From positions 248,001 through 312,000 of the forward strand of contig NZ_CP074441.1 of assembly GCF_018394055.1 (NCBI RefSeq): a stretch of 64,000 nucleotides of DNA, in the 5' to 3' direction. Made by a program: the position numbers and the translations under genes. This stretch comes from Weissella ceti (GTDB lineage: Bacteria; Bacillota; Bacilli; Lactobacillales; Lactobacillaceae). The notes under the pieces were generated by a model. It saw nothing but the letters and a program-made list of their open reading frames with translations. It was not told where the DNA came from and did not search any database. This document shows positions 1 to 64,000 of this stretch, one piece after another (positions within the stretch are counted from its first letter, which is position 1; every line of letters begins with the position of its first letter).

Positions 1-1
1 A

Positions 2-616
2 CAAGAACAACATAAGCTTGGTATGTCACGCTTCCGTATCATGGGACGGAAGTTAATGTTGCATACGATTCATTTCTTTGAAAAGATGATGAGCAAGAAT
101 AAACGAAAGAAGCGTCAGCGTGATCGTGTAAAACGTTTCATGCAATTCGAAGAGGATCGTATTAAGCGTTTGCCAGAAGATAAACAACCACAAATGATGG
201 CGCTACTAGATCGTCAACGTGAATACATGAAAAGTGCGACTGAAAATGATTGGAAACAACACCTATCTGACTATCGCGATCATGAACATGAACGTTGGCA
301 ACATGCTGCTGATGAATTGAACAATTTGTTGTCACCGGCAGTAGATATGGAAATTGCAGTGTTGGAACAAGATCCGGAAAACACGCAATTGATTATCGCA
401 ATGCGTAATATCATGGAACGTCGTCAACACAATGTGGAAACGGCCGTTAAGACTGACAAAGACGCAAACCGTATTATGTTTGCAGCGTTACAAGCTGAAC
501 TAAATCAAGTGATTGATAGTGTAGCTAACCATGAAATTCCACAAAGCCTAGCAACAACGCTATGCAGTGAAATTACTGCTGCGCAGGCTTTGATTATGGA
601 TACTGAAGAAGGTTAA
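2..616 (+). CDS. Hypothetical charged helical protein, probably 5'-partial
   Basis: I do not recognise this protein. The reading frame is open to the left edge of the window, and the first ATG (position 23) has no Shine-Dalgarno sequence, so the gene probably begins upstream and the start given is the window edge. The visible ~205 residues are soluble, rich in Lys/Arg/Gln/Glu and probably largely helical, with a very basic stretch (residues ~30-45 from the ATG) that could bind nucleic acid or an acidic partner. No membrane segment or catalytic motif is visible. It ends 55 bases before tatD on the same strand with no terminator between, so it may be co-transcribed with tatD-rnmV-rsmA. Confidence 0.7.
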   Translation, partial: QEQHKLGMSRFRIMGRKLMLHTIHFFEKMMSKNKRKKRQRDRVKRFMQFEEDRIKRLPEDKQPQMMALLDRQREYMKSATENDWKQHLSDYRDHEHERWQHAADELNNLLSPAVDMEIAVLEQDPENTQLIIAMRNIMERRQHNVETAVKTDKDANRIMFAALQAELNQVIDSVANHEIPQSLATTLCSEITAAQALIMDTEEG

Positions 617-671
617 AAAGACTTAGTGATAACTAAGGAACAGAACAACAACTAATAATGGAGGTAAACAA

Positions 672-1478
672 ATGGCGATTTATGATCCAACTAAGCGTCC
701 AGCCGATGGTTACGATACCCACACACATTTGAATGAAGATGTGTTTTGGCATGATGTAGCCGCGTACTGGGCACGTGCACGCGAATTCCGTATCGTTGAA
801 ATGAACAATGTTGGTTTCAACCGTGAAGGTAACGAACGTGCGATTGAACTAGCCCATGAATTTGAAGGTATGCATGCGATTATCGGATGGCAACCGGAAG
901 ATGTGGCTGCGTTCACAGATGAAGAATTCGAAATTCTAAAAGTCCAAGCGCAAGATGATGCGGTTGTTGGACTTGGTGAAATGGGCTTGGATTACTATTG
1001 GGACATAAACCCAACACCTGAAGTCCAAAAGGCGGCATTTTCACGTCAATTGAAGTTGGCTAAGGAATTAAACTTGCCCGTAACGATTCATTCACGGGAT
1101 GCTTCAGATGATGTCTATGAACTACTAAAAGAACATGACGTTGCAAGCTTTGGTGGTGTCATGCATTCATTCTCAGGGGATGCAGAAGAAGTTAAACGCT
1201 TCGTCGATCTTGGCATGTACATTTCATTCTCAGGGATGGTGACATTCAAGAATGCTAAGGACATTAAGGCAGCCTTGCAAGTCGTACCACTAGATCGTTT
1301 GCTAGTGGAAACAGATGCGCCATTCTTAGCACCAACACCAATGCGTGGTAAGCAAAATGAACCAATGTTGGTTCGCTTCACGATTGAAAGCGTTGCGGAA
1401 CAATTGGGGATGACATATAACGAAGTAGCAGAGCTAACAAAGGCAAATGCACATCGTTTGTGGTTGGATAAGAAATAA
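672..1478 (+). CDS. tatD: TatD family metal-dependent hydrolase (3'-5' DNase)
   Basis: 268 aa, normal family length. TatD proteins are TIM-barrel metal-dependent nucleases acting on DNA/RNA ends. Visible metal-site motifs in order are DTHTH near the N-terminus, GEMGLDYYW (~residues 97-105), the PVTIHSRDA block, GVMHSFSG, and ETDAPFLAP near the C-terminus. The usual G-x-H-P motif reads GWQPED, a His to Gln change. A GGAGG Shine-Dalgarno precedes the ATG. The stop codon overlaps the rnmV start (TAATG), so the two are translationally coupled. tatD-rnmV-rsmA is a conserved Firmicutes order. Confidence 0.95.
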   Translation: MAIYDPTKRPADGYDTHTHLNEDVFWHDVAAYWARAREFRIVEMNNVGFNREGNERAIELAHEFEGMHAIIGWQPEDVAAFTDEEFEILKVQAQDDAVVGLGEMGLDYYWDINPTPEVQKAAFSRQLKLAKELNLPVTIHSRDASDDVYELLKEHDVASFGGVMHSFSGDAEEVKRFVDLGMYISFSGMVTFKNAKDIKAALQVVPLDRLLVETDAPFLAPTPMRGKQNEPMLVRFTIESVAEQLGMTYNEVAELTKANAHRLWLDKK

Positions 1479-2032
1479 TGATTAAAGAAGTCATTGTCGT
1501 TGAAGGGAAAGCAGATACGCAAGCCATTCAACGCGTCATTGACGCCGAGACGATTGAAACAAATGGTTCAGCGCTTTCTGACGAAACACTCCGCTTAATT
1601 AAACAAGCTGCGAACACTCGCGGTATTATTGTGTTTACTGATCCTGACTTTAATGGTGAACGATTGCGTAAGATGATTACAGAAATCGTGCCAGACGCTA
1701 AACATGCGTTCTTAACAAAAGATGAAGCAGGACGACAAATTAAGCATCACAGTTTGGGCATCGAGTACGCGACTGATGAAACGTTGCAACAAGCATTGGC
1801 TCATCTATCAACTGTTGCGGCTGACACATATGAATCTGATATCACAAAAGCAGATTTAATGCGTTTAGGTTTGTTAGCCGGGCCTGATTCAGCGAATAAG
1901 CGACAAGCTGTTGCTGAAAAGCTAAATCTTGGCTATGTAAATGGAAAGCAACTTTTGAAGCGACTTGAAATGTTTGGCATTACCCATGCTGAACTTGAGC
2001 AAACACTCACACAGATAAGGAAGGAACCTTAA
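1478..2032 (+). CDS. rnmV: Ribonuclease M5 (5S rRNA maturation)
   Basis: 184 aa. RNase M5 is the Toprim-domain endonuclease that makes the mature ends of 5S rRNA in low-GC Gram-positives. The Toprim signatures are visible: VVEGKAD at the N-terminus holds the catalytic Glu, and TDPDFNGE (~residues 54-61) holds the DxD metal-binding acids. The C-terminal half is the M5-specific domain. Its start overlaps the tatD stop and its stop overlaps the rsmA start, so the three genes form a coupled unit. Its substrate, a 5S precursor, is encoded at about 31.8 kb in this window. Confidence 0.95.
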
Positions 2033-2928
2033 TGAACGAACGACCAGATATTGCGACGCCAGTGCGTACGCAAGCCATCATGAACGAATTCGGTATCAAT
2101 ACAAAGAAGTCACTTGGACAAAACTTTTTGACTGATATCAATATTTTGACAAACATCGTTGCTGCTGGGGATGTAACTGAAAATGACAACGTCATTGAAA
2201 TCGGACCTGGTATCGGAGCTTTGACAGAACAATTGGCACGTAATGCTAAGCAAGTTTTGGCTTTTGAAATTGACGATCGTTTGATCCCAGTTTTGGCCCA
2301 CACATTGGCACCATACGATAACGTTACGGTTATCCACGAAGACATCTTGCAAGTTAACTTGGCTCAAGAAATCCAAGAACGCTTCGATGATCCAAGTGCA
2401 CCATTGAAGTTGGTTGCCAACTTGCCATACTACATTACAACACCAATCTTGATGCAAGTTCTACAATCAGGCGTTGATTTCGCTAGCATTGTTGTTATGA
2501 TGCAAAAAGAAGTTGCTGATCGTATTTCAGCGGCACCGGGAACAAAGGATTATGGGGCACTAACACTTGCGATTGAATACCGTATGAATGCTAAGTTAGC
2601 ATTCACAGTTTCACGTAAGGCCTTCGTGCCAAATCCTAATGTTGATTCTGCTATTATTGCATTGACACCACGTGAGCCATTGGCTGTTTTGCCTAAGGAT
2701 GAAGCTAAGATGTTCTCACTATTCAAGATTGGATTTGCAATGCGCCGTAAGACATTGTGGAACAATTTGATTACAGCATTTGGAAAAGATGAAGCAACAA
2801 AGGAAAAGCTAACTAATGCCTTGGCAAAGGCAAACATGGATCCAAAAATCCGTGCTGAAAAGTTAACTCTTGAAGATTTTATCAATTTACACAATGCTTT
2901 ATTTGACGAAGGCGTGTATAGCGCTTAA
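2032..2928 (+). CDS. rsmA: 16S rRNA (adenine1518-N6/adenine1519-N6)-dimethyltransferase
   Basis: 298 aa, usual length. RsmA/KsgA dimethylates two adjacent adenines in the loop near the 3' end of 16S rRNA during late 30S assembly. Visible motifs are KKSLGQNFL at the N-terminus, the SAM-binding [13 protein letters not shown], and the catalytic NLPYYITTP motif. A C-terminal helical domain follows. The ATG overlaps the rnmV stop, so expression is coupled to tatD-rnmV. In many Firmicutes veg follows on the same strand; here a CNNM protein follows and veg lies further on in the opposite orientation. Confidence 0.96.
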
Positions 2929-2976
2929 TATAGAAACATAACAATAAAAATATAAATTTTTGAAAGAAGGTATCTC

Positions 2977-4344
2977 ATGGATTCTGGTCCGTCTATAATC
3001 TTAAACGTTGTCGTTATTACTGTCATTTTGCTGTTGGCTATTCTGTTCACTCTTACAGAATACTCATTGGTTAAGGTTCGTCCTAGTGCATTGCGTGCAA
3101 TGCAAGAAGAGGCTGATAAGCCTTCTCCAAAGGTTGAACGTGCCATCTACATGGTGGAGCACTTAACTGAATACCTTTCAACAGCTCAAGTCGGAATTAC
3201 ACTAACTTCTTTGATTTTAGGTTGGTTAGGTGAAAGTTTCATTGCTGGATTGATTATGTCAGCTGACATTCTACCTGCACACATTGCTAAGTCAGTATCA
3301 TCAATCGCCGCTATTTTGCTTTTCACATTTATTCACGCCGTCTTTACTGATTTGGTGCCTAAGAACATCGCGATTGATAAGCCAGTTCCGGTTTTGATGG
3401 CCATCGTGCGTCCGGTTCTATTCTTCCACATCTTGCTTTACCCAATGATTTGGATGTTTGACCGTACAGCTGCTGTCGTAACGCGTATGTTGGGATACAG
3501 CCCACATCCAGATGAAGACATTTACTCTGAGACAGAAATTTTGTCACTTTCTTCTGATTCCGTAAAGGCAGGGGAAATTGATCAAGAAGATCTTCAATTC
3601 ATGAAGCGTGCCTTCGAAATGAATGACAAGGTCGCTGAAGATATTATGATTGACCGTACACAATTGGTTGTTGTCGACGTTACTGACACAATTAAGGATG
3701 GGTTGAACACATATCTAGAAGCTAAGTTCTCACGTCTACCGGTTGTTGCAAACAATGACAAGGATAAGATCCTTGGTTATGTTTATGCATACGACATCGT
3801 GCGTCAAGGACGTATCAACGATGGTGCGTCACTACGTACTATCTTGCGTAACTTGCCAAACGTGTCAGAAAACCAACCAATTACTGACGTGTTGCAAGAA
3901 ATGATCGAACACCGTGTTCCAATGGTTGTTGTTAAGGACGAATATGGTGGAACATCAGGTATCGTTACTGACAAGGACATCTATGAAGAATTGTTCGGAA
4001 CAGTTCGTGATGAAATTGATGATGTTGCCGATGATTTGATCGAAAAGATTGCATCTGATGAAGCAGGACAAATGCACTACAAGGTATCTGGAAAGATGAC
4101 TTTGTATGACTTTGAACGCTTCTTCCAAGAAACAATTCGTTCATTTGAAGAATCAGAAATGGTTACTTTGACTGGTTACGTATTGGACTTGGACCCTGAA
4201 CCTGAAGTAGGTAAGCCAATTCGCATTGCGAACTTTGACATTACGCCTTTGGACTTCAAGGACGCTTACATTAATGAATTTGAAGTTGTGCAATATCCAT
4301 TGGATGTTGCGCCAAGTGACGATGTCATTGGTGTACACGCCTAA
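2977..4344 (+). CDS. CNNM/CBS-domain membrane protein (HlyC/CorC family)
   Basis: 455 aa, a typical HlyC/CorC-family protein of the CNNM superfamily, linked to Mg2+ or other divalent ion transport rather than haemolysis. The N-terminal DUF21/CNNM part (residues ~1-190) has about four hydrophobic segments. Two CBS modules follow (~215-340; VVDVTDTIKDGL... and PITDVLQEMIEHRVP... are typical), then a CorC-type C-terminal domain (~355-440). An AAAGAAGG Shine-Dalgarno precedes the ATG. It lies 48 bases behind rsmA and ends at a strong terminator, so it is probably the last gene of the tatD transcript. Substrate cannot be assigned from sequence. Confidence 0.9.
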   Translation: MDSGPSIILNVVVITVILLLAILFTLTEYSLVKVRPSALRAMQEEADKPSPKVERAIYMVEHLTEYLSTAQVGITLTSLILGWLGESFIAGLIMSADILPAHIAKSVSSIAAILLFTFIHAVFTDLVPKNIAIDKPVPVLMAIVRPVLFFHILLYPMIWMFDRTAAVVTRMLGYSPHPDEDIYSETEILSLSSDSVKAGEIDQEDLQFMKRAFEMNDKVAEDIMIDRTQLVVVDVTDTIKDGLNTYLEAKFSRLPVVANNDKDKILGYVYAYDIVRQGRINDGASLRTILRNLPNVSENQPITDVLQEMIEHRVPMVVVKDEYGGTSGIVTDKDIYEELFGTVRDEIDDVADDLIEKIASDEAGQMHYKVSGKMTLYDFERFFQETIRSFEESEMVTLTGYVLDLDPEPEVGKPIRIANFDITPLDFKDAYINEFEVVQYPLDVAPSDDVIGVHA

Positions 4345-4350
4345 TTAATA

Positions 4351-4388
4351 AAAAAGATCGTACTAGTTAGTCTAGTACGATCTTTTTT
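4351..4388 (+). terminator. Rho-independent terminator after the CNNM gene
   Basis: A perfect 11-bp stem (4356-4366 with 4372-4382) with a 5-nt loop is followed by a run of seven T. Confidence 0.93.
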
Positions 4389-4507
4389 TATTCTATCGGT
4401 AATGTAACTTGATATGTAAAGTGTTAGGTGCAACAAAAAGCGAAGTAAATTGATAAAATAAATGAACAGGAATCTTTATTACGTTTATTCTAAAGGAGGA
4501 ATATGAT

Positions 4508-4786
4508 ATGACATCACTAACCGATATTAGTTTGTTCATTATTATCGCAGGGATTTTTGGGCTGCAATATGTATGGGGGTATTTGAATTTAAAATTTATT
4601 CCATGGATTCTACCGGTAGTTATTTTAGGTATGATTGCTTACATGATTTTTAATGGTCAATTTGCTGGTGTGAAAGATATCATCTTTTCGGCATTGGCGT
4701 TGTTAATTGCTATGGGAAATTACTGGTCAGGGTTAGATGCCCGTAAGAAGAAGCAAACCCGAAGCAGTACAGATATTGAGGGATAA
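4508..4786 (+). CDS. Small three-helix membrane protein, function unknown
   Basis: 92 aa. I do not recognise a named family. The protein has three hydrophobic stretches (about residues 5-23, 30-48 and 58-76) and a basic polar tail rich in Lys/Arg and Thr, consistent with a small integral membrane protein with its tail in the cytoplasm. A strong Shine-Dalgarno (AAAGGAGGA) about 8 bases before the ATG supports real translation. It is monocistronic: a terminator lies on either side. Confidence 0.8.
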   Translation: MTSLTDISLFIIIAGIFGLQYVWGYLNLKFIPWILPVVILGMIAYMIFNGQFAGVKDIIFSALALLIAMGNYWSGLDARKKKQTRSSTDIEG

Positions 4787-4810
4787 CATAGCTGAAAATC
4801 CAGGTAAAGC

Positions 4811-4846
4811 AAAAAGACCTATGAGATGTATCTCATAGGTCTTTTT
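4811..4846. terminator. Bidirectional terminator between the small membrane protein and veg
   Basis: A perfect 17-bp inverted repeat (4811-4827 and 4830-4846) begins with A5 and ends with T5, so it can terminate both converging genes. Confidence 0.93.
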
Positions 4847-4858
4847 ACATCACATCGT

Positions 4859-5092
4859 TTATAGGAATGTGATTTCAATGTTTTCAGTTAGCACATCAGC
4901 ATAGCTGAATGATGCACGATTAAATTCGTTTCCTGGTTGTTTCAAATCAAGAACAAATACTGCTGGGAAAGTTTCACGTACAACAGCATCGTGTTCAATA
5001 GTACGGTGACGACTTTCGTGAGTTACCAATCGGATTTCACCCCCAATGTGATCATCCAATTGTTGTTTGATTTCTGTTAGAGCTAAAGGCAT
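4859..5092 (-). CDS. veg: Veg family protein
   Basis: 77 aa from the chosen start. Veg is a small conserved Firmicutes protein reported to stimulate biofilm matrix expression in Bacillus; its biochemical role is not settled. The family hallmarks are visible: LTEIKQQLDDHIGGE at the start, then SRHRTIEHDAVV, and the signature end FSYADVLTENIEITF. The reading frame is open much further upstream, but family length and an AAAGGAAG Shine-Dalgarno 8-10 bases away select the ATG at 5092; another ATG two codons upstream (5098) is possible. It is transcribed alone and opposite to its neighbours from a good promoter, unlike the usual rsmA-veg arrangement. Confidence 0.92.
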   Translation of the reverse strand: MPLALTEIKQQLDDHIGGEIRLVTHESRHRTIEHDAVVRETFPAVFVLDLKQPGNEFNRASFSYADVLTENIEITFL

Positions 5093-5183
5093 ACACATAC
5101 TTCCTTTCGCGAGACCCTCTCGCATCTCAACTTCTCGGAGTTGACTTATGAACATCGTTTTAAAAACAATAAGCACTTGTATA

Positions 5184-5212
5184 AGTATAACACAAAACAA
5201 CTACAAATACAA
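5184..5212 (-). promoter_or_regulatory. veg promoter
   Basis: Read on the minus strand: TTGTAT (5212-5207), a 17-base spacer, then TATACT (5189-5184). The ~90-base leader that follows contains a GCGAGA/TCTCGC hairpin directly before the ribosome binding site. Confidence 0.7.
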
Positions 5213-5450
5213 TTGTGTCAGATGTGAGCAGAATGACCTTGGCATAAAAAAATGCGTGAAAACCATTACATAATTTATTTTGTACAAGACGTATACATAT
5301 AAAAGGATAGATATTCAGTGTTTAAAGTATACTTTCTTTCTGTGTGAAACTGATTCAAGTGAGGCGAAAGGGAGTCATGAAATTATAAGGTATAAATTGG
5401 CATAAAAAATGCTATGATAAGGATAATAAATTTTTGAAGAGGTATGACGG
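5213..5450. other. Intergenic region between veg and the dCMP deaminase gene
   Basis: The stretch is AT-rich and holds the divergent regulatory signals of veg and the deaminase operon. A TATGATAA (about 5413-5420) could be the -10 of the deaminase promoter, but no convincing -35 was found. No ORF or terminator was seen. Confidence 0.4.
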
Positions 5451-5939
5451 ATGAGCGAACGAATTGATTGGCCAACGTATTTCATGGTTCAAGCAATCAT
5501 GACGGCGTCCCGTGGAACTTGCCCACGCTTACGCGTGGGAGCAGTCTTGGTAAAGGACGGTCGTGTTATTGGTAGTGGCTTTAATGGATCTGTTGTTGGA
5601 ACACCGCATTGTGATGAAGTGGGTGATTTAATGCGTGATGGTCATTGTATTCGTGCTGTACACGCAGAACAAAATGCATTGATGCAATTGGCTAAAATGG
5701 GGATTATGGCGGAAGGTGCTGAAATTTACGTAACGGATTTCCCGTGTGTTTACTGCACTAAGTTGCTACTACAAGCCGGAATTAAGAAAATCAACTATCT
5801 ACGCAGCTATCGTCCAGACGATTTTGTGATGGAATTGATCCAACAAAAGAATGTTGATTTACAACAAGTTTTAGTACACGAATCAGATATGCACAAGTTA
5901 GATCTTACTAGCTATGTATTACCAGATGAAGGAGAATAA
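5451..5939 (+). CDS. Deoxycytidylate (dCMP) deaminase, ComEB-like
   Basis: 162 aa, cytidine/deoxycytidylate deaminase superfamily. It carries the zinc site: HAEQNA (His ligand plus catalytic Glu, ~residue 72) and PCVYC (two Cys ligands, ~residues 100-103). It converts dCMP to dUMP, the substrate of thymidylate synthase. It is followed after two bases by thyA, so dCMP to dUMP to dTMP is encoded by one transcript, which supports this role over a competence role (ComEB is the Bacillus homologue). The start is fixed by family length and a purine-rich GAAGAGG upstream. Confidence 0.92.
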
Positions 5940-5941
5940 CA

Positions 5942-6898
5942 ATGAGTCAGAATGAACAAATGTATCTAGATACAATCAAAGATATTTTAGAGAATGGAAA
6001 TGTAAAGGGGGATCGTACAGGTACAGGAACGCGTTCTGTATTTGGTCGTCAAATGCGTTTTGATCTTGCTGAAGGGTTTCCATTGCTAACTACTAAGCGT
6101 GTACCATTCAAGCTGGTGACAAGTGAATTGCTATGGTTCTTAGCTGGCGATACAAATATCAAGTTCTTGTTGGAAAACAACAACCATATCTGGGATGAAT
6201 GGGCGTTTAAGAACTGGGTTGAATCAGATGAATACACAGGGCCAGACATGACCGATTTTGGTCGTCGTGCGCTTGTGGATGAAGAATTCGCAGCAGCATA
6301 TGATGAACAACGTCAATTGTTCATCGAACGTGTGTTAAATGACCAACCATTCGCTGACAAGTATGGTGAACTAGGTGAAGTTTACGGTGCGCAATGGCGT
6401 CACTGGCGCAAGGTTCAAGGTGGCTTCATTGATCAAATCGCGGAAGTGATTGAAATGATCAAGAAAACCCCAGATTCACGTCGTTTGATCGTGTCTGCTT
6501 GGAACCCTGAAGCGGTGCCAACACAAGCTTTGCCACCATGTCACTCATTGTTCCAATTCTATGTGGCTGATGGTAAGTTAAGTCTACAACTATACCAACG
6601 TTCAGCAGACATGTTCCTTGGGGTACCATTTAACATTGCCTCATATTCATTGTTGTTGCACATGGTTGCGGCACAAACTGGATACGAAGTTGGCGAATTC
6701 GTGCACACATTGGGTGATGCGCACGTCTACAGTAACCACTTTGATCAAGTAAATGAACAATTGTCACGTCCAATGGTTGAATTGCCTACACTTTGGTTGA
6801 ACCCAGACGTAAAGTCAATTTTTGATTACACAATGGACGACATTAAGATTGAAAACTACCATCCCGGAAAGACAATCAAGGCGCCGGTAGCCGTTTAA
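5942..6898 (+). CDS. thyA: Thymidylate synthase
   Basis: 318 aa, the longer lactobacillar type of ThyA with an insertion in the small domain (the enzyme of L. casei is of similar size). It converts dUMP and methylene-tetrahydrofolate to dTMP and dihydrofolate. The catalytic Cys lies in [11 protein letters not shown] (~residue 200), followed by the nucleotide-binding [16 protein letters not shown] block and the C-terminal IKAPVAV. The Shine-Dalgarno GAAGGAGA lies at the end of the deaminase gene, so translation is probably coupled. dfrA, often found next, is absent here. Confidence 0.97.
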
Positions 6899-6914
6899 TC
6901 AATTGGGGGATATC

Positions 6915-8057
6915 ATGCAAAATTATCCAGAACACGAGCAACAACGTGTCTCAGGAGCTGAACAGCGTGGGCCACGGGAACGGCCACATGCATACCGTAG
7001 TCGTCATATTATGTTTGCCGTAGTGATTGTTCTGTTTATCTTCGTTTTAGGATTTGGCATTCGCGCTTTTGTTAATGCGCAAAGTGCTTTGGACAAGGCT
7101 TACGAAAAAACAGAGATGAAGAAGACGCGAAATGTTTCAGACTTGCTGAAAAAAGGGGAGCCTTTTTCAGTGTTACTATTAGGGACAGACACCGGTGAAT
7201 TAGGTCGTAAGTATAAAGGACGTACAGACTCTTTGATGATTGCGACTGTTAATCCTAAGAAGGAAACAACAACGGTTATCTCTATCCCACGTGATACGAT
7301 TATCGCACCCGTTGGTTATGAGGAGAAATTCCCATTAAAGATGAATGCTGCGTATGAAGTTGGATCAGCTAAAACATCAATGGAAACAGTGCAACAATGG
7401 TTGAATGTACCTGTTGATGCGTATATGTTGGTTAACATGGGTGGCTTAGAAAAAATTGTGAATGAATTAGGTGGGATTAAAGTTGTTTCACCACTAACAT
7501 TTAAGTACAATCCCGATACTGCACATGAAGATAAAGGAAACCTGTACTCTTTTAAAAAGGGAGAGACAACGTATCAACATGCGGGTAAGGATAATGTGAT
7601 GAAGATGTATACAGAAATGGATGGGGCAGCAGCCTTAGCCTTCTCTCGTATGCGTTATCAAGATCCTACTGGTGATTATGGTCGTCAAAAGCGCCAACGT
7701 TTAGTCTTACAAGAAATTGCCAAAACTGCGGTAACCAATCCGATCGCACTAACAAGTAAATCTACGTTAGCAGTCGTTGGTGATTCGACAAAGACAGACT
7801 TAACATTTGATGATATTCAACGCATTGCCGGACGTTATATCAGTGCGGCAAAGAATATTAAGACAGATAACTTTACAGGTCGAGAATATAGTAATCTACC
7901 GTCAGGATCTTCTGAATTTATTGGGCCAATTGAAAAGCAACGTATTACTAATATTTTACGTGCCCAATTGGAATTGCCTATCGAGGACAGTGGTCCATTG
8001 TATGGTGGTGAGGTTACTGCTGCGCAAATTAATGCTTATCAACTACCGTTGCCGTAA
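6915..8057 (+). CDS. LytR-CpsA-Psr (LCP) family cell wall ligase
   Basis: 380 aa from the ATG at 6915; a TTG 12 bases earlier is in frame, but the GGGGGA Shine-Dalgarno fits the ATG. LCP proteins transfer wall teichoic acid or polysaccharide from undecaprenyl carriers to peptidoglycan outside the membrane. Topology fits: a polar cytoplasmic start, one membrane helix (~residues 30-52), then the extracellular LCP domain with the signatures LLLGTDTG, RTDSLMIATVNP and ISIPRDT and a later RMRYQDPTGDYGRQ motif typical of the family. It follows thyA after 16 bases and ends at a bidirectional terminator. Confidence 0.93.
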   Translation: MQNYPEHEQQRVSGAEQRGPRERPHAYRSRHIMFAVVIVLFIFVLGFGIRAFVNAQSALDKAYEKTEMKKTRNVSDLLKKGEPFSVLLLGTDTGELGRKYKGRTDSLMIATVNPKKETTTVISIPRDTIIAPVGYEEKFPLKMNAAYEVGSAKTSMETVQQWLNVPVDAYMLVNMGGLEKIVNELGGIKVVSPLTFKYNPDTAHEDKGNLYSFKKGETTYQHAGKDNVMKMYTEMDGAAALAFSRMRYQDPTGDYGRQKRQRLVLQEIAKTAVTNPIALTSKSTLAVVGDSTKTDLTFDDIQRIAGRYISAAKNIKTDNFTGREYSNLPSGSSEFIGPIEKQRITNILRAQLELPIEDSGPLYGGEVTAAQINAYQLPLP

Positions 8058-8080
8058 TAAGTAGGGTTATAAATAAAAAT

Positions 8081-8118
8081 AAACAGGGCCACTAGTGAAA
8101 ACTAATGGCCCTGTTTAC
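8081..8118. terminator. Bidirectional terminator after the LCP gene
   Basis: A stem of AAACAGGGCC with its complement, extended by a few pairs (8081-8096 with 8101-8116) around a GAAA loop. It serves the converging LCP and PspC-like genes. Confidence 0.8.
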
Positions 8119-8141
8119 TTGTTTAAGTGACATATAACAAA

Positions 8142-8384
8142 CTATTTGTCTGTGTAGTCGCCTTCTTGGATATTGTCACGATTTGATTGATTGTATGTGT
8201 GACGGGTTGGCATGATGATCGCCGCAATGATATAGAAAGCAATCATTGGGAATCCCCATGTAACTAGGAATAGACCGATGAAGATTAAACGCATAACATT
8301 AGGATCAATGTTAAAGTAATCTGCGAATCCTCCTAAAACACCGGCAAGAACACGGTCGTTTGACTTATATAACTTCTTTTTCAT
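8142..8384 (-). CDS. PspC domain-containing membrane protein
   Basis: 80 aa. The PspC domain is an envelope-stress associated membrane module. Visible are the typical N-terminus with KLYKSNDRVLAGVLGG, the FNIDPNVMRLIF motif and two hydrophobic segments (~residues 34-62). The tail is polar. Translated from an ATG preceded by GGAGAT on the minus strand. It stands alone, with terminators or divergent genes on both sides. In Lactobacillaceae such short PspC proteins are common and their function is inferred from the domain only. Confidence 0.9.
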   Translation of the reverse strand: MKKKLYKSNDRVLAGVLGGFADYFNIDPNVMRLIFIGLFLVTWGFPMIAFYIIAAIIMPTRHTYNQSNRDNIQEGDYTDK

Positions 8385-8550
8385 GAGGGATCTCCTTATT
8401 TATTAGTGTATAACAAAGTATATTATATGATAAATAATAACGCAAGTAGCATAAACGTTTTTTAAAAAGCACTAAAGGCAGCGTTTTTTTAGGGCGTTAA
8501 ATGTTGATTTCTGATAAGGTAGAGGAAGTTATAAAAAGAGGAGATCAATT

Positions 8551-9390
8551 ATGATTATCGAATTATTGAAATCAATGATTATTGGTATCGTTGAAGGAAT
8601 TACAGAATTCTTGCCAATCTCATCAACGGGACACATTATCATTACCCAAGCCTTTCTGAACATTCCTGGTGGAGACTTGTGGACTGAAGCCTTCGCACAC
8701 ATGTACGAATATGTTATCCAACTTGGGGCAATTATGGCTGTTATTCAGTTATACTTCCATAAGTTGAACCCATTCTCACCAACTAAGTCTTCATTGGAAC
8801 GTAAGCAAACTTGGAGCCTATGGTTCAAAGTTGCGGTAGGTGTGTTGCCAGCCGTTGTAATTGGTTTCTTGTTTAACGATTACATGCAAGACAACATTTG
8901 GATTGTTGCAACAATGCTAATCCTTTATGGTGTCTTGTTTATCGTAATTGAAAACTATTTGAAGAACAAGAACCCATTGGTCACAGACATTAACCAATTG
9001 ACTTATCAATTGGCTTTGTGGATTGGATTCTTCCAAGTGTTGGCAATTATTCCTGGAACATCACGTTCTGGAGCCACAATCTTGGGAGCCCTTTTGCTAG
9101 GGGCCTCACGTTTGGTTGCGGCAGAATTCTCATTCTTCATGAGTATCCCAGTTATGTTTGGGGTGACAATTTTGAAGATGGGAAGCTACTTCAAGGATGG
9201 TGGATCATTTACTGGACCACAAGCCTGGGTATTAGCAGTCGGATTCATCGTTTCATGGATTATTGCTTACGTAGCAATCAAGTTCTTGTTGGACTACATC
9301 AAGAACAATGACTTTAAGGTCTTTGGTTACTACCGTATTGCATTAGGACTATTCGTCATCTTGTTAGGTGCAATTGGTATCCTACACTAA
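8551..9390 (+). CDS. uppP: Undecaprenyl-diphosphatase UppP (BacA)
   Basis: 279 aa polytopic membrane enzyme that dephosphorylates undecaprenyl diphosphate, recycling the lipid carrier of peptidoglycan and wall polymer synthesis; it also gives bacitracin tolerance. Two family signatures are visible: EGITEFLPISSTGH (~residues 16-29) and PGTSRSGAT (~residues 168-176), which form the active site. About eight hydrophobic helices are present. AAAGAGGAGA lies before the ATG. It is monocistronic with its own terminator. Confidence 0.97.
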   Translation: MIIELLKSMIIGIVEGITEFLPISSTGHIIITQAFLNIPGGDLWTEAFAHMYEYVIQLGAIMAVIQLYFHKLNPFSPTKSSLERKQTWSLWFKVAVGVLPAVVIGFLFNDYMQDNIWIVATMLILYGVLFIVIENYLKNKNPLVTDINQLTYQLALWIGFFQVLAIIPGTSRSGATILGALLLGASRLVAAEFSFFMSIPVMFGVTILKMGSYFKDGGSFTGPQAWVLAVGFIVSWIIAYVAIKFLLDYIKNNDFKVFGYYRIALGLFVILLGAIGILH

Positions 9391-9427
9391 TCGCCAATTA
9401 ACGATTAGGATAAAACAATAATAAAAT

Positions 9428-9464
9428 GAAAAGGACCGCCTCTAACGAGGCGGTCCTTTTTCGT
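9428..9464. terminator. Terminator after uppP
   Basis: AAAAGGACCGCCTC and its complement flank a 4-base loop and are followed by T5. The reverse strand also has a T-run, so it can serve the converging YihY gene. Confidence 0.93.
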
Positions 9465-9492
9465 ATGAACAGTAAATTAATTCGATAAAAAG

Positions 9493-10386
9493 TCAGGCTT
9501 TTTCCTTTTTAATATGCATTTTTTGTGAGATTTGCACAATCTTTTGACGACTATTTTTATCAACAGCTGGCCAAATATGATTTAGAATCGCAATGATGGT
9601 TGTGCCAAGTAGGCCTACAAATGCTAAGAAATTCATCCAAACCATGGTAATGATCACTGAGTTAATTGCTTGATAGAATGAGTATGCTTGGGTAATAAAG
9701 CCCACGTAAAGACTGAACAAGTGCGCCAATCCCATCATACACAATACTTCAAACGTAGTACCAACAACTGCCCACGGTAACCAAGGCTTTTTAGTCGGTA
9801 ATAACCAATTGAAGAGCGTTAATGTAATAAACAATCCAACGAAAACGATTAATGGTTTAGCAGACTTCAATAGGCGGACAGTATCATCATTAATCGGCAG
9901 CACATCCAAAACATTTGATCCAATAGCTGCAAACAATAACAGAATAGCCGCAGTTGCAAGAATTAAAACTAACCAGAAAAGAGATACAAAACGATCAATG
10001 ATGGCGATATGTTTTGCCGGTACGCCATAGATTTGGTTTTGCGAAGTTCTAATTGAGGCGATTAAACGGGTTACGGACCATAATGTCACTAACAACGAAA
10101 TTGACAACACACCTAATCCATTTTGAAACAAGATTGATTCAACGATAGGCTGTAGGATGTGTAAAATTGATTCTGGTAAGAATGTTGCTAGGAAATTGAT
10201 AACGGTGTCTAACTCTAAACCAACAATAGAAAGAAGATTACCAATCACAATTAGCATTGGAAATATTGATAATAAAGAAAAATAAGCAATTGAGGCGCTA
10301 GCATAGCCAAAATCGATCCGACAGAAATAATCAATGATAATTTTGACGTATTGATTTTGCCAAATACTATTCCAAACTTTGTGCAT
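9493..10386 (-). CDS. YihY/BrkB family inner membrane protein
   Basis: 297 aa with about six hydrophobic helices. It belongs to the YihY/virulence factor BrkB family; the old annotation as ribonuclease BN is wrong for this family and its molecular function is still unclear. Family features visible are the N-terminal YASASIAYFSLLSIFPML block (aromatic/Ser/Pro-rich), the long middle region with TLFNWLLPTKK and the NSVIITMVWMNFLAFVGLLG segment near the end. The tail is lysine-rich and cytoplasmic. A GAAAGGAGAT Shine-Dalgarno precedes the ATG on the minus strand. Confidence 0.9.
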   Translation of the reverse strand: MHKVWNSIWQNQYVKIIIDYFCRIDFGYASASIAYFSLLSIFPMLIVIGNLLSIVGLELDTVINFLATFLPESILHILQPIVESILFQNGLGVLSISLLVTLWSVTRLIASIRTSQNQIYGVPAKHIAIIDRFVSLFWLVLILATAAILLLFAAIGSNVLDVLPINDDTVRLLKSAKPLIVFVGLFITLTLFNWLLPTKKPWLPWAVVGTTFEVLCMMGLAHLFSLYVGFITQAYSFYQAINSVIITMVWMNFLAFVGLLGTTIIAILNHIWPAVDKNSRQKIVQISQKMHIKKEKA

Positions 10387-10453
10387 GAGTCATCTCCTTT
10401 CTTATGATTTTGGCTAGAATATAAAAAACATCAATATAAATTGATGTTAGTGA

Positions 10454-11080
10454 CTACAGATTTTCAAGAGATTCGAGATGGAATCCGCGACGAGATAGTT
10501 GGCGAATAATTTTTGATAAACGTGCTTCATCGACTGCCATTGGTAACGTTACAACAACACGTGTTGTGCGGATGTTTTCGTCTGGATCAAATGTTACAAG
10601 AGATAGAATATCTGTGTAACGGGCAATGATTTTTGAGATTTTTTCTAGACTACCACGTTCACCATCAGTCAAAATTGTCATGACATAACGACCAGAACTA
10701 GGTGTCCATGAGTTTTCAAATACTTCATTTAAACGATTGTTAGTAATAATCCCAATAAAATGATGACGATCGTCTAAAACAGAAATAAATGGTAAATCGC
10801 GAAGTGCGAAAATCAAATCAAAGAATGAAGCGTCAATGTTAATAAACTTTGTCATGTTACGCATCAAAGTTGTTACTGGTTGGCTCATGTCAGCTTGCTC
10901 TGACAAATGCTTATACAGGTGCAGCTTGTAAATGACACCACGGAACATTTGACCATCAGCGTCCAAAATAGGTAACGCACGTAGGTTTTCAGCTTCTAAG
11001 ATATCGAATGCTTCTTGTAAAGTCGTATTACTAGTGATGGTAATAATATCGGCACGGGGCTTCACTAAAGTTTCAAGCAT
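10454..11080 (-). CDS. CBS-domain protein, AcuB-like (CBS pair plus ACT-like domain)
   Basis: 208 aa soluble protein. Residues ~1-125 form two CBS motifs (TLQEAFDILEAENLRALPILDADG and the FISVLDDRHHFIGIITNN half), which in this family bind adenine nucleotides. Residues ~133-205 look like an ACT-type ligand-binding domain (RYVMTILTDGERGSLEKISKI...). This layout resembles AcuB. c-di-AMP binding CBS proteins are also known in this order, so ligand and partner stay open. The gene is monocistronic, 67 bases upstream of the YihY gene on the same strand, so co-transcription is possible. Confidence 0.8.
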   Translation of the reverse strand: MLETLVKPRADIITITSNTTLQEAFDILEAENLRALPILDADGQMFRGVIYKLHLYKHLSEQADMSQPVTTLMRNMTKFINIDASFFDLIFALRDLPFISVLDDRHHFIGIITNNRLNEVFENSWTPSSGRYVMTILTDGERGSLEKISKIIARYTDILSLVTFDPDENIRTTRVVVTLPMAVDEARLSKIIRQLSRRGFHLESLENL

Positions 11081-11341
11081 TTGATTAAATCTCCTTTTTG
11101 TTTTCTAATCTAATTATCATAACATGTTCTTATACTATTTGGCATGTTTGCATGCATCTAAGTAGATTTTTCTCTTAAACATTAGAGAAATCGAACGAAA
11201 TATGAGAATTATAAGTGTTCACCCGGAAACGCCTGAGAGTAGGAAAGTCGTGCATACAGGTTAAAAATTAGGTACTATTAACACTTGAGTGTCTTTTTAG
11301 GCAATTTGGTGTTTTTACATAGAAGTTATTGAGGGTGCAGT
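11081..11341. other. Intergenic region upstream of the YfhO-like gene
   Basis: 261 bases between divergent genes. It should carry both promoters, but I find none with convincing -35 and -10 elements. No ORF or strong hairpin was seen. Confidence 0.4.
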
Positions 11342-12925
11342 ATGTTTGATGTGAAATATAAAGAAGTTATACATAAAAGCATTATGTCCATGCTAGTCAT
11401 TATGATGTTGGCATTTCTATCGACGTATGTGGTGTTTTTTGGACAATATTTTGATTCTAGTGCAGATGGTTTGTTCCATATGAGTCGTTTTGAATCCGTC
11501 TATCAAAGTTTTGCAGCCGGACAATGGCCGAGTCGATTTAATTTTATCGGTTTTGATAATCAAGGATCAGTTATTTCAGGGATGTACCCGTGGATTACGT
11601 CGCTAATTTTTATTTTGCCACGATTTATTGCGGAGCCGTTTACGGCATTAGCAATTGGCTTCTTCATCATGAATCTTCTAACGATGATATTTACGTGGTT
11701 ATTGATGCGTCGATTAACCAATCAACGTCTCCTACAATGGTTGGGGATTTTGTTGTATCAATTTAATGGCTACCACTTCATTGTGATGTATTCTCGTGTT
11801 GCGATTGGTGAAGCAATTGGATATATGGTATTACCTCTGGTATTACTAGGATTGATTGATATCTGGCACCAACGTAAGTGGGGGTGGGTAACGTTAGGGA
11901 TAGCTATGGCAATTGTGGCGAATGGTCATGTATTGTCATTGATTTTATGCACAATGATGGTTGTTGTGTTTGAGTTGTATCGTTTGATGACGAAAAAAAT
12001 GTCTTGGTCTGAAATTTGGCAATTGGTAAAAGGTGCCATGCTAGCCGTTGTATTAGCCGGCTATTCATTGTTCACTATCTTTCAAATTGTGACACAAAAC
12101 ACACTAACGCCACCCACCGTACGTTGGACTACGATGACACCCCTAAACTACATCATCGTTACCGCAACCAATGATTTTAAGGAATATCGTGACACAACGA
12201 TGGGCTTGGTTATTGGTGTATTGTTAATTTTGTTTTTAGTACTAGCCTTGAAGCAAAAAGAAGGTCGCTGGCGTCGTTGGATCATTGCGGCTAACGTAGT
12301 ATTGATGGGCTGCTTTAATTTCATTTATTGGCCGGGGATGGTTAACACACCATTAGGAACAATCCAATTTAGTATGCGCTTCTTGATGTTCTCAGGCTTA
12401 TTCTTAGCTGTTGGAATTGTGATGTATTATCAGGAACATGCATTAACGAACAAACGTCGTCATTGGGTAATTATCACAATGGTTGCCGTGACATTAGGAA
12501 GTTTAATCGGAATGATTCGACATGATCGTAAAAATTATGATTACTTGAAACGTGTTACGCCAAGTACGTATGCTAACTGGATTAGTTGTAATCATAGTCG
12601 CGACTATGTTGTGCTAGACGATAAGTTTAAGCGACGTGACCATGATATTTCGACAGAACAAGGGCGTAAGGCACTTAATTCTGCGACAATGTATGATCCT
12701 AAAATTCGTCAAAAATTTACCTACAAGGGAAGCACGTTCGATTCCGTGGCTTGGGCACAAGAAACAAAGATGACGGGGATGACTAAATTACCTGTTGTTG
12801 GGTACAAGGGTGTAAAGTACAAGGTTCTAGTGAATGGCAAAGAAGTTAAGTTTGAATGTAAAGAAGGTCACTTGTTTGTACCGCTAACAAAGGGACATAA
12901 CGATATTGCTGTCTCAGCTCGTTAG
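11342..12925 (+). CDS. Large polytopic membrane protein, YfhO/GT-C-like
   Basis: 527 aa with roughly ten to eleven hydrophobic helices and a C-terminal extracellular domain (~residues 405-527). The first loop has SADGLFHMSRF followed by GMYPWITSLIFILPR, a pattern seen in YfhO-like and 6-pyruvoyl-tetrahydropterin-synthase-related membrane proteins, which resemble GT-C glycosyltransferases using a polyprenyl-phosphate sugar donor. YfhO proteins are linked to glycosylation of lipoteichoic acid or surface polymers; a role here is inference. The GAGGGTGCAGT upstream is only a moderate Shine-Dalgarno. It stands alone with its own terminator. Confidence 0.7.
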   Translation: MFDVKYKEVIHKSIMSMLVIMMLAFLSTYVVFFGQYFDSSADGLFHMSRFESVYQSFAAGQWPSRFNFIGFDNQGSVISGMYPWITSLIFILPRFIAEPFTALAIGFFIMNLLTMIFTWLLMRRLTNQRLLQWLGILLYQFNGYHFIVMYSRVAIGEAIGYMVLPLVLLGLIDIWHQRKWGWVTLGIAMAIVANGHVLSLILCTMMVVVFELYRLMTKKMSWSEIWQLVKGAMLAVVLAGYSLFTIFQIVTQNTLTPPTVRWTTMTPLNYIIVTATNDFKEYRDTTMGLVIGVLLILFLVLALKQKEGRWRRWIIAANVVLMGCFNFIYWPGMVNTPLGTIQFSMRFLMFSGLFLAVGIVMYYQEHALTNKRRHWVIITMVAVTLGSLIGMIRHDRKNYDYLKRVTPSTYANWISCNHSRDYVVLDDKFKRRDHDISTEQGRKALNSATMYDPKIRQKFTYKGSTFDSVAWAQETKMTGMTKLPVVGYKGVKYKVLVNGKEVKFECKEGHLFVPLTKGHNDIAVSAR

Positions 12926-12952
12926 AGCTATTGTGTAAAAAATAATTAATAA

Positions 12953-12985
12953 AAGCGAGCTCCTTAGGGAGCTCGCTATTTCTTT
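12953..12985 (+). terminator. Terminator after the YfhO-like gene
   Basis: AGCGAGCTCC and its complement (12954-12977) with a 4-base loop, followed by a T-rich tail. Confidence 0.85.
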
Positions 12986-13003
12986 TGTCTTAGTTTAAAG
13001 ACC

Positions 13004-13050
13004 GCCATCTGTTCAATAGCTATTAATGCCTGCTAGATGGCACTTTTTTA
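13004..13050 (+). terminator. Second hairpin with T-run before pth
   Basis: GCCATCT (13004-13010) pairs with AGATGGC (13035-13041) and is followed by TTTTTT. A TATAAT at 13061-13066 just downstream is the probable -10 of the pth promoter, without a clear -35. Confidence 0.6.
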
Positions 13051-13159
13051 AAGTTAGCGGTATAATATGCATAGATAAAGTTCACATGAAATGAAACGGG
13101 GAGAGTCACTTGATTCTCCCCCTTTCGTGTAGATATAAACAATTTGAAGAGGAATAAAC

Positions 13160-13726
13160 ATGAAATTAATTGTCGGTTTGGGTAACATCGGTCGTGAATA
13201 CGAAAACACACGCCACAACATTGGATTTATGGCATTAGATGCTTTAGCAGAACGCGAAAGTTTAACTTTTAAGATGGACAGTGCGCACCATGCAATGGTT
13301 GCAGACTGGCGTTACAAGGGTGAAAAGATGTTGTTGGTTAAGCCAACAACATACATGAATGAGTCTGGACGTGCAGTTGGACCGTTGATGAAGTATTACG
13401 ATTTGGAAAATGAAGATGTCTTGGTCATTCATGATGACATGGATATGGATCTAGGTCGTCTACGTATTCGCGCAACTGGTTCAGCTGGCGGACACAATGG
13501 TATTAAGAGTTTGATTCAAGCGCTAGGAACGAAGGAATTTACACGTCTAAAGTTTGGTATCTCACATCCTAAGCATGAAAGCCAAGCTGTTATCGACTTT
13601 GTACTAGGGAAGTTTACAAAGGATGAAATGCCAGAAGTGATGACAGGAATTGATCGTACAATTGAAATTATTGAAGGATTCGGAGCCGGTGAAGAAGCAC
13701 AAAAGCTAATGAATCGTTTTAACTAG
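13160..13726 (+). CDS. pth: Peptidyl-tRNA hydrolase
   Basis: 188 aa, standard length. Pth cleaves peptidyl-tRNA released from stalled ribosomes. The N-terminus has GLGNIGREYENTRHNIG with the catalytic His and a substrate-binding Asn; the HDDMDMDLGR block holds the catalytic Asp, and GSAGGHNGIKSL is the family signature. GAAGAGGAA provides the Shine-Dalgarno. pth-mfd is the start of a widely conserved Firmicutes run; mfd follows after 28 bases. Confidence 0.97.
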   Translation: MKLIVGLGNIGREYENTRHNIGFMALDALAERESLTFKMDSAHHAMVADWRYKGEKMLLVKPTTYMNESGRAVGPLMKYYDLENEDVLVIHDDMDMDLGRLRIRATGSAGGHNGIKSLIQALGTKEFTRLKFGISHPKHESQAVIDFVLGKFTKDEMPEVMTGIDRTIEIIEGFGAGEEAQKLMNRFN

Positions 13727-13754
13727 TAACGGGGGTTACTATTGGGAGGGAATT

Positions 13755-16700
13755 ATGCAACTGATTGACTTAATTGCGCAAAATGAAGACTTACAAACAT
13801 TAGCGCAAGCATTGCCTGAAGGTGGGCGACATGTTATTTCTGGACTGACTGGAACAGCACGTACAACCTATCTAGGGGCTTTGCATAAACAGGTCGCAGG
13901 ACCAACACTATTAATTGCGGATAATGCGTATCATGCAGATCAAATTTTTGAAGATTTGGTCGGTTTATTAGGAGAGTCATCAGTTTATATCTTCCCAACT
14001 GAAGATACACTTGCGACAGAAACAGCTTTAACATCACCAGATGTATTGATTGCGCGTGTTGGCGCATTACACGCGTTACGTCACCAAGCAGATGCAATCA
14101 TTGTGACGTCTACGAGTGGTGTGCAACGTTATTTGCCACCAGTTGACATGTTTGATGCTGCTGCATTGACGATTGACTTCGACCATGAATTTGAACTCTC
14201 AGAATTACAGAGTCAATTCATGGAGATGGGCTATCAAAAGACGGCGGCTGTTGAACAAGCGGGTGAATTTGCGGTTCGTGGATCAATCGTCGACGTCTTT
14301 CCAATGGATGCTGCATATCCAGTCCGAATGGACTTCTTTGATACTGAACTAGATTCATTACGTTCGTTTGATATTGCGACCCAACGAAGCCAGGATAACT
14401 TGGAAAACGTGACGATTTTACCGGCAACGGATTTAATTGCGGACGCAGGACGCCGCCAAGCGTTTACAACTGATTTGGAATTGATGCTAACTGAGCAACG
14501 TGATGCATTAGAAGGAGCAGCGAAGCGCCATCTAACCGAAGGTGTACAACCTTTGTTAGATATGTTGGCAGACAACCAGATGCCAGGGGCTGTACGCGCA
14601 TATTTGGATGTCCTATATCCAGAGCAAATCAGTATTTTGGATTATCTACCGACTGATGGAGTGGCAATTTTCGATGATTATCCACGTGCATTAGAGAATG
14701 CTGCACAATTTGAAGTCGAAAATAAAGAATGGTTATCAGAACAAGCGGAATCTGGCCTTGTTTTGCAACCTAAGTCATTCGGACTAAAGTTGGCAGAGTT
14801 AGCCCGTGATGTGAAACAAGCCAGCGTGATTACGACGACGCTGCAACGTGGAATTGGTAATTTACGTCAAACAAGTTTGACAAACGTCACTGTGCGACCA
14901 GCCCAACAATTCTTTGGGCAAATGCCATTGTTGAAGAACGATGTGAGTCGTTGGCAGAAACAAGGATATACAATCTTGTTTTTGGCTAACACACCTGAAC
15001 GTGTTGAGAAAACAGAAGGCACATTAAATGATTTTGGTGTTGCAACCAATGCTGTGGCAGCTGATGCTTTAGTGACTGAGCGTACGCAAGTGACCGAATT
15101 AGCATTGAGTGCTGGATTTGAATGGCCAGCCCAAAAAATGATGGTGGTCACAGAACGTGAACTCTTCCAACAAGTGAAGAAGAAAGCGCCACGTCGACAA
15201 ACTTTATCTAACGCTGAGCGTATTAAGAGTTACAACGAATTAAACGTCGGTGACTATGTTGTACACACAAACCACGGTATTGGTATCTATGAGGGGATGG
15301 AAACCATTGAACGTAATGGGGTTAAACAAGACTACATTACGATTGGTTTCCAAAAAGATGCAAAAATCTTTATTCCGGTGACACAACTAGATCTTGTCCA
15401 AAAGTACGTTGGTGCAGCAGAAAAAGCGCCTAAGATTAATAAATTAGGTGGAACTGAATGGCAGAAGACAAAGGCTAAGGTTGCCAAGAAGGTTGAAGAT
15501 ATTGCGGATGACCTATTAGCACTTTATGCTGAACGTGAATTACGTAAAGGATTTGCTTTTAGTCCTGATGGTGATGCACAACAACGTTTCGAAGCAGCCT
15601 TTCCATATGCTGAAACACCAGACCAAAGCCGCTCAACAGAAGAAATTAAGCGTGATATGGAGAAGAAACGTCCCATGGATCGTTTGTTGATAGGTGACGT
15701 TGGGTTTGGAAAGACAGAAGTGGCAATGCGTGCAAGTTTCAAGGCGGTCAATGATCATAAGCAAGTTGCTGTGTTGGGCCCAACGACCATCCTTGCGCAA
15801 CAACACTATGAATCATTTGTCAGCCGCTTCGCGGGAACAGATGCAAAGATTGGTGTTTTGTCACGATTCCAAAGCACAAAGCACCGTCGTGAAACGCTAG
15901 AAGCGTTGGCGCTCGGTGAAATTGATGTCGTCATTGGCACACATCGCCTATTGTCTAAGGATGTTCAGTTCTCAGACCTAGGACTATTGATTGTCGATGA
16001 AGAACAACGTTTTGGTGTGAAACACAAAGAACGTTTGAAGGAATTACAAGCGAACGTCGATGTTTTAACATTAACGGCGACACCAATTCCGCGTACATTA
16101 AATATGTCGATGGTTGGGGTACGTGACTTGTCTGTTATTGAAACACCGCCGGCTAATCGTTACCCAATTCAAACTTATGTGATTGAACAAAACGGTCAAA
16201 CGATTGCGAGTGGAATTGAGCGTGAGTTGTCACGTGGTGGGCAAGTTTTTTACCTACACAACCGTGTGGATGACATTGAAAAGACGGTGGATTACATTCA
16301 AACGCTCGCGCCTGAAGCGCGTGTGACGTATGTTCATGGTCAAATGACTGAAACACAACTAGAAGGTGTGTTGGTCGACTTTATTAATGGTGAATACGAT
16401 GTCTTGGTCACAACAACGATTATTGAAACTGGGGTAGATATCCCTAATGCGAATACATTGTTTGTTGAAAATGCAGATCACATGGGCTTGTCACAACTTT
16501 ATCAACTACGTGGTCGTGTTGGTCGTTCAAATAACTTGGCCTATGCGTACTTTATGTATCCAGGAACACGTTCGTTGAGTGAAGAAAGTGAAAAGCGTTT
16601 AGAAGCGATTCGTGACTTCACAGAACTTGGGTCTGGATTCAAGATTGCGATGCGTGATTTGTCTATTCGTGGGGCAGGTGATTTGCTAGGGCAAAGCCAG

Positions 16701-17264
16701 CATGGATTCATTAACACGGTTGGTTACGACCTATACATGCAGATGTTGAATGAGGCAGTTGAAGCCAAACGTGGTAAGAAACAAGTTGAAAAGACTGATG
16801 CAGAATTGGATCTACAAGTGCAAGCATACTTGCCACAAGACTACATCAGCGATGGACCACAAAAGATTGAAATCTATCAACGCATTCGTAAGTCTAACAA
16901 GCCAGAAGAATTTGCTGAAATTGTGGATGATTTGTTTGATCGCTTTGGTGAATTGCCAGAAACAGTGGAAGCATTGATTGAAGTTGGTCAATTAAAGGCA
17001 AATGCAGACTATGCGATGATTACGCAAATGAAGCGACCTCGTCAAAACTTGAATCAAGTGGTGATGAGCTTTGACGAAAAGTTTGTTGATATGGCAATGG
17101 TCCAAAACGCACTTAAGAAAGCGCATATGCCAGGCCAAGTAAAGCAAATTAACCAATTAGAATTAGTCGTGCCAATCCAAGCGGCACAAAGTGAACTTGA
17201 ATGGTTGAAGATGTTGAATAGCTTTGCAGCAGAATTACGTACAATTCGAACAAAGGAAAAGTAA
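13755..17264 (+). CDS. mfd: Transcription-repair coupling factor
   Basis: 1169 aa, full length. Mfd is a DNA translocase that removes RNA polymerase stalled at lesions and recruits UvrA. Domain order is clear: N-terminal UvrB-like region with UvrA contact (~1-400), the RNA polymerase interaction domain (NVGDYVVHTNHGIGIYEGME, ~residue 495), the helicase motor with Walker A GDVGFGKTEVAMRA (~650) and DEEQRFG (~750), the motif TATPIPRTL, and the TRG and C-terminal autoinhibitory domains. A GGGAGGGAA Shine-Dalgarno precedes the ATG. Confidence 0.97.
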   Translation: MQLIDLIAQNEDLQTLAQALPEGGRHVISGLTGTARTTYLGALHKQVAGPTLLIADNAYHADQIFEDLVGLLGESSVYIFPTEDTLATETALTSPDVLIARVGALHALRHQADAIIVTSTSGVQRYLPPVDMFDAAALTIDFDHEFELSELQSQFMEMGYQKTAAVEQAGEFAVRGSIVDVFPMDAAYPVRMDFFDTELDSLRSFDIATQRSQDNLENVTILPATDLIADAGRRQAFTTDLELMLTEQRDALEGAAKRHLTEGVQPLLDMLADNQMPGAVRAYLDVLYPEQISILDYLPTDGVAIFDDYPRALENAAQFEVENKEWLSEQAESGLVLQPKSFGLKLAELARDVKQASVITTTLQRGIGNLRQTSLTNVTVRPAQQFFGQMPLLKNDVSRWQKQGYTILFLANTPERVEKTEGTLNDFGVATNAVAADALVTERTQVTELALSAGFEWPAQKMMVVTERELFQQVKKKAPRRQTLSNAERIKSYNELNVGDYVVHTNHGIGIYEGMETIERNGVKQDYITIGFQKDAKIFIPVTQLDLVQKYVGAAEKAPKINKLGGTEWQKTKAKVAKKVEDIADDLLALYAERELRKGFAFSPDGDAQQRFEAAFPYAETPDQSRSTEEIKRDMEKKRPMDRLLIGDVGFGKTEVAMRASFKAVNDHKQVAVLGPTTILAQQHYESFVSRFAGTDAKIGVLSRFQSTKHRRETLEALALGEIDVVIGTHRLLSKDVQFSDLGLLIVDEEQRFGVKHKERLKELQANVDVLTLTATPIPRTLNMSMVGVRDLSVIETPPANRYPIQTYVIEQNGQTIASGIERELSRGGQVFYLHNRVDDIEKTVDYIQTLAPEARVTYVHGQMTETQLEGVLVDFINGEYDVLVTTTIIETGVDIPNANTLFVENADHMGLSQLYQLRGRVGRSNNLAYAYFMYPGTRSLSEESEKRLEAIRDFTELGSGFKIAMRDLSIRGAGDLLGQSQHGFINTVGYDLYMQMLNEAVEAKRGKKQVEKTDAELDLQVQAYLPQDYISDGPQKIEIYQRIRKSNKPEEFAEIVDDLFDRFGELPETVEALIEVGQLKANADYAMITQMKRPRQNLNQVVMSFDEKFVDMAMVQNALKKAHMPGQVKQINQLELVVPIQAAQSELEWLKMLNSFAAELRTIRTKEK

Positions 17265-17268
17265 GCTT

Positions 17269-18834
17269 ATGGGAAAACAAAAAATGTTGGCTGGGGCAGG
17301 TGTCTTAGCGGCAGCTGGAATCTTAGCCAAAATTTTAAGTGCCCTATACCGGGTTCCTTTTCAAAATTTAGTTGGTAATACTGGGTTTTACGTCTACCAA
17401 CAAGTCTATCCAATTTATGGTATTGGAATGGTCATGGCCCTAAGCGGGTGGCCATTGTTTATATCAAAGGTAATTGCAGAACAACCTAGTGCAGTAGCAC
17501 GAAAACATGTTGCCTGGCGCTTGTTTTGGTTGTTGACTATCTTAAGTGTTATTGTGTTTGGCGTGTTATTTTTCGGAGCACCGATGATTGCCCAATCGAT
17601 GGGGAATGACTTACGTCTAATACCAGAAATTCAAGCCGTATCGTGGTTGTTTTTGGTCATGCCATTCTTGGCGGTGGGCCGTGGTTATACCCAAGGTATG
17701 ATGGATATGGCACCAACTGCGATTTCGCAAGTCTTAGAGCAATTAGTTCGGGTTGGCTTAATCATTGGAATTGCCTGGTATGGTGTCATGCAAGGTTGGT
17801 CCGTTTATAAAATTGGTACTTGGGCAATGTTCGCCGCTACTGCGGCAGGATTAGTCGCTGCACTATATCTAGCTTGGTACATTCGTCGTCTACCGAAACA
17901 AACGGTGGTTGAAGAAACAAGCAAGTTAGGTTGGCGTCAATTAGGTGGTCGCCTTTGGCGTGAAGGTGGCATTTTAGCGATCGTGGCGGCATTATTAGTG
18001 CTGATGCAATTGATTGATTCATTCACCGTAACAACGCTCTTACAAGATTTTGGTCAAACAATTGACCAAGCTGCAATTGAAAAAGGAATTTATGATCGTG
18101 GACAACCATTACTACAATTAGGTATGGTAATTGCGACAGGATTAGGAACAACGTTGATTCCGGTGATGCGTGAAAAATGGTTAGCGCAAAATCATGATGG
18201 ACTCCGTTATGATTTCCAATTAACGATGCGACTAGCCTTAGTAAGTAGTGCTTTAGTTACTGCTGGATTGATTGCAATTATGCCAAGTTTGAACCAAATG
18301 TTATTTGCAACACCTGCAGGTAGCAATACGCTGCAGTGGTACATTTTGACGATTGTACCTGCAACACTGATTGTGGTGATGATTAGTATTCTGCAAAGTA
18401 TCGATCAAAGTCATGGCATTGCGAAGTGGTTAGTTCTAACGCTCTTGTTTAAGTATGTTGGGAATGAATTGTTTATCCCAACTTCGGGTACGACCGGTGC
18501 GGCGATTAGTACAGCCTTTAGTCTGGTGCCGATGGCGATCATCGTGTTACGGCGTATTCCAAAAATATGGTGGCAGGGGATGGATTGGTCCCGTTGGACG
18601 CGTCATCTGTTATCATTAGTTATGGTTGTTGGCTTCAGTGCCATGGCAGCCCGTAGCTTGTTACACGCTATGGGATTCGGATCACGAAGTATGAGTGTGA
18701 TGGTAACCATGATTAGTATTGCCGTTGGATTGATTGCTGCATTCGTCGGGATGCGTCGTTGGCCAGTATTTGCACCAACGGACTGGAAGCATATTCCTAA
18801 GGGTGAGAAGATTCAAAAGAAGCTCCAAAAATAA
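17269..18834 (+). CDS. Lipid II/polysaccharide flippase of the MVF/MOP family (MurJ/SpoVB-like)
   Basis: 521 aa with about 14 hydrophobic helices. The N-terminus GILAKILSALYRVPFQNLVG with a following YQQVYPIYGI motif is typical of the SpoVB/YabM/MurJ-like oligosaccharide flippases of Firmicutes, which flip lipid-linked wall precursors. The start is the ATG at 17269, preceded by AAAGGAAAA; the frame extends upstream into mfd, but that part matches nothing. It starts 4 bases after mfd, so it is coupled to mfd. In many Firmicutes the same gene sits between mfd and rqcP. Exact substrate is inferred. Confidence 0.88.
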   Translation: MGKQKMLAGAGVLAAAGILAKILSALYRVPFQNLVGNTGFYVYQQVYPIYGIGMVMALSGWPLFISKVIAEQPSAVARKHVAWRLFWLLTILSVIVFGVLFFGAPMIAQSMGNDLRLIPEIQAVSWLFLVMPFLAVGRGYTQGMMDMAPTAISQVLEQLVRVGLIIGIAWYGVMQGWSVYKIGTWAMFAATAAGLVAALYLAWYIRRLPKQTVVEETSKLGWRQLGGRLWREGGILAIVAALLVLMQLIDSFTVTTLLQDFGQTIDQAAIEKGIYDRGQPLLQLGMVIATGLGTTLIPVMREKWLAQNHDGLRYDFQLTMRLALVSSALVTAGLIAIMPSLNQMLFATPAGSNTLQWYILTIVPATLIVVMISILQSIDQSHGIAKWLVLTLLFKYVGNELFIPTSGTTGAAISTAFSLVPMAIIVLRRIPKIWWQGMDWSRWTRHLLSLVMVVGFSAMAARSLLHAMGFGSRSMSVMVTMISIAVGLIAAFVGMRRWPVFAPTDWKHIPKGEKIQKKLQK

Positions 18835-18873
18835 ATAACAAAACAGTGCAGAAAAGAAAGTAGAGAAAATATT

Positions 18874-19143
18874 ATGCGTTTAGATAAGTTTTTGAAGGTG
18901 TCACGTTTGATTAAGCGTCGTACAGTGGCAAAGGAAATTTCAGACCAAGGTCGTATTGATATCAATGGTAAGGTAGCCAAGTCATCAAGCGATGTTAAGG
19001 TTGGAGATACATTAACAATCCGTTTTGGAAACAAGACAAGTGAAATTCAAATTGACCGTATTATGGATGTCACTAAGAAGGATGAAGCAGAACGTATGTA
19101 CACAATTCAAGGTGAAACATTCGCGACAGAATCTGCAGAATAA
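18874..19143 (+). CDS. rqcP: S4-domain RNA-binding protein RqcP (ribosome quality control)
   Basis: 89 aa, one S4 domain. RqcP (YabO, Hsp15-like) acts with RqcH on stalled large ribosomal subunits during alanine tailing of blocked nascent chains. The S4 signature is visible: MRLDKFLKVSRLIKRRTVAKE, then the DQGRIDINGKVAKSSSDVKVGD turn typical of the family. GAAAGTAGAG lies ahead of the ATG as a weak Shine-Dalgarno. The neighbourhood flippase-rqcP-divIC is the classic yabM-yabO-divIC order. Confidence 0.93.
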   Translation: MRLDKFLKVSRLIKRRTVAKEISDQGRIDINGKVAKSSSDVKVGDTLTIRFGNKTSEIQIDRIMDVTKKDEAERMYTIQGETFATESAE

Positions 19144-19288
19144 GGAATCAGTTGGTTTGTTAAGTAAGGCATATTAAGAGTTTATTAAGTAATGTATAAA
19201 TCTCTTTTAGAGAAGTCACTGTTTTAGGTATAGTTACACTAGATTATTGGGAAAAATCATGAGTGAAACTAATTTTGGGAGAATCCAG

Positions 19289-19663
19289 ATGGCATACATG
19301 AACAGACAAACGAATATCCAAGCCTTAAATGATGCTGGACGTAATGAAATTGCATTTCGTCAACAAGAGTTGGCGTACCAACGTGCAATTCATCGTCGTC
19401 GTATCGTCATCTGCGGACTAACAATGTTGGTGTTCACCATTGTTTCTATGGTTCAATACCATGGCCAATATGTGAAATACACAGCAGCCGTTCAAAGTAA
19501 CGCACAAATGCAAAAAAACTTAGAGAAGGCGGAAGCCGATAATAAGCAATACGTGCAGACTGCTAAAGATTTGCAAAAGGACGACTATTTGCAAAAGGTT
19601 GTACGTGAACGTCATTTGTACACTAAGGATGGCGAAACGGTATTTAACTTACCAACTAACTAA
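19289..19663 (+). CDS. divIC: Septum formation initiator DivIC (FtsB-like)
   Basis: 124 aa from the chosen ATG. DivIC is a bitopic divisome protein that pairs with FtsL and DivIB. Topology fits: basic cytoplasmic N-terminus (residues ~1-45), one membrane helix (~47-66), then an extracellular coiled coil (AQMQKNLEKAEADNKQY...). The C-terminal DDYLQKVVRERHLYTKDGETVF matches the FtsB/DivIC end. An ATG at 19259 and a TTG at 19247 are in frame, but TGGGAGA 7 bases before 19289 is the best ribosome binding site. Next to rqcP, as in Bacillus. Confidence 0.88.
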   Translation: MAYMNRQTNIQALNDAGRNEIAFRQQELAYQRAIHRRRIVICGLTMLVFTIVSMVQYHGQYVKYTAAVQSNAQMQKNLEKAEADNKQYVQTAKDLQKDDYLQKVVRERHLYTKDGETVFNLPTN

Positions 19664-19674
19664 ATGATGAATGA

Positions 19675-19705
19675 AATGGTCGAGAATTTCTCGGCCATTT
19701 TTCTA
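19675..19705 (+). terminator. Terminator-like hairpin between divIC and tilS
   Basis: AAATGGTCGAGAA and TTCTCGGCCATTT form a stem of about 12 bp with one mismatch, followed by TTTTT. It lies directly before the tilS ribosome binding site, so it may partly stop transcription within the operon. Confidence 0.7.
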
Positions 19706-19718
19706 TAAGGAGAGATTT

Positions 19719-20693
19719 ATGCAAACACGCGTGTTGAATGCTAATTTAATCCAGTCGTTACGCCAAAAACAGTTATTTAATAAAGATGATCATGTTTTAG
19801 TCGCTGTATCAGGTGGCGAAGATTCACTGAACTTACTCCATTGGTTAACAAGCGGCAAGTTACCTGTGGATGTACAACCCACAGTGAGTGCGGCGTATAT
19901 TAATCATCAATTACGTGCGGATTCAGCAGATGAAGAAGCATTTGTTCAGCGCGTGTTTGAGAATACGCATAATTTAGAACAGTGCTTAACGCAACGTTTG
20001 AGTTGGGACGAACAACCAACTGCAGCATTAGAGGAACTGGCACGAAAAGGACGCTATGACGCATTGATTGAAATGGCTAATCAGATTGGTGCGAATATTT
20101 TGGTGACAGCACATCACGAAGATGATCAAGCCGAAACGATTTTATATAAGTTGATTCGGGGCAGTCGCTTATCTCAATTGCAGGGGATGCAAGAGAAGAT
20201 GCCGTTGTCTGAAAATCTGACGTTAGTACGTCCGTTTTTAGGGCTAACTAAAGAAAATATCCGTACACTTAATAACCATGAAGTGCTTGATTGGGTATCT
20301 GATTCTTCCAATGAGGATGTGAGCTTTGCTCGTAATCGACTACGACATGTCATTTTGCCAGAAATGGCGCAAGTAAATACACAAGTGAATCGACATTTGA
20401 TTGAGTTGGGTGACCAATTAGCGGGCCAACAAGCATTATTAGTACCGGTGCTCGATGATTATGTGCTAAAAATCCAAAAGGGACAGTTTGATTGGCAATT
20501 GCCAGTTGAAAGTTGTATTTTGATTTTGCAACATTGGCTAGCGTCTAATGAGATGTTTGATATTAGTGATCGTCAACTCCGCCAGGTGGTCACGTTAATG
20601 CGTAATCAGAGTACGAACAACGGGGTTGTCATGCTAAGTGGTGGCCGAAAATTCGTCCGTCGAGGAACGTTGTTGACAATTACGGAGAATTGA
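19719..20693 (+). CDS. tilS: tRNA(Ile)-lysidine synthetase, short form
   Basis: 324 aa from ATG 19719, which has AAGGAGAG 8 bases upstream. TilS uses ATP and lysine to convert C34 of tRNA-Ile(CAU) to lysidine, changing its identity from Met to Ile. The PP-loop ATP motif VSGGEDSLNLL (~residue 30-40) and the second motif HHEDDQAETILYKLIRGS are intact, as is the FARNRLRHVILPEM segment of the substrate-binding domain. The protein stops soon after it: compared with ~430-470 residues in E. coli or Bacillus the C-terminal TilS_C domain is missing, as in some bacteria with short TilS. No frameshift is visible. Confidence 0.93.
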   Translation: MQTRVLNANLIQSLRQKQLFNKDDHVLVAVSGGEDSLNLLHWLTSGKLPVDVQPTVSAAYINHQLRADSADEEAFVQRVFENTHNLEQCLTQRLSWDEQPTAALEELARKGRYDALIEMANQIGANILVTAHHEDDQAETILYKLIRGSRLSQLQGMQEKMPLSENLTLVRPFLGLTKENIRTLNNHEVLDWVSDSSNEDVSFARNRLRHVILPEMAQVNTQVNRHLIELGDQLAGQQALLVPVLDDYVLKIQKGQFDWQLPVESCILILQHWLASNEMFDISDRQLRQVVTLMRNQSTNNGVVMLSGGRKFVRRGTLLTITEN

Positions 20694-20722
20694 CTGAAAG
20701 CGGACTAAAACTTTCCGTGACA

Positions 20723-20762
20723 AGTACTAAACAATCGACTTAAATCGTGTTATCTTAGTACT
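20723..20762. repeat. Inverted repeat upstream of hpt
   Basis: AGTACTAA (20723-20730) and TTAGTACT (20755-20762) are perfect 8-base arms separated by 24 bases. No T-run follows. It may be a leader hairpin or an operator. Confidence 0.45.
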
Positions 20763-20802
20763 GTGTATCAATTTAAAAAGATGAACTTGAGGAGAAACCA
20801 AG

Positions 20803-21399
20803 ATGACGCAATGGGACATGAATAACGATATTGAACGTGTACTTTATAGTGAGGCAGATATTGCGGCCGCTGCAAAGCGTGTCGGAGAAGAATTAGCTGC
20901 GGATTATGAAGGACGAACACCAATGATCCTTTCAGTATTGAAGGGGGCTGTATTGTGGACAGTTGACGTTATGCGTCACATGCAATACTCAGATGTCGAA
21001 TTCATCGACGTTTCTAGTTATCACGGTGGAATTGCTTCGTCAGGTGAAGTAGAACTAAACATTGACTTGCAAACTGACATTAAGGGTCGTGACATTATCA
21101 TCATGGAAGACATCGTCGATACAGGACGTTCATTGAAGTTCATGATTGAATTGTTGGAATCTCGTGGTGCAGCATCAGTTAAGGTTGCCAGCTTGTTGGA
21201 CAAGAAGGAAGGTCGTGTTGTTGAAGCGAACGTAGATTACGTTGGATTCGATGTACCAAAGGCTTTCGTTGTTGGTTACGGACTTGATTACAAGCAACTT
21301 TACCGTAACTTGCCATACGTTGGGATTTTGAAGCGTGAAGTATACGATACTGCGCACGCTGATTTGGTGGATACAGCAGATATTACATCTGAACACTAA
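20803..21399 (+). CDS. hpt: Hypoxanthine phosphoribosyltransferase
   Basis: 198 aa. It converts hypoxanthine (and guanine) with PRPP to IMP or GMP in purine salvage. The PRPP-binding signature IIMEDIVDTGRSLKFM (~residues 97-112) is clear, with the flexible-loop region VSSYHGG before it. GAGGAGAAA precedes the ATG. The tilS-hpt-ftsH order is conserved across Firmicutes. The 109-base gap from tilS contains an inverted repeat AGTACTAA/TTAGTACT. Confidence 0.96.
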   Translation: MTQWDMNNDIERVLYSEADIAAAAKRVGEELAADYEGRTPMILSVLKGAVLWTVDVMRHMQYSDVEFIDVSSYHGGIASSGEVELNIDLQTDIKGRDIIIMEDIVDTGRSLKFMIELLESRGAASVKVASLLDKKEGRVVEANVDYVGFDVPKAFVVGYGLDYKQLYRNLPYVGILKREVYDTAHADLVDTADITSEH

Positions 21400-21420
21400 G
21401 CATTAATAAATAAAAGAGTG

Positions 21421-21444
21421 AACAAGAGTAATTGGGCTCTTGTT
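21421..21444 (+). repeat. Hairpin directly before the ftsH ribosome binding site
   Basis: AACAAGAG (21421-21428) and CTCTTGTT (21437-21444) are perfect 8-base arms with an 8-base loop. The Shine-Dalgarno GAGGGGGA begins at the next base, so folding may affect translation initiation. Confidence 0.55.
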
Positions 21445-21458
21445 GAGGGGGACTAGGC

Positions 21459-23570
21459 ATGAAGAATCCACAAGGTAGTGGCAATTTTGTGCGTAATAGT
21501 GTGTTTTATGTGGTAGTTGTCTTAGGCCTATTGGGACTTGTGTACTGGGTTGCTGGTCCAAACCAAGCGACACAAACACAGACGATTAACACGTCAACAT
21601 TTATGACGCAATTGCAAGACAAGAAGGTTAAGAGCATTAGTGTCCAACCAGGAGCAGGGATTTTTGAAGTTTCTGGTGAATACTATGAAGAGCAAGAACC
21701 TGAAAAGAAAGACAAGAAGAACGAAAGCAATGCTTTGGGAAGCTTGTTAGGCGAAAAGCAAAACAGCAAGGTTAAGAAGTTCACGACACAAATCGTGGGT
21801 AGCGACCAAGTGATTTCAAACGTCCAAAATGAAGCAGATAAGGTGAAGACTGAAGTGACAGCCTTGCCAGAACCATCTAACTTCCTTGGATCACTATTGA
21901 TGTCAATGTTGCCTATCTTGATTATTGTTGGTTTGTTCTACGTGATGTTTGGACAAATGGCACAAGGTGGTGGTGGTCAAGGTGGCCGCGGTAACATCAT
22001 GGGTGTTGGTAAGTCAAAGGCTAAGCCTGCAGACCCAGCCGACAACAAAGTGCGCTTCTCTGACGTTGCGGGAGCCGAAGAAGAAAAGCAAGAATTGGTG
22101 GAAGTCGTTGAATTCCTACGTGATACAACGAAGTACACAAAGCTTGGTGCACGTGTGCCAGCGGGTGTTTTGCTTGAGGGACCTCCCGGAACAGGTAAGA
22201 CTTTGCTAGCGAAGGCTGTTGCTGGTGAAGCACAAGTACCATTCTTCTCAATTTCAGGATCTGACTTCGTCGAAATGTTCGTCGGAGTTGGAGCAAGTCG
22301 TGTCCGTGACTTGTTTGAAAATGCTAAGAAGGTTGCCCCTGCGATTATCTTTATCGATGAAATCGATGCGGTTGGTCGTAAGCGTGGAGCCGGTACTGGT
22401 GGTGGAAACGATGAACGTGAACAAACATTGAACCAAATGTTGGTTGAAATGGACGGATTCTCAGGTAATGAAGGAGTCATCGTGATGGCTGCTACTAACC
22501 GTGCGGATGTTTTGGACCCAGCTTTGCTACGTCCAGGTCGTTTCGATCGTAAGATTTTGGTTGGTCGTCCTGATGTTAAGGGTCGTGAAGCAATCTTGAA
22601 GGTGCACGCTAAGAACAAGCCATTGGCTAACGACGTGGATTTGAAGATGATTGCCAAGCAAACACCTGGCTTCGTCGGAGCTGACTTGGAAAACTTGTTG
22701 AATGAAGCTGCGCTTTTGGCTGCTCGCCAAAACCACACTGAAATCAACGCAGCTGATGTTGATGAAGCGGAAGACCGTGTTATCGCTGGTCCAGCCAAGA
22801 AGGATCGTGTTGTTTCTGCTAAGGAACGTGAAGTCGTTGCTTACCACGAAGCTGGACACGCCATTGTTGGTTTGGTCTTGAACGATGCTCGTGTTGTGCA
22901 CAAGGTGACAATTGTCCCTCGTGGACGCGCTGGTGGTTACGCAATCATGTTGCCACGTGAAGATCAAATGTTGCTATCTGCTTCAGATGCAAATGATCAA
23001 ATCGCTGGTTTGATGGGTGGACGTGCTGCCGAAATGTTCAAGTGGAAGCAACAATCATCAGGGGCTTCTAATGACTTTGAACAAGCAACACAATTGGCTC
23101 GTGCCATGGTTACTGAGTACGGAATGTCTGAAAAGTTGGGAATGGTTCAACTTGAAGGGCCTAACACGCCTATGATGGGTGTAAACTACTCACAAGACAC
23201 TGCATCAATGATTGATTCAGAAGTGCGTGACTTGACTGCCAAGGGATACAACAACGCCATCTCAATTGTGGCGCAATACGAAGATAAGTTTGATGCAATT
23301 GCGCAAGCATTGCTTGAACACGAAACTTTGGATGAAAAGGAAATCTTGAGCTTGTTTGAAACAGGTAAGATGCCCGAATCAAAAGAAGTGAAGTCTGACG
23401 ATGAAGTTGTACCAATGAGCTATGATGAAGCTAAAGCTGCAGCAAACGAAAAGTTGGTTGAAGCTGAAGAAGAATCAAAGAAAGCACATGAAAATGAATC
23501 TGGTGAAGCAATTGAACCAGAAAATACTGATGTGATGCCAGATGCGGACAAGAACCGCGATGATATCTAA
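21459..23570 (+). CDS. ftsH: ATP-dependent zinc metalloprotease FtsH
   Basis: 703 aa. FtsH is the membrane-anchored AAA+ protease that degrades membrane and regulatory proteins. Two membrane helices (~residues 12-30 and ~145-165) flank an extracellular domain with a Lys/Glu-rich insert. The AAA module has Walker A GPPGTGKT, Walker [12 protein letters not shown] and the arginine-finger region RPGRFDRKI. The zinc site HEAGH is at about residue 465. The acidic C-terminal tail (rich in Glu/Asp, ~640-703) is long and typical of lactobacilli. It ends at a terminator, so hslO is separately transcribed. Confidence 0.97.
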
Positions 23571-23577
23571 TCAAGCG

Positions 23578-23610
23578 TAAAAGCTAGCCAATCTTGGCTA
23601 GCTTTTTTGC
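23578..23610 (+). terminator. Terminator after ftsH
   Basis: AAGCTAGCCAA and its exact complement (23581-23604) with a 2-base centre, followed by T6. Confidence 0.92.
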
Positions 23611-23717
23611 TTGTCTGAGTAATCGTGCGTATAATGGACTAACGAATGTATGTCTCATCATATGAGTACATTGAAATAGAAATTCTTATATAAAGAAGAT
23701 AGAAAAGAGTAAACGAG

Positions 23718-24605
23718 ATGACAGATAAGTTGATTCGTGCCGTGACAAATGATGGAGCCTTCCGTGCCATTGCAATTGATGCAACAGAAATGGTGCAAGT
23801 AACAAGTAAGTATCACTCAGCATCAACCCTTGGCTTGGTTGTTTTGGGGCGTGCTTTGATTGGTGGGCTATTGCTAGCCAATGCTTTGTTGAAGGACAAG
23901 GAACGCTTGGTAATGACTATTAACGGTGGTGGTCCAGTTGGTAAGGTTGTTGTTGAAACGTCTGCCGAAGGACATGTCCGTGGTTATGTCGAAAACCCAA
24001 CGGTTGAATTGCCGCTTAAGGCTGATGGTCAAGTCGACGTCGCTGGTGCCGTTGGAACAAACGGATTTTTGACAATTACTAAAGACATGGGCGAAGATAT
24101 GGCACCATTCAGTGGACAAGTGCAATTGGCGACTGGTGAAATTGGTGATGACATTGCCTACTACTTAGCTAAGTCAGAACAAATCCCTTCAGCAGTTGCA
24201 TTGACAGTTGATGTTACTGAAGCGGGTGTATCTGTTGCCGGTGGATTTATGGTTTCAGCATTACCTGATGCAACAGAAGACGACATCATGGGCTTGGAAG
24301 GTGAGTTGCAAAACCTACCATCAATGAGCGACATCTTGGGTGCAAATCACGAACCAATGGATGCACTTAAGGGATTGTTTGGTGATGACGCAGTGAAGTT
24401 GTTGGACACAATGCCGGTTGTGCCATACCCAGAAACAACTAAGATGGACTACACAAAGATGTTGGCAACATTGCCAGTTTCGCAATTAACAGAAATGCTA
24501 GAAAACGATCATGGGCTAGAAGTAGTTGACCGTTTTACTGGCCGTCGCATTCAATTTAGCGAAGCTGAATTGGCAGCAATCATTGAACAAGTGAACGCAC
24601 AATAG
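23718..24605 (+). CDS. hslO: Hsp33-family chaperonin HslO without cysteines
   Basis: 295 aa, usual length. Canonical Hsp33 is a holdase switched on by oxidation of four Zn-binding Cys (CxC and CxxC) in its C-terminal domain. The N-terminal domain here is typical (SASTLGLVVLGRALIGG, GGGPVGKVVVE). The C-terminal domain is present (MLENDHGLEVVDRFTGRRIQFSEAEL), but the CxC region reads PETTKMDY and the CxxC region reads VDRFTGR. There is no cysteine anywhere in the protein, so the redox switch is missing. It is probably a constitutive or differently controlled chaperone. It lies between ftsH and lysS, as in other Firmicutes. Confidence 0.94.
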   Translation: MTDKLIRAVTNDGAFRAIAIDATEMVQVTSKYHSASTLGLVVLGRALIGGLLLANALLKDKERLVMTINGGGPVGKVVVETSAEGHVRGYVENPTVELPLKADGQVDVAGAVGTNGFLTITKDMGEDMAPFSGQVQLATGEIGDDIAYYLAKSEQIPSAVALTVDVTEAGVSVAGGFMVSALPDATEDDIMGLEGELQNLPSMSDILGANHEPMDALKGLFGDDAVKLLDTMPVVPYPETTKMDYTKMLATLPVSQLTEMLENDHGLEVVDRFTGRRIQFSEAELAAIIEQVNAQ

Positions 24606-24682
24606 AAAAGATGATAATCTCAGCCTAATTAACACTTGTAAAAGTCGTAGATGATTGGCAAAATAGGTATTGAGATGATTAA

Positions 24683-26203
<1,521 letters not shown>

Positions 26204-26225
26204 TAATAACCAATAATATAGAGAA

Positions 26226-26259
26226 AACCACGCAATTTAACGTTGCGTGGTTTTTTTGT
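26226..26259 (+). terminator. Terminator after lysS
   Basis: AACCACGCAA and its complement with a 7-base loop, followed by T7. Confidence 0.93.
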
Positions 26260-26279
26260 AAAAAAGATACGAAAAAGCG

Positions 26280-26306
26280 TTGACTTTTGGTGTCTCAGTC
26301 TATAAT
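26280..26306 (+). promoter_or_regulatory. rrn promoter P1
   Basis: TTGACT (26280-26285) and TATAAT (26301-26306) with a 15-base gap; a TAATAT two bases later gives a 17-base gap. An A-rich stretch lies upstream. Confidence 0.7.
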
Positions 26307-26382
26307 ATTAATCAAGTTGTTAAGGGCGCTACGGCGACTGAAACGACGCTAATTGATTCAAAAAACTTTTTCAAAAAAGGTG

Positions 26383-26411
26383 TTGACAATTAGCTCGCTC
26401 GTCTGTAATAT
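26383..26411 (+). promoter_or_regulatory. rrn promoter P2
   Basis: TTGACA (26383-26388), 17 bases, TAATAT (26406-26411). It is preceded by A/T tracts that could act as an UP element. Confidence 0.85.
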
Positions 26412-26514
26412 TATACGAGTTGTCAAAGGCAAAACGATTCGCTAACCCCTAGGGGTGCAAGTCATTAGCCGATTCGCTTATGAAAAAAGTTCTAAAAAAA
26501 CTTTTGAAAAAGCG

Positions 26515-26543
26515 TTGACATTCATGCCGGTTCACGGTATGAT
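26515..26543 (+). promoter_or_regulatory. rrn promoter P3
   Basis: TTGACA (26515-26520), 17 bases, TATGAT (26538-26543). An A/T-tract motif with AAAAAAACTTTT lies upstream, like that before P2. Confidence 0.85.
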
Positions 26544-26602
26544 AATTAAGTTGTCTCAGGGAGATGCAAATCACCTAAACGAAACAACGAAGTAGATCAT
26601 TG

Positions 26603-26640
26603 AAAACTGAATATCGTTTCGATGTAACAAATGTGTAGGT
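26603..26640 (+). promoter_or_regulatory. 5' strand of the 16S precursor processing stem
   Basis: This segment is complementary over about 35 bases, with a few mismatches, to 28336-28370 downstream of 16S. Together they form the long stem expected for RNase III release of pre-16S RNA. Confidence 0.8.
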
Positions 26641-26742
26641 CGACCAACTATTAGTTGGTCCAAACATTTGCGAAGTCAATTCGCTAGTAAATTCGTTTAA
26701 CATCTGTTAAACAACAAAAAAATTGAGTTATACTCAAACTTC

Positions 26743-28326
<1,584 letters not shown>

Positions 28327-28335
28327 AAATCGGAA

Positions 28336-28370
28336 ACCTACACATTCGCATTGAAACGATATTTAGTTTT
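28336..28370 (+). promoter_or_regulatory. 3' strand of the 16S precursor processing stem
   Basis: Pairs with 26603-26640 (see that entry). It lies between 16S and tRNA-Ile. Confidence 0.8.
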
Positions 28371-28411
28371 GAGTGGTTTACACTCAATGTAATACACGAG
28401 AGAAGAACCTC

Positions 28412-28485
<74 letters not shown>

Positions 28486-28492
28486 TTCTAAC

Positions 28493-28565
28493 GGGGAATT
28501 AGCTCAGCTGGGAGAGCACCTGCTTTGCAAGCAGGGGGTCATCGGTTCGATCCCGATATTCTCCA
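28493..28565 (+). tRNA. tRNA-Ala (TGC), in the 16S-23S spacer
   Basis: 73 bases, anticodon loop TTTGCAA, acceptor GGGGAAT/ATTCTCC with the G-U pair (G3-T70) that marks tRNA-Ala. CCA is not encoded. Confidence 0.97.
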
Positions 28566-28591
28566 TTGCCACTCACGTGGCAGTGACTTAG

Positions 28592-28634
28592 ATCTTTGAA
28601 AACTGAATAATATTGTAAATTTTAAATTCATTTC
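28592..28634 (+). promoter_or_regulatory. 5' strand of the 23S precursor processing stem
   Basis: Complementary with few mismatches over about 40 bases to 31713-31755. It shares the motif TTGAAAACTGAATA with the 16S stem at about 26600. Confidence 0.78.
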
Positions 28635-28764
28635 AAATTAATTATTTAATTAAATTGAGCCGAAAAAAATACACCGCGTAATTTTTTGAGTTTTTTAAAT
28701 TAGTTTAAATCGCATGTGGCCTTGAGCCACATACTCAAACTTGAATCATCAACGTAAGTTGATA

Positions 28765-31682
<2,918 letters not shown>

Positions 31683-31712
31683 TTGAACAAAACGTGGTGT
31701 TAAGGCTCAATA

Positions 31713-31755
31713 AAAAATGGATTTAAGACTTGACAGTATTATTCAGTTTTGAGAT
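31713..31755 (+). promoter_or_regulatory. 3' strand of the 23S precursor processing stem
   Basis: Pairs with 28592-28634. The same bases also contain the promoter-like sequence at 31730-31758. Confidence 0.78.
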
Positions 31756-31758
31756 AAT
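31730..31758 (+). promoter_or_regulatory. Candidate internal promoter between 23S and 5S
   Basis: TTGACA (31730-31735), a 17-base spacer, GATAAT (31753-31758). If used it would start transcription just before 5S and the tRNA cluster. Confidence 0.5.
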
Positions 31759-31789
31759 TAAATCTCGTACTGATAATTTAATATCATCG

Positions 31790-31906
31790 TGTTGTGACGA
31801 TGGCATTGAGGCCACACCTGTTCCCATACCGAACACAGAAGTTAAGCTCAATAGCGCCAAAAGTAGTTGGGGGATCGCCCCCTGCGAGGATAGGACGTCG
31901 CAATGC
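31790..31906 (+). rRNA. rrf: 5S ribosomal RNA
   Basis: About 117 bases with the conserved CACACCTGTTCCCATACCGAA and AGTTAAGC blocks and pairing ends (TTGTGACG/CGTCGCAA). It is the substrate of the RNase M5 encoded at 1478. Exact ends are estimated. Confidence 0.96.
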
Positions 31907-31910
31907 ATCT

Positions 31911-31983
31911 GGACGTTTAGCTCAGCTGGGAGAGCACCTGCCTTACAAGCAGGGGGTCACAGGTTCGATCCCTGTAACGTCCA
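31911..31983 (+). tRNA. tRNA-Val (TAC)
   Basis: 73 bases, loop CTTACAA, acceptor GGACGTT/AACGTCC, discriminator A. First tRNA of the cluster behind 5S. Confidence 0.97.
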
Positions 31984-31985
31984 TT

Positions 31986-32058
31986 GGGCCGTTAGCTCAG
32001 CTGGCAGAGCAGCGGACTTTTAATCCGTGGGTCCTGGGTTCGATCCCCAGACGGCCCA
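31986..32058 (+). tRNA. tRNA-Lys (TTT)
   Basis: 73 bases, loop CTTTTAA, acceptor GGGCCGT/ACGGCCC, discriminator A. Two bases behind tRNA-Val. Confidence 0.97.
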
Positions 32059-32102
32059 TTGTCAGTAACATCATATTCCGCCAGGCTGATATATTTTATA
32101 TC

Positions 32103-32175
32103 GCCGACTTAGCTCAGTTGGTAGAGCATCGCTCTTGTAAAGCGAGGGTCGAAGGTTCGAGTCCTTTAGTCGGCA
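32103..32175 (+). tRNA. tRNA-Thr (TGT)
   Basis: 73 bases, loop CTTGTAA, acceptor GCCGACT/AGTCGGC, discriminator A. Confidence 0.97.
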
Positions 32176-32179
32176 TCCT

Positions 32180-32245
32180 GCGATAACTAATGGTTAGTGG
32201 TTCTTATGTCGATAAGAACCGATAGGTTCGATTCCTATTTTTCGT
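32180..32245 (+). pseudogene. Degenerate tRNA-Gly-like element
   Basis: 66 bases that align with the tRNA-Gly of this cluster from the D-loop (AATGGTTAGT) to the T-arm. The T-arm is perfect (ATAGG TTCGATT CCTAT). The acceptor GCGATAA pairs with TTTTCGT except one T-T mismatch. The region between acceptor and D-loop is shortened. The anticodon arm is a palindrome, GGTTCTTAT GTCG ATAAGAACC, giving an 8-base loop if the stem is held at five pairs. It lies between tRNA-Thr and tRNA-Leu, the place where I recall tRNA-Gly in related clusters. It is either a decayed gene or a tRNA-like RNA. Confidence 0.65.
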
Positions 32246-32248
32246 TTT

Positions 32249-32332
32249 GCCGGCTTGGCGGAATAGGTAGACGCACAGGACTTAAAATCCTGCGATGGTA
32301 ACATCGTACCGGTTCGATCCCGGTAGCCGGCA
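32249..32332 (+). tRNA. tRNA-Leu (TAA)
   Basis: 84 bases with a long variable arm, loop CTTAAAA, acceptor GCCGGCT/AGCCGGC, discriminator A. Confidence 0.97.
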
Positions 32333-32340
32333 TATATAAC

Positions 32341-32414
32341 GCACCTATAGCGCAATTGGATAGAGTGTCTGACTACGAATCAGAAGGTTGCAGGTTCGAC
32401 TCCTGCTAGGTGCA
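32341..32414 (+). tRNA. tRNA-Arg (ACG)
   Basis: 74 bases, loop CTACGAA, acceptor GCACCTA/TAGGTGC, discriminator A. The A34 would be read as inosine after TadA. Confidence 0.97.
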
Positions 32415-32452
32415 TTGTGATAGCAATATCACACTTATAGAATTAAATTGTT

Positions 32453-32526
32453 CGGGACGTAGCTCAGCTTGGTAGAGCACCTGGTTTGGGACCAGGGGGT
32501 CGCAGGTTCGAATCCTGTCGTCCCGA
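32453..32526 (+). tRNA. tRNA-Pro (TGG)
   Basis: 74 bases, loop TTTGGGA, acceptor CGGGACG/CGTCCCG, discriminator A. Confidence 0.97.
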
Positions 32527-32556
32527 TTGTAACAATATAATATATGTTATAAGATT

Positions 32557-32630
32557 CGCGGTGTAGCTCAGCTGGCTAGAGCGTTCGGTTCATACCCGAA
32601 AGGTCGAGGGTTCGACTCCCCCCGCCGCGA
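32557..32630 (+). tRNA. tRNA-Met (CAT), elongator type
   Basis: 74 bases, loop TTCATAC, acceptor CGCGGTG/CGCCGCG fully paired at position 1, so not the initiator. An Ile2 tRNA (lysidine-modified by TilS) also has CAT and cannot be excluded by anticodon alone. Confidence 0.9.
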
Positions 32631-32655
32631 TTGATATTTTTCTAAAATATCTATT

Positions 32656-32745
32656 GGAGAATTACCCAAGTCTGGCTGAAGGGAACGGTCTTGAAAACCG
32701 TCAGGTCGTGAAAGCGGCGCGTGGGTTCGAATCCCACATTCTCCT
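32656..32745 (+). tRNA. tRNA-Ser (TGA)
   Basis: 90 bases with a long variable arm, loop CTTGAAA, acceptor GGAGAAT/ATTCTCC. The base after the acceptor is T rather than the usual G of serine tRNAs. Confidence 0.95.
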
Positions 32746-32778
32746 TTAAACACGAAAGTGTTTATCCATAATAATTAT

Positions 32779-32852
<74 letters not shown>

Positions 32853-32855
32853 TTT

Positions 32856-32929
32856 GGTCGCATGGTCTAGGTGGTTAGGACGCCTGCCTGTCACGCAGGA
32901 GATCACGGGTTCGAGTCCCGTTGTGACCG
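32856..32929 (+). tRNA. tRNA-Asp (GTC)
   Basis: 74 bases, loop CTGTCAC, acceptor GGTCGCA/TGTGACC, discriminator G. Confidence 0.97.
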
Positions 32930-32937
32930 TTTATTAT

Positions 32938-33010
32938 GGCGCGATAGCTCAGTTGGTAGAGCATACGATTGAAGCTCGTAGTGTCGACGGTTCGATTCCG
33001 CCTCGCGCCA
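32938..33010 (+). tRNA. tRNA-Phe (GAA)
   Basis: 73 bases, loop TTGAAGC, acceptor GGCGCGA/TCGCGCC, discriminator A. Confidence 0.97.
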
Positions 33011-33051
33011 TTTATTTATAAAATTAAATAATTGCATTTATATTTTATAAT

Positions 33052-33123
33052 GCGGATGTAGTACAATGGCTAGTGCTCCAGCCTTCCAAGCTGGGAATGC
33101 GGGTTCGATTCCCGTCATCCGCT
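33052..33123 (+). tRNA. tRNA-Gly (TCC), copy 1 of 3
   Basis: 72 bases, loop CTTCCAA, acceptor GCGGATG/CATCCGC, discriminator T. Identical to copies at 33142 and 33232. Confidence 0.97.
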
Positions 33124-33141
33124 TTTTTTGAAAATAATAAT

Positions 33142-33213
33142 GCGGATGTAGTACAATGGCTAGTGCTCCAGCCTTCCAAGCTGGGAATGCGGGTTCGATT
33201 CCCGTCATCCGCT
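33142..33213 (+). tRNA. tRNA-Gly (TCC), copy 2 of 3
   Basis: Identical in every base to copy 1 and offset from it by exactly 90 bases. Confidence 0.97.
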
Positions 33214-33231
33214 TTTCTTAAAATTAATAAT

Positions 33232-33303
33232 GCGGATGTAGTACAATGGCTAGTGCTCCAGCCTTCCAAGCTGGGAATGCGGGTTCGATTCCCGTCATCC
33301 GCT
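33232..33303 (+). tRNA. tRNA-Gly (TCC), copy 3 of 3
   Basis: Identical to copies 1 and 2, again at a 90-base offset. The AT-rich spacers between copies differ slightly. Confidence 0.97.
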
Positions 33304-33307
33304 TTAT

Positions 33308-33381
<74 letters not shown>

Positions 33382-33426
33382 TTATTAACATATTCGTGTG
33401 TTAATAATGGGTTTTATTATAATGAT

Positions 33427-33514
33427 GGGGACATACTCAAGAGGCTGAAGAGGCGCCCCTGCTAAGGGTGTAGGTCGGGCAACCGGCGCGAGGGTTCGAA
33501 TCCCTCTGTCTCCG
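33427..33514 (+). tRNA. tRNA-Ser (GCT)
   Basis: 88 bases with a long variable arm, loop CTGCTAA, acceptor GGGGACA/TGTCTCC, discriminator G. Last tRNA of the cluster. Confidence 0.96.
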
Positions 33515-33522
33515 TACGAATT

Positions 33523-33557
33523 AAAAAACCGATATCTCTACGAGGTCTCGGTTTTTT
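33523..33557 (+). terminator. Terminator of the rrn-tRNA operon
   Basis: AAAAAACCGA pairs with TCGGTTTTTT around an imperfect inner stem and is followed by the T-run. Confidence 0.85.
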
Positions 33558-33610
33558 GTTAAGAAAGTTTGGGAACGCAATAAATAAAAGGAAAGTGGGA
33601 TAAGTGGTTT

Positions 33611-34087
33611 ATGAGTGAAGAAGATCTGAAAAAGCATGCTATCTTTATGTGCATGGTTACAACGATGATGTCGATTAGTTTTTTTAGTACCTTAGGTGTC
33701 TCATGGCAAACAATGATGCATATCTCATTGATGCTATTGATCATGTGGCCAACTGTATTTGGACTAAAAGAATTGATTACCGCACCCATTGTTAAGAAGC
33801 TTCATGATCATGTCTTATGTAAGATATCTCATAATAAGCGACACACATATCCATTCTTCACCATCTTCATTAACTCAGGATTAGTGACTTTGCTACTGTT
33901 AGTTGTGGCACAAATCTACCCAAACAACTTTTTAGCGACTTTCTTAGATAACTGGGAAAAGAAGTTGATTGTATTAATTCCATTATTTTTTCTTGTCCTA
34001 CGACCAACAATTGAATGGTTGTTTAACAATGAGAAACATCAACTAGTCAAGTTGATCGAAGAGAAATCAAATATCAATAAAAAGTAA
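33611..34087 (+). CDS. Four-helix membrane protein, function unknown
   Basis: 158 aa. I do not assign a family with confidence; two similar two-helix halves with MMSISFF-like and LVTLLLL stretches recall DUF2798 proteins. Hydrophobic segments lie at about residues 10-28, 33-52, 85-104 and 118-136, with basic cytoplasmic ends. GGAAAGTGGGA lies upstream as a ribosome binding site at a rather long distance (about 15 bases). It has its own terminator and follows the rrn terminator, so it is monocistronic. Confidence 0.75.
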   Translation: MSEEDLKKHAIFMCMVTTMMSISFFSTLGVSWQTMMHISLMLLIMWPTVFGLKELITAPIVKKLHDHVLCKISHNKRHTYPFFTIFINSGLVTLLLLVVAQIYPNNFLATFLDNWEKKLIVLIPLFFLVLRPTIEWLFNNEKHQLVKLIEEKSNINKK

Positions 34088-34119
34088 GACATCTAGGGGA
34101 ACTTAGGTGTCTTTTTTTA
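34088..34119 (+). terminator. Terminator after the four-helix membrane protein gene
   Basis: GACATCTA pairs with TTAGGTGTC (one G-T pair) and is followed by T8. Confidence 0.82.
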
Positions 34120-34206
34120 TATATTTGATATCATTTATAAAACTTGACGATAAATCAGACTTTCTGTACACTTACTTATAATAAGTAATTAAAAAGGGGA
34201 AGCGAC

Positions 34207-35259
34207 ATGAAAGCAACTGAAATTGAATTGGGATTAGATACTTTTGGAGATTTGGCTAAAGACAATGATGGGAATGTCATGAGCTATGCGGCGTCATTGC
34301 GACAAGTAGTAAAAGAAGCTGTGATCGCAGATAAAGTTGGTGTAGATGTTATTGCATTGGGAGAACACCACCGTGACGAATTTGCAATCTCAAGTCCAGA
34401 AACAGTACTAGCTGCGATTGCAACACAAACTGAAAACATTCGTCTTGCTTCAGGGGTTACTGTTTTGAGTTCTGATGATCCAGTTCGTGTATACAAACGT
34501 TTTGCGACAGTTGACGGATTGTCAAATGGACGTGCAGAAGTTATTTTGGGACGTGGATCATTTACAGAATCATTCCCATTGTTTGGATATAACCTTGAAG
34601 ATTATGATGACTTGTTTGAAGAAAAGATTGCGATGTTCTCAAAAATCTTGGAAGAAAAGCCATTAACATGGGAAGGTGAATTCACACAAAAGATTACAGA
34701 CACACAAATTTACCCAAAGACTGAATCTGGTCACTTGAAGACCATGGTCGGGGTTGGTGGTTCACCTGAATCAATTATTCGTGCCGCACGCTACGATTTC
34801 CCTGTAATCCTAGCGATTATTGGTGGAGATCCTGCACGATTCCACCCATACGTAGAATTGTATAAGCGTGCCGCTAAGCGTCTAGGAAACCCAATTCACC
34901 CAATGGCTATGCATTCACACGGATTCATTGCGGATACGCAAGAAGAAGCCGAAGAAATGGCTTGGGAGAACATTAAGATGGCATTTGATAAGATTGGTAA
35001 GACACGTGGATGGGCACCTATGACACGTGAACACTTCAATCGAGAAATGGAATCAGGCTCAATGTATGTAGGAACGCCTGAAGTTGTGGCACAACGTATT
35101 GCTAAGTCAATTCGTACCCTAGAAGTCGGACGTTTTGATTTGGTTTACGGAGCCGGAGAACAACCTGCAGCAGCGCGTGAACACATGATTGAATTGTATG
35201 GAACAAAGGTTATTCCTCGTGTACGTGAATTGCTTGTGGAGGCTGGATATGCAGAATAA
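34207..35259 (+). CDS. LLM class flavin-dependent oxidoreductase (luciferase-like)
   Basis: 350 aa TIM-barrel of the bacterial luciferase-like monooxygenase family, using FMNH2 or F420. Visible are the N-terminal ELGLDTFGDLA, the ALGEHHRDEFAISSP block typical of the flavin site, RLASGVTVLSSDDPVRVYKRFATVDGLS and the RAEVILGRGSF motif. Lactic acid bacteria lack F420 synthesis, so FMN is the likely cofactor. AAAGGGGAAG precedes the ATG. The last bases overlap the next gene, a Rossmann dinucleotide-binding protein, so the two are translationally coupled and may form an electron-supply pair. Substrate unknown. Confidence 0.9.
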   Translation: MKATEIELGLDTFGDLAKDNDGNVMSYAASLRQVVKEAVIADKVGVDVIALGEHHRDEFAISSPETVLAAIATQTENIRLASGVTVLSSDDPVRVYKRFATVDGLSNGRAEVILGRGSFTESFPLFGYNLEDYDDLFEEKIAMFSKILEEKPLTWEGEFTQKITDTQIYPKTESGHLKTMVGVGGSPESIIRAARYDFPVILAIIGGDPARFHPYVELYKRAAKRLGNPIHPMAMHSHGFIADTQEEAEEMAWENIKMAFDKIGKTRGWAPMTREHFNREMESGSMYVGTPEVVAQRIAKSIRTLEVGRFDLVYGAGEQPAAAREHMIELYGTKVIPRVRELLVEAGYAE

Positions 35260-35938
35260 AACGATAGGTATTTTGGGTGCTGGTAAGGTCGGCATTGTTT
35301 TTGCCCAATTAGCTATTCGTGCTGGATATAATGTTTTGATTGCTGGATCAGGTAGTGTTGAGAAAATTGATCTAACGATTGAAGTTTTAGCACCTGGTGC
35401 GAAAGCGGTGACGGCTGCAGAAGCAGCTAGCGAAGCAGATATTGTGATTTTAGCGTTACCATTGAGTAAGTATTTGACGATTGAACAAGAACCACTTAAG
35501 GGTAAGATTGTGATTGATGCTATGAATTATTGGTGGGAGGTGGATGGCTTCCGCGATGATTTAACAAATCCCTTACAATCATCAAGTGAATTGATTCAAG
35601 AATACTTGCCAGAAAGTCGAATTGTTAAAGCATTCAACCACATGGGATACCATGACTTGCTAGATGAATCCGTAGCAGCAGGGACTGCCGGACGTAAAGC
35701 AATTGCGGTTGCTGGAGACGATAAAGAAGCTGTCGGGATTGTAGAACAGGTTGTGGATGAATTAGGATTTGATCCAGTATATATTGGTGGCCTAGATCAA
35801 GGACAGAGTTTAGAACCTGGTAGTGATGCATTTGGTGCTAATGAGACACGTGAAGTGCTATTAAACATGATAAATGCCTTTGATGAAACAGAACGCGGTA
35901 AGCAGATTAAAGCTGCGCGAGCTGCAAAGAATAACTAA
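35249..35938 (+). CDS. NAD(P)-binding Rossmann protein, F420-reductase-like (COG2085)
   Basis: 229 aa from ATG 35249, with TGGAGG 7 bases upstream inside the previous gene; the upstream in-frame ATG at 35189 would bury the Rossmann N-terminus. The start TIGILGAGKVGIVFA is a GxGxxG NAD(P)-binding motif. The middle IVILALPLSKY and VIDAMNYWW segments match the NADPH-dependent F420 reductase/FNO-like family, which in F420-free bacteria includes proteins that reduce flavins or unknown substrates. It overlaps the LLM oxidoreductase gene by 11 bases and ends at a terminator. Confidence 0.85.
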   Translation: MQNKTIGILGAGKVGIVFAQLAIRAGYNVLIAGSGSVEKIDLTIEVLAPGAKAVTAAEAASEADIVILALPLSKYLTIEQEPLKGKIVIDAMNYWWEVDGFRDDLTNPLQSSSELIQEYLPESRIVKAFNHMGYHDLLDESVAAGTAGRKAIAVAGDDKEAVGIVEQVVDELGFDPVYIGGLDQGQSLEPGSDAFGANETREVLLNMINAFDETERGKQIKAARAAKNN

Positions 35939-35947
35939 TAGAATTAG

Positions 35948-35976
35948 TAAACCACTCATTTGAGTGGTTTTTTTAT
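35948..35976 (+). terminator. Terminator after the LLM-Rossmann gene pair
   Basis: AAACCACTCA and its complement around a 2-base centre, followed by T7. Confidence 0.92.
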
Positions 35977-36252
35977 TGTCTTATCAGATATGATAAAAAC
36001 ATTTTTTTGTGACAACTTGTCTAGAAAACTTAAAGACGTTTACTAAGTTATAAAAGGTCATCCGCGTAAAAGATAATGAACGAATTGATTACACCTTGGT
36101 CAGGTATTGGTTTTCGGAATTAAGAAAATATACACTCATAGAGAAAGTTGATAGTGATAATTAATCCACCTGTTAACAGTCAATGGCGTGTGCTTGTTGT
36201 TTAAGAATGCTTCACATAAACTAAATTCATAAAACGATATCGGGGGGATTGA
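35977..36252. other. Region upstream of the XRE/TPR regulator
   Basis: AT-rich, 276 bases. It must contain the regulator promoter, which I cannot place. A 15-codon ORF (36076-36123) is present without a Shine-Dalgarno. GGGGGGATTGA before 36253 is the regulator's ribosome binding site. Confidence 0.4.
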
Positions 36253-37107
36253 ATGATTGTAGATGGGGCATTATTAAAACAGCGACGAGAACAATTGGGA
36301 ATATCTCAGGGGCAATTAGCACAGGGGATTTGTCACCAATCATTAATATCACGTTTAGAAAAAGACAATCATATAACCAGTATGACGATCTTGCAAAACT
36401 TGTGTGCACGACTACAAATTAATGTATCAACATTGGTTACTTTTGCAGATCAAGAACATATGCCATTGAACGTTATTCGGGAATTAGTAGATGCGCATCA
36501 ATATACACGAGCGAAAGTATATTTACAGGCAAAGCGTTTAAAGAAGTGTTTACCAGAATTTGCATTACCGGAATATCATTTATTACGTGGAAGGGTTCAT
36601 CTAGGTTTGAGTGAAATTTCGCAAGCAATGCAAAGTTTACATTTAGCATTAGGAGAAGTTGGGCGTCATCAATCACAGTTAATGGTTGAAATTTTTACTG
36701 AAATGGGTGCCGTCTGGTTAGTACAAAATGAAATTGTCAATGCGACAGAATGTTTAGAACGCGCATGTAGTATCATCCGTGATTTAAACGATACACAAAC
36801 ATCGAGCTTAAACATGGTGATTGTTTACACATATCGTCGACAAGCAGAATTGTACATTAAAGTGGGTGATGCGACTAAAGCATTGAAACGAGTTAAAGAT
36901 GCAATGAATTTATTACCATCTGAAAATGTCTATCATGAGATGGTTGCTTTGCAAGAATTACGAATTCAATGTGCAGATATACTGAAATTAACTGATGATA
37001 AAAAAGATGCGATGGTCTTAGCCTATGCCGCGGCTAAGTTTTCACGAGATTCGGAATTAGAAGAAACTGTAAAATCATATCAAGATTTAATACTTACTTC
37101 ACATTAG
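36253..37107 (+). CDS. XRE-family regulator with TPR-like C-terminal domain (Rgg/PlcR-type layout)
   Basis: 284 aa. Residues ~5-60 are a helix-turn-helix (KQRREQLGISQGQLAQGICHQSLISRLE). The rest is all-helical with TPR-like repeats (for example RQAELYIKVGDATKALKRVK), the layout of RRNPP regulators such as PlcR and Rgg that bind short peptides. No obvious peptide gene with a secretion signal lies beside it. It sits directly upstream of cydAB on the same strand with a palindrome (37116-37130) between, so it may control cydAB, itself, or both. The ligand is unknown. Confidence 0.82.
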   Translation: MIVDGALLKQRREQLGISQGQLAQGICHQSLISRLEKDNHITSMTILQNLCARLQINVSTLVTFADQEHMPLNVIRELVDAHQYTRAKVYLQAKRLKKCLPEFALPEYHLLRGRVHLGLSEISQAMQSLHLALGEVGRHQSQLMVEIFTEMGAVWLVQNEIVNATECLERACSIIRDLNDTQTSSLNMVIVYTYRRQAELYIKVGDATKALKRVKDAMNLLPSENVYHEMVALQELRIQCADILKLTDDKKDAMVLAYAAAKFSRDSELEETVKSYQDLILTSH

Positions 37108-37115
37108 TGACGATT

Positions 37116-37130
37116 ATGACACCGTGTCAT
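37116..37130. promoter_or_regulatory. Perfect palindrome between the regulator and cydA
   Basis: ATGACAC C GTGTCAT, two 7-base arms with a single central base, 8 bases after the regulator stop. No T-run follows at once (TTATTTGAGG). It could be an operator for the regulator or a redox-sensing protein. Confidence 0.5.
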
Positions 37131-37232
37131 TTATTTGAGGGTTAGACTAGCTAAAACACTTGATTATGTTTATAATATATTGTATAAGCGCAAAGCTTGG
37201 GTATATTTAAAATTGAGTAGGAGGCAAGTTTC

Positions 37233-38711
37233 ATGAACTTGATGACAGGTCTTTCCATGTTAGACTTGGCGCGTATCCAATTCGCGATGACAACAGTGTT
37301 CCACTTTTTCTTTGTGCCACTGTCAATCGGATTGGGATTAATCGTTGCAATCATGGAAACTATGTATGTGATTAAGAAAGATGACACATACAAGCGTATG
37401 GCAAAGTTCTGGGGACGTATTTTCCTTTTGAGCTTCGCAGTTGGAGTTGTGACTGGTATTATTCAAGAATTCCAATTCGGAATGAATTGGTCACAATACT
37501 CACGTTACGTTGGGGACATCTTTGGACCTGCGTTGGCCGTTGAAGCCTTGGTAGCGTTCTTCATGGAATCAACATTCCTTGGACTATGGATGTTCGGATG
37601 GGATAAGTTCAATAAGGGCCTACATTTGGCCTTTATCTGGATTACAGCTGTAGGTTCTGCATTCTCTGCATTGTGGATTTTGGCAGCGAACTCATTCATG
37701 CACAACCCAGTTGGTTACGAAATTGATAAGGTAATGGATCGTGCCGTTTTGGTCGACTTCCCAGCCTTGTTGACTAACCACCAACTATGGTTGGTATTCC
37801 CTCACGTATTCTTTGCAACATTCCTTGCAGGGTCATTCGTGGTTATCGGGGTATCAGCATTCTCATTGCTACGTAAGACAAAGGAATTGAACTTCTTCAA
37901 GAAGTCAATCCACGTTGCATCAGCTGTTGCGATTGTTGGAACATTTGGAATTTTGGTCACAGGTGATTTGCACGCATATAACCTACAACATGACCAACCA
38001 ATGAAGTTTGCGGCTATGGAAGGAATTTCAGAAGACATTGGTGGTGAAGGCATTTCACAACCATGGGCAGTTCTGGCATACACGAACCCAGAAACGCATA
38101 AGACAGAATGGTCACTTGAAGTGCCATATCTATTGTCAATCCTTGGAAACCACTCATTGACTGGTTTCAACAAGGGTACTGAAACAATTAACAAAGAATT
38201 GCATGAAAAATATGATGATCAATTCGGAGAAGACATGAGTTACTGGTTGCCAGCTAACACATTGTTCTACGCATTCCGTATTATGTCAGCATCAGCTATG
38301 GCATTCCTTGCACTAGCAGCATACGCATTCTGGTTCACTCGTGAAAAGGCTGACTTCAGCTTCTTCTACAAGTACCGTTGGATTTTGTGGATCTTCGGAT
38401 TGGCTACATTCTTGCCATTCGTTGCCATTACATCTGGTTGGTTGGTAACAGAATTGGGACGTTTCCCATGGGTTGTTTACGGCGTATTGACTATCGCCGA
38501 TGCCGTATCACCTAACGTATCATGGATGTCATTGATGATTTCAAACGTATTGTACTTCTTGACATTCTCTGTTATCGGGGGAATCATGGTCTTCTTGTCA
38601 CGTCGTGTGATGATTGAAGGACCTGAATCAGTCGATGCAGAAGCAATTGAAGATGCTAAGGAAGCAACAGATCCATATGCAGCAGATTCATTTGAAGGAG
38701 GAGCAAAGTAA
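37233..38711 (+). CDS. cydA: Cytochrome bd ubiquinol oxidase subunit I
   Basis: 492 aa polytopic subunit with the three haems of cytochrome bd. It oxidises menaquinol and reduces oxygen to water; lactic acid bacteria need external haem and often menaquinone. The N-terminal FHFFFVPLSIGLG with the haem ligand His, the GNHSLTGFNKG region and the LGRFPWVVYG motif are visible. The Q-loop is of the short type. An AGGAGGC Shine-Dalgarno lies upstream of the ATG at 37233 (a second ATG two codons on). The stop overlaps the cydB start. Confidence 0.95.
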   Translation: MNLMTGLSMLDLARIQFAMTTVFHFFFVPLSIGLGLIVAIMETMYVIKKDDTYKRMAKFWGRIFLLSFAVGVVTGIIQEFQFGMNWSQYSRYVGDIFGPALAVEALVAFFMESTFLGLWMFGWDKFNKGLHLAFIWITAVGSAFSALWILAANSFMHNPVGYEIDKVMDRAVLVDFPALLTNHQLWLVFPHVFFATFLAGSFVVIGVSAFSLLRKTKELNFFKKSIHVASAVAIVGTFGILVTGDLHAYNLQHDQPMKFAAMEGISEDIGGEGISQPWAVLAYTNPETHKTEWSLEVPYLLSILGNHSLTGFNKGTETINKELHEKYDDQFGEDMSYWLPANTLFYAFRIMSASAMAFLALAAYAFWFTREKADFSFFYKYRWILWIFGLATFLPFVAITSGWLVTELGRFPWVVYGVLTIADAVSPNVSWMSLMISNVLYFLTFSVIGGIMVFLSRRVMIEGPESVDAEAIEDAKEATDPYAADSFEGGAK

Positions 38712-39721
38712 TGACATTTCTACAAATTCTTTGGTTCGTCCTTGTCGGTGTTTTGTTCGCTGGATTCTTCTTCCTAGAAGGATTTGACTTCGGGATTGGG
38801 ATGTCTGTAAAGACAGTTGCTAAGAACGAAGAAGAAGAAGATGCATTGATTGAAACAATCGGACCTCACTGGGACGGAAACGAAGTTTGGTTGATCACTG
38901 CTGGTGGTGCCATGTTCGCGGCTATTCCATTCTGGTACGCTTCGTTGTTCTCAGGATTCTACTTGGTACTATTTATCATCCTATTGGGACTAATCTTCCG
39001 TGGGGTATCATTTGAATTCCGTGAAGCAATGCAAACAGCTAAGTACCGTAACCTTTGGACTACTGTATTGGCAGTGTCATCATTCATCGTACCGTTCTTC
39101 TTCGGTGTAATGTTTGTCGACGTTGTCCAAGGTATGCCAATCGACGCAAACGGTGACTTGATGGCTGGATTCACTGACTACATTAACGTATTCTCACTAA
39201 TCGGTGGGGTTGCCTTGTCATTGATTTCATACATGCACGGATTGAACTACATGCGTTTGAAGTTGGTACCTGGTGTATTGACTGAACGTGCTGGAAAGCA
39301 ACTACGTGTCTTGTACCCAGTCTTGTTGGCCGGTGAAGTTGCCTTCGCTGTTGGTTTGTACTTGAACACAGACTTCTTCACACAAAAGCCTGTTATCACA
39401 ACAATCTTGCTAGCCTTGATCGTTGTATTGACAGTTATCGGTTGGTGGTCTGAATCAAAGGCTAAGGAATTACTTGCATTCCTTGCTTTGGGGCTAACAA
39501 TTATGACATTGGTTGGATTGTTGTTCACTGGATTGTTCCCGCGCGTTATGATCGGAAACGACCCAGCAACTTCAATCTTGCTACAAAACGCAACATCAAC
39601 ACCATACACACTTGTATGGATGTCATGGATCGCTTTGATCATGGTGCCAATTGTCTTGGGATACCAAGCATGGAGCTTCTGGATCTTCCGTAAGCGTATC
39701 AGCGTTAAGCACGAAAACTAA
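38711..39721 (+). CDS. cydB: Cytochrome bd ubiquinol oxidase subunit II
   Basis: 336 aa, about eight to nine helices. CydB scaffolds CydA in the membrane. The N-terminal LEGFDFGIGM motif and the ETIGPHWDGNEVWLI motif are the family signatures. TAATG overlap and a GGAGGAG just upstream mean coupled translation with cydA. The cydAB transcript ends at a terminator, and cydDC follows with its own promoter. Confidence 0.96.
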   Translation: MTFLQILWFVLVGVLFAGFFFLEGFDFGIGMSVKTVAKNEEEEDALIETIGPHWDGNEVWLITAGGAMFAAIPFWYASLFSGFYLVLFIILLGLIFRGVSFEFREAMQTAKYRNLWTTVLAVSSFIVPFFFGVMFVDVVQGMPIDANGDLMAGFTDYINVFSLIGGVALSLISYMHGLNYMRLKLVPGVLTERAGKQLRVLYPVLLAGEVAFAVGLYLNTDFFTQKPVITTILLALIVVLTVIGWWSESKAKELLAFLALGLTIMTLVGLLFTGLFPRVMIGNDPATSILLQNATSTPYTLVWMSWIALIMVPIVLGYQAWSFWIFRKRISVKHEN

Positions 39722-39741
39722 AATGTTTATTTAGATAAACT

Positions 39742-39775
39742 AAACCGTCATCCAAATTGGATGGCGGTTTTTATT
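39742..39775 (+). terminator. Terminator after cydB
   Basis: AAACCGTCATCC pairs with GGATGGCGGTTT (one G-T) around AAATT, followed by T-rich sequence. Confidence 0.9.
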
Positions 39776-39885
39776 TTATAAACTTTATACCCATTTATAT
39801 GACATCTAGGAGGAGTTAAAGAAGTTAGGTGGTCTATGAGTTATCTAATTCATTTGACTGCGTTAGATAGCTTGTGAGAGACGAT

Positions 39886-39898
39886 ACAAACGGTTTGT
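39886..39898. promoter_or_regulatory. Palindromic operator-like site upstream of cydD
   Basis: ACAAAC G GTTTGT is a perfect inverted repeat of LacI/CcpA-family flavour, but it does not match the cre consensus at the outer bases. It lies about 80 bases before the promoter -35. Confidence 0.45.
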
Positions 39899-39977
39899 TA
39901 ACGGGGGTAATTAATCTAAAGTAAGGTGGGGCATTTTTTAATAGCATTTATACTGTATTTATAGGGTAGTAGCGTTT

Positions 39978-40006
39978 TTGACGGGGCATGAATAGATGCT
40001 TATAAT
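39978..40006 (+). promoter_or_regulatory. cydDC promoter
   Basis: TTGACG (39978-39983), 17 bases, TATAAT (40001-40006). Confidence 0.85.
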
Positions 40007-40019
40007 AGAATTAGTTCAC

Positions 40020-40048
40020 AAAGGATCGGGCGATGACCGGTCCTTTTT
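40020..40048 (+). terminator. Attenuator-like hairpin in the cydD leader
   Basis: AAGGATCGG pairs with CCGGTCCTT (one G-T) and is followed by T5, immediately downstream of the transcription start. It could act as an attenuator. Confidence 0.6.
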
Positions 40049-40076
40049 ATTCAGTTAAAAGCGCAGGGAGAAGTGT

Positions 40077-41810
40077 ATGATTGACCGTCGAATATTTAAA
40101 TTTGCAAATGCTAAAAAGGTCTTGTTAGTATTGGCCGGCCTAACAGGTATTCAAGCTATAATTATCGTTCTACAAGGATTGTTTTTGAGTACAACTCTGA
40201 CAGGACTTTGGAATATGTGGCCACTACAACAAGTGTTATTACCATTGGTTATTTTTGCTGGGGCATTTGTGATGCGTCAATTGTTAGGTGTGGCGAAAAA
40301 CTATGTATTAGCACCATTCGCTGATAATGCAACGAATGAATTACAAGAAGCGCTAATCAAGAAATACACGAAATTAGGACCATCTGTGATTGCGAAACAT
40401 GGGACAGGGAAGTCAGTTGTGTTGGCTGTGGAAGGAATTGATCAAGTACACGATTACTTTTCACTTGTGCTGATCAAGCTGTTTGATATGAGCATTATCC
40501 CATGGGTGATTTTGGCGTATCTGACAACACTGCAATGGAAAGAAGCGGTGTTCTTGTTTGCCATCTATCCTGTGATTGTCTTGTTCATGATTTTATTAGG
40601 ATTTACTGCTCAAGCCAAAGCTGACAAAGAATATGATCGTTTTAACCGACTATCAAATCACTTTATTGACACACTACGTGGATTAACAACTTTGAAGCAA
40701 TTAGGTTTGTCTAAAAAGTACGCCAATAATATCTATGAAGTATCAGAAGATTACCGTAAAGCAACGATCGGAACGTTGAAGATCGCAATTCTATCTAGTT
40801 TTGCTTTGGACTTCTTTACAACACTATCAATTGCGATTGTGGCGTTGTTCCTAGGAATGAGTTTGATGAATGGGACCTTGATGCTTTTACCAGCATTAAC
40901 AATGTTGGTATTGGCCCCAGATTATTTCTTACCAATCCGTAACTTTGCGAATGATTATCATGCAACTTTGAATGGTAAGAATGCCTTGGCCGATATTTTT
41001 ACAATTTTGGATATGCCAGAACCTGAAGGGCAAGAAACGTACCAACCAACAAATGGACAATGGCAAAAGGATAGTACCTTGTCATTAAAGCATGTTGATT
41101 TTAAATATGATGACGGTAGCGAAAATGCACTATCAGATATTAGCTTAGACATGACAGGCTATCAACGTGTTGGACTTGTGGGAACATCTGGCTCAGGAAA
41201 GTCTACTTTGTTGAACTTGATTGGTGGCTTCTTAAATGGAAATGGTCAAATTGCCATTGATGGACAAGACGTACCACATTTGGCTCAAAAGAATTGGCAA
41301 CACATGTTACAAGTGATGCCACAAGATCCTTATATCTTCCATGAAACTGTACGTGAAAATTTGGCGTTCTACGCGACTGATGCTTCGGATACAGACATTA
41401 TTGCTGCAATTGAGACTGTTGGATTGCGTTCATGGTTTGATGGACTACCAGAAGGCCTAGACACGGTTATTGGAGAAGGCGCTTTACAAACATCTGGTGG
41501 GCAAGCACAACGTATTGGCTTGGCTCGAATTATCTTAGACACACAACGTCATGTGATACTACTAGATGAACCAACGGCGCATTTGGATATTGAAACTGAG
41601 TATCGTCTAAAAGAAACGATGTTACCAGTATTTGAAGATAAGTTAGTGGTCTTTGCAACACATCGTCTACATTGGTTAGCGCAAATGGATAATATCATTG
41701 TGATGCGTGATGGGAAGATTGTTGAACAAGGTACATTGCCAGAATTAATGGCAGCCAACGGCTACTTTGTCGAATTACAAGCAGCAATGCGAGGAGTGGC
41801 AAATGACTAA
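40077..41810 (+). CDS. cydD: CydD-like ABC transporter for cytochrome bd assembly
   Basis: 577 aa fused permease-ATPase. CydDC exports thiols (Cys/glutathione in E. coli) or handles haem and is needed to assemble cytochrome bd. The N-terminal part has six helices (~residues 15-300). The ATPase has Walker A GTSGSGKST (~residue 370), the signature TSGGQAQRIGLARI and Walker B VILLDEPTAHLD. AGGGAGAAG precedes the ATG. The last bases overlap the next gene. The CydD versus CydC assignment follows gene order and is not proven. Confidence 0.9.
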   Translation: MIDRRIFKFANAKKVLLVLAGLTGIQAIIIVLQGLFLSTTLTGLWNMWPLQQVLLPLVIFAGAFVMRQLLGVAKNYVLAPFADNATNELQEALIKKYTKLGPSVIAKHGTGKSVVLAVEGIDQVHDYFSLVLIKLFDMSIIPWVILAYLTTLQWKEAVFLFAIYPVIVLFMILLGFTAQAKADKEYDRFNRLSNHFIDTLRGLTTLKQLGLSKKYANNIYEVSEDYRKATIGTLKIAILSSFALDFFTTLSIAIVALFLGMSLMNGTLMLLPALTMLVLAPDYFLPIRNFANDYHATLNGKNALADIFTILDMPEPEGQETYQPTNGQWQKDSTLSLKHVDFKYDDGSENALSDISLDMTGYQRVGLVGTSGSGKSTLLNLIGGFLNGNGQIAIDGQDVPHLAQKNWQHMLQVMPQDPYIFHETVRENLAFYATDASDTDIIAAIETVGLRSWFDGLPEGLDTVIGEGALQTSGGQAQRIGLARIILDTQRHVILLDEPTAHLDIETEYRLKETMLPVFEDKLVVFATHRLHWLAQMDNIIVMRDGKIVEQGTLPELMAANGYFVELQAAMRGVAND

Positions 41811-43548
41811 ATATAAAGAATTAATCAAAAAAGACAGTTGGGTATTTCCGTACCTAACGAAATATTCAGGGCTATTAGCTTTAGTTATTTTTCTAGGCTT
41901 TTTAACAGTATTCTGCGGTGGGGCTTTGATGTTTACATCTGGGTATTTGATTTCTCGTTCAGCGCAACGACCTGAAAATATTCTATTGATTTACGCACCA
42001 ATTGTTTTGACGCGTGCCTTTGGAATTGGACGTCCAAGTTTCCGTTACTTAGAGCGCTTAGTATCACACAATTGGGTATTGCGTATTGTTTCAAACTTCC
42101 GAAAGCGACTATATCAATTAGTGGAAGTTGGAACGAAAAGTATTCAAGCGAAAGTACAAACAGGGCAAGTCTTTAACGTACTAGCCAATGATCTATTTAA
42201 AATTGAAAACTTCTATCTACAAATGTTGTTCCCAACAATTATTGGATGGTTAATCTATTTGGCAGGATCATTTGCAGTAGGCCTATTTAGTCCACTAACT
42301 GCAATTTTATTGCTATTAGTGCTAGGGTTAAACACGATCTTGTTACCGTTGATTACCGTACTAATTAAGGGCGCACGTGATTTTGAACAAAAGCAATTAG
42401 AGGAACGCATCTATACTGACTTAACTGACGCAGTTTTGGGACTACAAGATTGGGTCTTGTCAGGTCGTACGGATGAACTATTAAAGAAACAAAATCGCGA
42501 CTTCAATCGATTGAATGCTTTAAAAGAAAAAGATAATCATTTCGATTGGTGGCGTGGCTGTGTTGCAGAAATTGTCATCGCCGTAACGGCGGTTATTTTG
42601 ATTGTGTTCGCGAACGCAACCTTTGGTGGTCAAACTGATACAGTTAGTTGGATTGCGGCCTTTGGATTAGTTATGTTCCCATTAGCCGATTCATTAGTTA
42701 GCATTAGTGCTGGTTTTGGTGAGTGGCCACGATATGCTGACTCAATTCAACGTTTAAACAAGTTGGAAGAACAAAGTACGACAGAAGCTACTTTTGATGC
42801 ACAAGCATTACCAACGGACTACACAATTCAATTTGAGCATGCTAGCTTTGGTTATGAAGCTGATCAACCAGTGTTGACAGATATTAACCTAACCATCCCA
42901 GCAAAGAAGCATTTGGCAATTTTGGGACCTTCTGGGGCCGGGAAATCAACATTATTGAAGTTATTGTTAGGGGATGAAACGCCTACAAGTGGTTCAGTAA
43001 CTGTTGGTGGTCATGTTGCAACAAGTTATCAAAATGAACGTGCTGCCTTGATTGCGGTGTTAGATCAACAACCCTATCTTTTTGCGACTTCAGTGGCCAA
43101 TAATTTGCGTTTAGGAAATCTACATGCGACTGACGAAGAAATTTGGTCAGCACTAAAGAAGGTCCAATTAGATACATTAGTAGCTAGTCTACCTGGTCAA
43201 TTAAAGACTCCCATGAATGAAGCGGGAAAGCGTTTTTCGGGGGGAGAACGTCAACGTTTTGCGTTAGCACGTATTCTCTTGCAAGACACACCTATTGTAG
43301 TTTTGGATGAGCCAACAGTGGGGTTAGATCCTGTCACTGAATTAGCAGTCTTAAAGATGATTTTCGATGTTCTAGCTGACAAGACAATTATTTGGGTTAC
43401 ACACCATTTGACTGGGATTGAGATGACCGATGAAGTTGTATTTATTGATCATCAAGGCATTAACTTACAAGGAACGCCAAAGCACTTGATGGACACGGAA
43501 CCTCGATTTGCTAAGTTATTAGCAATGGATCATGGTGATTTGTTATAA
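41803..43548 (+). CDS. cydC: CydC-like ABC transporter for cytochrome bd assembly
   Basis: 581 aa from ATG 41803, which has GCGAGGAG 8 bases upstream and overlaps the cydD stop; an in-frame ATG 12 codons earlier is less likely. Six N-terminal helices (~residues 25-310) and a C-terminal ATPase with Walker A GPSGAGKST, signature FSGGERQRFALARI and Walker B IVVLDEPTVGLD. It forms the heterodimeric transporter with CydD. The cydABCD set is complete, so aerobic respiration with supplied haem is plausible. Confidence 0.9.
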   Translation: MTKYKELIKKDSWVFPYLTKYSGLLALVIFLGFLTVFCGGALMFTSGYLISRSAQRPENILLIYAPIVLTRAFGIGRPSFRYLERLVSHNWVLRIVSNFRKRLYQLVEVGTKSIQAKVQTGQVFNVLANDLFKIENFYLQMLFPTIIGWLIYLAGSFAVGLFSPLTAILLLLVLGLNTILLPLITVLIKGARDFEQKQLEERIYTDLTDAVLGLQDWVLSGRTDELLKKQNRDFNRLNALKEKDNHFDWWRGCVAEIVIAVTAVILIVFANATFGGQTDTVSWIAAFGLVMFPLADSLVSISAGFGEWPRYADSIQRLNKLEEQSTTEATFDAQALPTDYTIQFEHASFGYEADQPVLTDINLTIPAKKHLAILGPSGAGKSTLLKLLLGDETPTSGSVTVGGHVATSYQNERAALIAVLDQQPYLFATSVANNLRLGNLHATDEEIWSALKKVQLDTLVASLPGQLKTPMNEAGKRFSGGERQRFALARILLQDTPIVVLDEPTVGLDPVTELAVLKMIFDVLADKTIIWVTHHLTGIEMTDEVVFIDHQGINLQGTPKHLMDTEPRFAKLLAMDHGDLL

Positions 43549-43604
43549 AGTTGACTTAATTTTATTTAAAGTCCGAGTGGCTATACTCACAAGACTAAAA
43601 TAGA

Positions 43605-44228
43605 ATGAGAAGATATATGCAAAAACAAAAATTAACACCTAAATACAAGCACAAACCATATTGGCTATTATTACCGTTAAACTTTCTAATTGGCATGTGC
43701 ATGCTCTTTGGATTAGTGATCATAGGTGTATCAAACAATGAGGATAAACCGTCTGAACAAGAGTTACAACGTGCTGCATTTTTGACTGAAATTGGGCCTG
43801 CTGCAAAACGTATTCAAGCCGCATATGATATTCCAGCCTCAATCATTATGGCGCAAGCTGCCTTAGAATCTAATTTTGGCCAAGCTGAACTCGCGGCTAA
43901 ATACCATAATCTATTTGGTGTTAAAGCAAGTGCAGGGATGGACCAAGTCACATTAGCAACGCAAGAATTTGTAAATGATGAGTGGCATACTGTGAACGCA
44001 GCATTTCGTAACTATCCGGATTGGACAGCATCGATGATTGACCATGCGCAATTAATTCGTAAGGGTACATTGGATAATCCAAATCGATATCAAAACGTGA
44101 CAGCAACAGGTGGGTATGAAGCGGCTGCACACGGATTGGTCAGTGGTGGTTATGCAACTGATCCAAAATATGCAGATAAATTGATTTCAATGATTGAAAC
44201 ATACGACTTAGACACGTATGATAAGTAA
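43605..44228 (+). CDS. Membrane-anchored glucosaminidase domain protein (FlgJ/AcmA type)
   Basis: 207 aa. A basic N-terminus and one membrane helix (~residues 22-45) anchor a short extracellular domain. Residues ~58-200 form a glucosaminidase (GH73) domain: IPASIIMAQAALESNFGQ holds the putative catalytic Glu, followed by YHNLFGVKA and FRNYPDWTASMIDHAQLI. It should cleave peptidoglycan glycan strands. No LysM or SH3b wall-binding domain is present. A second ATG at 43617 is possible. It stands 56 bases behind cydC with no terminator between. Confidence 0.9.
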   Translation: MRRYMQKQKLTPKYKHKPYWLLLPLNFLIGMCMLFGLVIIGVSNNEDKPSEQELQRAAFLTEIGPAAKRIQAAYDIPASIIMAQAALESNFGQAELAAKYHNLFGVKASAGMDQVTLATQEFVNDEWHTVNAAFRNYPDWTASMIDHAQLIRKGTLDNPNRYQNVTATGGYEAAAHGLVSGGYATDPKYADKLISMIETYDLDTYDK

Positions 44229-44264
44229 AAGACACAAATTTGACATGAAAGGAGGATAGCCACC

Positions 44265-45392
44265 ATGGCATTTCATTTATTACCAGGTAATACAATTGGT
44301 ATTATGAGTGATGATTTAACTGGACAAACTTTGGCTCAACATGCGCATGACATGGGATTTAATGTGGCAGGCTTCAGTGAATTTCCTGATGCACCTGTTT
44401 TATCTGAAGCCGATGAAGCGTTCATTGGCCAAGAGCAATTAGAAGAGTTTAAAGCTAAATCAGACGTTATTACGTATACGGCCCCGTGGTTGTCTCCTGA
44501 TTTAATTGACCAACTACAAGGAACAGTACTGCCGCAAGGACTAGATCTTGTATCGATTACTGGTGATCATGCCATTAGTCGTGCGTTTAATGAAGCCTAT
44601 GCGGTGAATATTTTGCCGTATCGCATTGCGACTTCATTAGATGATGTAGAAGAGTCAGGGCGTATTTTAGGATACCCAGTTGTTGTAAAACCAATCTTTA
44701 AGCATAAGCATCATGATGAAACCGTTATTCTACATGGTATGTGGGACCTAGGATTAGTTGCACCTATGGTAGATGGTGGAACGATGCTAGTCGAAAATTG
44801 GTTGGATCCTGTTAGGGAATTTTCTGTTACAGCAGTTCGAAGTGAACAAGGGGATGTGCAAGCATTTCCGATTCGCGAAACGAAAAAGCAAATGCAACAC
44901 TTACGTCAAGCATGGACTGTAGATGATTTGGATGCTGACTTAATTGAAGCAATCCAAGATGTGTTAACACGAATTAGTACAGCGTTAGATTATGTTGGTG
45001 CCTTTTCGGTTAACTTCTTCTTCAGTGCCGAAGGTAATCTATACGTGCGTGATGTATTGCCAGGACTACATGCCACAGATGGTGTGTACGAAGGAATTAC
45101 ATCTATCTCTGTCGCCCAACAGCATCTGCGTGCGATTACTGGGCAACCACTTCAAACGATTAAACAGTTTGGTGCAGCAATGTATCTACCTGTTACAGCA
45201 CGTGAACGTACGAGTGTGATTTGGAACTGGGGTATTCAAGATACTTGGTCAGTGAACTTGTATCGTAACCCAGGGACTGCGTTAAAGATTGGACATGTAA
45301 ATATCATTGGATCAAATACAAACGACTTGCTTCAAAAAGTGAGTGCAACTCAAGTTTGGAACATTGATAAAGACGAAGAAGATTCTGAATGA
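44265..45392 (+). CDS. PurK-like ATP-grasp protein
   Basis: 375 aa, ATP-grasp fold. The N-terminal nucleotide-binding-like part (PGNTIGIMSDDLTGQTLAQHAHDMGF) and the central GYPVVVKPIFKHKHHDETV segment resemble N5-carboxyaminoimidazole ribonucleotide synthetase (PurK), and VRDVLPGLHATDGVYE replaces the PurK motif with RPHNSGH. The active-site part is therefore changed. It is not next to any pur gene. It may be a paralogue with another acid substrate. AAAGGAGGA precedes the ATG. It has its own terminator. Confidence 0.75.
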   Translation: MAFHLLPGNTIGIMSDDLTGQTLAQHAHDMGFNVAGFSEFPDAPVLSEADEAFIGQEQLEEFKAKSDVITYTAPWLSPDLIDQLQGTVLPQGLDLVSITGDHAISRAFNEAYAVNILPYRIATSLDDVEESGRILGYPVVVKPIFKHKHHDETVILHGMWDLGLVAPMVDGGTMLVENWLDPVREFSVTAVRSEQGDVQAFPIRETKKQMQHLRQAWTVDDLDADLIEAIQDVLTRISTALDYVGAFSVNFFFSAEGNLYVRDVLPGLHATDGVYEGITSISVAQQHLRAITGQPLQTIKQFGAAMYLPVTARERTSVIWNWGIQDTWSVNLYRNPGTALKIGHVNIIGSNTNDLLQKVSATQVWNIDKDEEDSE

Positions 45393-45398
45393 TAACGT

Positions 45399-45438
45399 AA
45401 AAAAGCGCCACAGACGAATTGTCTGTGACGCTTTTTTG
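45399..45438. terminator. Terminator after the PurK-like gene (bidirectional)
   Basis: AAAAAAGCGCCACAGAC pairs with GTCTGTGACGCTTTTTT around GAATT, with one mismatch. Confidence 0.92.
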
Positions 45439-45444
45439 ATTCAT

Positions 45445-45564
45445 TTAGAATTGAATTGCTGATAACAACACAACAAGTGAGCTTAGGATCATTAGTGCTA
45501 GCATGAACACAACGAACACTTGAATAATTTTTTGCATTGTTGACTTACGCTTTTTAACAGCCAT
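45445..45564 (-). CDS. Small DUF4044-type membrane protein
   Basis: 39 aa: the peptide starts MAVKKRKSTMQKIIQ, followed by one hydrophobic helix (about residues 15-36). A lysine-rich start, MQKI motif and single C-terminal helix are the pattern of DUF4044 proteins of lactobacilli, whose function is unknown. TGGAGA lies 9 bases upstream on the minus strand. A TATACT on the minus strand (about 45603-45608) is a probable -10. The converging terminator at 45399-45438 ends the transcript. Too short for most ORF cut-offs. Confidence 0.8.
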   Translation of the reverse strand: MAVKKRKSTMQKIIQVFVVFMLALMILSSLVVLLSAIQF

Positions 45565-45757
45565 ATGTTTGTATCTCCATTTGTCTTTAATCTATATTGT
45601 CCAGTATAGCAAACTTTGCCGATGATGTAACATTAGTGTTTTTAGAAGTACTAATAAATAGATATTTACAATAATTCAATAATGCCTATATATTTACAAA
45701 ATTAAAAATGTCGTGTATTTTAAATAATATAAATCATTTACTATATGAGGGGATTAT

Positions 45758-45973
45758 ATGTTAAAAGGAAAGTGGATTGACATTCTTGAAATTGTTTTTG
45801 CAGTTATTGTTGTGAATATGTTTGGACGAGCATTATTAGCGTACTTAGATGCGCATTGGGATCTTGGGCTACTAAACATCTTGATTATGTTAATTATGTC
45901 AGTAATCTTTGGCTTTGGGCTAGTCGTTACACAAGCAACAATCCGAGTAAAATTACAACAAAGTAGACAATAA
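45758..45973 (+). CDS. Small two-helix membrane protein, function unknown
   Basis: 71 aa. Two hydrophobic segments (~residues 8-28 and 36-57) joined by a short charged loop, with a basic C-terminal tail. I see no known motif. GAGGGGA precedes the ATG. It ends at a hairpin shared with the converging acetyltransferase gene. Confidence 0.7.
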   Translation: MLKGKWIDILEIVFAVIVVNMFGRALLAYLDAHWDLGLLNILIMLIMSVIFGFGLVVTQATIRVKLQQSRQ

Positions 45974-45998
45974 AAAAAGACCAGCCTCGGCTGGTCTA
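45972..45998 (-). terminator. Terminator of the GNAT gene
   Basis: GACCAGCC and GGCTGGTC with a T7 run on the minus strand; the plus strand has no T-run. Confidence 0.85.
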
Positions 45999-46009
45999 AC
46001 GAGCATTAT

Positions 46010-46450
46010 TTAGCTTCTGGTAGTGGCTAGGTGCAGAATAGGGTATGGACGCCCTTCACCATCAGTTTCTGAACGGCTAACTTGTTCAAATCCTTGCTTG
46101 TGGTAGAATTTTACCGCGTTAGGATTGTCTTCGTTAACATCCACAGTTGTGATATTCTTGTCTTCAAACAAGCGTTGGATAATTTGTGTTCCGTATCCCT
46201 TCTTAAAGTGAACAGGGTCGATAAACAACATTTCCAGTGATTGATCGTAGATACCAGAGAAACCAATTAGTGCATCTCCGTCGTACCATAGTTGTGCATC
46301 AACTTGTGCAAAGTATGATGGAATCTCTTCATGAAGGGCATTGAAGTCTTCTTCAGTTAGAAAGTGGTGTGTTGCTTTAACAGCGCGTGCCCAAATGTCT
46401 ACCGCAGTGGGGTAAAATTCAGGGGTCATAGGCTTATTTGATACAGTCAT
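46010..46450 (-). CDS. GNAT family N-acetyltransferase
   Basis: 146 aa from the chosen ATG at 46450, which has AAGGAG 7 bases upstream; an in-frame ATG eight codons upstream lies before that ribosome binding site. The fold is recognisable by ALIGFSGIYD, LFIDPVHFKKGYGTQIIQRLF (acetyl-CoA binding loop, Q/R-x-x-G-x-G/A type) and the end VKFYHKQGFEQVSRSETDGEGR. The end is typical of YjaB/AttT-like enzymes. Substrate unknown. The minus-strand promoter TTGGTT-17-TATAAT lies near 46490-46518. Confidence 0.88.
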   Translation of the reverse strand: MTVSNKPMTPEFYPTAVDIWARAVKATHHFLTEEDFNALHEEIPSYFAQVDAQLWYDGDALIGFSGIYDQSLEMLFIDPVHFKKGYGTQIIQRLFEDKNITTVDVNEDNPNAVKFYHKQGFEQVSRSETDGEGRPYPILHLATTRS

Positions 46451-46547
46451 ATGTATGCTCCTTAAATCGTACAAAATATAGGGGTAATTATACCATATTT
46501 CAAAAAATCAACCAATAAATAGTAAGTACATAGAAGAGGGTAAATGA

Positions 46548-46646
46548 ATGTTTGAAGTGTTTAGTATACTTGGTGATTTATTCGCAACTATTGCCGCATG
46601 CCTGAATGGGTCTGATATGGTTAAAAACAAAAATAAAAACAAGTAG
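46548..46646 (+). CDS. Possible 32-residue hydrophobic peptide
   Basis: The peptide has an amphipathic/hydrophobic N-terminal part (MFEVFSILGDLFATIAACLN) and a Lys/Asn-rich tail. GAAGAGGG lies 7 bases before the ATG. This combination resembles small membrane-active peptides, type I toxins or signalling peptides, but nothing is identified. It lies 27 bases before the YjbR-like gene on the same strand. Confidence 0.35.
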   Translation: MFEVFSILGDLFATIAACLNGSDMVKNKNKNK

Positions 46647-46673
46647 ATTATTGATTGAGAAGGTGGAAGATTT

Positions 46674-47018
46674 ATGATGAAATTAGAGGATTTAACACAA
46701 TTAGTTGTTGATATGAGTAATGGATTCGAAAGTTTTCCTTTTAATAAAGATATGACCAAACATAAAATTATTTGGCATGTTGTCAAACATCAGCATAATC
46801 AAAAAATTTATGGCATGGTGTTTGAAAAAGAGCAAAAGTTGTTTTTAAACGTTAAATTAACGACAGAGCATGGACAAGAACTACGTGAATTACGTGGTGT
46901 GACACCAGGGTATCATATGAATAAAAACCATTGGAATACCATTGAAATCAATAATACAGAATTGAGTTATGCTGAAATTAAAGGTGTTATTCAAGAAAGT
47001 GCGCAGTTAACGCAATAA
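46674..47018 (+). CDS. MmcQ/YjbR family protein
   Basis: 114 aa. YjbR proteins have a CyaY-like fold and are called DNA-binding on structural grounds; the role is unclear. The visible signs are the aromatic/charged FESFPFNKD start, the VFEKEQKLFLNVKL strand and the GVTPGYHMNKNHWNTIEINN motif, which is the most conserved block of the family. GAAGGTGGAAG lies before the ATG-ATG (46674 or 46677). Confidence 0.88.
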   Translation: MMKLEDLTQLVVDMSNGFESFPFNKDMTKHKIIWHVVKHQHNQKIYGMVFEKEQKLFLNVKLTTEHGQELRELRGVTPGYHMNKNHWNTIEINNTELSYAEIKGVIQESAQLTQ

Positions 47019-47183
47019 GAGATAACGCGCATTGATTAGAACTAAAACGAATGCTTTTTGGCAAGCAAAATCGGTGATAAGAATAATTATTTACGGTTAT
47101 TTTTAATTTGCAAATATATATTTGTTATAATAGAACGATAAGTTGAAAAAATATTTTCAACACACATAGAGGAGGGCTTCATA

Positions 47184-47447
47184 GTGGAACCTGAAACACG
47201 TTCAAGTCGGCATGAGAATAAACCAAAAGTACACTCACCACACTTATTTTTGGTTCTTATGATCGGTGCAATTGTCATTTTCTTTGCAGGCATCATGATT
47301 ACATTTGTTCTAAGAACTGATGGTGTGATTAGAGAAGCGCCAGAATCAACGATTTCAAGAGTTGAATCAGAGTCTAAAGCAGCCTCAGAAGCGGCTGCAA
47401 ATACTGAAATGAGTGCAGACGAAAAAACATCAAATATCGTTGAATAA
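47184..47447 (+). CDS. Single-helix membrane protein with Glu/Ser/Ala-rich tail
   Basis: 87 aa with a GTG start, chosen for the excellent AGAGGAGGG 8 bases upstream. A charged N-terminus with His/Lys/Pro (residues 1-22), one membrane helix (~22-45), then an acidic Ser/Glu/Ala-rich tail. Topology suggests a small bitopic envelope protein. No family assigned. Confidence 0.7.
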   Translation: MEPETRSSRHENKPKVHSPHLFLVLMIGAIVIFFAGIMITFVLRTDGVIREAPESTISRVESESKAASEAAANTEMSADEKTSNIVE

Positions 47448-47490
47448 AGAATTAAAGATACATACAGTTATCCAAATATACATTCGAGAC

Positions 47491-47552
47491 AGCTTTTAAT
47501 TAATGATGAGTTGGTTATAAAACCACTGATGATTAATTAAAGGCTTTTTTTA
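47491..47552 (+). terminator. Long terminator after the single-helix protein gene
   Basis: AGCTTTTAATTAATGATGAG pairs with a near-complement (47524-47543) and is followed by T7. The stem is about 22 bp, interrupted by a few mismatches. Confidence 0.75.
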
Positions 47553-47697
47553 TGCACAGAATCAAACATTAAAAACTGGCAACTTAATAAAAAATTAATA
47601 ACTTTGAAAAGGTTATTTGAGAAGGGAATGCATAAAACGTTTAATGTATTATCAGATATGGTTTTGTGTCAAGAAATACGCGAAACATACAAGTCAG

Positions 47698-47716
47698 CGT
47701 TTAAAAATGATAAACG
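47698..47716. promoter_or_regulatory. LacI-type inverted repeat upstream of the PTS operon
   Basis: CGTTTA (47698-47703) and TAAACG (47711-47716) form a perfect 6-base inverted repeat with a 7-base centre. A related half-palindrome TAAAACGTTTA lies at 47633-47643. Confidence 0.45.
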
Positions 47717-47767
47717 TTTTACCATCATAAAAATATCAAGCCAATAAAAAATAATCGCACTTGATGT

Positions 47768-47781
47768 TGAAAACGCTTTCA
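47768..47781. promoter_or_regulatory. cre site (CcpA operator)
   Basis: TGAAAACGCTTTCA matches the cre consensus TGWAANCGNTNWCA at every position. It overlaps a probable -35 (TTGAAA 47767-47772; 18 bases; TAACAT 47791-47796), so CcpA should repress when glucose is present. Confidence 0.85.
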
Positions 47782-48002
47782 GTGGAGTGATAACATTTAA
47801 GTACGCAGAGGCGAATAAAATTTAGGCTGAGCGATGTAGGACATGGGTGATATATCGATACGGTGGATTAATTATAAATCCGACAAAGAACAAAGCTGCT
47901 TGGCATTCTGCCATAGGGAGAGGGGTTGCGTTTTATTGATAGAGAGCCCATGAAATTGTAGAAGATGTCTAAAGTGACAATGTCGACCAATATGTCGTTC
48001 AG

Positions 48003-48024
48003 AGCTGTTCATCAACGAACAGCT
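48003..48024 (+). repeat. Leader hairpin before the 6-phospho-beta-glucosidase
   Basis: AGCTGTTC and GAACAGCT, perfect arms with an ATCAAC loop, 57 bases before the start codon. The following bases are only partly T-rich. Confidence 0.65.
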
Positions 48025-48056
48025 AATGATTTTGCATTGGCATGAGGCATGTATAG

Positions 48057-49523
<1,467 letters not shown>

Positions 49524-49538
49524 GCGAAGGAGTTTCTG

Positions 49539-50858
49539 ATGAATAACTTTATCAATAAGAAAATTCTGCCACCAGTCATGAAGTTGGTTAATACCCGACC
49601 AATGCAAGCGCTGAAAGATGGAATGGTCTTTCCGTTACCATTTATTATCGTTGGATCAATTTTCTTGATTTTGGCACAATTTCCATTTGCTCCAGTTGCG
49701 GACTTTTTTCAAAGTATTGGATTAACCGCATTCTTTAACCAAGCCTACGGTGGAACCTTTGCCATCATGGCTTTGTTTGCAGCATTTGGAATCGCTTATT
49801 CTTGGGTTAAGCATGCTGGCTATGAAGCAACAACTGCTGGTATGTTGGCAATTACCGTCGATATTATTTTGCAACCAAGTGTTTTGACAACAGTATCAAG
49901 TGCGTTGAACCCGGCAGAAACATCAACGGCATGGCAAGCAACTAATGTGATTAACAAAGCTTGGCTTGGTGGGGAGGGAATGATCCTTGCGATCATTTCA
50001 GGTCTATTAGTTGGGTGGATGTACACATGGTTTATGAAGAAGGAAATTACAATTAAGATGCCTGATTCTGTGCCAGCAAACGTGTCTGGTTCATTTACAG
50101 CCTTGATCCCAGCGTTTGCGATTGTTACGACAGCGATGATCATTTATGGTGTATCAATGTTGATCGGACAAGTATCATTCGTTGAATTGATTTATGGTTT
50201 GATTCAACAACCATTGCAACACGCAACGGACGGCATTGTTGGGGTGCTATTGATTAGTTTCCTACCAGTGTTCTTCTGGTTCTTTGGGGTCCATGGTGCC
50301 ACATTGATTTCCGGATTGATGATGCCGTTGATGTTGGCTAACAGTGCTGATAACTTGAAGTTGTACCAAGCTGGTAACTTGAGTATGGATGGTGGAGCCC
50401 ATATCGTGACCCAATCATTCATGGATCAATTTACAACGGTTACTGGATCAGGAATGACCATCGGATTGCTAATCTTTATGTTGATTGGTGCAAAGTCTGA
50501 ACAAATGAAATCAATGGGAAAGTTGAGTTTAGGACCGGCTATCTTCAATATTAATGAACCAATTTTATTTGGAACGCCAATTGTTTTGAATCCGTTGTTC
50601 CTAGTACCATTTATTATGATGCCGGTTGCAGCCGGATTAGGAACATATGGTCTAATCTCTCTAAACATTTTGCCGCCATTAAATGGATTGATGGTTCCTT
50701 GGACAACACCAGTTATTATCTCTGGTTTCCTTGTTGGAGGATGGCAACATGCTTTGTGGCAAGCAGCATTGATTGGGATTTCAACATTGATGTACTGGAA
50801 CTTCGCGAAGAAGTATGACCATACATTGGTTGCCCAACAAGAAAACAAAGCGGCTTAA
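49539..50858 (+). CDS. PTS sugar transporter EIIC (lactose/cellobiose family)
   Basis: 439 aa with about ten helices. It is the membrane channel/phosphotransfer partner of the PTS Lac family; likely substrate is cellobiose or another beta-glucoside, given the 6-phospho-beta-glucosidase 15 bases upstream. The motif FNINEPILFGTPIVLNP is the hallmark of this EIIC type. No EIIA or EIIB gene is present in the window. A GAAGGAG Shine-Dalgarno precedes the ATG. Confidence 0.93.
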   Translation: MNNFINKKILPPVMKLVNTRPMQALKDGMVFPLPFIIVGSIFLILAQFPFAPVADFFQSIGLTAFFNQAYGGTFAIMALFAAFGIAYSWVKHAGYEATTAGMLAITVDIILQPSVLTTVSSALNPAETSTAWQATNVINKAWLGGEGMILAIISGLLVGWMYTWFMKKEITIKMPDSVPANVSGSFTALIPAFAIVTTAMIIYGVSMLIGQVSFVELIYGLIQQPLQHATDGIVGVLLISFLPVFFWFFGVHGATLISGLMMPLMLANSADNLKLYQAGNLSMDGGAHIVTQSFMDQFTTVTGSGMTIGLLIFMLIGAKSEQMKSMGKLSLGPAIFNINEPILFGTPIVLNPLFLVPFIMMPVAAGLGTYGLISLNILPPLNGLMVPWTTPVIISGFLVGGWQHALWQAALIGISTLMYWNFAKKYDHTLVAQQENKAA

Positions 50859-50913
50859 TAAAGCAACTTGGATAAACAAGTACGCAGCATCATGGCAAGT
50901 GGGGCTGTGAGTT

Positions 50914-50967
50914 AAAAAGAATCTCTGAAGATCGGACGCCATTGATCTTCAGAGATTCTTTTTTAAT
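50914..50967 (+). terminator. Terminator after the EIIC gene
   Basis: AAAAAGAATCTCTGAAGATC and its exact complement around a 10-base loop, with T6. Confidence 0.95.
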
Positions 50968-51054
50968 TTTCTACATGTGCCACTATTACAAGGAATTGGT
51001 TCACCGGGAACTATGATATAATGGCATATAATACATATAAGAGGAAGTGATGAA

Positions 51055-51417
51055 ATGGCATCGATTGTAGCTTGGCCAATAACTATTTTAATAACCGTCA
51101 TTATTGGGGGAATCTTATGGGGCCTACAACGTTTTGTTGTGAAAACTGCGTGGCCAGTTTGGCTACAACCAATTGATGTTGCAACCATTATTGCTTGGTG
51201 GAGTATTCAAAGTATTTCTTACCAAGTTTGGGGGCATTCATTCTTATTACCATTACTATTAATGCTTGTTTTGTGGGGAATTGCGGTTGCGCTTTATCAG
51301 ACATTTTTACAACAGACATTTACGGTACAACGTTTTGGACGTCAATGGTTTCGCATTATAAATATTACGACATTCGCAATTTTAGTCATCTTTGCATTAC
51401 TAGGTTGGCTACTTTAA
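51055..51417 (+). CDS. DUF3397 family membrane protein
   Basis: 120 aa, four helices (~residues 5-24, 38-57, 63-83, 97-118). Matches the DUF3397 layout of Lactobacillales in size and in the aromatic WPVWLQPIDVATIIAWWSI region. Function unknown. GAGGAAGTG precedes the ATG. A TATAAT (51017-51022) with TGA before it gives an extended -10, so this gene probably starts the operon that runs to 53545. Confidence 0.85.
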   Translation: MASIVAWPITILITVIIGGILWGLQRFVVKTAWPVWLQPIDVATIIAWWSIQSISYQVWGHSFLLPLLLMLVLWGIAVALYQTFLQQTFTVQRFGRQWFRIINITTFAILVIFALLGWLL

Positions 51418-51431
51418 TTAAGGAGATACAC

Positions 51432-51641
51432 ATGGAAAAAGTTTTAGGTACAGTAAAGAGCTGGGATAAAGGATTTGGTTTCATCGAAATTAAGGGTGAA
51501 CCAGACGTATTCGTACATTACTCACAAATTGAAACACAAAACGTTCGTCGTTTAAATGAAGGTCAAAAAGTGGCTTTGATGGTTGTACAAGGATTACGTG
51601 GCCCACAAGCTACGGGTGTAGAAGTTATTAAGGAAGGGTAG
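51432..51641 (+). CDS. Cold shock domain protein
   Basis: 69 aa, single cold shock domain. The RNA-binding motifs RNP1 (KGFGFIEI) and RNP2 (VFVHYS) are intact. Small Csp proteins bind single-stranded RNA and melt secondary structure. AAGGAGAT lies 6 bases before the ATG. The sequence differs from the main CspA/CspL type (KVLGTVKSWD, and LNEGQKVALMVVQGLRGPQATGV), so it is a divergent paralogue. It lies 14 bases after the DUF3397 gene. Confidence 0.92.
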   Translation: MEKVLGTVKSWDKGFGFIEIKGEPDVFVHYSQIETQNVRRLNEGQKVALMVVQGLRGPQATGVEVIKEG

Positions 51642-51650
51642 TTGCCATTT

Positions 51651-52205
51651 ATGGATGAACAATATCGTGAAGAAGTTCTAGAAGAAAATGTGAAATATGA
51701 TGGGAAAATCATTAAGGTCACACAACAAATCGTTAAATTGCCAAACGGCGCTGAAGCGACACGCGATATTGTCTATCACAGTGGCGCAGTTGCTGTGATG
51801 GCGCTGACACCTGATGATAAAATGATTTTGACACGTCAATGGCGTGCGCCGATTAAGGCGATGTCCCTTGAAATTCCAGCGGGTAAATTAGATGAACGTG
51901 ATCGTCAAAAACCATTGCATGCGGCGGAACGCGAATTAAATGAAGAAGTGCGCATGCAAGCAGCAAGTTGGCAAGAAGTAGCTAACTTCTACACATCAAT
52001 TGGATTTGCAGATGAGCACATGACATTGTTCTTGGCTACTGACTTGTCACAGGTTGAGAATGAACTACCGCAAGACGATGATGAAAACTTAGACTTGTTA
52101 TACGTGTCATTTGATGAAATGACTGCTATGTTTGAAGCTGGGCAATTACAAGATGCGAAAACGCTAATGGCATACTTCCACTGGCAAACATTGCGTCAGA
52201 AATGA
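51651..52205 (+). CDS. nudF: NUDIX hydrolase, ADP-ribose pyrophosphatase type
   Basis: 184 aa from ATG 51651; a TTG at 51642 is in frame, and the AAGGAAGG lies 4 bases from the TTG and about 13 from the ATG, so the start is not certain. It should hydrolyse ADP-ribose to AMP and ribose 5-phosphate. The Nudix box reads GKLDERDRQ...AERELNEEVRM, intact for the catalytic REL-x-EE core but with an Arg where Gly is common. It lies within the csp-mtnN operon. Confidence 0.9.
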   Translation: MDEQYREEVLEENVKYDGKIIKVTQQIVKLPNGAEATRDIVYHSGAVAVMALTPDDKMILTRQWRAPIKAMSLEIPAGKLDERDRQKPLHAAERELNEEVRMQAASWQEVANFYTSIGFADEHMTLFLATDLSQVENELPQDDDENLDLLYVSFDEMTAMFEAGQLQDAKTLMAYFHWQTLRQK

Positions 52206-52212
52206 GGGTAAG

Positions 52213-52473
52213 ATGAGTCGTTTAAAGTCTTGGTGGGAAAAAATTCGTCCTGCACGTAAAAAGGCATTGGATGAAATGCCAGAAATTAATGGTCGTCCGA
52301 TTACACGAGCTGAATATCGCTTGAGTGGAAAGGGCCGTTACGAACTAGATAAAGAAACTGGTCTACTAACAGATGCCGGTAAAACTGATCGATTAAAGCA
52401 TCGCTTAAATTTAGTAATTGGTTGGCTGGTTATCTTAATTATTATTGTTTACATTTTATTATTCACACTATAG
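52213..52473 (+). CDS. Small membrane protein with C-terminal helix, function unknown
   Basis: 86 aa. A soluble basic part (residues ~1-62, with WWEKIRPARKKALDEMPEING) precedes one membrane helix at the C-terminus (~64-84). It is found between the nudix gene and mtnN with 7 bases to the first and 10 to the next, so it is probably co-translated. No domain is recognised. The Shine-Dalgarno GAGGG is close to the ATG. Confidence 0.75.
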   Translation: MSRLKSWWEKIRPARKKALDEMPEINGRPITRAEYRLSGKGRYELDKETGLLTDAGKTDRLKHRLNLVIGWLVILIIIVYILLFTL

Positions 52474-52483
52474 GAGAAAGAAC

Positions 52484-53173
52484 ATGCGTTACGGTGTAAT
52501 TAATGCGATGCCTGAAGAAAAGGCAGCATTGCTTGAAGCAATGACAGATATGGTAAAGATTGAAAAAGGATTAAAGGAATTCCATACTGGAAAGATTGGT
52601 AACGCTGATGTCGTTGTCGTCGAATCTGGTATTGGTAAGGTTGAAGCAGCTGTTACAACTGCTTTGTTGATTAACGAATTTGACGTTGATGCAGTTATCA
52701 ACTCAGGTTCTGCTGGAGCCCTTGGTGCAGAATTGCGTATCGGCGATGTCGTTATTGCTGATAACTTGGCTTATGGGGATGCTGATGCACGTGCATTTGG
52801 ATACGCCTATGGACAAGTGCCACAACAACCAGCAACTTTTGTTCCTGATGAAACATTGTCAGGTGCTATGGCCGATGAATTTGGTAAGACAGCCAGTGGT
52901 AAGCTATACCGTGGTTTGATTTTGACATCAGATTCATTCATTGCTGGACCAGAACAAAAGGATGTCCTACTTGGACACTTCCCACATGCAAAGTCAGCTG
53001 AAATGGAAGGAGCTGCAATTGCGCAAGTAGCAACAATGTACAACAAGCCTTTTGCAGTTGTTCGTGCTATTTCAGATAACGCTAATGGTGAAGCCGGTCC
53101 TACATTTGATGAATTCATCGTTGATGCAGGACGTCAATCTGCAGATGTATTGATTAACTTCTTTAACAAATAG
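52484..53173 (+). CDS. mtnN: 5'-methylthioadenosine/S-adenosylhomocysteine nucleosidase
   Basis: 229 aa from ATG 52484, preceded by AGGAGAAAG; the frame extends further up but the family starts with MRYGVINAMPEEKAAL. MtnN splits adenine from methylthioadenosine and S-adenosylhomocysteine, recycling SAM by-products and making the precursor of AI-2. The nucleosidase motifs INSGSAGALG and ILTSDSFIAG and the end AVVRAISDNAN are visible, as is MEGAAIAQVA with the substrate-binding Met-Glu. Confidence 0.96.
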   Translation: MRYGVINAMPEEKAALLEAMTDMVKIEKGLKEFHTGKIGNADVVVVESGIGKVEAAVTTALLINEFDVDAVINSGSAGALGAELRIGDVVIADNLAYGDADARAFGYAYGQVPQQPATFVPDETLSGAMADEFGKTASGKLYRGLILTSDSFIAGPEQKDVLLGHFPHAKSAEMEGAAIAQVATMYNKPFAVVRAISDNANGEAGPTFDEFIVDAGRQSADVLINFFNK

Positions 53174-53200
53174 GCATAAACGTAATAGGAGGTATTGAAA

Positions 53201-53545
53201 ATGGCTTTTGAAACAACAGTAACAGTTCCTGGAGACAAGCAAACATATATTTTTAATCCAAATATGCGTAAGTACGCATTAACAGACTTAGGGTTTATTA
53301 CTAACAATGCTGGGACATATGTTATGGAACGTGCATTGCAACCAATGAAGGGGCTACAAGCCTCTATTAAGTTGAAGGTAATGGTAGATAAAAATCTAAC
53401 AGGTATTAAGATTAAGACGATGAATCCAGCTGGAAATGATCGTGTAGACATCTTTAAAAATCCAGATAATGCCGAAATGGTAGAGTTGTACAACTACTAC
53501 TTAAACGAATTAGTATCACGTGACGTGATTAAGATTGCTGAATAA
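53201..53545 (+). CDS. DUF1831 domain protein
   Basis: 114 aa from ATG 53201 with AATAGGAGG 8-10 bases upstream. DUF1831 is a small soluble domain of Lactobacillales with no known activity; a structure exists for a homologue. Conserved features are the start with TVTVPGDK, the NPNMRKYALTDLGF segment and the end NYYLNELVSRDVIKI. It ends the DUF3397-mtnN operon at a terminator. Confidence 0.88.
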   Translation: MAFETTVTVPGDKQTYIFNPNMRKYALTDLGFITNNAGTYVMERALQPMKGLQASIKLKVMVDKNLTGIKIKTMNPAGNDRVDIFKNPDNAEMVELYNYYLNELVSRDVIKIAE

Positions 53546-53553
53546 ATCAAAGA

Positions 53554-53582
53554 AAGAGAATACTTAGGTATTCTCTTTTTCT
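53554..53582 (+). terminator. Terminator after the DUF1831 gene
   Basis: AAGAGAATACC-like stem (AGAGAATAC/GTATTCTCT) around TTAG, followed by T-rich sequence. Confidence 0.88.
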
Positions 53583-53816
53583 TTTTCTTAATGAAACAAA
53601 AATGTGACATAACATGACAAAATGCTTACTTTTCCTTAGTTTTCCTTTAAATTTTTTGTAGGAAGATTTAGAATAAGTTAAGAATCCTGTTGTCACCAGT
53701 AGGTTGTTTGTTGGTAGATGCTAGGATGAAGCAGGCGGTACTGTTAGTATCGTCAAAATGTCGATTCATGAAGCCGTCAAATAGAACGTTAGCTATAACT
53801 AAAGGAGAAGCGCTAG
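53583..53816 (+). other. Region upstream of the LysM protein
   Basis: 234 bases, AT-rich at first, with a probable untranslated leader. TTAGAATAAG and nearby sequences could form a -10. No ORF is seen. AAAGGAGAAG before 53817 is the ribosome binding site. Confidence 0.4.
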
Positions 53817-54860
53817 ATGAATAAAAAGTTGATGTCAACGGTGACCGTTGCAGGACTTGCCACTCTTGGTGGTATTACAGATGCCTCAGCAGACACCAAA
53901 TACACAATTGAAAAAGGTGACACATTGTCTCACATCGCATTAGAATATGCGACAACAGTCAATCAAATTGCTGCCGAAAATAACATTGCCAACCCAGATT
54001 TGATTTTTGCTGGGGACACACTATGGATTAACGGGGTGCCAACACCAGTACGTCCATCAGGCTCAGTAGAAGCACCTGTGGCGCCAGTACAATCTGTACA
54101 AGCACCTACAGTTGAAAAGTCAGCAGCACCAAAGGTAGAAGCACCAAAGGTTGTTGAAGTGGAAACACCAGCACCAAAGGTCGAAACACCAAAGGCTGTT
54201 GAAGTGGAAACACCAGCACCAAAGGCAGAAACACCAAAGGCTGTTGAAGTGGAAGCACCAGCACCAAAGGTAGAAGCACCAGCACCAAAGGTAGAAGCAC
54301 CAGCACCAAAGGTAGAAGCACCAAAGGTTGTTGAAGTGGAAGCACCAGCACCAAAGGTAGAAACACCAAAGGCTGTTGAAGTAGAAGCACCAGCACCGAA
54401 GGTAGAAGCACCAAAGGTTGTTGAAGTGGAAGCACCAGCACCAAAGGTCGAAACACCAAAGGTTGTTGAAGTAGAAGCACCAGCACCAAAGGTAGAAGCA
54501 CCAAAGGCTGTTGAAGTGGAAACGCCAGCACCAAAGGTCGAAACACCAAAGGTTGTTGAAGTAGAAGCACCAGCACCAAAGGTCGAAGCGCCAAAGGTTA
54601 TTGAAAGCCTATCTGTTTACGATCGCTTTTTGAATGCTGGTGGAACAGAAGCGTTGTGGAACGTAATTGTTATGCCTGAATCTGGTGGAAACCCAGATAT
54701 TGTTTCACCAAGTGGTTACCGTGGTTTGGGACAAACTAAGGAAGCTTGGGGAATGGGAACAGTTGAAGAACAAACAGCAGGAATGTTGAACTATGCTGAA
54801 CAACGTTATGGTTCTGTAGCCGGCGCCGTGGCATTCCGTTTGGCAAACGGATGGTGGTAA
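53817..54860 (+). CDS. Secreted LysM protein with repeat linker and transglycosylase-like C-terminus
   Basis: 347 aa. Signal peptide residues ~1-25 (cut probably after TDASA). A LysM domain (~28-72: YTIEKGDTLSHIALEY...NPDLIFAGDTLWI) binds peptidoglycan. A long linker (~105-262) made of 15-residue units of the type PAPKVE-A/T-PK-V/A-VEVE-A/T probably extends through the wall. The C-terminal ~80 residues (YDRFLNAGGTEALW, VMPESGGNPDI, SGYRGLGQTKEAWG) match the aggregation-promoting factor/transglycosylase-like domain of lactobacilli; the Glu in PESGGNP fits a lysozyme-like catalytic residue. Likely a cell wall hydrolase or surface protein. Confidence 0.9.
   Translation: MNKKLMSTVTVAGLATLGGITDASADTKYTIEKGDTLSHIALEYATTVNQIAAENNIANPDLIFAGDTLWINGVPTPVRPSGSVEAPVAPVQSVQAPTVEKSAAPKVEAPKVVEVETPAPKVETPKAVEVETPAPKAETPKAVEVEAPAPKVEAPAPKVEAPAPKVEAPKVVEVEAPAPKVETPKAVEVEAPAPKVEAPKVVEVEAPAPKVETPKVVEVEAPAPKVEAPKAVEVETPAPKVETPKVVEVEAPAPKVEAPKVIESLSVYDRFLNAGGTEALWNVIVMPESGGNPDIVSPSGYRGLGQTKEAWGMGTVEEQTAGMLNYAEQRYGSVAGAVAFRLANGWW
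54118..54600 (+). repeat. Tandem repeats coding for the Pro/Glu/Lys/Val/Ala linker
   Basis: About nine 45-base units with codon-level similarity, plus short 21-base insertions near 54265-54315. Copies are nearly identical in sequence, which makes slippage and length change between strains likely. Confidence 0.92.
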
Positions 54861-54893
54861 GCTAACTCGCATGTGTTAGTTATATTGACCCAA

Positions 54894-54946
54894 ACAAAAA
54901 AGCAGGAAGTACTTGGACATCGTGTCGGGTACTTCCTGCTTTTTTA
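54894..54946. terminator. Terminator between the LysM protein gene and nrdI
   Basis: AAAAAAGCAGGAAGTAC and its complement with T6, loop of 16 bases; works for both converging genes. Confidence 0.93.
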
Positions 54947-55011
54947 GTGAAAGGGTAATTGATGTGCCATTAAATTTAAAATGACACGCTTTTATGTATA
55001 GAACACAGAGT

Positions 55012-55464
55012 TTATAGTAGATCTTTGTCCACTAAGCGTTGAATTAGAATGTCATAAATACGTGTGACATCTTGTGGCATACCACGTAACTCAAAGTCAG
55101 CCAACATAGGAACACCGTATTTCTTAGCGTAGCGATTGGCAGTAAGGGTGTATTGGATATTAAAATTCTTGTTACCAGATCCAATAATGCCTAAAATTTG
55201 ACGACTGTTATTACCGTAATCTAAATATTCGCCTAATGCGTTTGTTAGTGTTTCGGTAACACCGCTATCGATTCCGTTACCACCGTCTAAATAAGTGGGA
55301 ACAAATGCGAAATAAGGAGTTGTTTCAAAATCGTCAGGTGTTGCATCAGAGATTTCTACGGGTGTAAAAGTAACGCGGCCTAGAGCATTGGCGTGTGAAA
55401 CTAGGCGATTAACAAACGCACGTGTATTTCCTGATTGTGAGATATAAAGTAGACGTATTTCCAT
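55012..55464 (-). CDS. nrdI: Class Ib ribonucleotide reductase flavodoxin NrdI
   Basis: 150 aa flavodoxin-like protein. NrdI binds FMN and generates the oxidant that assembles the dimanganese-tyrosyl radical of NrdF. The phosphate-binding loop ISQSGNTRAF, PTYLDGGNGI and the GIIGSGNKNF motif are visible. AAGGGAG before the ATG on the minus strand. It is divergent from nrdHEF instead of being part of that operon, so the shared 318-base region controls both. Confidence 0.93.
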   Translation of the reverse strand: MEIRLLYISQSGNTRAFVNRLVSHANALGRVTFTPVEISDATPDDFETTPYFAFVPTYLDGGNGIDSGVTETLTNALGEYLDYGNNSRQILGIIGSGNKNFNIQYTLTANRYAKKYGVPMLADFELRGMPQDVTRIYDILIQRLVDKDLL

Positions 55465-55682
55465 GGTAAACTCCCTTAAAGTTGATACATATTACGTTAG
55501 AACAAATTGGTCAGAATAACAATGGTAAAAACTAGCTTTTTTTGTTAAAAAAAGCTTGCCAAATGACCTGAATCGTGGTTATGGAAAAACGATTTTCTAA
55601 CAATGCGTTAGATTTTAAAGAGATTGTAATATTAGCTCTAAACGGCTATATAAAGCGTTTTATTGTGATTTTACATGAAAAT

Positions 55683-55730
55683 AATGAGTGAATTGCCTTG
55701 CAATGAGTTAGTTAATTCACTATACTCATT
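55683..55730. promoter_or_regulatory. Inverted repeat around the nrdH promoter
   Basis: AATGAGTGAATT (55683-55694) faces AATTCAC (55714-55720) and ACTCATT (55724-55730): the same sequence in reverse complement, split by three bases. The arms lie outside the -35 and across the -10, a good operator geometry. Confidence 0.5.
55698..55726 (+). promoter_or_regulatory. nrdHEF promoter
   Basis: TTGCAA (55698-55703), 17 bases, TATACT (55721-55726). Confidence 0.8.
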
Positions 55731-55782
55731 TCTATTGAATAAATTCGATCAAAAATATAAGTAAAAACAGAGGAGAAAAACC

Positions 55783-56019
55783 ATGAATCCAGTAACAATT
55801 TATACAAAAAACCAATGTGTGCAATGTATGATGACAAAGAAGACTTTGGCACAATATGGAGTAGATTTTGTTGAAAAGAACGTAGAAGAAGATGCAGAAG
55901 CATTAGAATTCTTGCGTGCACAAGGTTTCCAATCAGTACCCGTTTTGTTTGCTGAAGGTATGGAACCTGTTCAAGGATTCCGTCCTGACGTTTTGACAAC
56001 TTTGGCAAAGGCTATCTAG
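55783..56019 (+). CDS. nrdH: Glutaredoxin-like NrdH redoxin
   Basis: 78 aa. NrdH reduces the NrdE disulfide after each turnover. The active site is CVQC (residues ~11-14) and the C-terminal VPVLFAEGMEPVQGFRPD matches NrdH. AGAGGAGAAA precedes the ATG. Opens the nrdHEF operon. Confidence 0.95.
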   Translation: MNPVTIYTKNQCVQCMMTKKTLAQYGVDFVEKNVEEDAEALEFLRAQGFQSVPVLFAEGMEPVQGFRPDVLTTLAKAI

Positions 56020-56092
56020 ATTTAAATCGCTAGACTGTTTACATTTGCCTACTGTTATTTAAGTAATAAATTGAGAAATATGAGGAGAGACC

Positions 56093-58264
56093 ATGTCATT
56101 GTTGGACCTAGATCAAGACAAAGTAACGTACTTTGACTTAAACAACGAATTGAATATTCCAAAGGATAATACAATTCAATTGGGAAAAGATAAGGAAGCG
56201 CTAGAAGCCTTTCTTGCAGAAAATGTTGAGCCCAACACCCTAAAGTTTGCGACTCTCCGCGAACGTTTTGACTACTTGTTAGAAAACGACTTCGTAGATC
56301 CAGCGCTTCTAGCACAATATGACTTTTCAGTAATTGAAAAGTTGTACGCTTACTTGGAAGCCGAAAATTTCCACTTCAAGTCATTTATGGCTGCATACAA
56401 GTTCTATGCACAATACGCTATCAAGACCAACGATGGCGCTTTCTATGTAGAACGCTATGAAGACCGTGTTGTGATGAATGCGTTGTTCTACGCAGCTGGA
56501 AACGAAGAATTAGCAATGCGTTTGGCTGATGAAATGGTTCACCAACGTTACCAACCGGCAACACCATCATTCTTGAATGCTGGACGTTCACGTCGTGGTG
56601 AATTGGTATCATGTTTCATCCTACAAACAAGCGATGACATGAACGCGATTGGACGTACAATCAATTCAGCGTTGCAACTATCAAAAATTGGTGGTGGTGT
56701 AGGAATCACACTATCAAACTTGCGTGAAGCAGGAGCGCCAATCAAGGGAATTCAAAATGCTGCATCAGGTGTTGTGCCTGTTATGAAGTTATTGGAAGAC
56801 TCTTTCTCATACTCAAACCAAATGGGACAACGTAACGGAGCAGGTGTTGTATACCTATCTGTTTTCCACCCAGACATCATGGCATTCCTTGCAACAAAGA
56901 AGGAAAACGCCGATGAAAAGGTCCGTATTAAGACCCTTTCAATGGGTGTAACAGTTCCTGATAAGTTCTACGAACTAGTTAAGAACAACGACAAGATGTA
57001 CTTGTTCTCACCATATGACGTTGAACGTGTGTATGGTAAGTCATTCAACTATGTTGATATTACTGCTGAATACGACAACATGGTTGCTAACCCAGATATC
57101 AAGAAGACAGTGATTAACGCACGTGATCTTGAAAATGAATTGTCAAAGATGCAACAAGAATCTGGTTACCCATACATCATTAACATTGACACGGTTAACC
57201 GTGCTAACCCAATTGCGGGTAAGGTTGTTTCATCTAACTTGTGTTCAGAAATCCTACAAATTCAAAAGCCTTCTGTTATTAACAACAAGCAAGAATTTGA
57301 TGTACTTGGAACTGACGTTTCATGTAACTTGGGATCAACAAACATCGTTAACATGATGGAAAGTGATAACTTCGAACAATCAATCGATACAATGGTCCGC
57401 GCGTTGACATTCGTGTCAGACAACACGTCATTGGACATCGTACCTCCAGTTCAAAATGGTAACCGTCAAGTCCACGCAATTGGATTGGGTGCCATGGGAT
57501 TGCATGCTATGTTCGCTAAGAACCACATGCACTATGGAGATGAAGAAGCTTTGGACTTTACGAATGCTTACTTCTTGATGTTGAACTACTACACATTGAA
57601 GGCATCTAACGAAATCGCCAAGGAACGTAATGAAGCGTTCTACGAATTTGAATTGTCAGACTATGCTAGTGGTCAATACTTCGACAAGTATGTTGAAGCT
57701 GATTGGACACCAAAGACAGAAAAGGTGCGCGAATTGTTTGCAAACCACAACTTCCCAACACAAGCTGATTGGCAAGCGTTGAAGGAATCTGTTATGAAGC
57801 ACGGTATTTACAACGCATACCGTATGGCTATTGCACCAACTGGTTCAATTTCATACGTTAACGATTCAACTGCTTCATTGCACCCAATCATCAACAAGAT
57901 TGAAGAACGTCAAGAAAAGAAGATTGGAAAGATTTACTATCCAGCACCTTACTTGGATGCGTCAACAATCCCATACTACGAATCAGCGTACAACATGGAC
58001 ATGCGTAAGGTAATTGATATCTACGCAATCGCGCAACAACATATTGATCAAGGAATGTCTTTGACATTGTTCATGCGTTCAACGTTGCCTGAAGGATTGT
58101 ACGAATGGAAGAATGGTCGTACTGATAAGATGACAACTCGTGATCTAAACATTCTACGTAACTACGCCTTCAACAAGGGTATTAAGTCATTGTACTATGT
58201 ACGTACGTACACAGATGATATGGAAGAATTCGGCGTTAACGAATGTGAAAGCTGTTCTATCTAA
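56093..58264 (+). CDS. nrdE: Class Ib ribonucleoside-diphosphate reductase alpha subunit
   Basis: 723 aa. It reduces ribonucleotide diphosphates in an oxygen-using, Mn-dependent complex with NrdF. Features: the N-terminal part lacks a full ATP cone, as usual for NrdE; the active-site Cys pair is in GELVSCFIL and in NLCSEIL; MAIAPTGSISY lies near the C-terminal side, and the redox-active pair CESC lies in the last six residues. ATGAGGAGAG precedes the ATG. Confidence 0.96.
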   Translation: MSLLDLDQDKVTYFDLNNELNIPKDNTIQLGKDKEALEAFLAENVEPNTLKFATLRERFDYLLENDFVDPALLAQYDFSVIEKLYAYLEAENFHFKSFMAAYKFYAQYAIKTNDGAFYVERYEDRVVMNALFYAAGNEELAMRLADEMVHQRYQPATPSFLNAGRSRRGELVSCFILQTSDDMNAIGRTINSALQLSKIGGGVGITLSNLREAGAPIKGIQNAASGVVPVMKLLEDSFSYSNQMGQRNGAGVVYLSVFHPDIMAFLATKKENADEKVRIKTLSMGVTVPDKFYELVKNNDKMYLFSPYDVERVYGKSFNYVDITAEYDNMVANPDIKKTVINARDLENELSKMQQESGYPYIINIDTVNRANPIAGKVVSSNLCSEILQIQKPSVINNKQEFDVLGTDVSCNLGSTNIVNMMESDNFEQSIDTMVRALTFVSDNTSLDIVPPVQNGNRQVHAIGLGAMGLHAMFAKNHMHYGDEEALDFTNAYFLMLNYYTLKASNEIAKERNEAFYEFELSDYASGQYFDKYVEADWTPKTEKVRELFANHNFPTQADWQALKESVMKHGIYNAYRMAIAPTGSISYVNDSTASLHPIINKIEERQEKKIGKIYYPAPYLDASTIPYYESAYNMDMRKVIDIYAIAQQHIDQGMSLTLFMRSTLPEGLYEWKNGRTDKMTTRDLNILRNYAFNKGIKSLYYVRTYTDDMEEFGVNECESCSI

Positions 58265-58276
58265 ACATAATAAATA

Positions 58277-58316
58277 AACGAAACAGTCATTGGTTATTAC
58301 CGATGACTGTTTCGTT
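58277..58316 (+). repeat. Intercistronic hairpin between nrdE and nrdF
   Basis: Perfect 14-base arms (58277-58290 and 58303-58316) with a 12-base centre that can pair further (GG/CC). No T-run follows, so it is more likely an RNA-stability or processing element than a terminator. Confidence 0.8.
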
Positions 58317-58337
58317 GAATTGCAGAGGGGAAGAAAA

Positions 58338-59303
58338 ATGGCCGAAAATTACAAGGCAATTAACTGGAATCAAGTTGAAGATGCGATTGACAAGGCAACT
58401 TGGGAAAAACTAACTGAACAATTTTGGCTAGACACACGTATTCCATTGTCAAATGACCTAGATGACTGGCGTCAAATGACATCAATGGAACACAACTTGG
58501 TTGGTAAGGTGTTTGGTGGTTTGACCCTTTTAGATACATTGCAATCACAAGACGGAATGACTTCATTGAAGGAAGATAGCCGTACACAACATGAAGAAGC
58601 TGTGTTGAACAACATCGAATTCATGGAATCAGTGCACGCCAAGTCATACTCATCAATTTTTGAAACGTTGAATACTGAGCGTGAAATTGATGAAATTTTT
58701 GAATGGGTTGATGAAAATGAGTACTTGCAATACAAGGCTCAAAAGATCAACGACATCTACCACAATGGAACACCAATGCAACGTAAGGTTGCCTCTGTAT
58801 TCTTGGAAACATTTTTGTTCTACTCTGGGTTCTACACACCGTTGTACTACCTAGGACACAACAAATTGAACAACGTCGCAGAAATCATTAAGTTGATTTT
58901 GCGTGACGAATCAGTTCACGGAACTTACATTGGATACAAGTTCCAAGTTGGCTTCAACCAATTGTCAGATGATGAACAAATGGAATTGAAGACATGGATG
59001 TACGACTTGATGTTTGATTTGTACCAAAACGAAGAAAAGTACACACACGAATTGTACGATGGTGTTGGTTGGTCAGACTCAGTTTTGACATTCTTGCGTT
59101 ACAACGCAAACAAGGCTTTGATGAACTTGGGACAAGATCCATTATTCCCAGACACAGCTGCGGATGTTAATCCAATCGTGATGAACGGAATTTCAACAAC
59201 AACATCTAACCACGATTTCTTCTCTCAAGTTGGTAACGGATACCGTTTGGGTGAAGTTGAAGTCATGGAAGATGATGATTACAACTACGGACTAACAAAA
59301 TAA
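58338..59303 (+). CDS. nrdF: Class Ib ribonucleotide reductase beta subunit
   Basis: 321 aa from ATG 58338 with AGAGGGGAAG upstream; the frame extends to 58290 but that part overlaps the hairpin. NrdF carries the metal pair and the tyrosyl radical. Metal-binding Glu/His are visible in NNIEFMESVHAKSYS and RDESVHGTYIGYKF. The stretch DTLQSQDGM and the typical end with EDDDYNY fit. It closes the operon. No strong terminator was seen immediately after, and the following promoter begins within 10 bases. Confidence 0.95.
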   Translation: MAENYKAINWNQVEDAIDKATWEKLTEQFWLDTRIPLSNDLDDWRQMTSMEHNLVGKVFGGLTLLDTLQSQDGMTSLKEDSRTQHEEAVLNNIEFMESVHAKSYSSIFETLNTEREIDEIFEWVDENEYLQYKAQKINDIYHNGTPMQRKVASVFLETFLFYSGFYTPLYYLGHNKLNNVAEIIKLILRDESVHGTYIGYKFQVGFNQLSDDEQMELKTWMYDLMFDLYQNEEKYTHELYDGVGWSDSVLTFLRYNANKALMNLGQDPLFPDTAADVNPIVMNGISTTTSNHDFFSQVGNGYRLGEVEVMEDDDYNYGLTK

Positions 59304-59307
59304 CACC

Positions 59308-59336
59308 TTGACCAGTCCTGGGCAGAGTGCTATATT
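59308..59336 (+). promoter_or_regulatory. Promoter of the Trp-type ABC transporter operon
   Basis: TTGACC (59308-59313), 17 bases, TATATT (59331-59336). It would start RNA about 27 bases before the leader peptide ATG. Confidence 0.82.
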
Positions 59337-59369
59337 AAGTTTATTCTTATAGATTGAGTGGAAACAGAC

Positions 59370-59414
59370 ATGACAAATTTAACAACACAATTAAATGGTT
59401 GGTGGCGCAGCTAG
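59370..59414 (+). CDS. Tryptophan-rich leader peptide (attenuation peptide)
   Basis: 14 residues, MTNLTTQLNGWWRS, then TAG. Two consecutive Trp codons lie at 59400-59405. The end GWWRS closely resembles the E. coli TrpL end GWWRTS. GTGGAAA about 8 bases upstream is a weak ribosome binding site. Promoter, peptide, hairpin and terminators upstream of a tryptophan-type transporter fit ribosome-stalling attenuation. Confidence 0.8.
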   Translation: MTNLTTQLNGWWRS

Positions 59415-59450
59415 CGCATTTGAACTGTAGTACGTACAGTTTCGATGCGC
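59414..59450 (+). promoter_or_regulatory. Leader hairpin starting at the peptide stop codon
   Basis: GCGCAT (59414-59419) pairs with ATGCGC (59445-59450) and AACTGTA (59423-59429) with TACAGTT (59435-59441), joined by a 3x3 internal loop with wobble pairs. A ribosome stalled on the Trp codons would cover part of its 5' arm. A smaller stem TCGAT/ATCGA follows (59455-59474). Confidence 0.75.
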
Positions 59451-59504
59451 GCTTTCGATGAGCGTAAGTATCGATTCTGTGCTGACATGTTTCCGTTAAC
59501 AACG

Positions 59505-59540
59505 AAAGGTCCGCATGGGAAGCCAGCGGACCTTTTCTTT
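59505..59540 (+). terminator. First leader terminator of the Trp operon
   Basis: AAGGTCCGC (59506-59514) and GCGGACCTT (59526-59534) with an 11-base loop, followed by TTCTTTT. Confidence 0.9.
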
Positions 59541-59583
59541 TGCCGTAAGAAGAGCCGAGGGCTTATCTTACGGCTTTTCTTTT
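59541..59583 (+). terminator. Second leader terminator of the Trp operon
   Basis: GCCGTAAG (59542-59549) and CTTACGGC (59567-59574) with an inner pairing AGCC/GGCT, followed by TTTTCTTTT. Two terminators in a row before the first gene suggest strong default termination. Confidence 0.88.
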
Positions 59584-59617
59584 ACAACGGTGAACCCAAG
59601 CCAAAGAGGAATCAAGA

Positions 59618-60619
59618 ATGAATACGAAAATTAAAGTAACAATCGCAGGACTAGGACTAATTTTATTAGCAGGTTTATTTACAGAAACACAACCGACGGT
59701 CAAAAAAGCAGGGGATGTGGCCCATGTCGGTATCCTACAGTTCACTGCACATCCCGCGTTAGATGCAATTAATAAAGGCATTCTGACAGAACTAGAAGCA
59801 GAAGGATATAAGCCAGGTAAGAACTTAGAAATTACCCAATTAAATGCGCAAGGTGATCAATCTAATTTGCAAACGATGGCGACTAAATTGTCATCACAAC
59901 ACAATGATGTAAATGTGGGGATTGCAACACCAGCGGCCGTACCGCTAGCGAATACAATCAAAGATGATCCTGTTGTGTTCGCAGCTTCAACTAATCCTGT
60001 AGGTGCTAAGTTGGTTAAGTCAATGAAAGTACCTGGTGGCAATGTGACAGGAGTGTCAGATCAAGCACCATTGCCTGCTCAATTAGCGCTAATGAAATCA
60101 TTTGTGCCATCATTAAAGACATTAGGTATTATTTACACTTCTTCGGATGATGCAGCATCCACGGAAGCAAAGCGTATGGATGCATTAGCTAAAAAGGCTG
60201 GTTTAGCAACTAAGATGTACACAATTAGTTCATCGAACGATTTAAATCAAACCGCACAACAATTGGTTGCTAATAAACAAGTACAGGCAGTATTTGTGCC
60301 GACTGACAATACCATCGCTGGCGCATTTTCAACATTATTGAAACAAGCCAACGAAGCTGGCGTACCAATCTTTCCAACGGTTGATACAATGGTCGCTAGT
60401 GGTGGTGTGGCGGCGGTATCAATTAATCAAACTGAACTTGGTCGCATGACTGGAAAGCAAATTGTTGAAATTTTAAAGGGTAAAGCACCAAAAAATATGC
60501 CTGTTGATTTTATTAAAGAAGGACAGGTTGTTGTGAATGACGAACAATTAAAGCATTTAAAGATGACGGTCCCAACGGCCTATCAAGATGCAAAATCTGT
60601 GAAAAGTGAGGGCAAATAA
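59618..60619 (+). CDS. trpX: ABC transporter substrate-binding protein, TrpX type
   Basis: 333 aa, family PF04392-like (VAHVGILQFTAHPALDAINKGI, LGIIYTSSDDAAS, VFVPTDNTI). These proteins are linked to tryptophan or other aromatic compound uptake in Lactobacillales. A hydrophobic N-terminal segment (residues ~6-21) is present but has no lipobox Cys; the protein has no cysteine at all, so it is anchored by an uncleaved helix or secreted. AGAGGAATC precedes the ATG. The tryptophan role is supported by the Trp leader peptide upstream. Confidence 0.85.
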   Translation: MNTKIKVTIAGLGLILLAGLFTETQPTVKKAGDVAHVGILQFTAHPALDAINKGILTELEAEGYKPGKNLEITQLNAQGDQSNLQTMATKLSSQHNDVNVGIATPAAVPLANTIKDDPVVFAASTNPVGAKLVKSMKVPGGNVTGVSDQAPLPAQLALMKSFVPSLKTLGIIYTSSDDAASTEAKRMDALAKKAGLATKMYTISSSNDLNQTAQQLVANKQVQAVFVPTDNTIAGAFSTLLKQANEAGVPIFPTVDTMVASGGVAAVSINQTELGRMTGKQIVEILKGKAPKNMPVDFIKEGQVVVNDEQLKHLKMTVPTAYQDAKSVKSEGK

Positions 60620-61504
60620 ATGGCAATGTTAATATCAGCAATTGGACAGGGTTTGATTTGGGCTGCGGTTGGAATTGGTCTTTATCTAACATTTCGAATT
60701 TTAAATTTCCCGGATATGACTGTGGAAGGAACCTTCCCATTAGGAGCTGCAACAGCGGTTGTATTGATTTCTAGTGGTATGAACCCATATTTAGCAACGC
60801 TATGCGCTATGGGAACTGGGGCAATTGCCGGTATGATTACTGGTCTGTTGTATACAAAAGGACAAGTACCAATTTTACTTGCTGGAATTTTAACGATGAC
60901 AGCAGCTTACTCAATTAACTTACGTATTTTAGGGCAAGCAAATCGATCATTGTTGCAAATGCCAACGGTGTTTTCAAATGAAATACTACAAAAATTACCA
61001 ACGAATTATCCAGTGATTGTCGTTGGATTAATCTTAGTAATTGTCATAATTTTACTATTGAGTGGTTTCCTAAAGACGCAATTAGGACAAGCTTTTGTGT
61101 CTACTGGAGATAATGCCACAATGGCCCGTTCAATGGGGATTAACACAGACACAATGACTATCTTGGGACTAATGCTTGCCAACGCTTTAATTGCGTTGGG
61201 TGGTGCATTAGTCGCGCAAAATAATGGTTTTGCTGATGTAAATATGGGGATGGGAATCATCGTTGTCGGACTTGCATCAATCATTATTGGAGAAGTCTTG
61301 TTCGGTGGTGAATTAACCTTGATGGAACGCTTAATAACCGTAGCGATTGGATCAATCCTATATCGCTTTGTTCTAGTATTAGTACTATATATCGGCTTTA
61401 ACGCAGACGACTTGAAGTTAGTTAGTGCTATCATTTTGGGATTAGCTTTGATGATTCCAAAGTTCGGCAAGCACTTGAACATCAAATTCCGAAAGGGGGC
61501 TTAA
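60620..61504 (+). CDS. trpY: ABC transporter permease, TrpY type
   Basis: 294 aa, about eight to nine helices, member of the branched-chain/simple sugar-type permease family (LivH/RbsC-like) that goes with PF04392 binding proteins. Starts directly at the stop of the binding-protein gene. The MTVEGTFPLGAATAVVLI segment and the MARSMGINTDTM coupling loop are visible. Confidence 0.88.
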   Translation: MAMLISAIGQGLIWAAVGIGLYLTFRILNFPDMTVEGTFPLGAATAVVLISSGMNPYLATLCAMGTGAIAGMITGLLYTKGQVPILLAGILTMTAAYSINLRILGQANRSLLQMPTVFSNEILQKLPTNYPVIVVGLILVIVIILLLSGFLKTQLGQAFVSTGDNATMARSMGINTDTMTILGLMLANALIALGGALVAQNNGFADVNMGMGIIVVGLASIIIGEVLFGGELTLMERLITVAIGSILYRFVLVLVLYIGFNADDLKLVSAIILGLALMIPKFGKHLNIKFRKGA

Positions 61505-61505
61505 G

Positions 61506-62276
61506 ATGAGTGATATGAGTTTAGAATTAATTGATGCAACTGTAACTGTGAACCAAGGGACACCAGAAGAACGCAATATTTTAAATCATGTTAACCTGCA
61601 AATTGCAGCGGGTGAGTTTGTGACTGTTTTGGGTTCTAATGGAGCCGGAAAGTCAACTTTGCTAAATGTTATTGCTGGGAGCTTGAAATTGACGAGTGGT
61701 GAAATTTGGCTTGGTGGTGAGAACGTCACTAATCTAAATGATCTGCAACGTACGAAAACACTAGCACGTGTATTCCAAGATCCTAAGTTAGGAACTGCAC
61801 CACGAATGACCGTTGCAGAGAATTTGTTGTTATCGCAAAAGCGTGGTCAACGTCGTGGATTACGTAATCGTGGTTTAACTGCTGAGAAGAAAGCGGAATT
61901 AGCCACAATTACTGAAACGATGGGAAATGGTCTAAGCCAACGTCTTGATGTACCAACTGGTAAGTTATCAGGTGGGCAACGTCAAGCACTATCATTCTTG
62001 ATGGCAACACAAGTTCGTCCAGATGTCTTACTATTAGATGAACATACAGCCGCGTTGGATCCAAAAACTAGTCAACAATTGATGACGCTAACGAATGAAA
62101 AGATTCGTGAAGCCAAACTAACAGCGATGATGATTACACATGATCTAAACGATGCATTGATTTATGGTGACCGTTTATTGGTTATTGAAAACGGTGGTAT
62201 TGGTCAAGACTTTGATGCACTAGAAAAGGCTAAGTTGACTGTGGCTGATTTGTTGGCATACTTCAACAAGTACTAA
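61506..62276 (+). CDS. trpZ: ABC transporter ATP-binding protein, TrpZ type
   Basis: 256 aa. Walker A GSNGAGKST (~residue 43), signature LSGGQRQALSFLMA, Walker B VLLLDEHTAALD and a switch His in MITHDLNDAL. It starts one base after the permease stop with AAAGGGGG upstream. It completes the importer. Confidence 0.92.
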   Translation: MSDMSLELIDATVTVNQGTPEERNILNHVNLQIAAGEFVTVLGSNGAGKSTLLNVIAGSLKLTSGEIWLGGENVTNLNDLQRTKTLARVFQDPKLGTAPRMTVAENLLLSQKRGQRRGLRNRGLTAEKKAELATITETMGNGLSQRLDVPTGKLSGGQRQALSFLMATQVRPDVLLLDEHTAALDPKTSQQLMTLTNEKIREAKLTAMMITHDLNDALIYGDRLLVIENGGIGQDFDALEKAKLTVADLLAYFNKY

Positions 62277-62297
62277 ACGATTAGGGGGGGATAAATC

Positions 62298-62669
62298 ATG
62301 CAACACCGAATTGTGACACAAATAATGGCCGTCTTTCTGGGTGGTTTAATTGGTGGCGCGATGCGTGAACTATTAATGTTAGGGATTCGTCTAGATAACT
62401 TTCCATTAAATACATTGGTGGTTAATTTAACAGGTGTATTTCTAACTGTGTTGGTAACCACACAATTATGTCGCCGTTGGCATCGATTTAAATATGTCCA
62501 TGAATTTATGGATGTAGGTGTCTTAGGAGCTTATACGACTTATGGGACAATTATTGTAGATATTTCGACACACCAAGCGTTATTCACAAATAGTGTTTAT
62601 TTACTACTCACAGTAGTAGGTAGTGTTGTCATGGTTTATCTGGCACGACTTGTTGGACGGGGGCGATAA
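62298..62669 (+). CDS. Fluoride channel FluC, first copy
   Basis: 123 aa, four helices, FluC/CrcB family: GGLIGGAMREL near the N-terminus, the channel Asn in NLTG, and GAYTTYGT where the usual motif is GGFTTFST. The Phe of the fluoride pathway appears as Tyr here. In Gram-positives two adjacent genes give heterodimers; this copy and the next overlap within the operon. Follows the ABC genes by 21 bases with an AGGGGGGA site, so it shares the transcript. Confidence 0.9.
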   Translation: MQHRIVTQIMAVFLGGLIGGAMRELLMLGIRLDNFPLNTLVVNLTGVFLTVLVTTQLCRRWHRFKYVHEFMDVGVLGAYTTYGTIIVDISTHQALFTNSVYLLLTVVGSVVMVYLARLVGRGR

Positions 62670-62670
62670 A

Positions 62671-63030
62671 ATGGTAATGATTATAGTGGCAAGCCTTGGG
62701 GCCGCTGTCGGGTCAGTTGCCCGTTTTCTGATTCAAGCACGTTTTACAGCATATGCTGAACGAACTATTTTAGGAATTAATTGGTTAGCAGCATTTTTAG
62801 CTGGAATAATGGTGAGTTTACATTTATCACCAGTTCTGCATACTTTGATGTTGGTTGGACTGATTGGTGGATTTTCAACATTTTCGGGACCAATTATTAA
62901 ACTTGCGGATTCTTTGGGGGATGCCTCAAAACGTTTGAGAGCAATCCGAGATATTGTGATCTTATTTGCGGGTGGAATTATCCTATTCGATTTGGGATAT
63001 TTGCTAACAGCATATGTTATGGGACATTAG
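62671..63030 (+). CDS. Fluoride channel FluC, second copy
   Basis: 119 aa from ATG 62671. Family motifs: GAAVGSVARF, Asn in GINWLAAF, GLIGGFSTFSG (the canonical FSTF form). Four helices. It begins one base after the first copy, so the pair is translationally coupled and probably forms a dual-topology channel dimer. No fluoride riboswitch is visible upstream of the pair. Confidence 0.9.
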   Translation: MVMIIVASLGAAVGSVARFLIQARFTAYAERTILGINWLAAFLAGIMVSLHLSPVLHTLMLVGLIGGFSTFSGPIIKLADSLGDASKRLRAIRDIVILFAGGIILFDLGYLLTAYVMGH

Positions 63031-63045
63031 TCAAATAAAAACATA

Positions 63046-63084
63046 GAAAAAAGACCTAACAAGTGTGCTTGTTAGGTCTTTTTA
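63046..63084. terminator. Terminator between the FluC pair and the VOC gene
   Basis: AAAAAAGACCTAACAAG and its complement around GTG, with T5; works for both converging genes. Confidence 0.92.
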
Positions 63085-63091
63085 TGTTTAC

Positions 63092-63433
63092 TTATTTATT
63101 AGCAATTACGTTGATTTGGTTGCCTTCAGGGTCATCTAAATGGAAGATAACATGGCGACCATCAGGGTCAACAGTCATTGGTTCTGCTTGTTTAACATAA
63201 TAGTTAAGCAAGTGGTTTTCAACTGTCTCTTGATGATCACGAACAACTACTTCAACGGTGATACGTTCAGTGTTTTCGGCATCAAAAAAGATGTCTTCAT
63301 CATGGAATGATAATTGACGACTTTCGTTGGCACCGAAAGTTGTTGGTAGATCAAAAACTTCTCGGTAGAAACGAGTTGCTCGTTCAACGTTTTGAACGGG
63401 GATGTTTAATGGGGCAAACTTACGAACACGCAT
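63092..63433 (-). CDS. VOC family protein (glyoxalase/dioxygenase-like)
   Basis: 113 aa. One vicinal-oxygen-chelate domain: APLNIPVQNVERATRFYREVFDLP at the start and GRHVIFHLDDPEGNQINVI at the end (typical of the family). The Glu and possible metal ligands are incomplete for a single chain; such proteins work as dimers. Function unknown. AAAAGGAGTC precedes the ATG on the minus strand. Confidence 0.88.
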   Translation of the reverse strand: MRVRKFAPLNIPVQNVERATRFYREVFDLPTTFGANESRQLSFHDEDIFFDAENTERITVEVVVRDHQETVENHLLNYYVKQAEPMTVDPDGRHVIFHLDDPEGNQINVIANK

Positions 63434-63557
63434 ATAAGACTCCTTTTAATTGTTATGTTTTAAGGTAAGTATACACGTCTATGAAATGAGTTAAAAGAAT
63501 TTTAGAAGATTACCGTGTTAGGTACGCTTTAAGGATACTTGTTTATAGGAGGAATCC

Positions 63558-63971
63558 ATGAAAATAACATCAATTGAAGGGTTAGGCAATCAACTATACC
63601 GACAATATGGGCATGAACCGCAAGAACATTGTTGGGTTTTGAGTGTGAATACGCAAATGGAAATATTAGACTACGTGCAAGTTGCGTTAGGAACAATAAA
63701 TCATGTGACGATTCATCCACGAGACGTTTTTCGTCGCTTGGTTTCAGTGAATGCGTATGGATATATTTTAGTGCACAATCATCCAGGCGGAGGGTTAAAT
63801 CCTTCGGAAGCAGACATGCGTATTCTGCAACAATTTGTTGCGTGTAGTGCGTTAATGCAAATTCATTTATTGGACTTTATGATCATTAGTAAGAGTGGTT
63901 ATTATAGCGTTCGAACCAAACAGGAATGGCCTGAAATCTCGTTGAATTCATTACTCGATTTATGGACGTAA
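63558..63971 (+). CDS. Stand-alone JAB/RadC-like domain protein
   Basis: 137 aa. The JAMM motif is visible: HNHPGG (His-x-His) followed by NPSEAD (Ser and Asp), with LLDFMIISKSGYYSV after it. Full-length RadC is about 220 aa with an N-terminal helix-hairpin-helix part; that part is missing here, and the start has a TAGGAGGAA site so this seems a real short form, not a fragment. JAMM proteins may be metal proteases, but RadC-like activity is unproven. Confidence 0.85.
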   Translation: MKITSIEGLGNQLYRQYGHEPQEHCWVLSVNTQMEILDYVQVALGTINHVTIHPRDVFRRLVSVNAYGYILVHNHPGGGLNPSEADMRILQQFVACSALMQIHLLDFMIISKSGYYSVRTKQEWPEISLNSLLDLWT

Positions 63972-64000
63972 ACTGTCCGTATATGATAAGATGAATGAAG

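Follow-up and report, generated by a model that had tools for sequence, protein, structure and literature searches.

A very probable, recodable leader-peptide attenuator before tryptophan import genes of Lactobacillales that contains the orphan 'trpB motif' (RF04312)

Introduction

How does Weissella ceti decide whether the genes for its tryptophan importer are transcribed? T-box RNAs and TRAP are the common Firmicute solutions for trp genes. In the 64,000-nt stretch of W. ceti DNA that we analysed (hereafter, the window), an earlier note made from the sequence had described a promoter, a 14-codon ORF with tandem Trp codons, a hairpin starting in its stop codon and two terminators ahead of a TrpXYZ-type transporter, and all of these are present (Table 1). 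The proposal drawn from them, that the operon is controlled by a Trp leader peptide, is also the explanation that we find best, and two of the refuting conditions set in the note turned out in its favour, as the ORF and its Trp codons are conserved and a search for a T-box found none. Leader-peptide attenuation is a known kind of control, of which we describe here a new, recodable variant. In our view, it is highly probable that this leader is a transcription attenuator run by leader-peptide translation, that it can be recoded among Trp, Tyr, and Phe, that it occurs across the Lactobacillales sampled, and that it contains the RNA filed in Rfam as the 'trpB motif'. The antiterminator, the extra helices, the spread, the recoding, and the link to an orphan riboswitch candidate are the parts that are new.

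Results and discussion

The leader and its operon in the window

The elements of the locus are collected in Table 1. Here, a promoter scan gave 2 matches with 1.9 expected, so that the promoter match by itself is not beyond chance; by eye, the same promoter hexamers are found in the closest relative (locus L002). The leader RNA folds far below its shuffles (z −6.9, with 0 of 200 shuffles as low), and its hairpin 1:2 (59414-59429 with 59435-59450) has 15 base pairs. A program scan of 58800-60000 for terminators reported none with its loop limit of 8, the loop of terminator 1 being 11 nt and thus above that limit. The genes downstream agree with the earlier assignment of a TrpXYZ-type transporter, as TrpX is an equivalog match and is followed by a permease and an ABC ATPase. 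Further downstream (62298-63030), there are two adjoining ORFs, of which the first is CrcB-like (Pfam CRCB) and the second is similar by eye.

Table 1. Features of the leader and the transporter operon in the window.
Feature	Position	Strand	Evidence
Promoter TTGACC-17-TGcTATATT, extended -10 (TATATT)	59308..59336	+	read in sequence
GGAAACA, leader ribosome-binding region; 5' arm of helix SD:X, pairs with 59488-59494	59360..59366	+	
Leader ORF MTNLTTQLNGWWRS then stop, ATG..TAG, 14 codons	59370..59414	+	
Tandem Trp codons 11 and 12, TGGTGG	59400..59405	+	
Segment 0, post-Trp codons and stop; able to pair with segment 4	59406..59414	+	
Segment 1, 5' arm of hairpin 1:2; first base within stop codon	59414..59429	+	
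Segment 2, partner of 1 (via 59435-59450) or of 3 (59460-59482)	59434..59454	+	
Segment 3, 3' arm of hairpin 2:3	59460..59482	+	covariation, folding
Segments 3/4/X, antiterminator 5' arm; includes SD partner 59488-59494	59477..59497	+	
Segment 5, antiterminator 3' arm; overlaps 5' arm of terminator 1	59501..59518	+	
Terminator 1 hairpin, then T-rich run	59505..59535	+	folding; cognate test of 5 with 6, z −7.7
Terminator 2 hairpin; T-rich run 59575-59583	59542..59574	+	
trpX, tryptophan ABC transporter substrate-binding protein	59618..60619	+	NF041285 equivalog, 414.3 bits (cut-off 390)
trpY-type permease	60620..61504	+	BPD_transp_2
trpZ-type ABC ATPase	61506..62276	+	

Conservation of the leader in Weissella

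The earlier note had made its reading depend on the ORF and the Trp codons being kept in relatives, and this is what we found. A TrpX match occurs in all 28 genomes of the genus that were searched, and the leader stands upstream of trpX in 26 of them. Each of these 26 leaders has exactly 14 codons with Trp at positions 11 and 12, and the peptides mostly end in QLNGWWR plus one residue. By eye, the stretch upstream of trpX in genome G020 has no leader. In another genome (G007:C24:189684-190679), trpX matches in pieces whose order differs from that of the protein, which points to an assembly error or a rearrangement.

Two Weissella genomes (G009 and G023, loci L029 and L030) also have a second TrpX-like operon with, as read by eye, a different leader (MQKSINNNLNMAWQSRHTRS and MQKSVNNSLNMAWQSRHLRS, respectively). 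Both second leaders are close to that of Ligilactobacillus pobuzihii (L371), which suggests that leader and operon were transferred horizontally together.

Spread beyond the genus

At E 0.01, a covariance model of the Weissella core (R1) gave matches in 77 of the 397 genomes searched, and of the 13 matches outside the primary leaders that we read, eight are TrpX leaders in other genera and five are not. Among 80 regions upstream of TrpX in the family, our script found a leader in 73, and two of its seven misses (L158 and L160) are WW or WWW ORFs lacking a strong ribosome-binding site. For 80 named loci (the best 80 of a longer list of relatives of the query), the script gave 75 candidates, with none for L323, L334, L336, L345, and L355; L324, L327, and L338 were rejected as not leader-like, and 72 leaders were accepted by reading. 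These include leaders from Lactococcus fujiensis, Streptococcus caballi, Enterococcus mundtii, Carnobacterium jeotgali, Gemella sp., and Oenococcus oeni. A broad DNA pattern matched 229 of the 397 genomes and was of no use because chance matches dominate. The device is thus not a peculiarity of Weissella but is spread through the Lactobacillales sampled.

Two variants were seen along the way. Three loci (L159 and L160 of genus g29, and L384 of Oenococcus oeni) have three consecutive Trp codons shortly before the hairpins (...AWWWLV, ...AWWWLG) and look like a simpler version resembling the textbook attenuator. Moreover, a genome named Faecalicatena absiana, a name from outside the Lactobacillales, has a Trp leader (MNFKLSMIQSWWQFR) and TrpX (L340), which may reflect transfer, contamination, or misnaming.

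Control by a T-box or a TRAP-dependent leader would be a common arrangement for Firmicute trp genes, and TrpXYZ of Streptococcus suis is indeed reported to be under T-box control (PMC9382623). There, according to the part of that paper considered, the same transporter answers to the same signal (charged tRNA-Trp) by transcription attenuation, though by means of a tRNA-binding RNA, with no leader peptide mentioned (PMC9382623). As the earlier note had stated for the leader, we found no T-box, neither in the window with Rfam at gathering score nor, within 59250-59700, up to E = 10; in fact, the only Rfam matches at gathering score in the window are rRNA and tRNA, with no cis-regulator among them. 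T-boxes at gathering score were likewise lacking from those family upstream regions (40 of 80) and named loci (20 of 80) that were searched, and the T-box consensus string is absent from all 80 named loci. For the leaders described here, we give control by T-box or TRAP practically no credence, and with S. suis using a T-box, the sensor that governs this transporter differs between lineages.

Identity with the 'trpB motif'

The 'trpB motif' was published as an orphan RNA and a strong candidate for a riboswitch, with over 900 copies from Firmicutes and Fusobacteria (Narunsky et al., 2024; PMC11109978). It lies most often before an uncharacterised ABC transporter; it occurs upstream of amino-acid ABC transporters and sometimes of trpB. 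Its Rfam model, RF04312, matches hairpin 2:3, the GGCU-like segment, and the terminator of the present leaders, with the first hairpin of the model being 2:3, the second the terminator, and the start of the model lying downstream of the leader ORF. In the window, hairpin 2:3, GCUGAC, and the terminator follow in the RF04312 order before an amino-acid ABC transporter, in divergent sequence that scores 20.3 bits, which is below the gathering cut-off of 59. The 'trpB motif' is, on this evidence, the 3' half of the proposed leader-peptide attenuator. Overall, the earlier observation was right and understated.

RF04312 was found at E 1e-4 or better in 120 of 256 sampled genomes of the Lactobacillales, and over the cut-off in 47. 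A phylum-wide search matched 19 of 299 genomes, with one over the cut-off. On inspection, four of the weak phylum-wide loci (L186, L189, L204, and L206) resemble ordinary intergenic terminators, and for this reason the weak matches were not counted, except for the second match of G642 (L205/L255). The best score of the Lactobacillales search (86.6 bits) belongs to L252 (G071:C1:26459-34000), a copy whose leader is separated from the TrpX-like gene by an ORF resembling a group II intron reverse transcriptase.

For the RF04312-located set, we used 82 of 83 fetched loci, with matches of any strength. The one left out, L242 (G777:C1:1950545-1952543), scores 48.3 bits near a ribosomal-protein-like gene, has no leader, and is probably a false positive. 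An aromatic leader ORF stands shortly before the motif in 81 of the 82 loci (77 with Trp and four with Tyr/Phe), under a rule that favoured aromatic ORFs. Under a fixed rule for a Trp ORF preceded by a Shine-Dalgarno sequence, such an ORF was found in 75 of the 82 loci and in 0.6% of 8,200 simulated upstream regions.

These ORFs bear upon the original filing of the motif, in which the RNA itself would bind free Trp or a related ligand. The publication of RF04312 as a strong candidate with over 900 representatives (PMC11109978) speaks for such a riboswitch, as does the conservation of its helices in the cognate tests below. Against it, an SD-preceded ORF with Trp or Tyr/Phe stands before nearly all copies examined, and even its authors did not exclude a classic attenuator (PMC11109978). 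They also noted an antiterminator located in P1's right shoulder and gave uORF examples that include ilvB and fthC, two of eight; the term 'leader peptide' has no occurrence in the main text (PMC11109978).

Alternative helices and their covariation

Both of the competing hairpins covary. Hairpin 2:3 has nine pairs, of which six are changed on both sides, with 96.6% of cells paired; for hairpin 1:2, the figures are eight pairs, five changed on both sides, and 90.2%. In neither case did any of 500 shuffles reach as high a share of paired cells, though in one of five measures (further pair types) hairpin 1:2 was no better than its shuffles (155/500).

A second line of evidence was the cognate test, which compares how well each sequence pairs with its native partner and with partners taken from other genomes. 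With near-copies removed, the tests comprised 14 representatives of the 26 Weissella loci and 39 of 81 RF04312-located loci. Locus L128, where the Trp ORF lies further upstream, was excluded from the pairing tests because the script had picked a wrong ORF, and L151, in which we could find no terminator, took no part in the tests that rely on one.

In Weissella, the cognate z-scores were −5.7 for SD:X, −2.7 for 0:4, −5.5 for 1:2, and −5.4 for 2:3, with six controls lying between −1.9 and +1.9 and none of these significant at 1%. With non-overlapping windows, we obtained −3.9 for 4/X:5, −5.4 for SD:X, −3.3 for 0:X, and −7.7 for 5:6 (controls 0.2 and −0.2, neither significant at 1%). An alternative antiterminator, in which segment 5 would pair with the strand at the apex of segment 2, found no support in the Weissella test (z −0.6).

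The 39 RF04312 representatives gave −3.5 for SD:X, −7.0 for 0:4, −9.7 for 1:2, −11.5 for 2:3, −4.7 for 4/X:5, and −13.6 for 5:6. Six of the seven labelled controls were not significant at 1%, with z from −1.3 to +1.8. The control 0x3 and an extra pairing, 0x2, were significant, which we read as window overlap (0x3 overlaps the window of segment 4, and 0x2 runs into segment 1), and 1x3 was weak (165/5000). Repeating the test with non-overlapping windows on 38 representatives gave −4.0 for 4/X:5, −5.1 for SD:X, −5.3 for 0:X, and −15.4 for 5:6, with controls at 0.2 and −0.6 and not significant at 1%. Six helices (SD:X, 0:4, 1:2, 2:3, 4/X:5, and 5:6), several of them mutually exclusive, are thus supported by the cognate tests, and by computation the antiterminator and the terminator exclude one another.

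Predicted dependence of the fold on ribosome position

For equilibrium folding, we masked the footprint of the ribosome and cut the transcript off where the 5' arm of the terminator ends. At 30 °C, the window had 14.7 bp of hairpin 1:2 and 10.7 bp of antiterminator when Trp11 occupied the A-site; with the stop codon there, the antiterminator had 1.3 bp, hairpin 2:3 had 13.9 bp, and SD:X had 5.8 bp. The antiterminator, which had not been derivable by eye in the earlier note, came out in the minimum-energy fold as 16 bp between 59477-59497 and 59501-59518, and the masked folding that the note had proposed as a check shows a switch in the window and in part of its relatives. Yet one part of the earlier reading is reversed, namely that the stalled ribosome blocks the first hairpin: under masked folding of the window, a ribosome at Trp leaves segment 1 free so that 1:2 can form, and it is the ribosome at the stop codon that blocks 1:2.

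With the ribosome at stop, the minimum-energy fold of the window has, beside 2:3, a 7-bp pairing of X with segment 5 (59486-59494 with 59508-59517) rather than SD:X, whereas over the ensemble SD:X prevails (5.8 to 6.2 bp versus 1.3). At 37 °C, with footprints reaching 10-13 nt past the A-site base, the window antiterminator has 8.7-9.3 bp at the stall versus 1.3-3.7 bp at stop. The contrast is weaker with footprints of 14-16 nt (5.5-5.6 versus 2.0-2.9 bp), and a stall at Trp12 gives a weaker switch with footprints of at least 12 nt.

Among the representatives, the antiterminator was stronger stalled than at stop in 23 of 38 from the RF04312 set (two reversed) and in 5 of 14 from Weissella (two reversed). 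Hairpin 1:2 was stronger when stalled in 17/38 and 8/14 (one reversed in each set), and 2:3 was stronger at stop in 23/38 and 7/14 (again one reversed in each). Averaged by codon, the antiterminator rises locally near Trp, yet it has still more base pairs while the ribosome covers the first codons; for Weissella, the means are 6.1 bp on the first codons and 3.3 bp at Trp. As judged from equilibrium folding, the effect of ribosome position is therefore predicted clearly for the window and only in part of its relatives.

We also folded the RNA with a second ribosome at the start codon. Stalled and start-bound ribosomes together gave a mean antiterminator of 8.0 bp (RF04312) and 8.6 bp (Weissella). 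One ribosome alone, at stop, gave 2.2 and 1.7 bp, and adding a start-bound one to it raised these means to 4.2 and 7.0 bp, respectively. With a start-bound ribosome in both states, stall exceeded stop in 29/38 RF04312 representatives (five reversed) and 7/14 from Weissella (four reversed). Since the start-bound ribosome raises the antiterminator, SD:X, which hides the ribosome-binding site of the leader, appears to restrain the antiterminator as well.

Proposed mechanism

The ORF and its codons, the alternative helices with their covariation, and the dependence of the window's fold on the ribosome are computational observations, whereas that ribosomes stall in vivo, that the operon responds to Trp, and how fast the steps run are inferred. 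When charged tRNA-Trp is scarce, the ribosome would stall at Trp codon 11 or 12 and leave segment 1 free to pair with segment 2, by which segment 3 would stay free. Together with 4/X, segment 3 could then pair with segment 5 as the antiterminator, which would take the 5' arm of terminator 1 and let the polymerase read into trpXYZ. When Trp is plentiful, the ribosome would reach the stop codon and cover segment 1, and segment 2 would pair with 3, the 3/4/X strand being held further by 0:4 and SD:X; segment 5 would then remain free and the terminators would form. Very probably, then, it is translation of the leader that decides whether the tryptophan importer is transcribed.

With trpL of Escherichia coli (RF00513), the leader shares a short tandem-Trp ORF, alternative hairpins, and a terminator before Trp genes, and the E. 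coli peptide even has the same Gly-Trp-Trp-Arg context. In the textbook scheme for E. coli, stalling prevents 1:2, and 2:3 serves as the antiterminator. In the present leader, by contrast, stalling would permit 1:2, the antiterminator would be 3/4/X:5, an extra helix involves the ribosome-binding site of the leader, and the post-Trp codons take part in pairing. Membership of the window leader in the RF00513 family was rejected (21.9 bits versus a cut-off of 41).

Recoding of the critical codon

The amino acid encoded by the critical codon varies with the gene downstream. Trp leaders precede TrpX-type proteins as well as TrpB (TIGR00263 equivalog; L240 and L218). Leaders ending in YYFSYFR and similar precede shikimate dehydrogenase (AroE) and then DAHP synthase (L246 as tested, L255 by sequence), and a Tyr/Phe leader is also found before DAHP synthase alone (L285), while the leader ...QYWFSYFRESL precedes an aminotransferase (L291). 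Moreover, Tyr/Phe leaders stand before TrpX-like substrate-binding proteins that fall under the TrpX cut-off of 390 bits (L244 and L288, the two that were scored, reach 336 and 373). When 70 substrate-binding proteins were placed in a tree, one branch with 100/100 support separated the 56 led by Trp from the 14 led by Tyr/Phe; this tree replaced an earlier one that had a duplicate locus (L304 = L244) and had lost 10 rows to a strict motif. A search with a Y/F pattern matched 131 of 198 genomes, largely by chance, and 15 of the 30 loci fetched were read as true leaders.

That the codon matches the gene served is what a leader specific for an amino acid predicts, and the riboswitch reading gives no reason for it. 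With the leader codon changing in step with the gene and an ORF ahead of nearly every copy, we consider a ligand-binding riboswitch very improbable.

Which parts of the peptide are held as protein and which as RNA?

Another possibility is a sensor of the TnaC kind, in which free Trp would halt a conserved peptide at the stop codon and the halted ribosome would hold the terminating fold. This would have the right sense for an importer, because in our folding a ribosome at stop favours termination. Textbook attenuators have more regulatory codons than the single-Trp leaders seen here, which counts for such a sensor and against our reading. Of 67 ORF representatives, about half (34) have one Trp near the end, 27 have two, three have three, and three have none (Tyr/Phe); the critical codon is at position 11-15 in 51 of the 67. 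A peptide constraint is suggested too: 45 representatives have an Asn located 2-4 codons ahead of the critical one, and in 40 of these the Asn is preceded by a codon with T at its second position that varies synonymously, so that this part looks held, and selected, as protein.

The codons past Trp behave differently from what a TnaC-like peptide would lead one to expect. The Ser two codons past the critical Trp is AGC in 33/35, as compared with 11/87 for Ser elsewhere in the same ORFs; since this codon sits in the segment that pairs with 4, it looks held as RNA rather than as protein. Besides, the sensed residue becomes Tyr/Phe in the same type of leader, which a Trp-specific pocket would not allow. 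A TnaC-like sensor thus seems improbable to us, if less so than a riboswitch, and we retain attenuation by stalling at the critical codon.

Of the 18 Tyr/Phe leaders that we read, 12 retain this pair of a hydrophobic residue and Asn. A refinement of the attenuator, which we regard as possible though rather unlikely, is that SD:X hides the antiterminator strand unless a second ribosome sits at the start codon while the first waits at the hungry codon, with the hydrophobic-Asn pair strengthening the stall at a single codon. If true, the leader would be a recodable, peptide-assisted, disome-gated attenuator.

Relation to published leaders and significance

Leader peptides for histidine are on record in Bacilli and other Firmicutes, before hisS/hisZ and his genes (PMC2965389, PMC9413887). 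As far as those accounts were covered, these are likewise cases of leader-peptide attenuation but with runs of His codons and before other genes, and the same portions mention no aromatic versions (PMC2965389, PMC9413887). Among open-licence titles and the openings of abstracts, we found no report of a Trp or aromatic leader peptide in Lactobacillales, nor any later work identifying RF04312 or the 'trpB motif' in this way, which in a search of that scope is not proof of absence.

For the orphan candidate RF04312, the present analysis provides a concrete and easily tested identity, that of an attenuator which would respond to aromatic amino acids through a leader peptide. In many Lactobacillales, translation of such a peptide may control the import of Trp, in a group from which a T-box is reported for this transporter (S. 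suis). A single RNA scaffold seems, moreover, to have switched between Trp and Tyr/Phe codons along with the transporter clade that it serves. If this is true, the substrate of an otherwise ambiguous ABC importer would be predictable from an ORF of about 15 codons.
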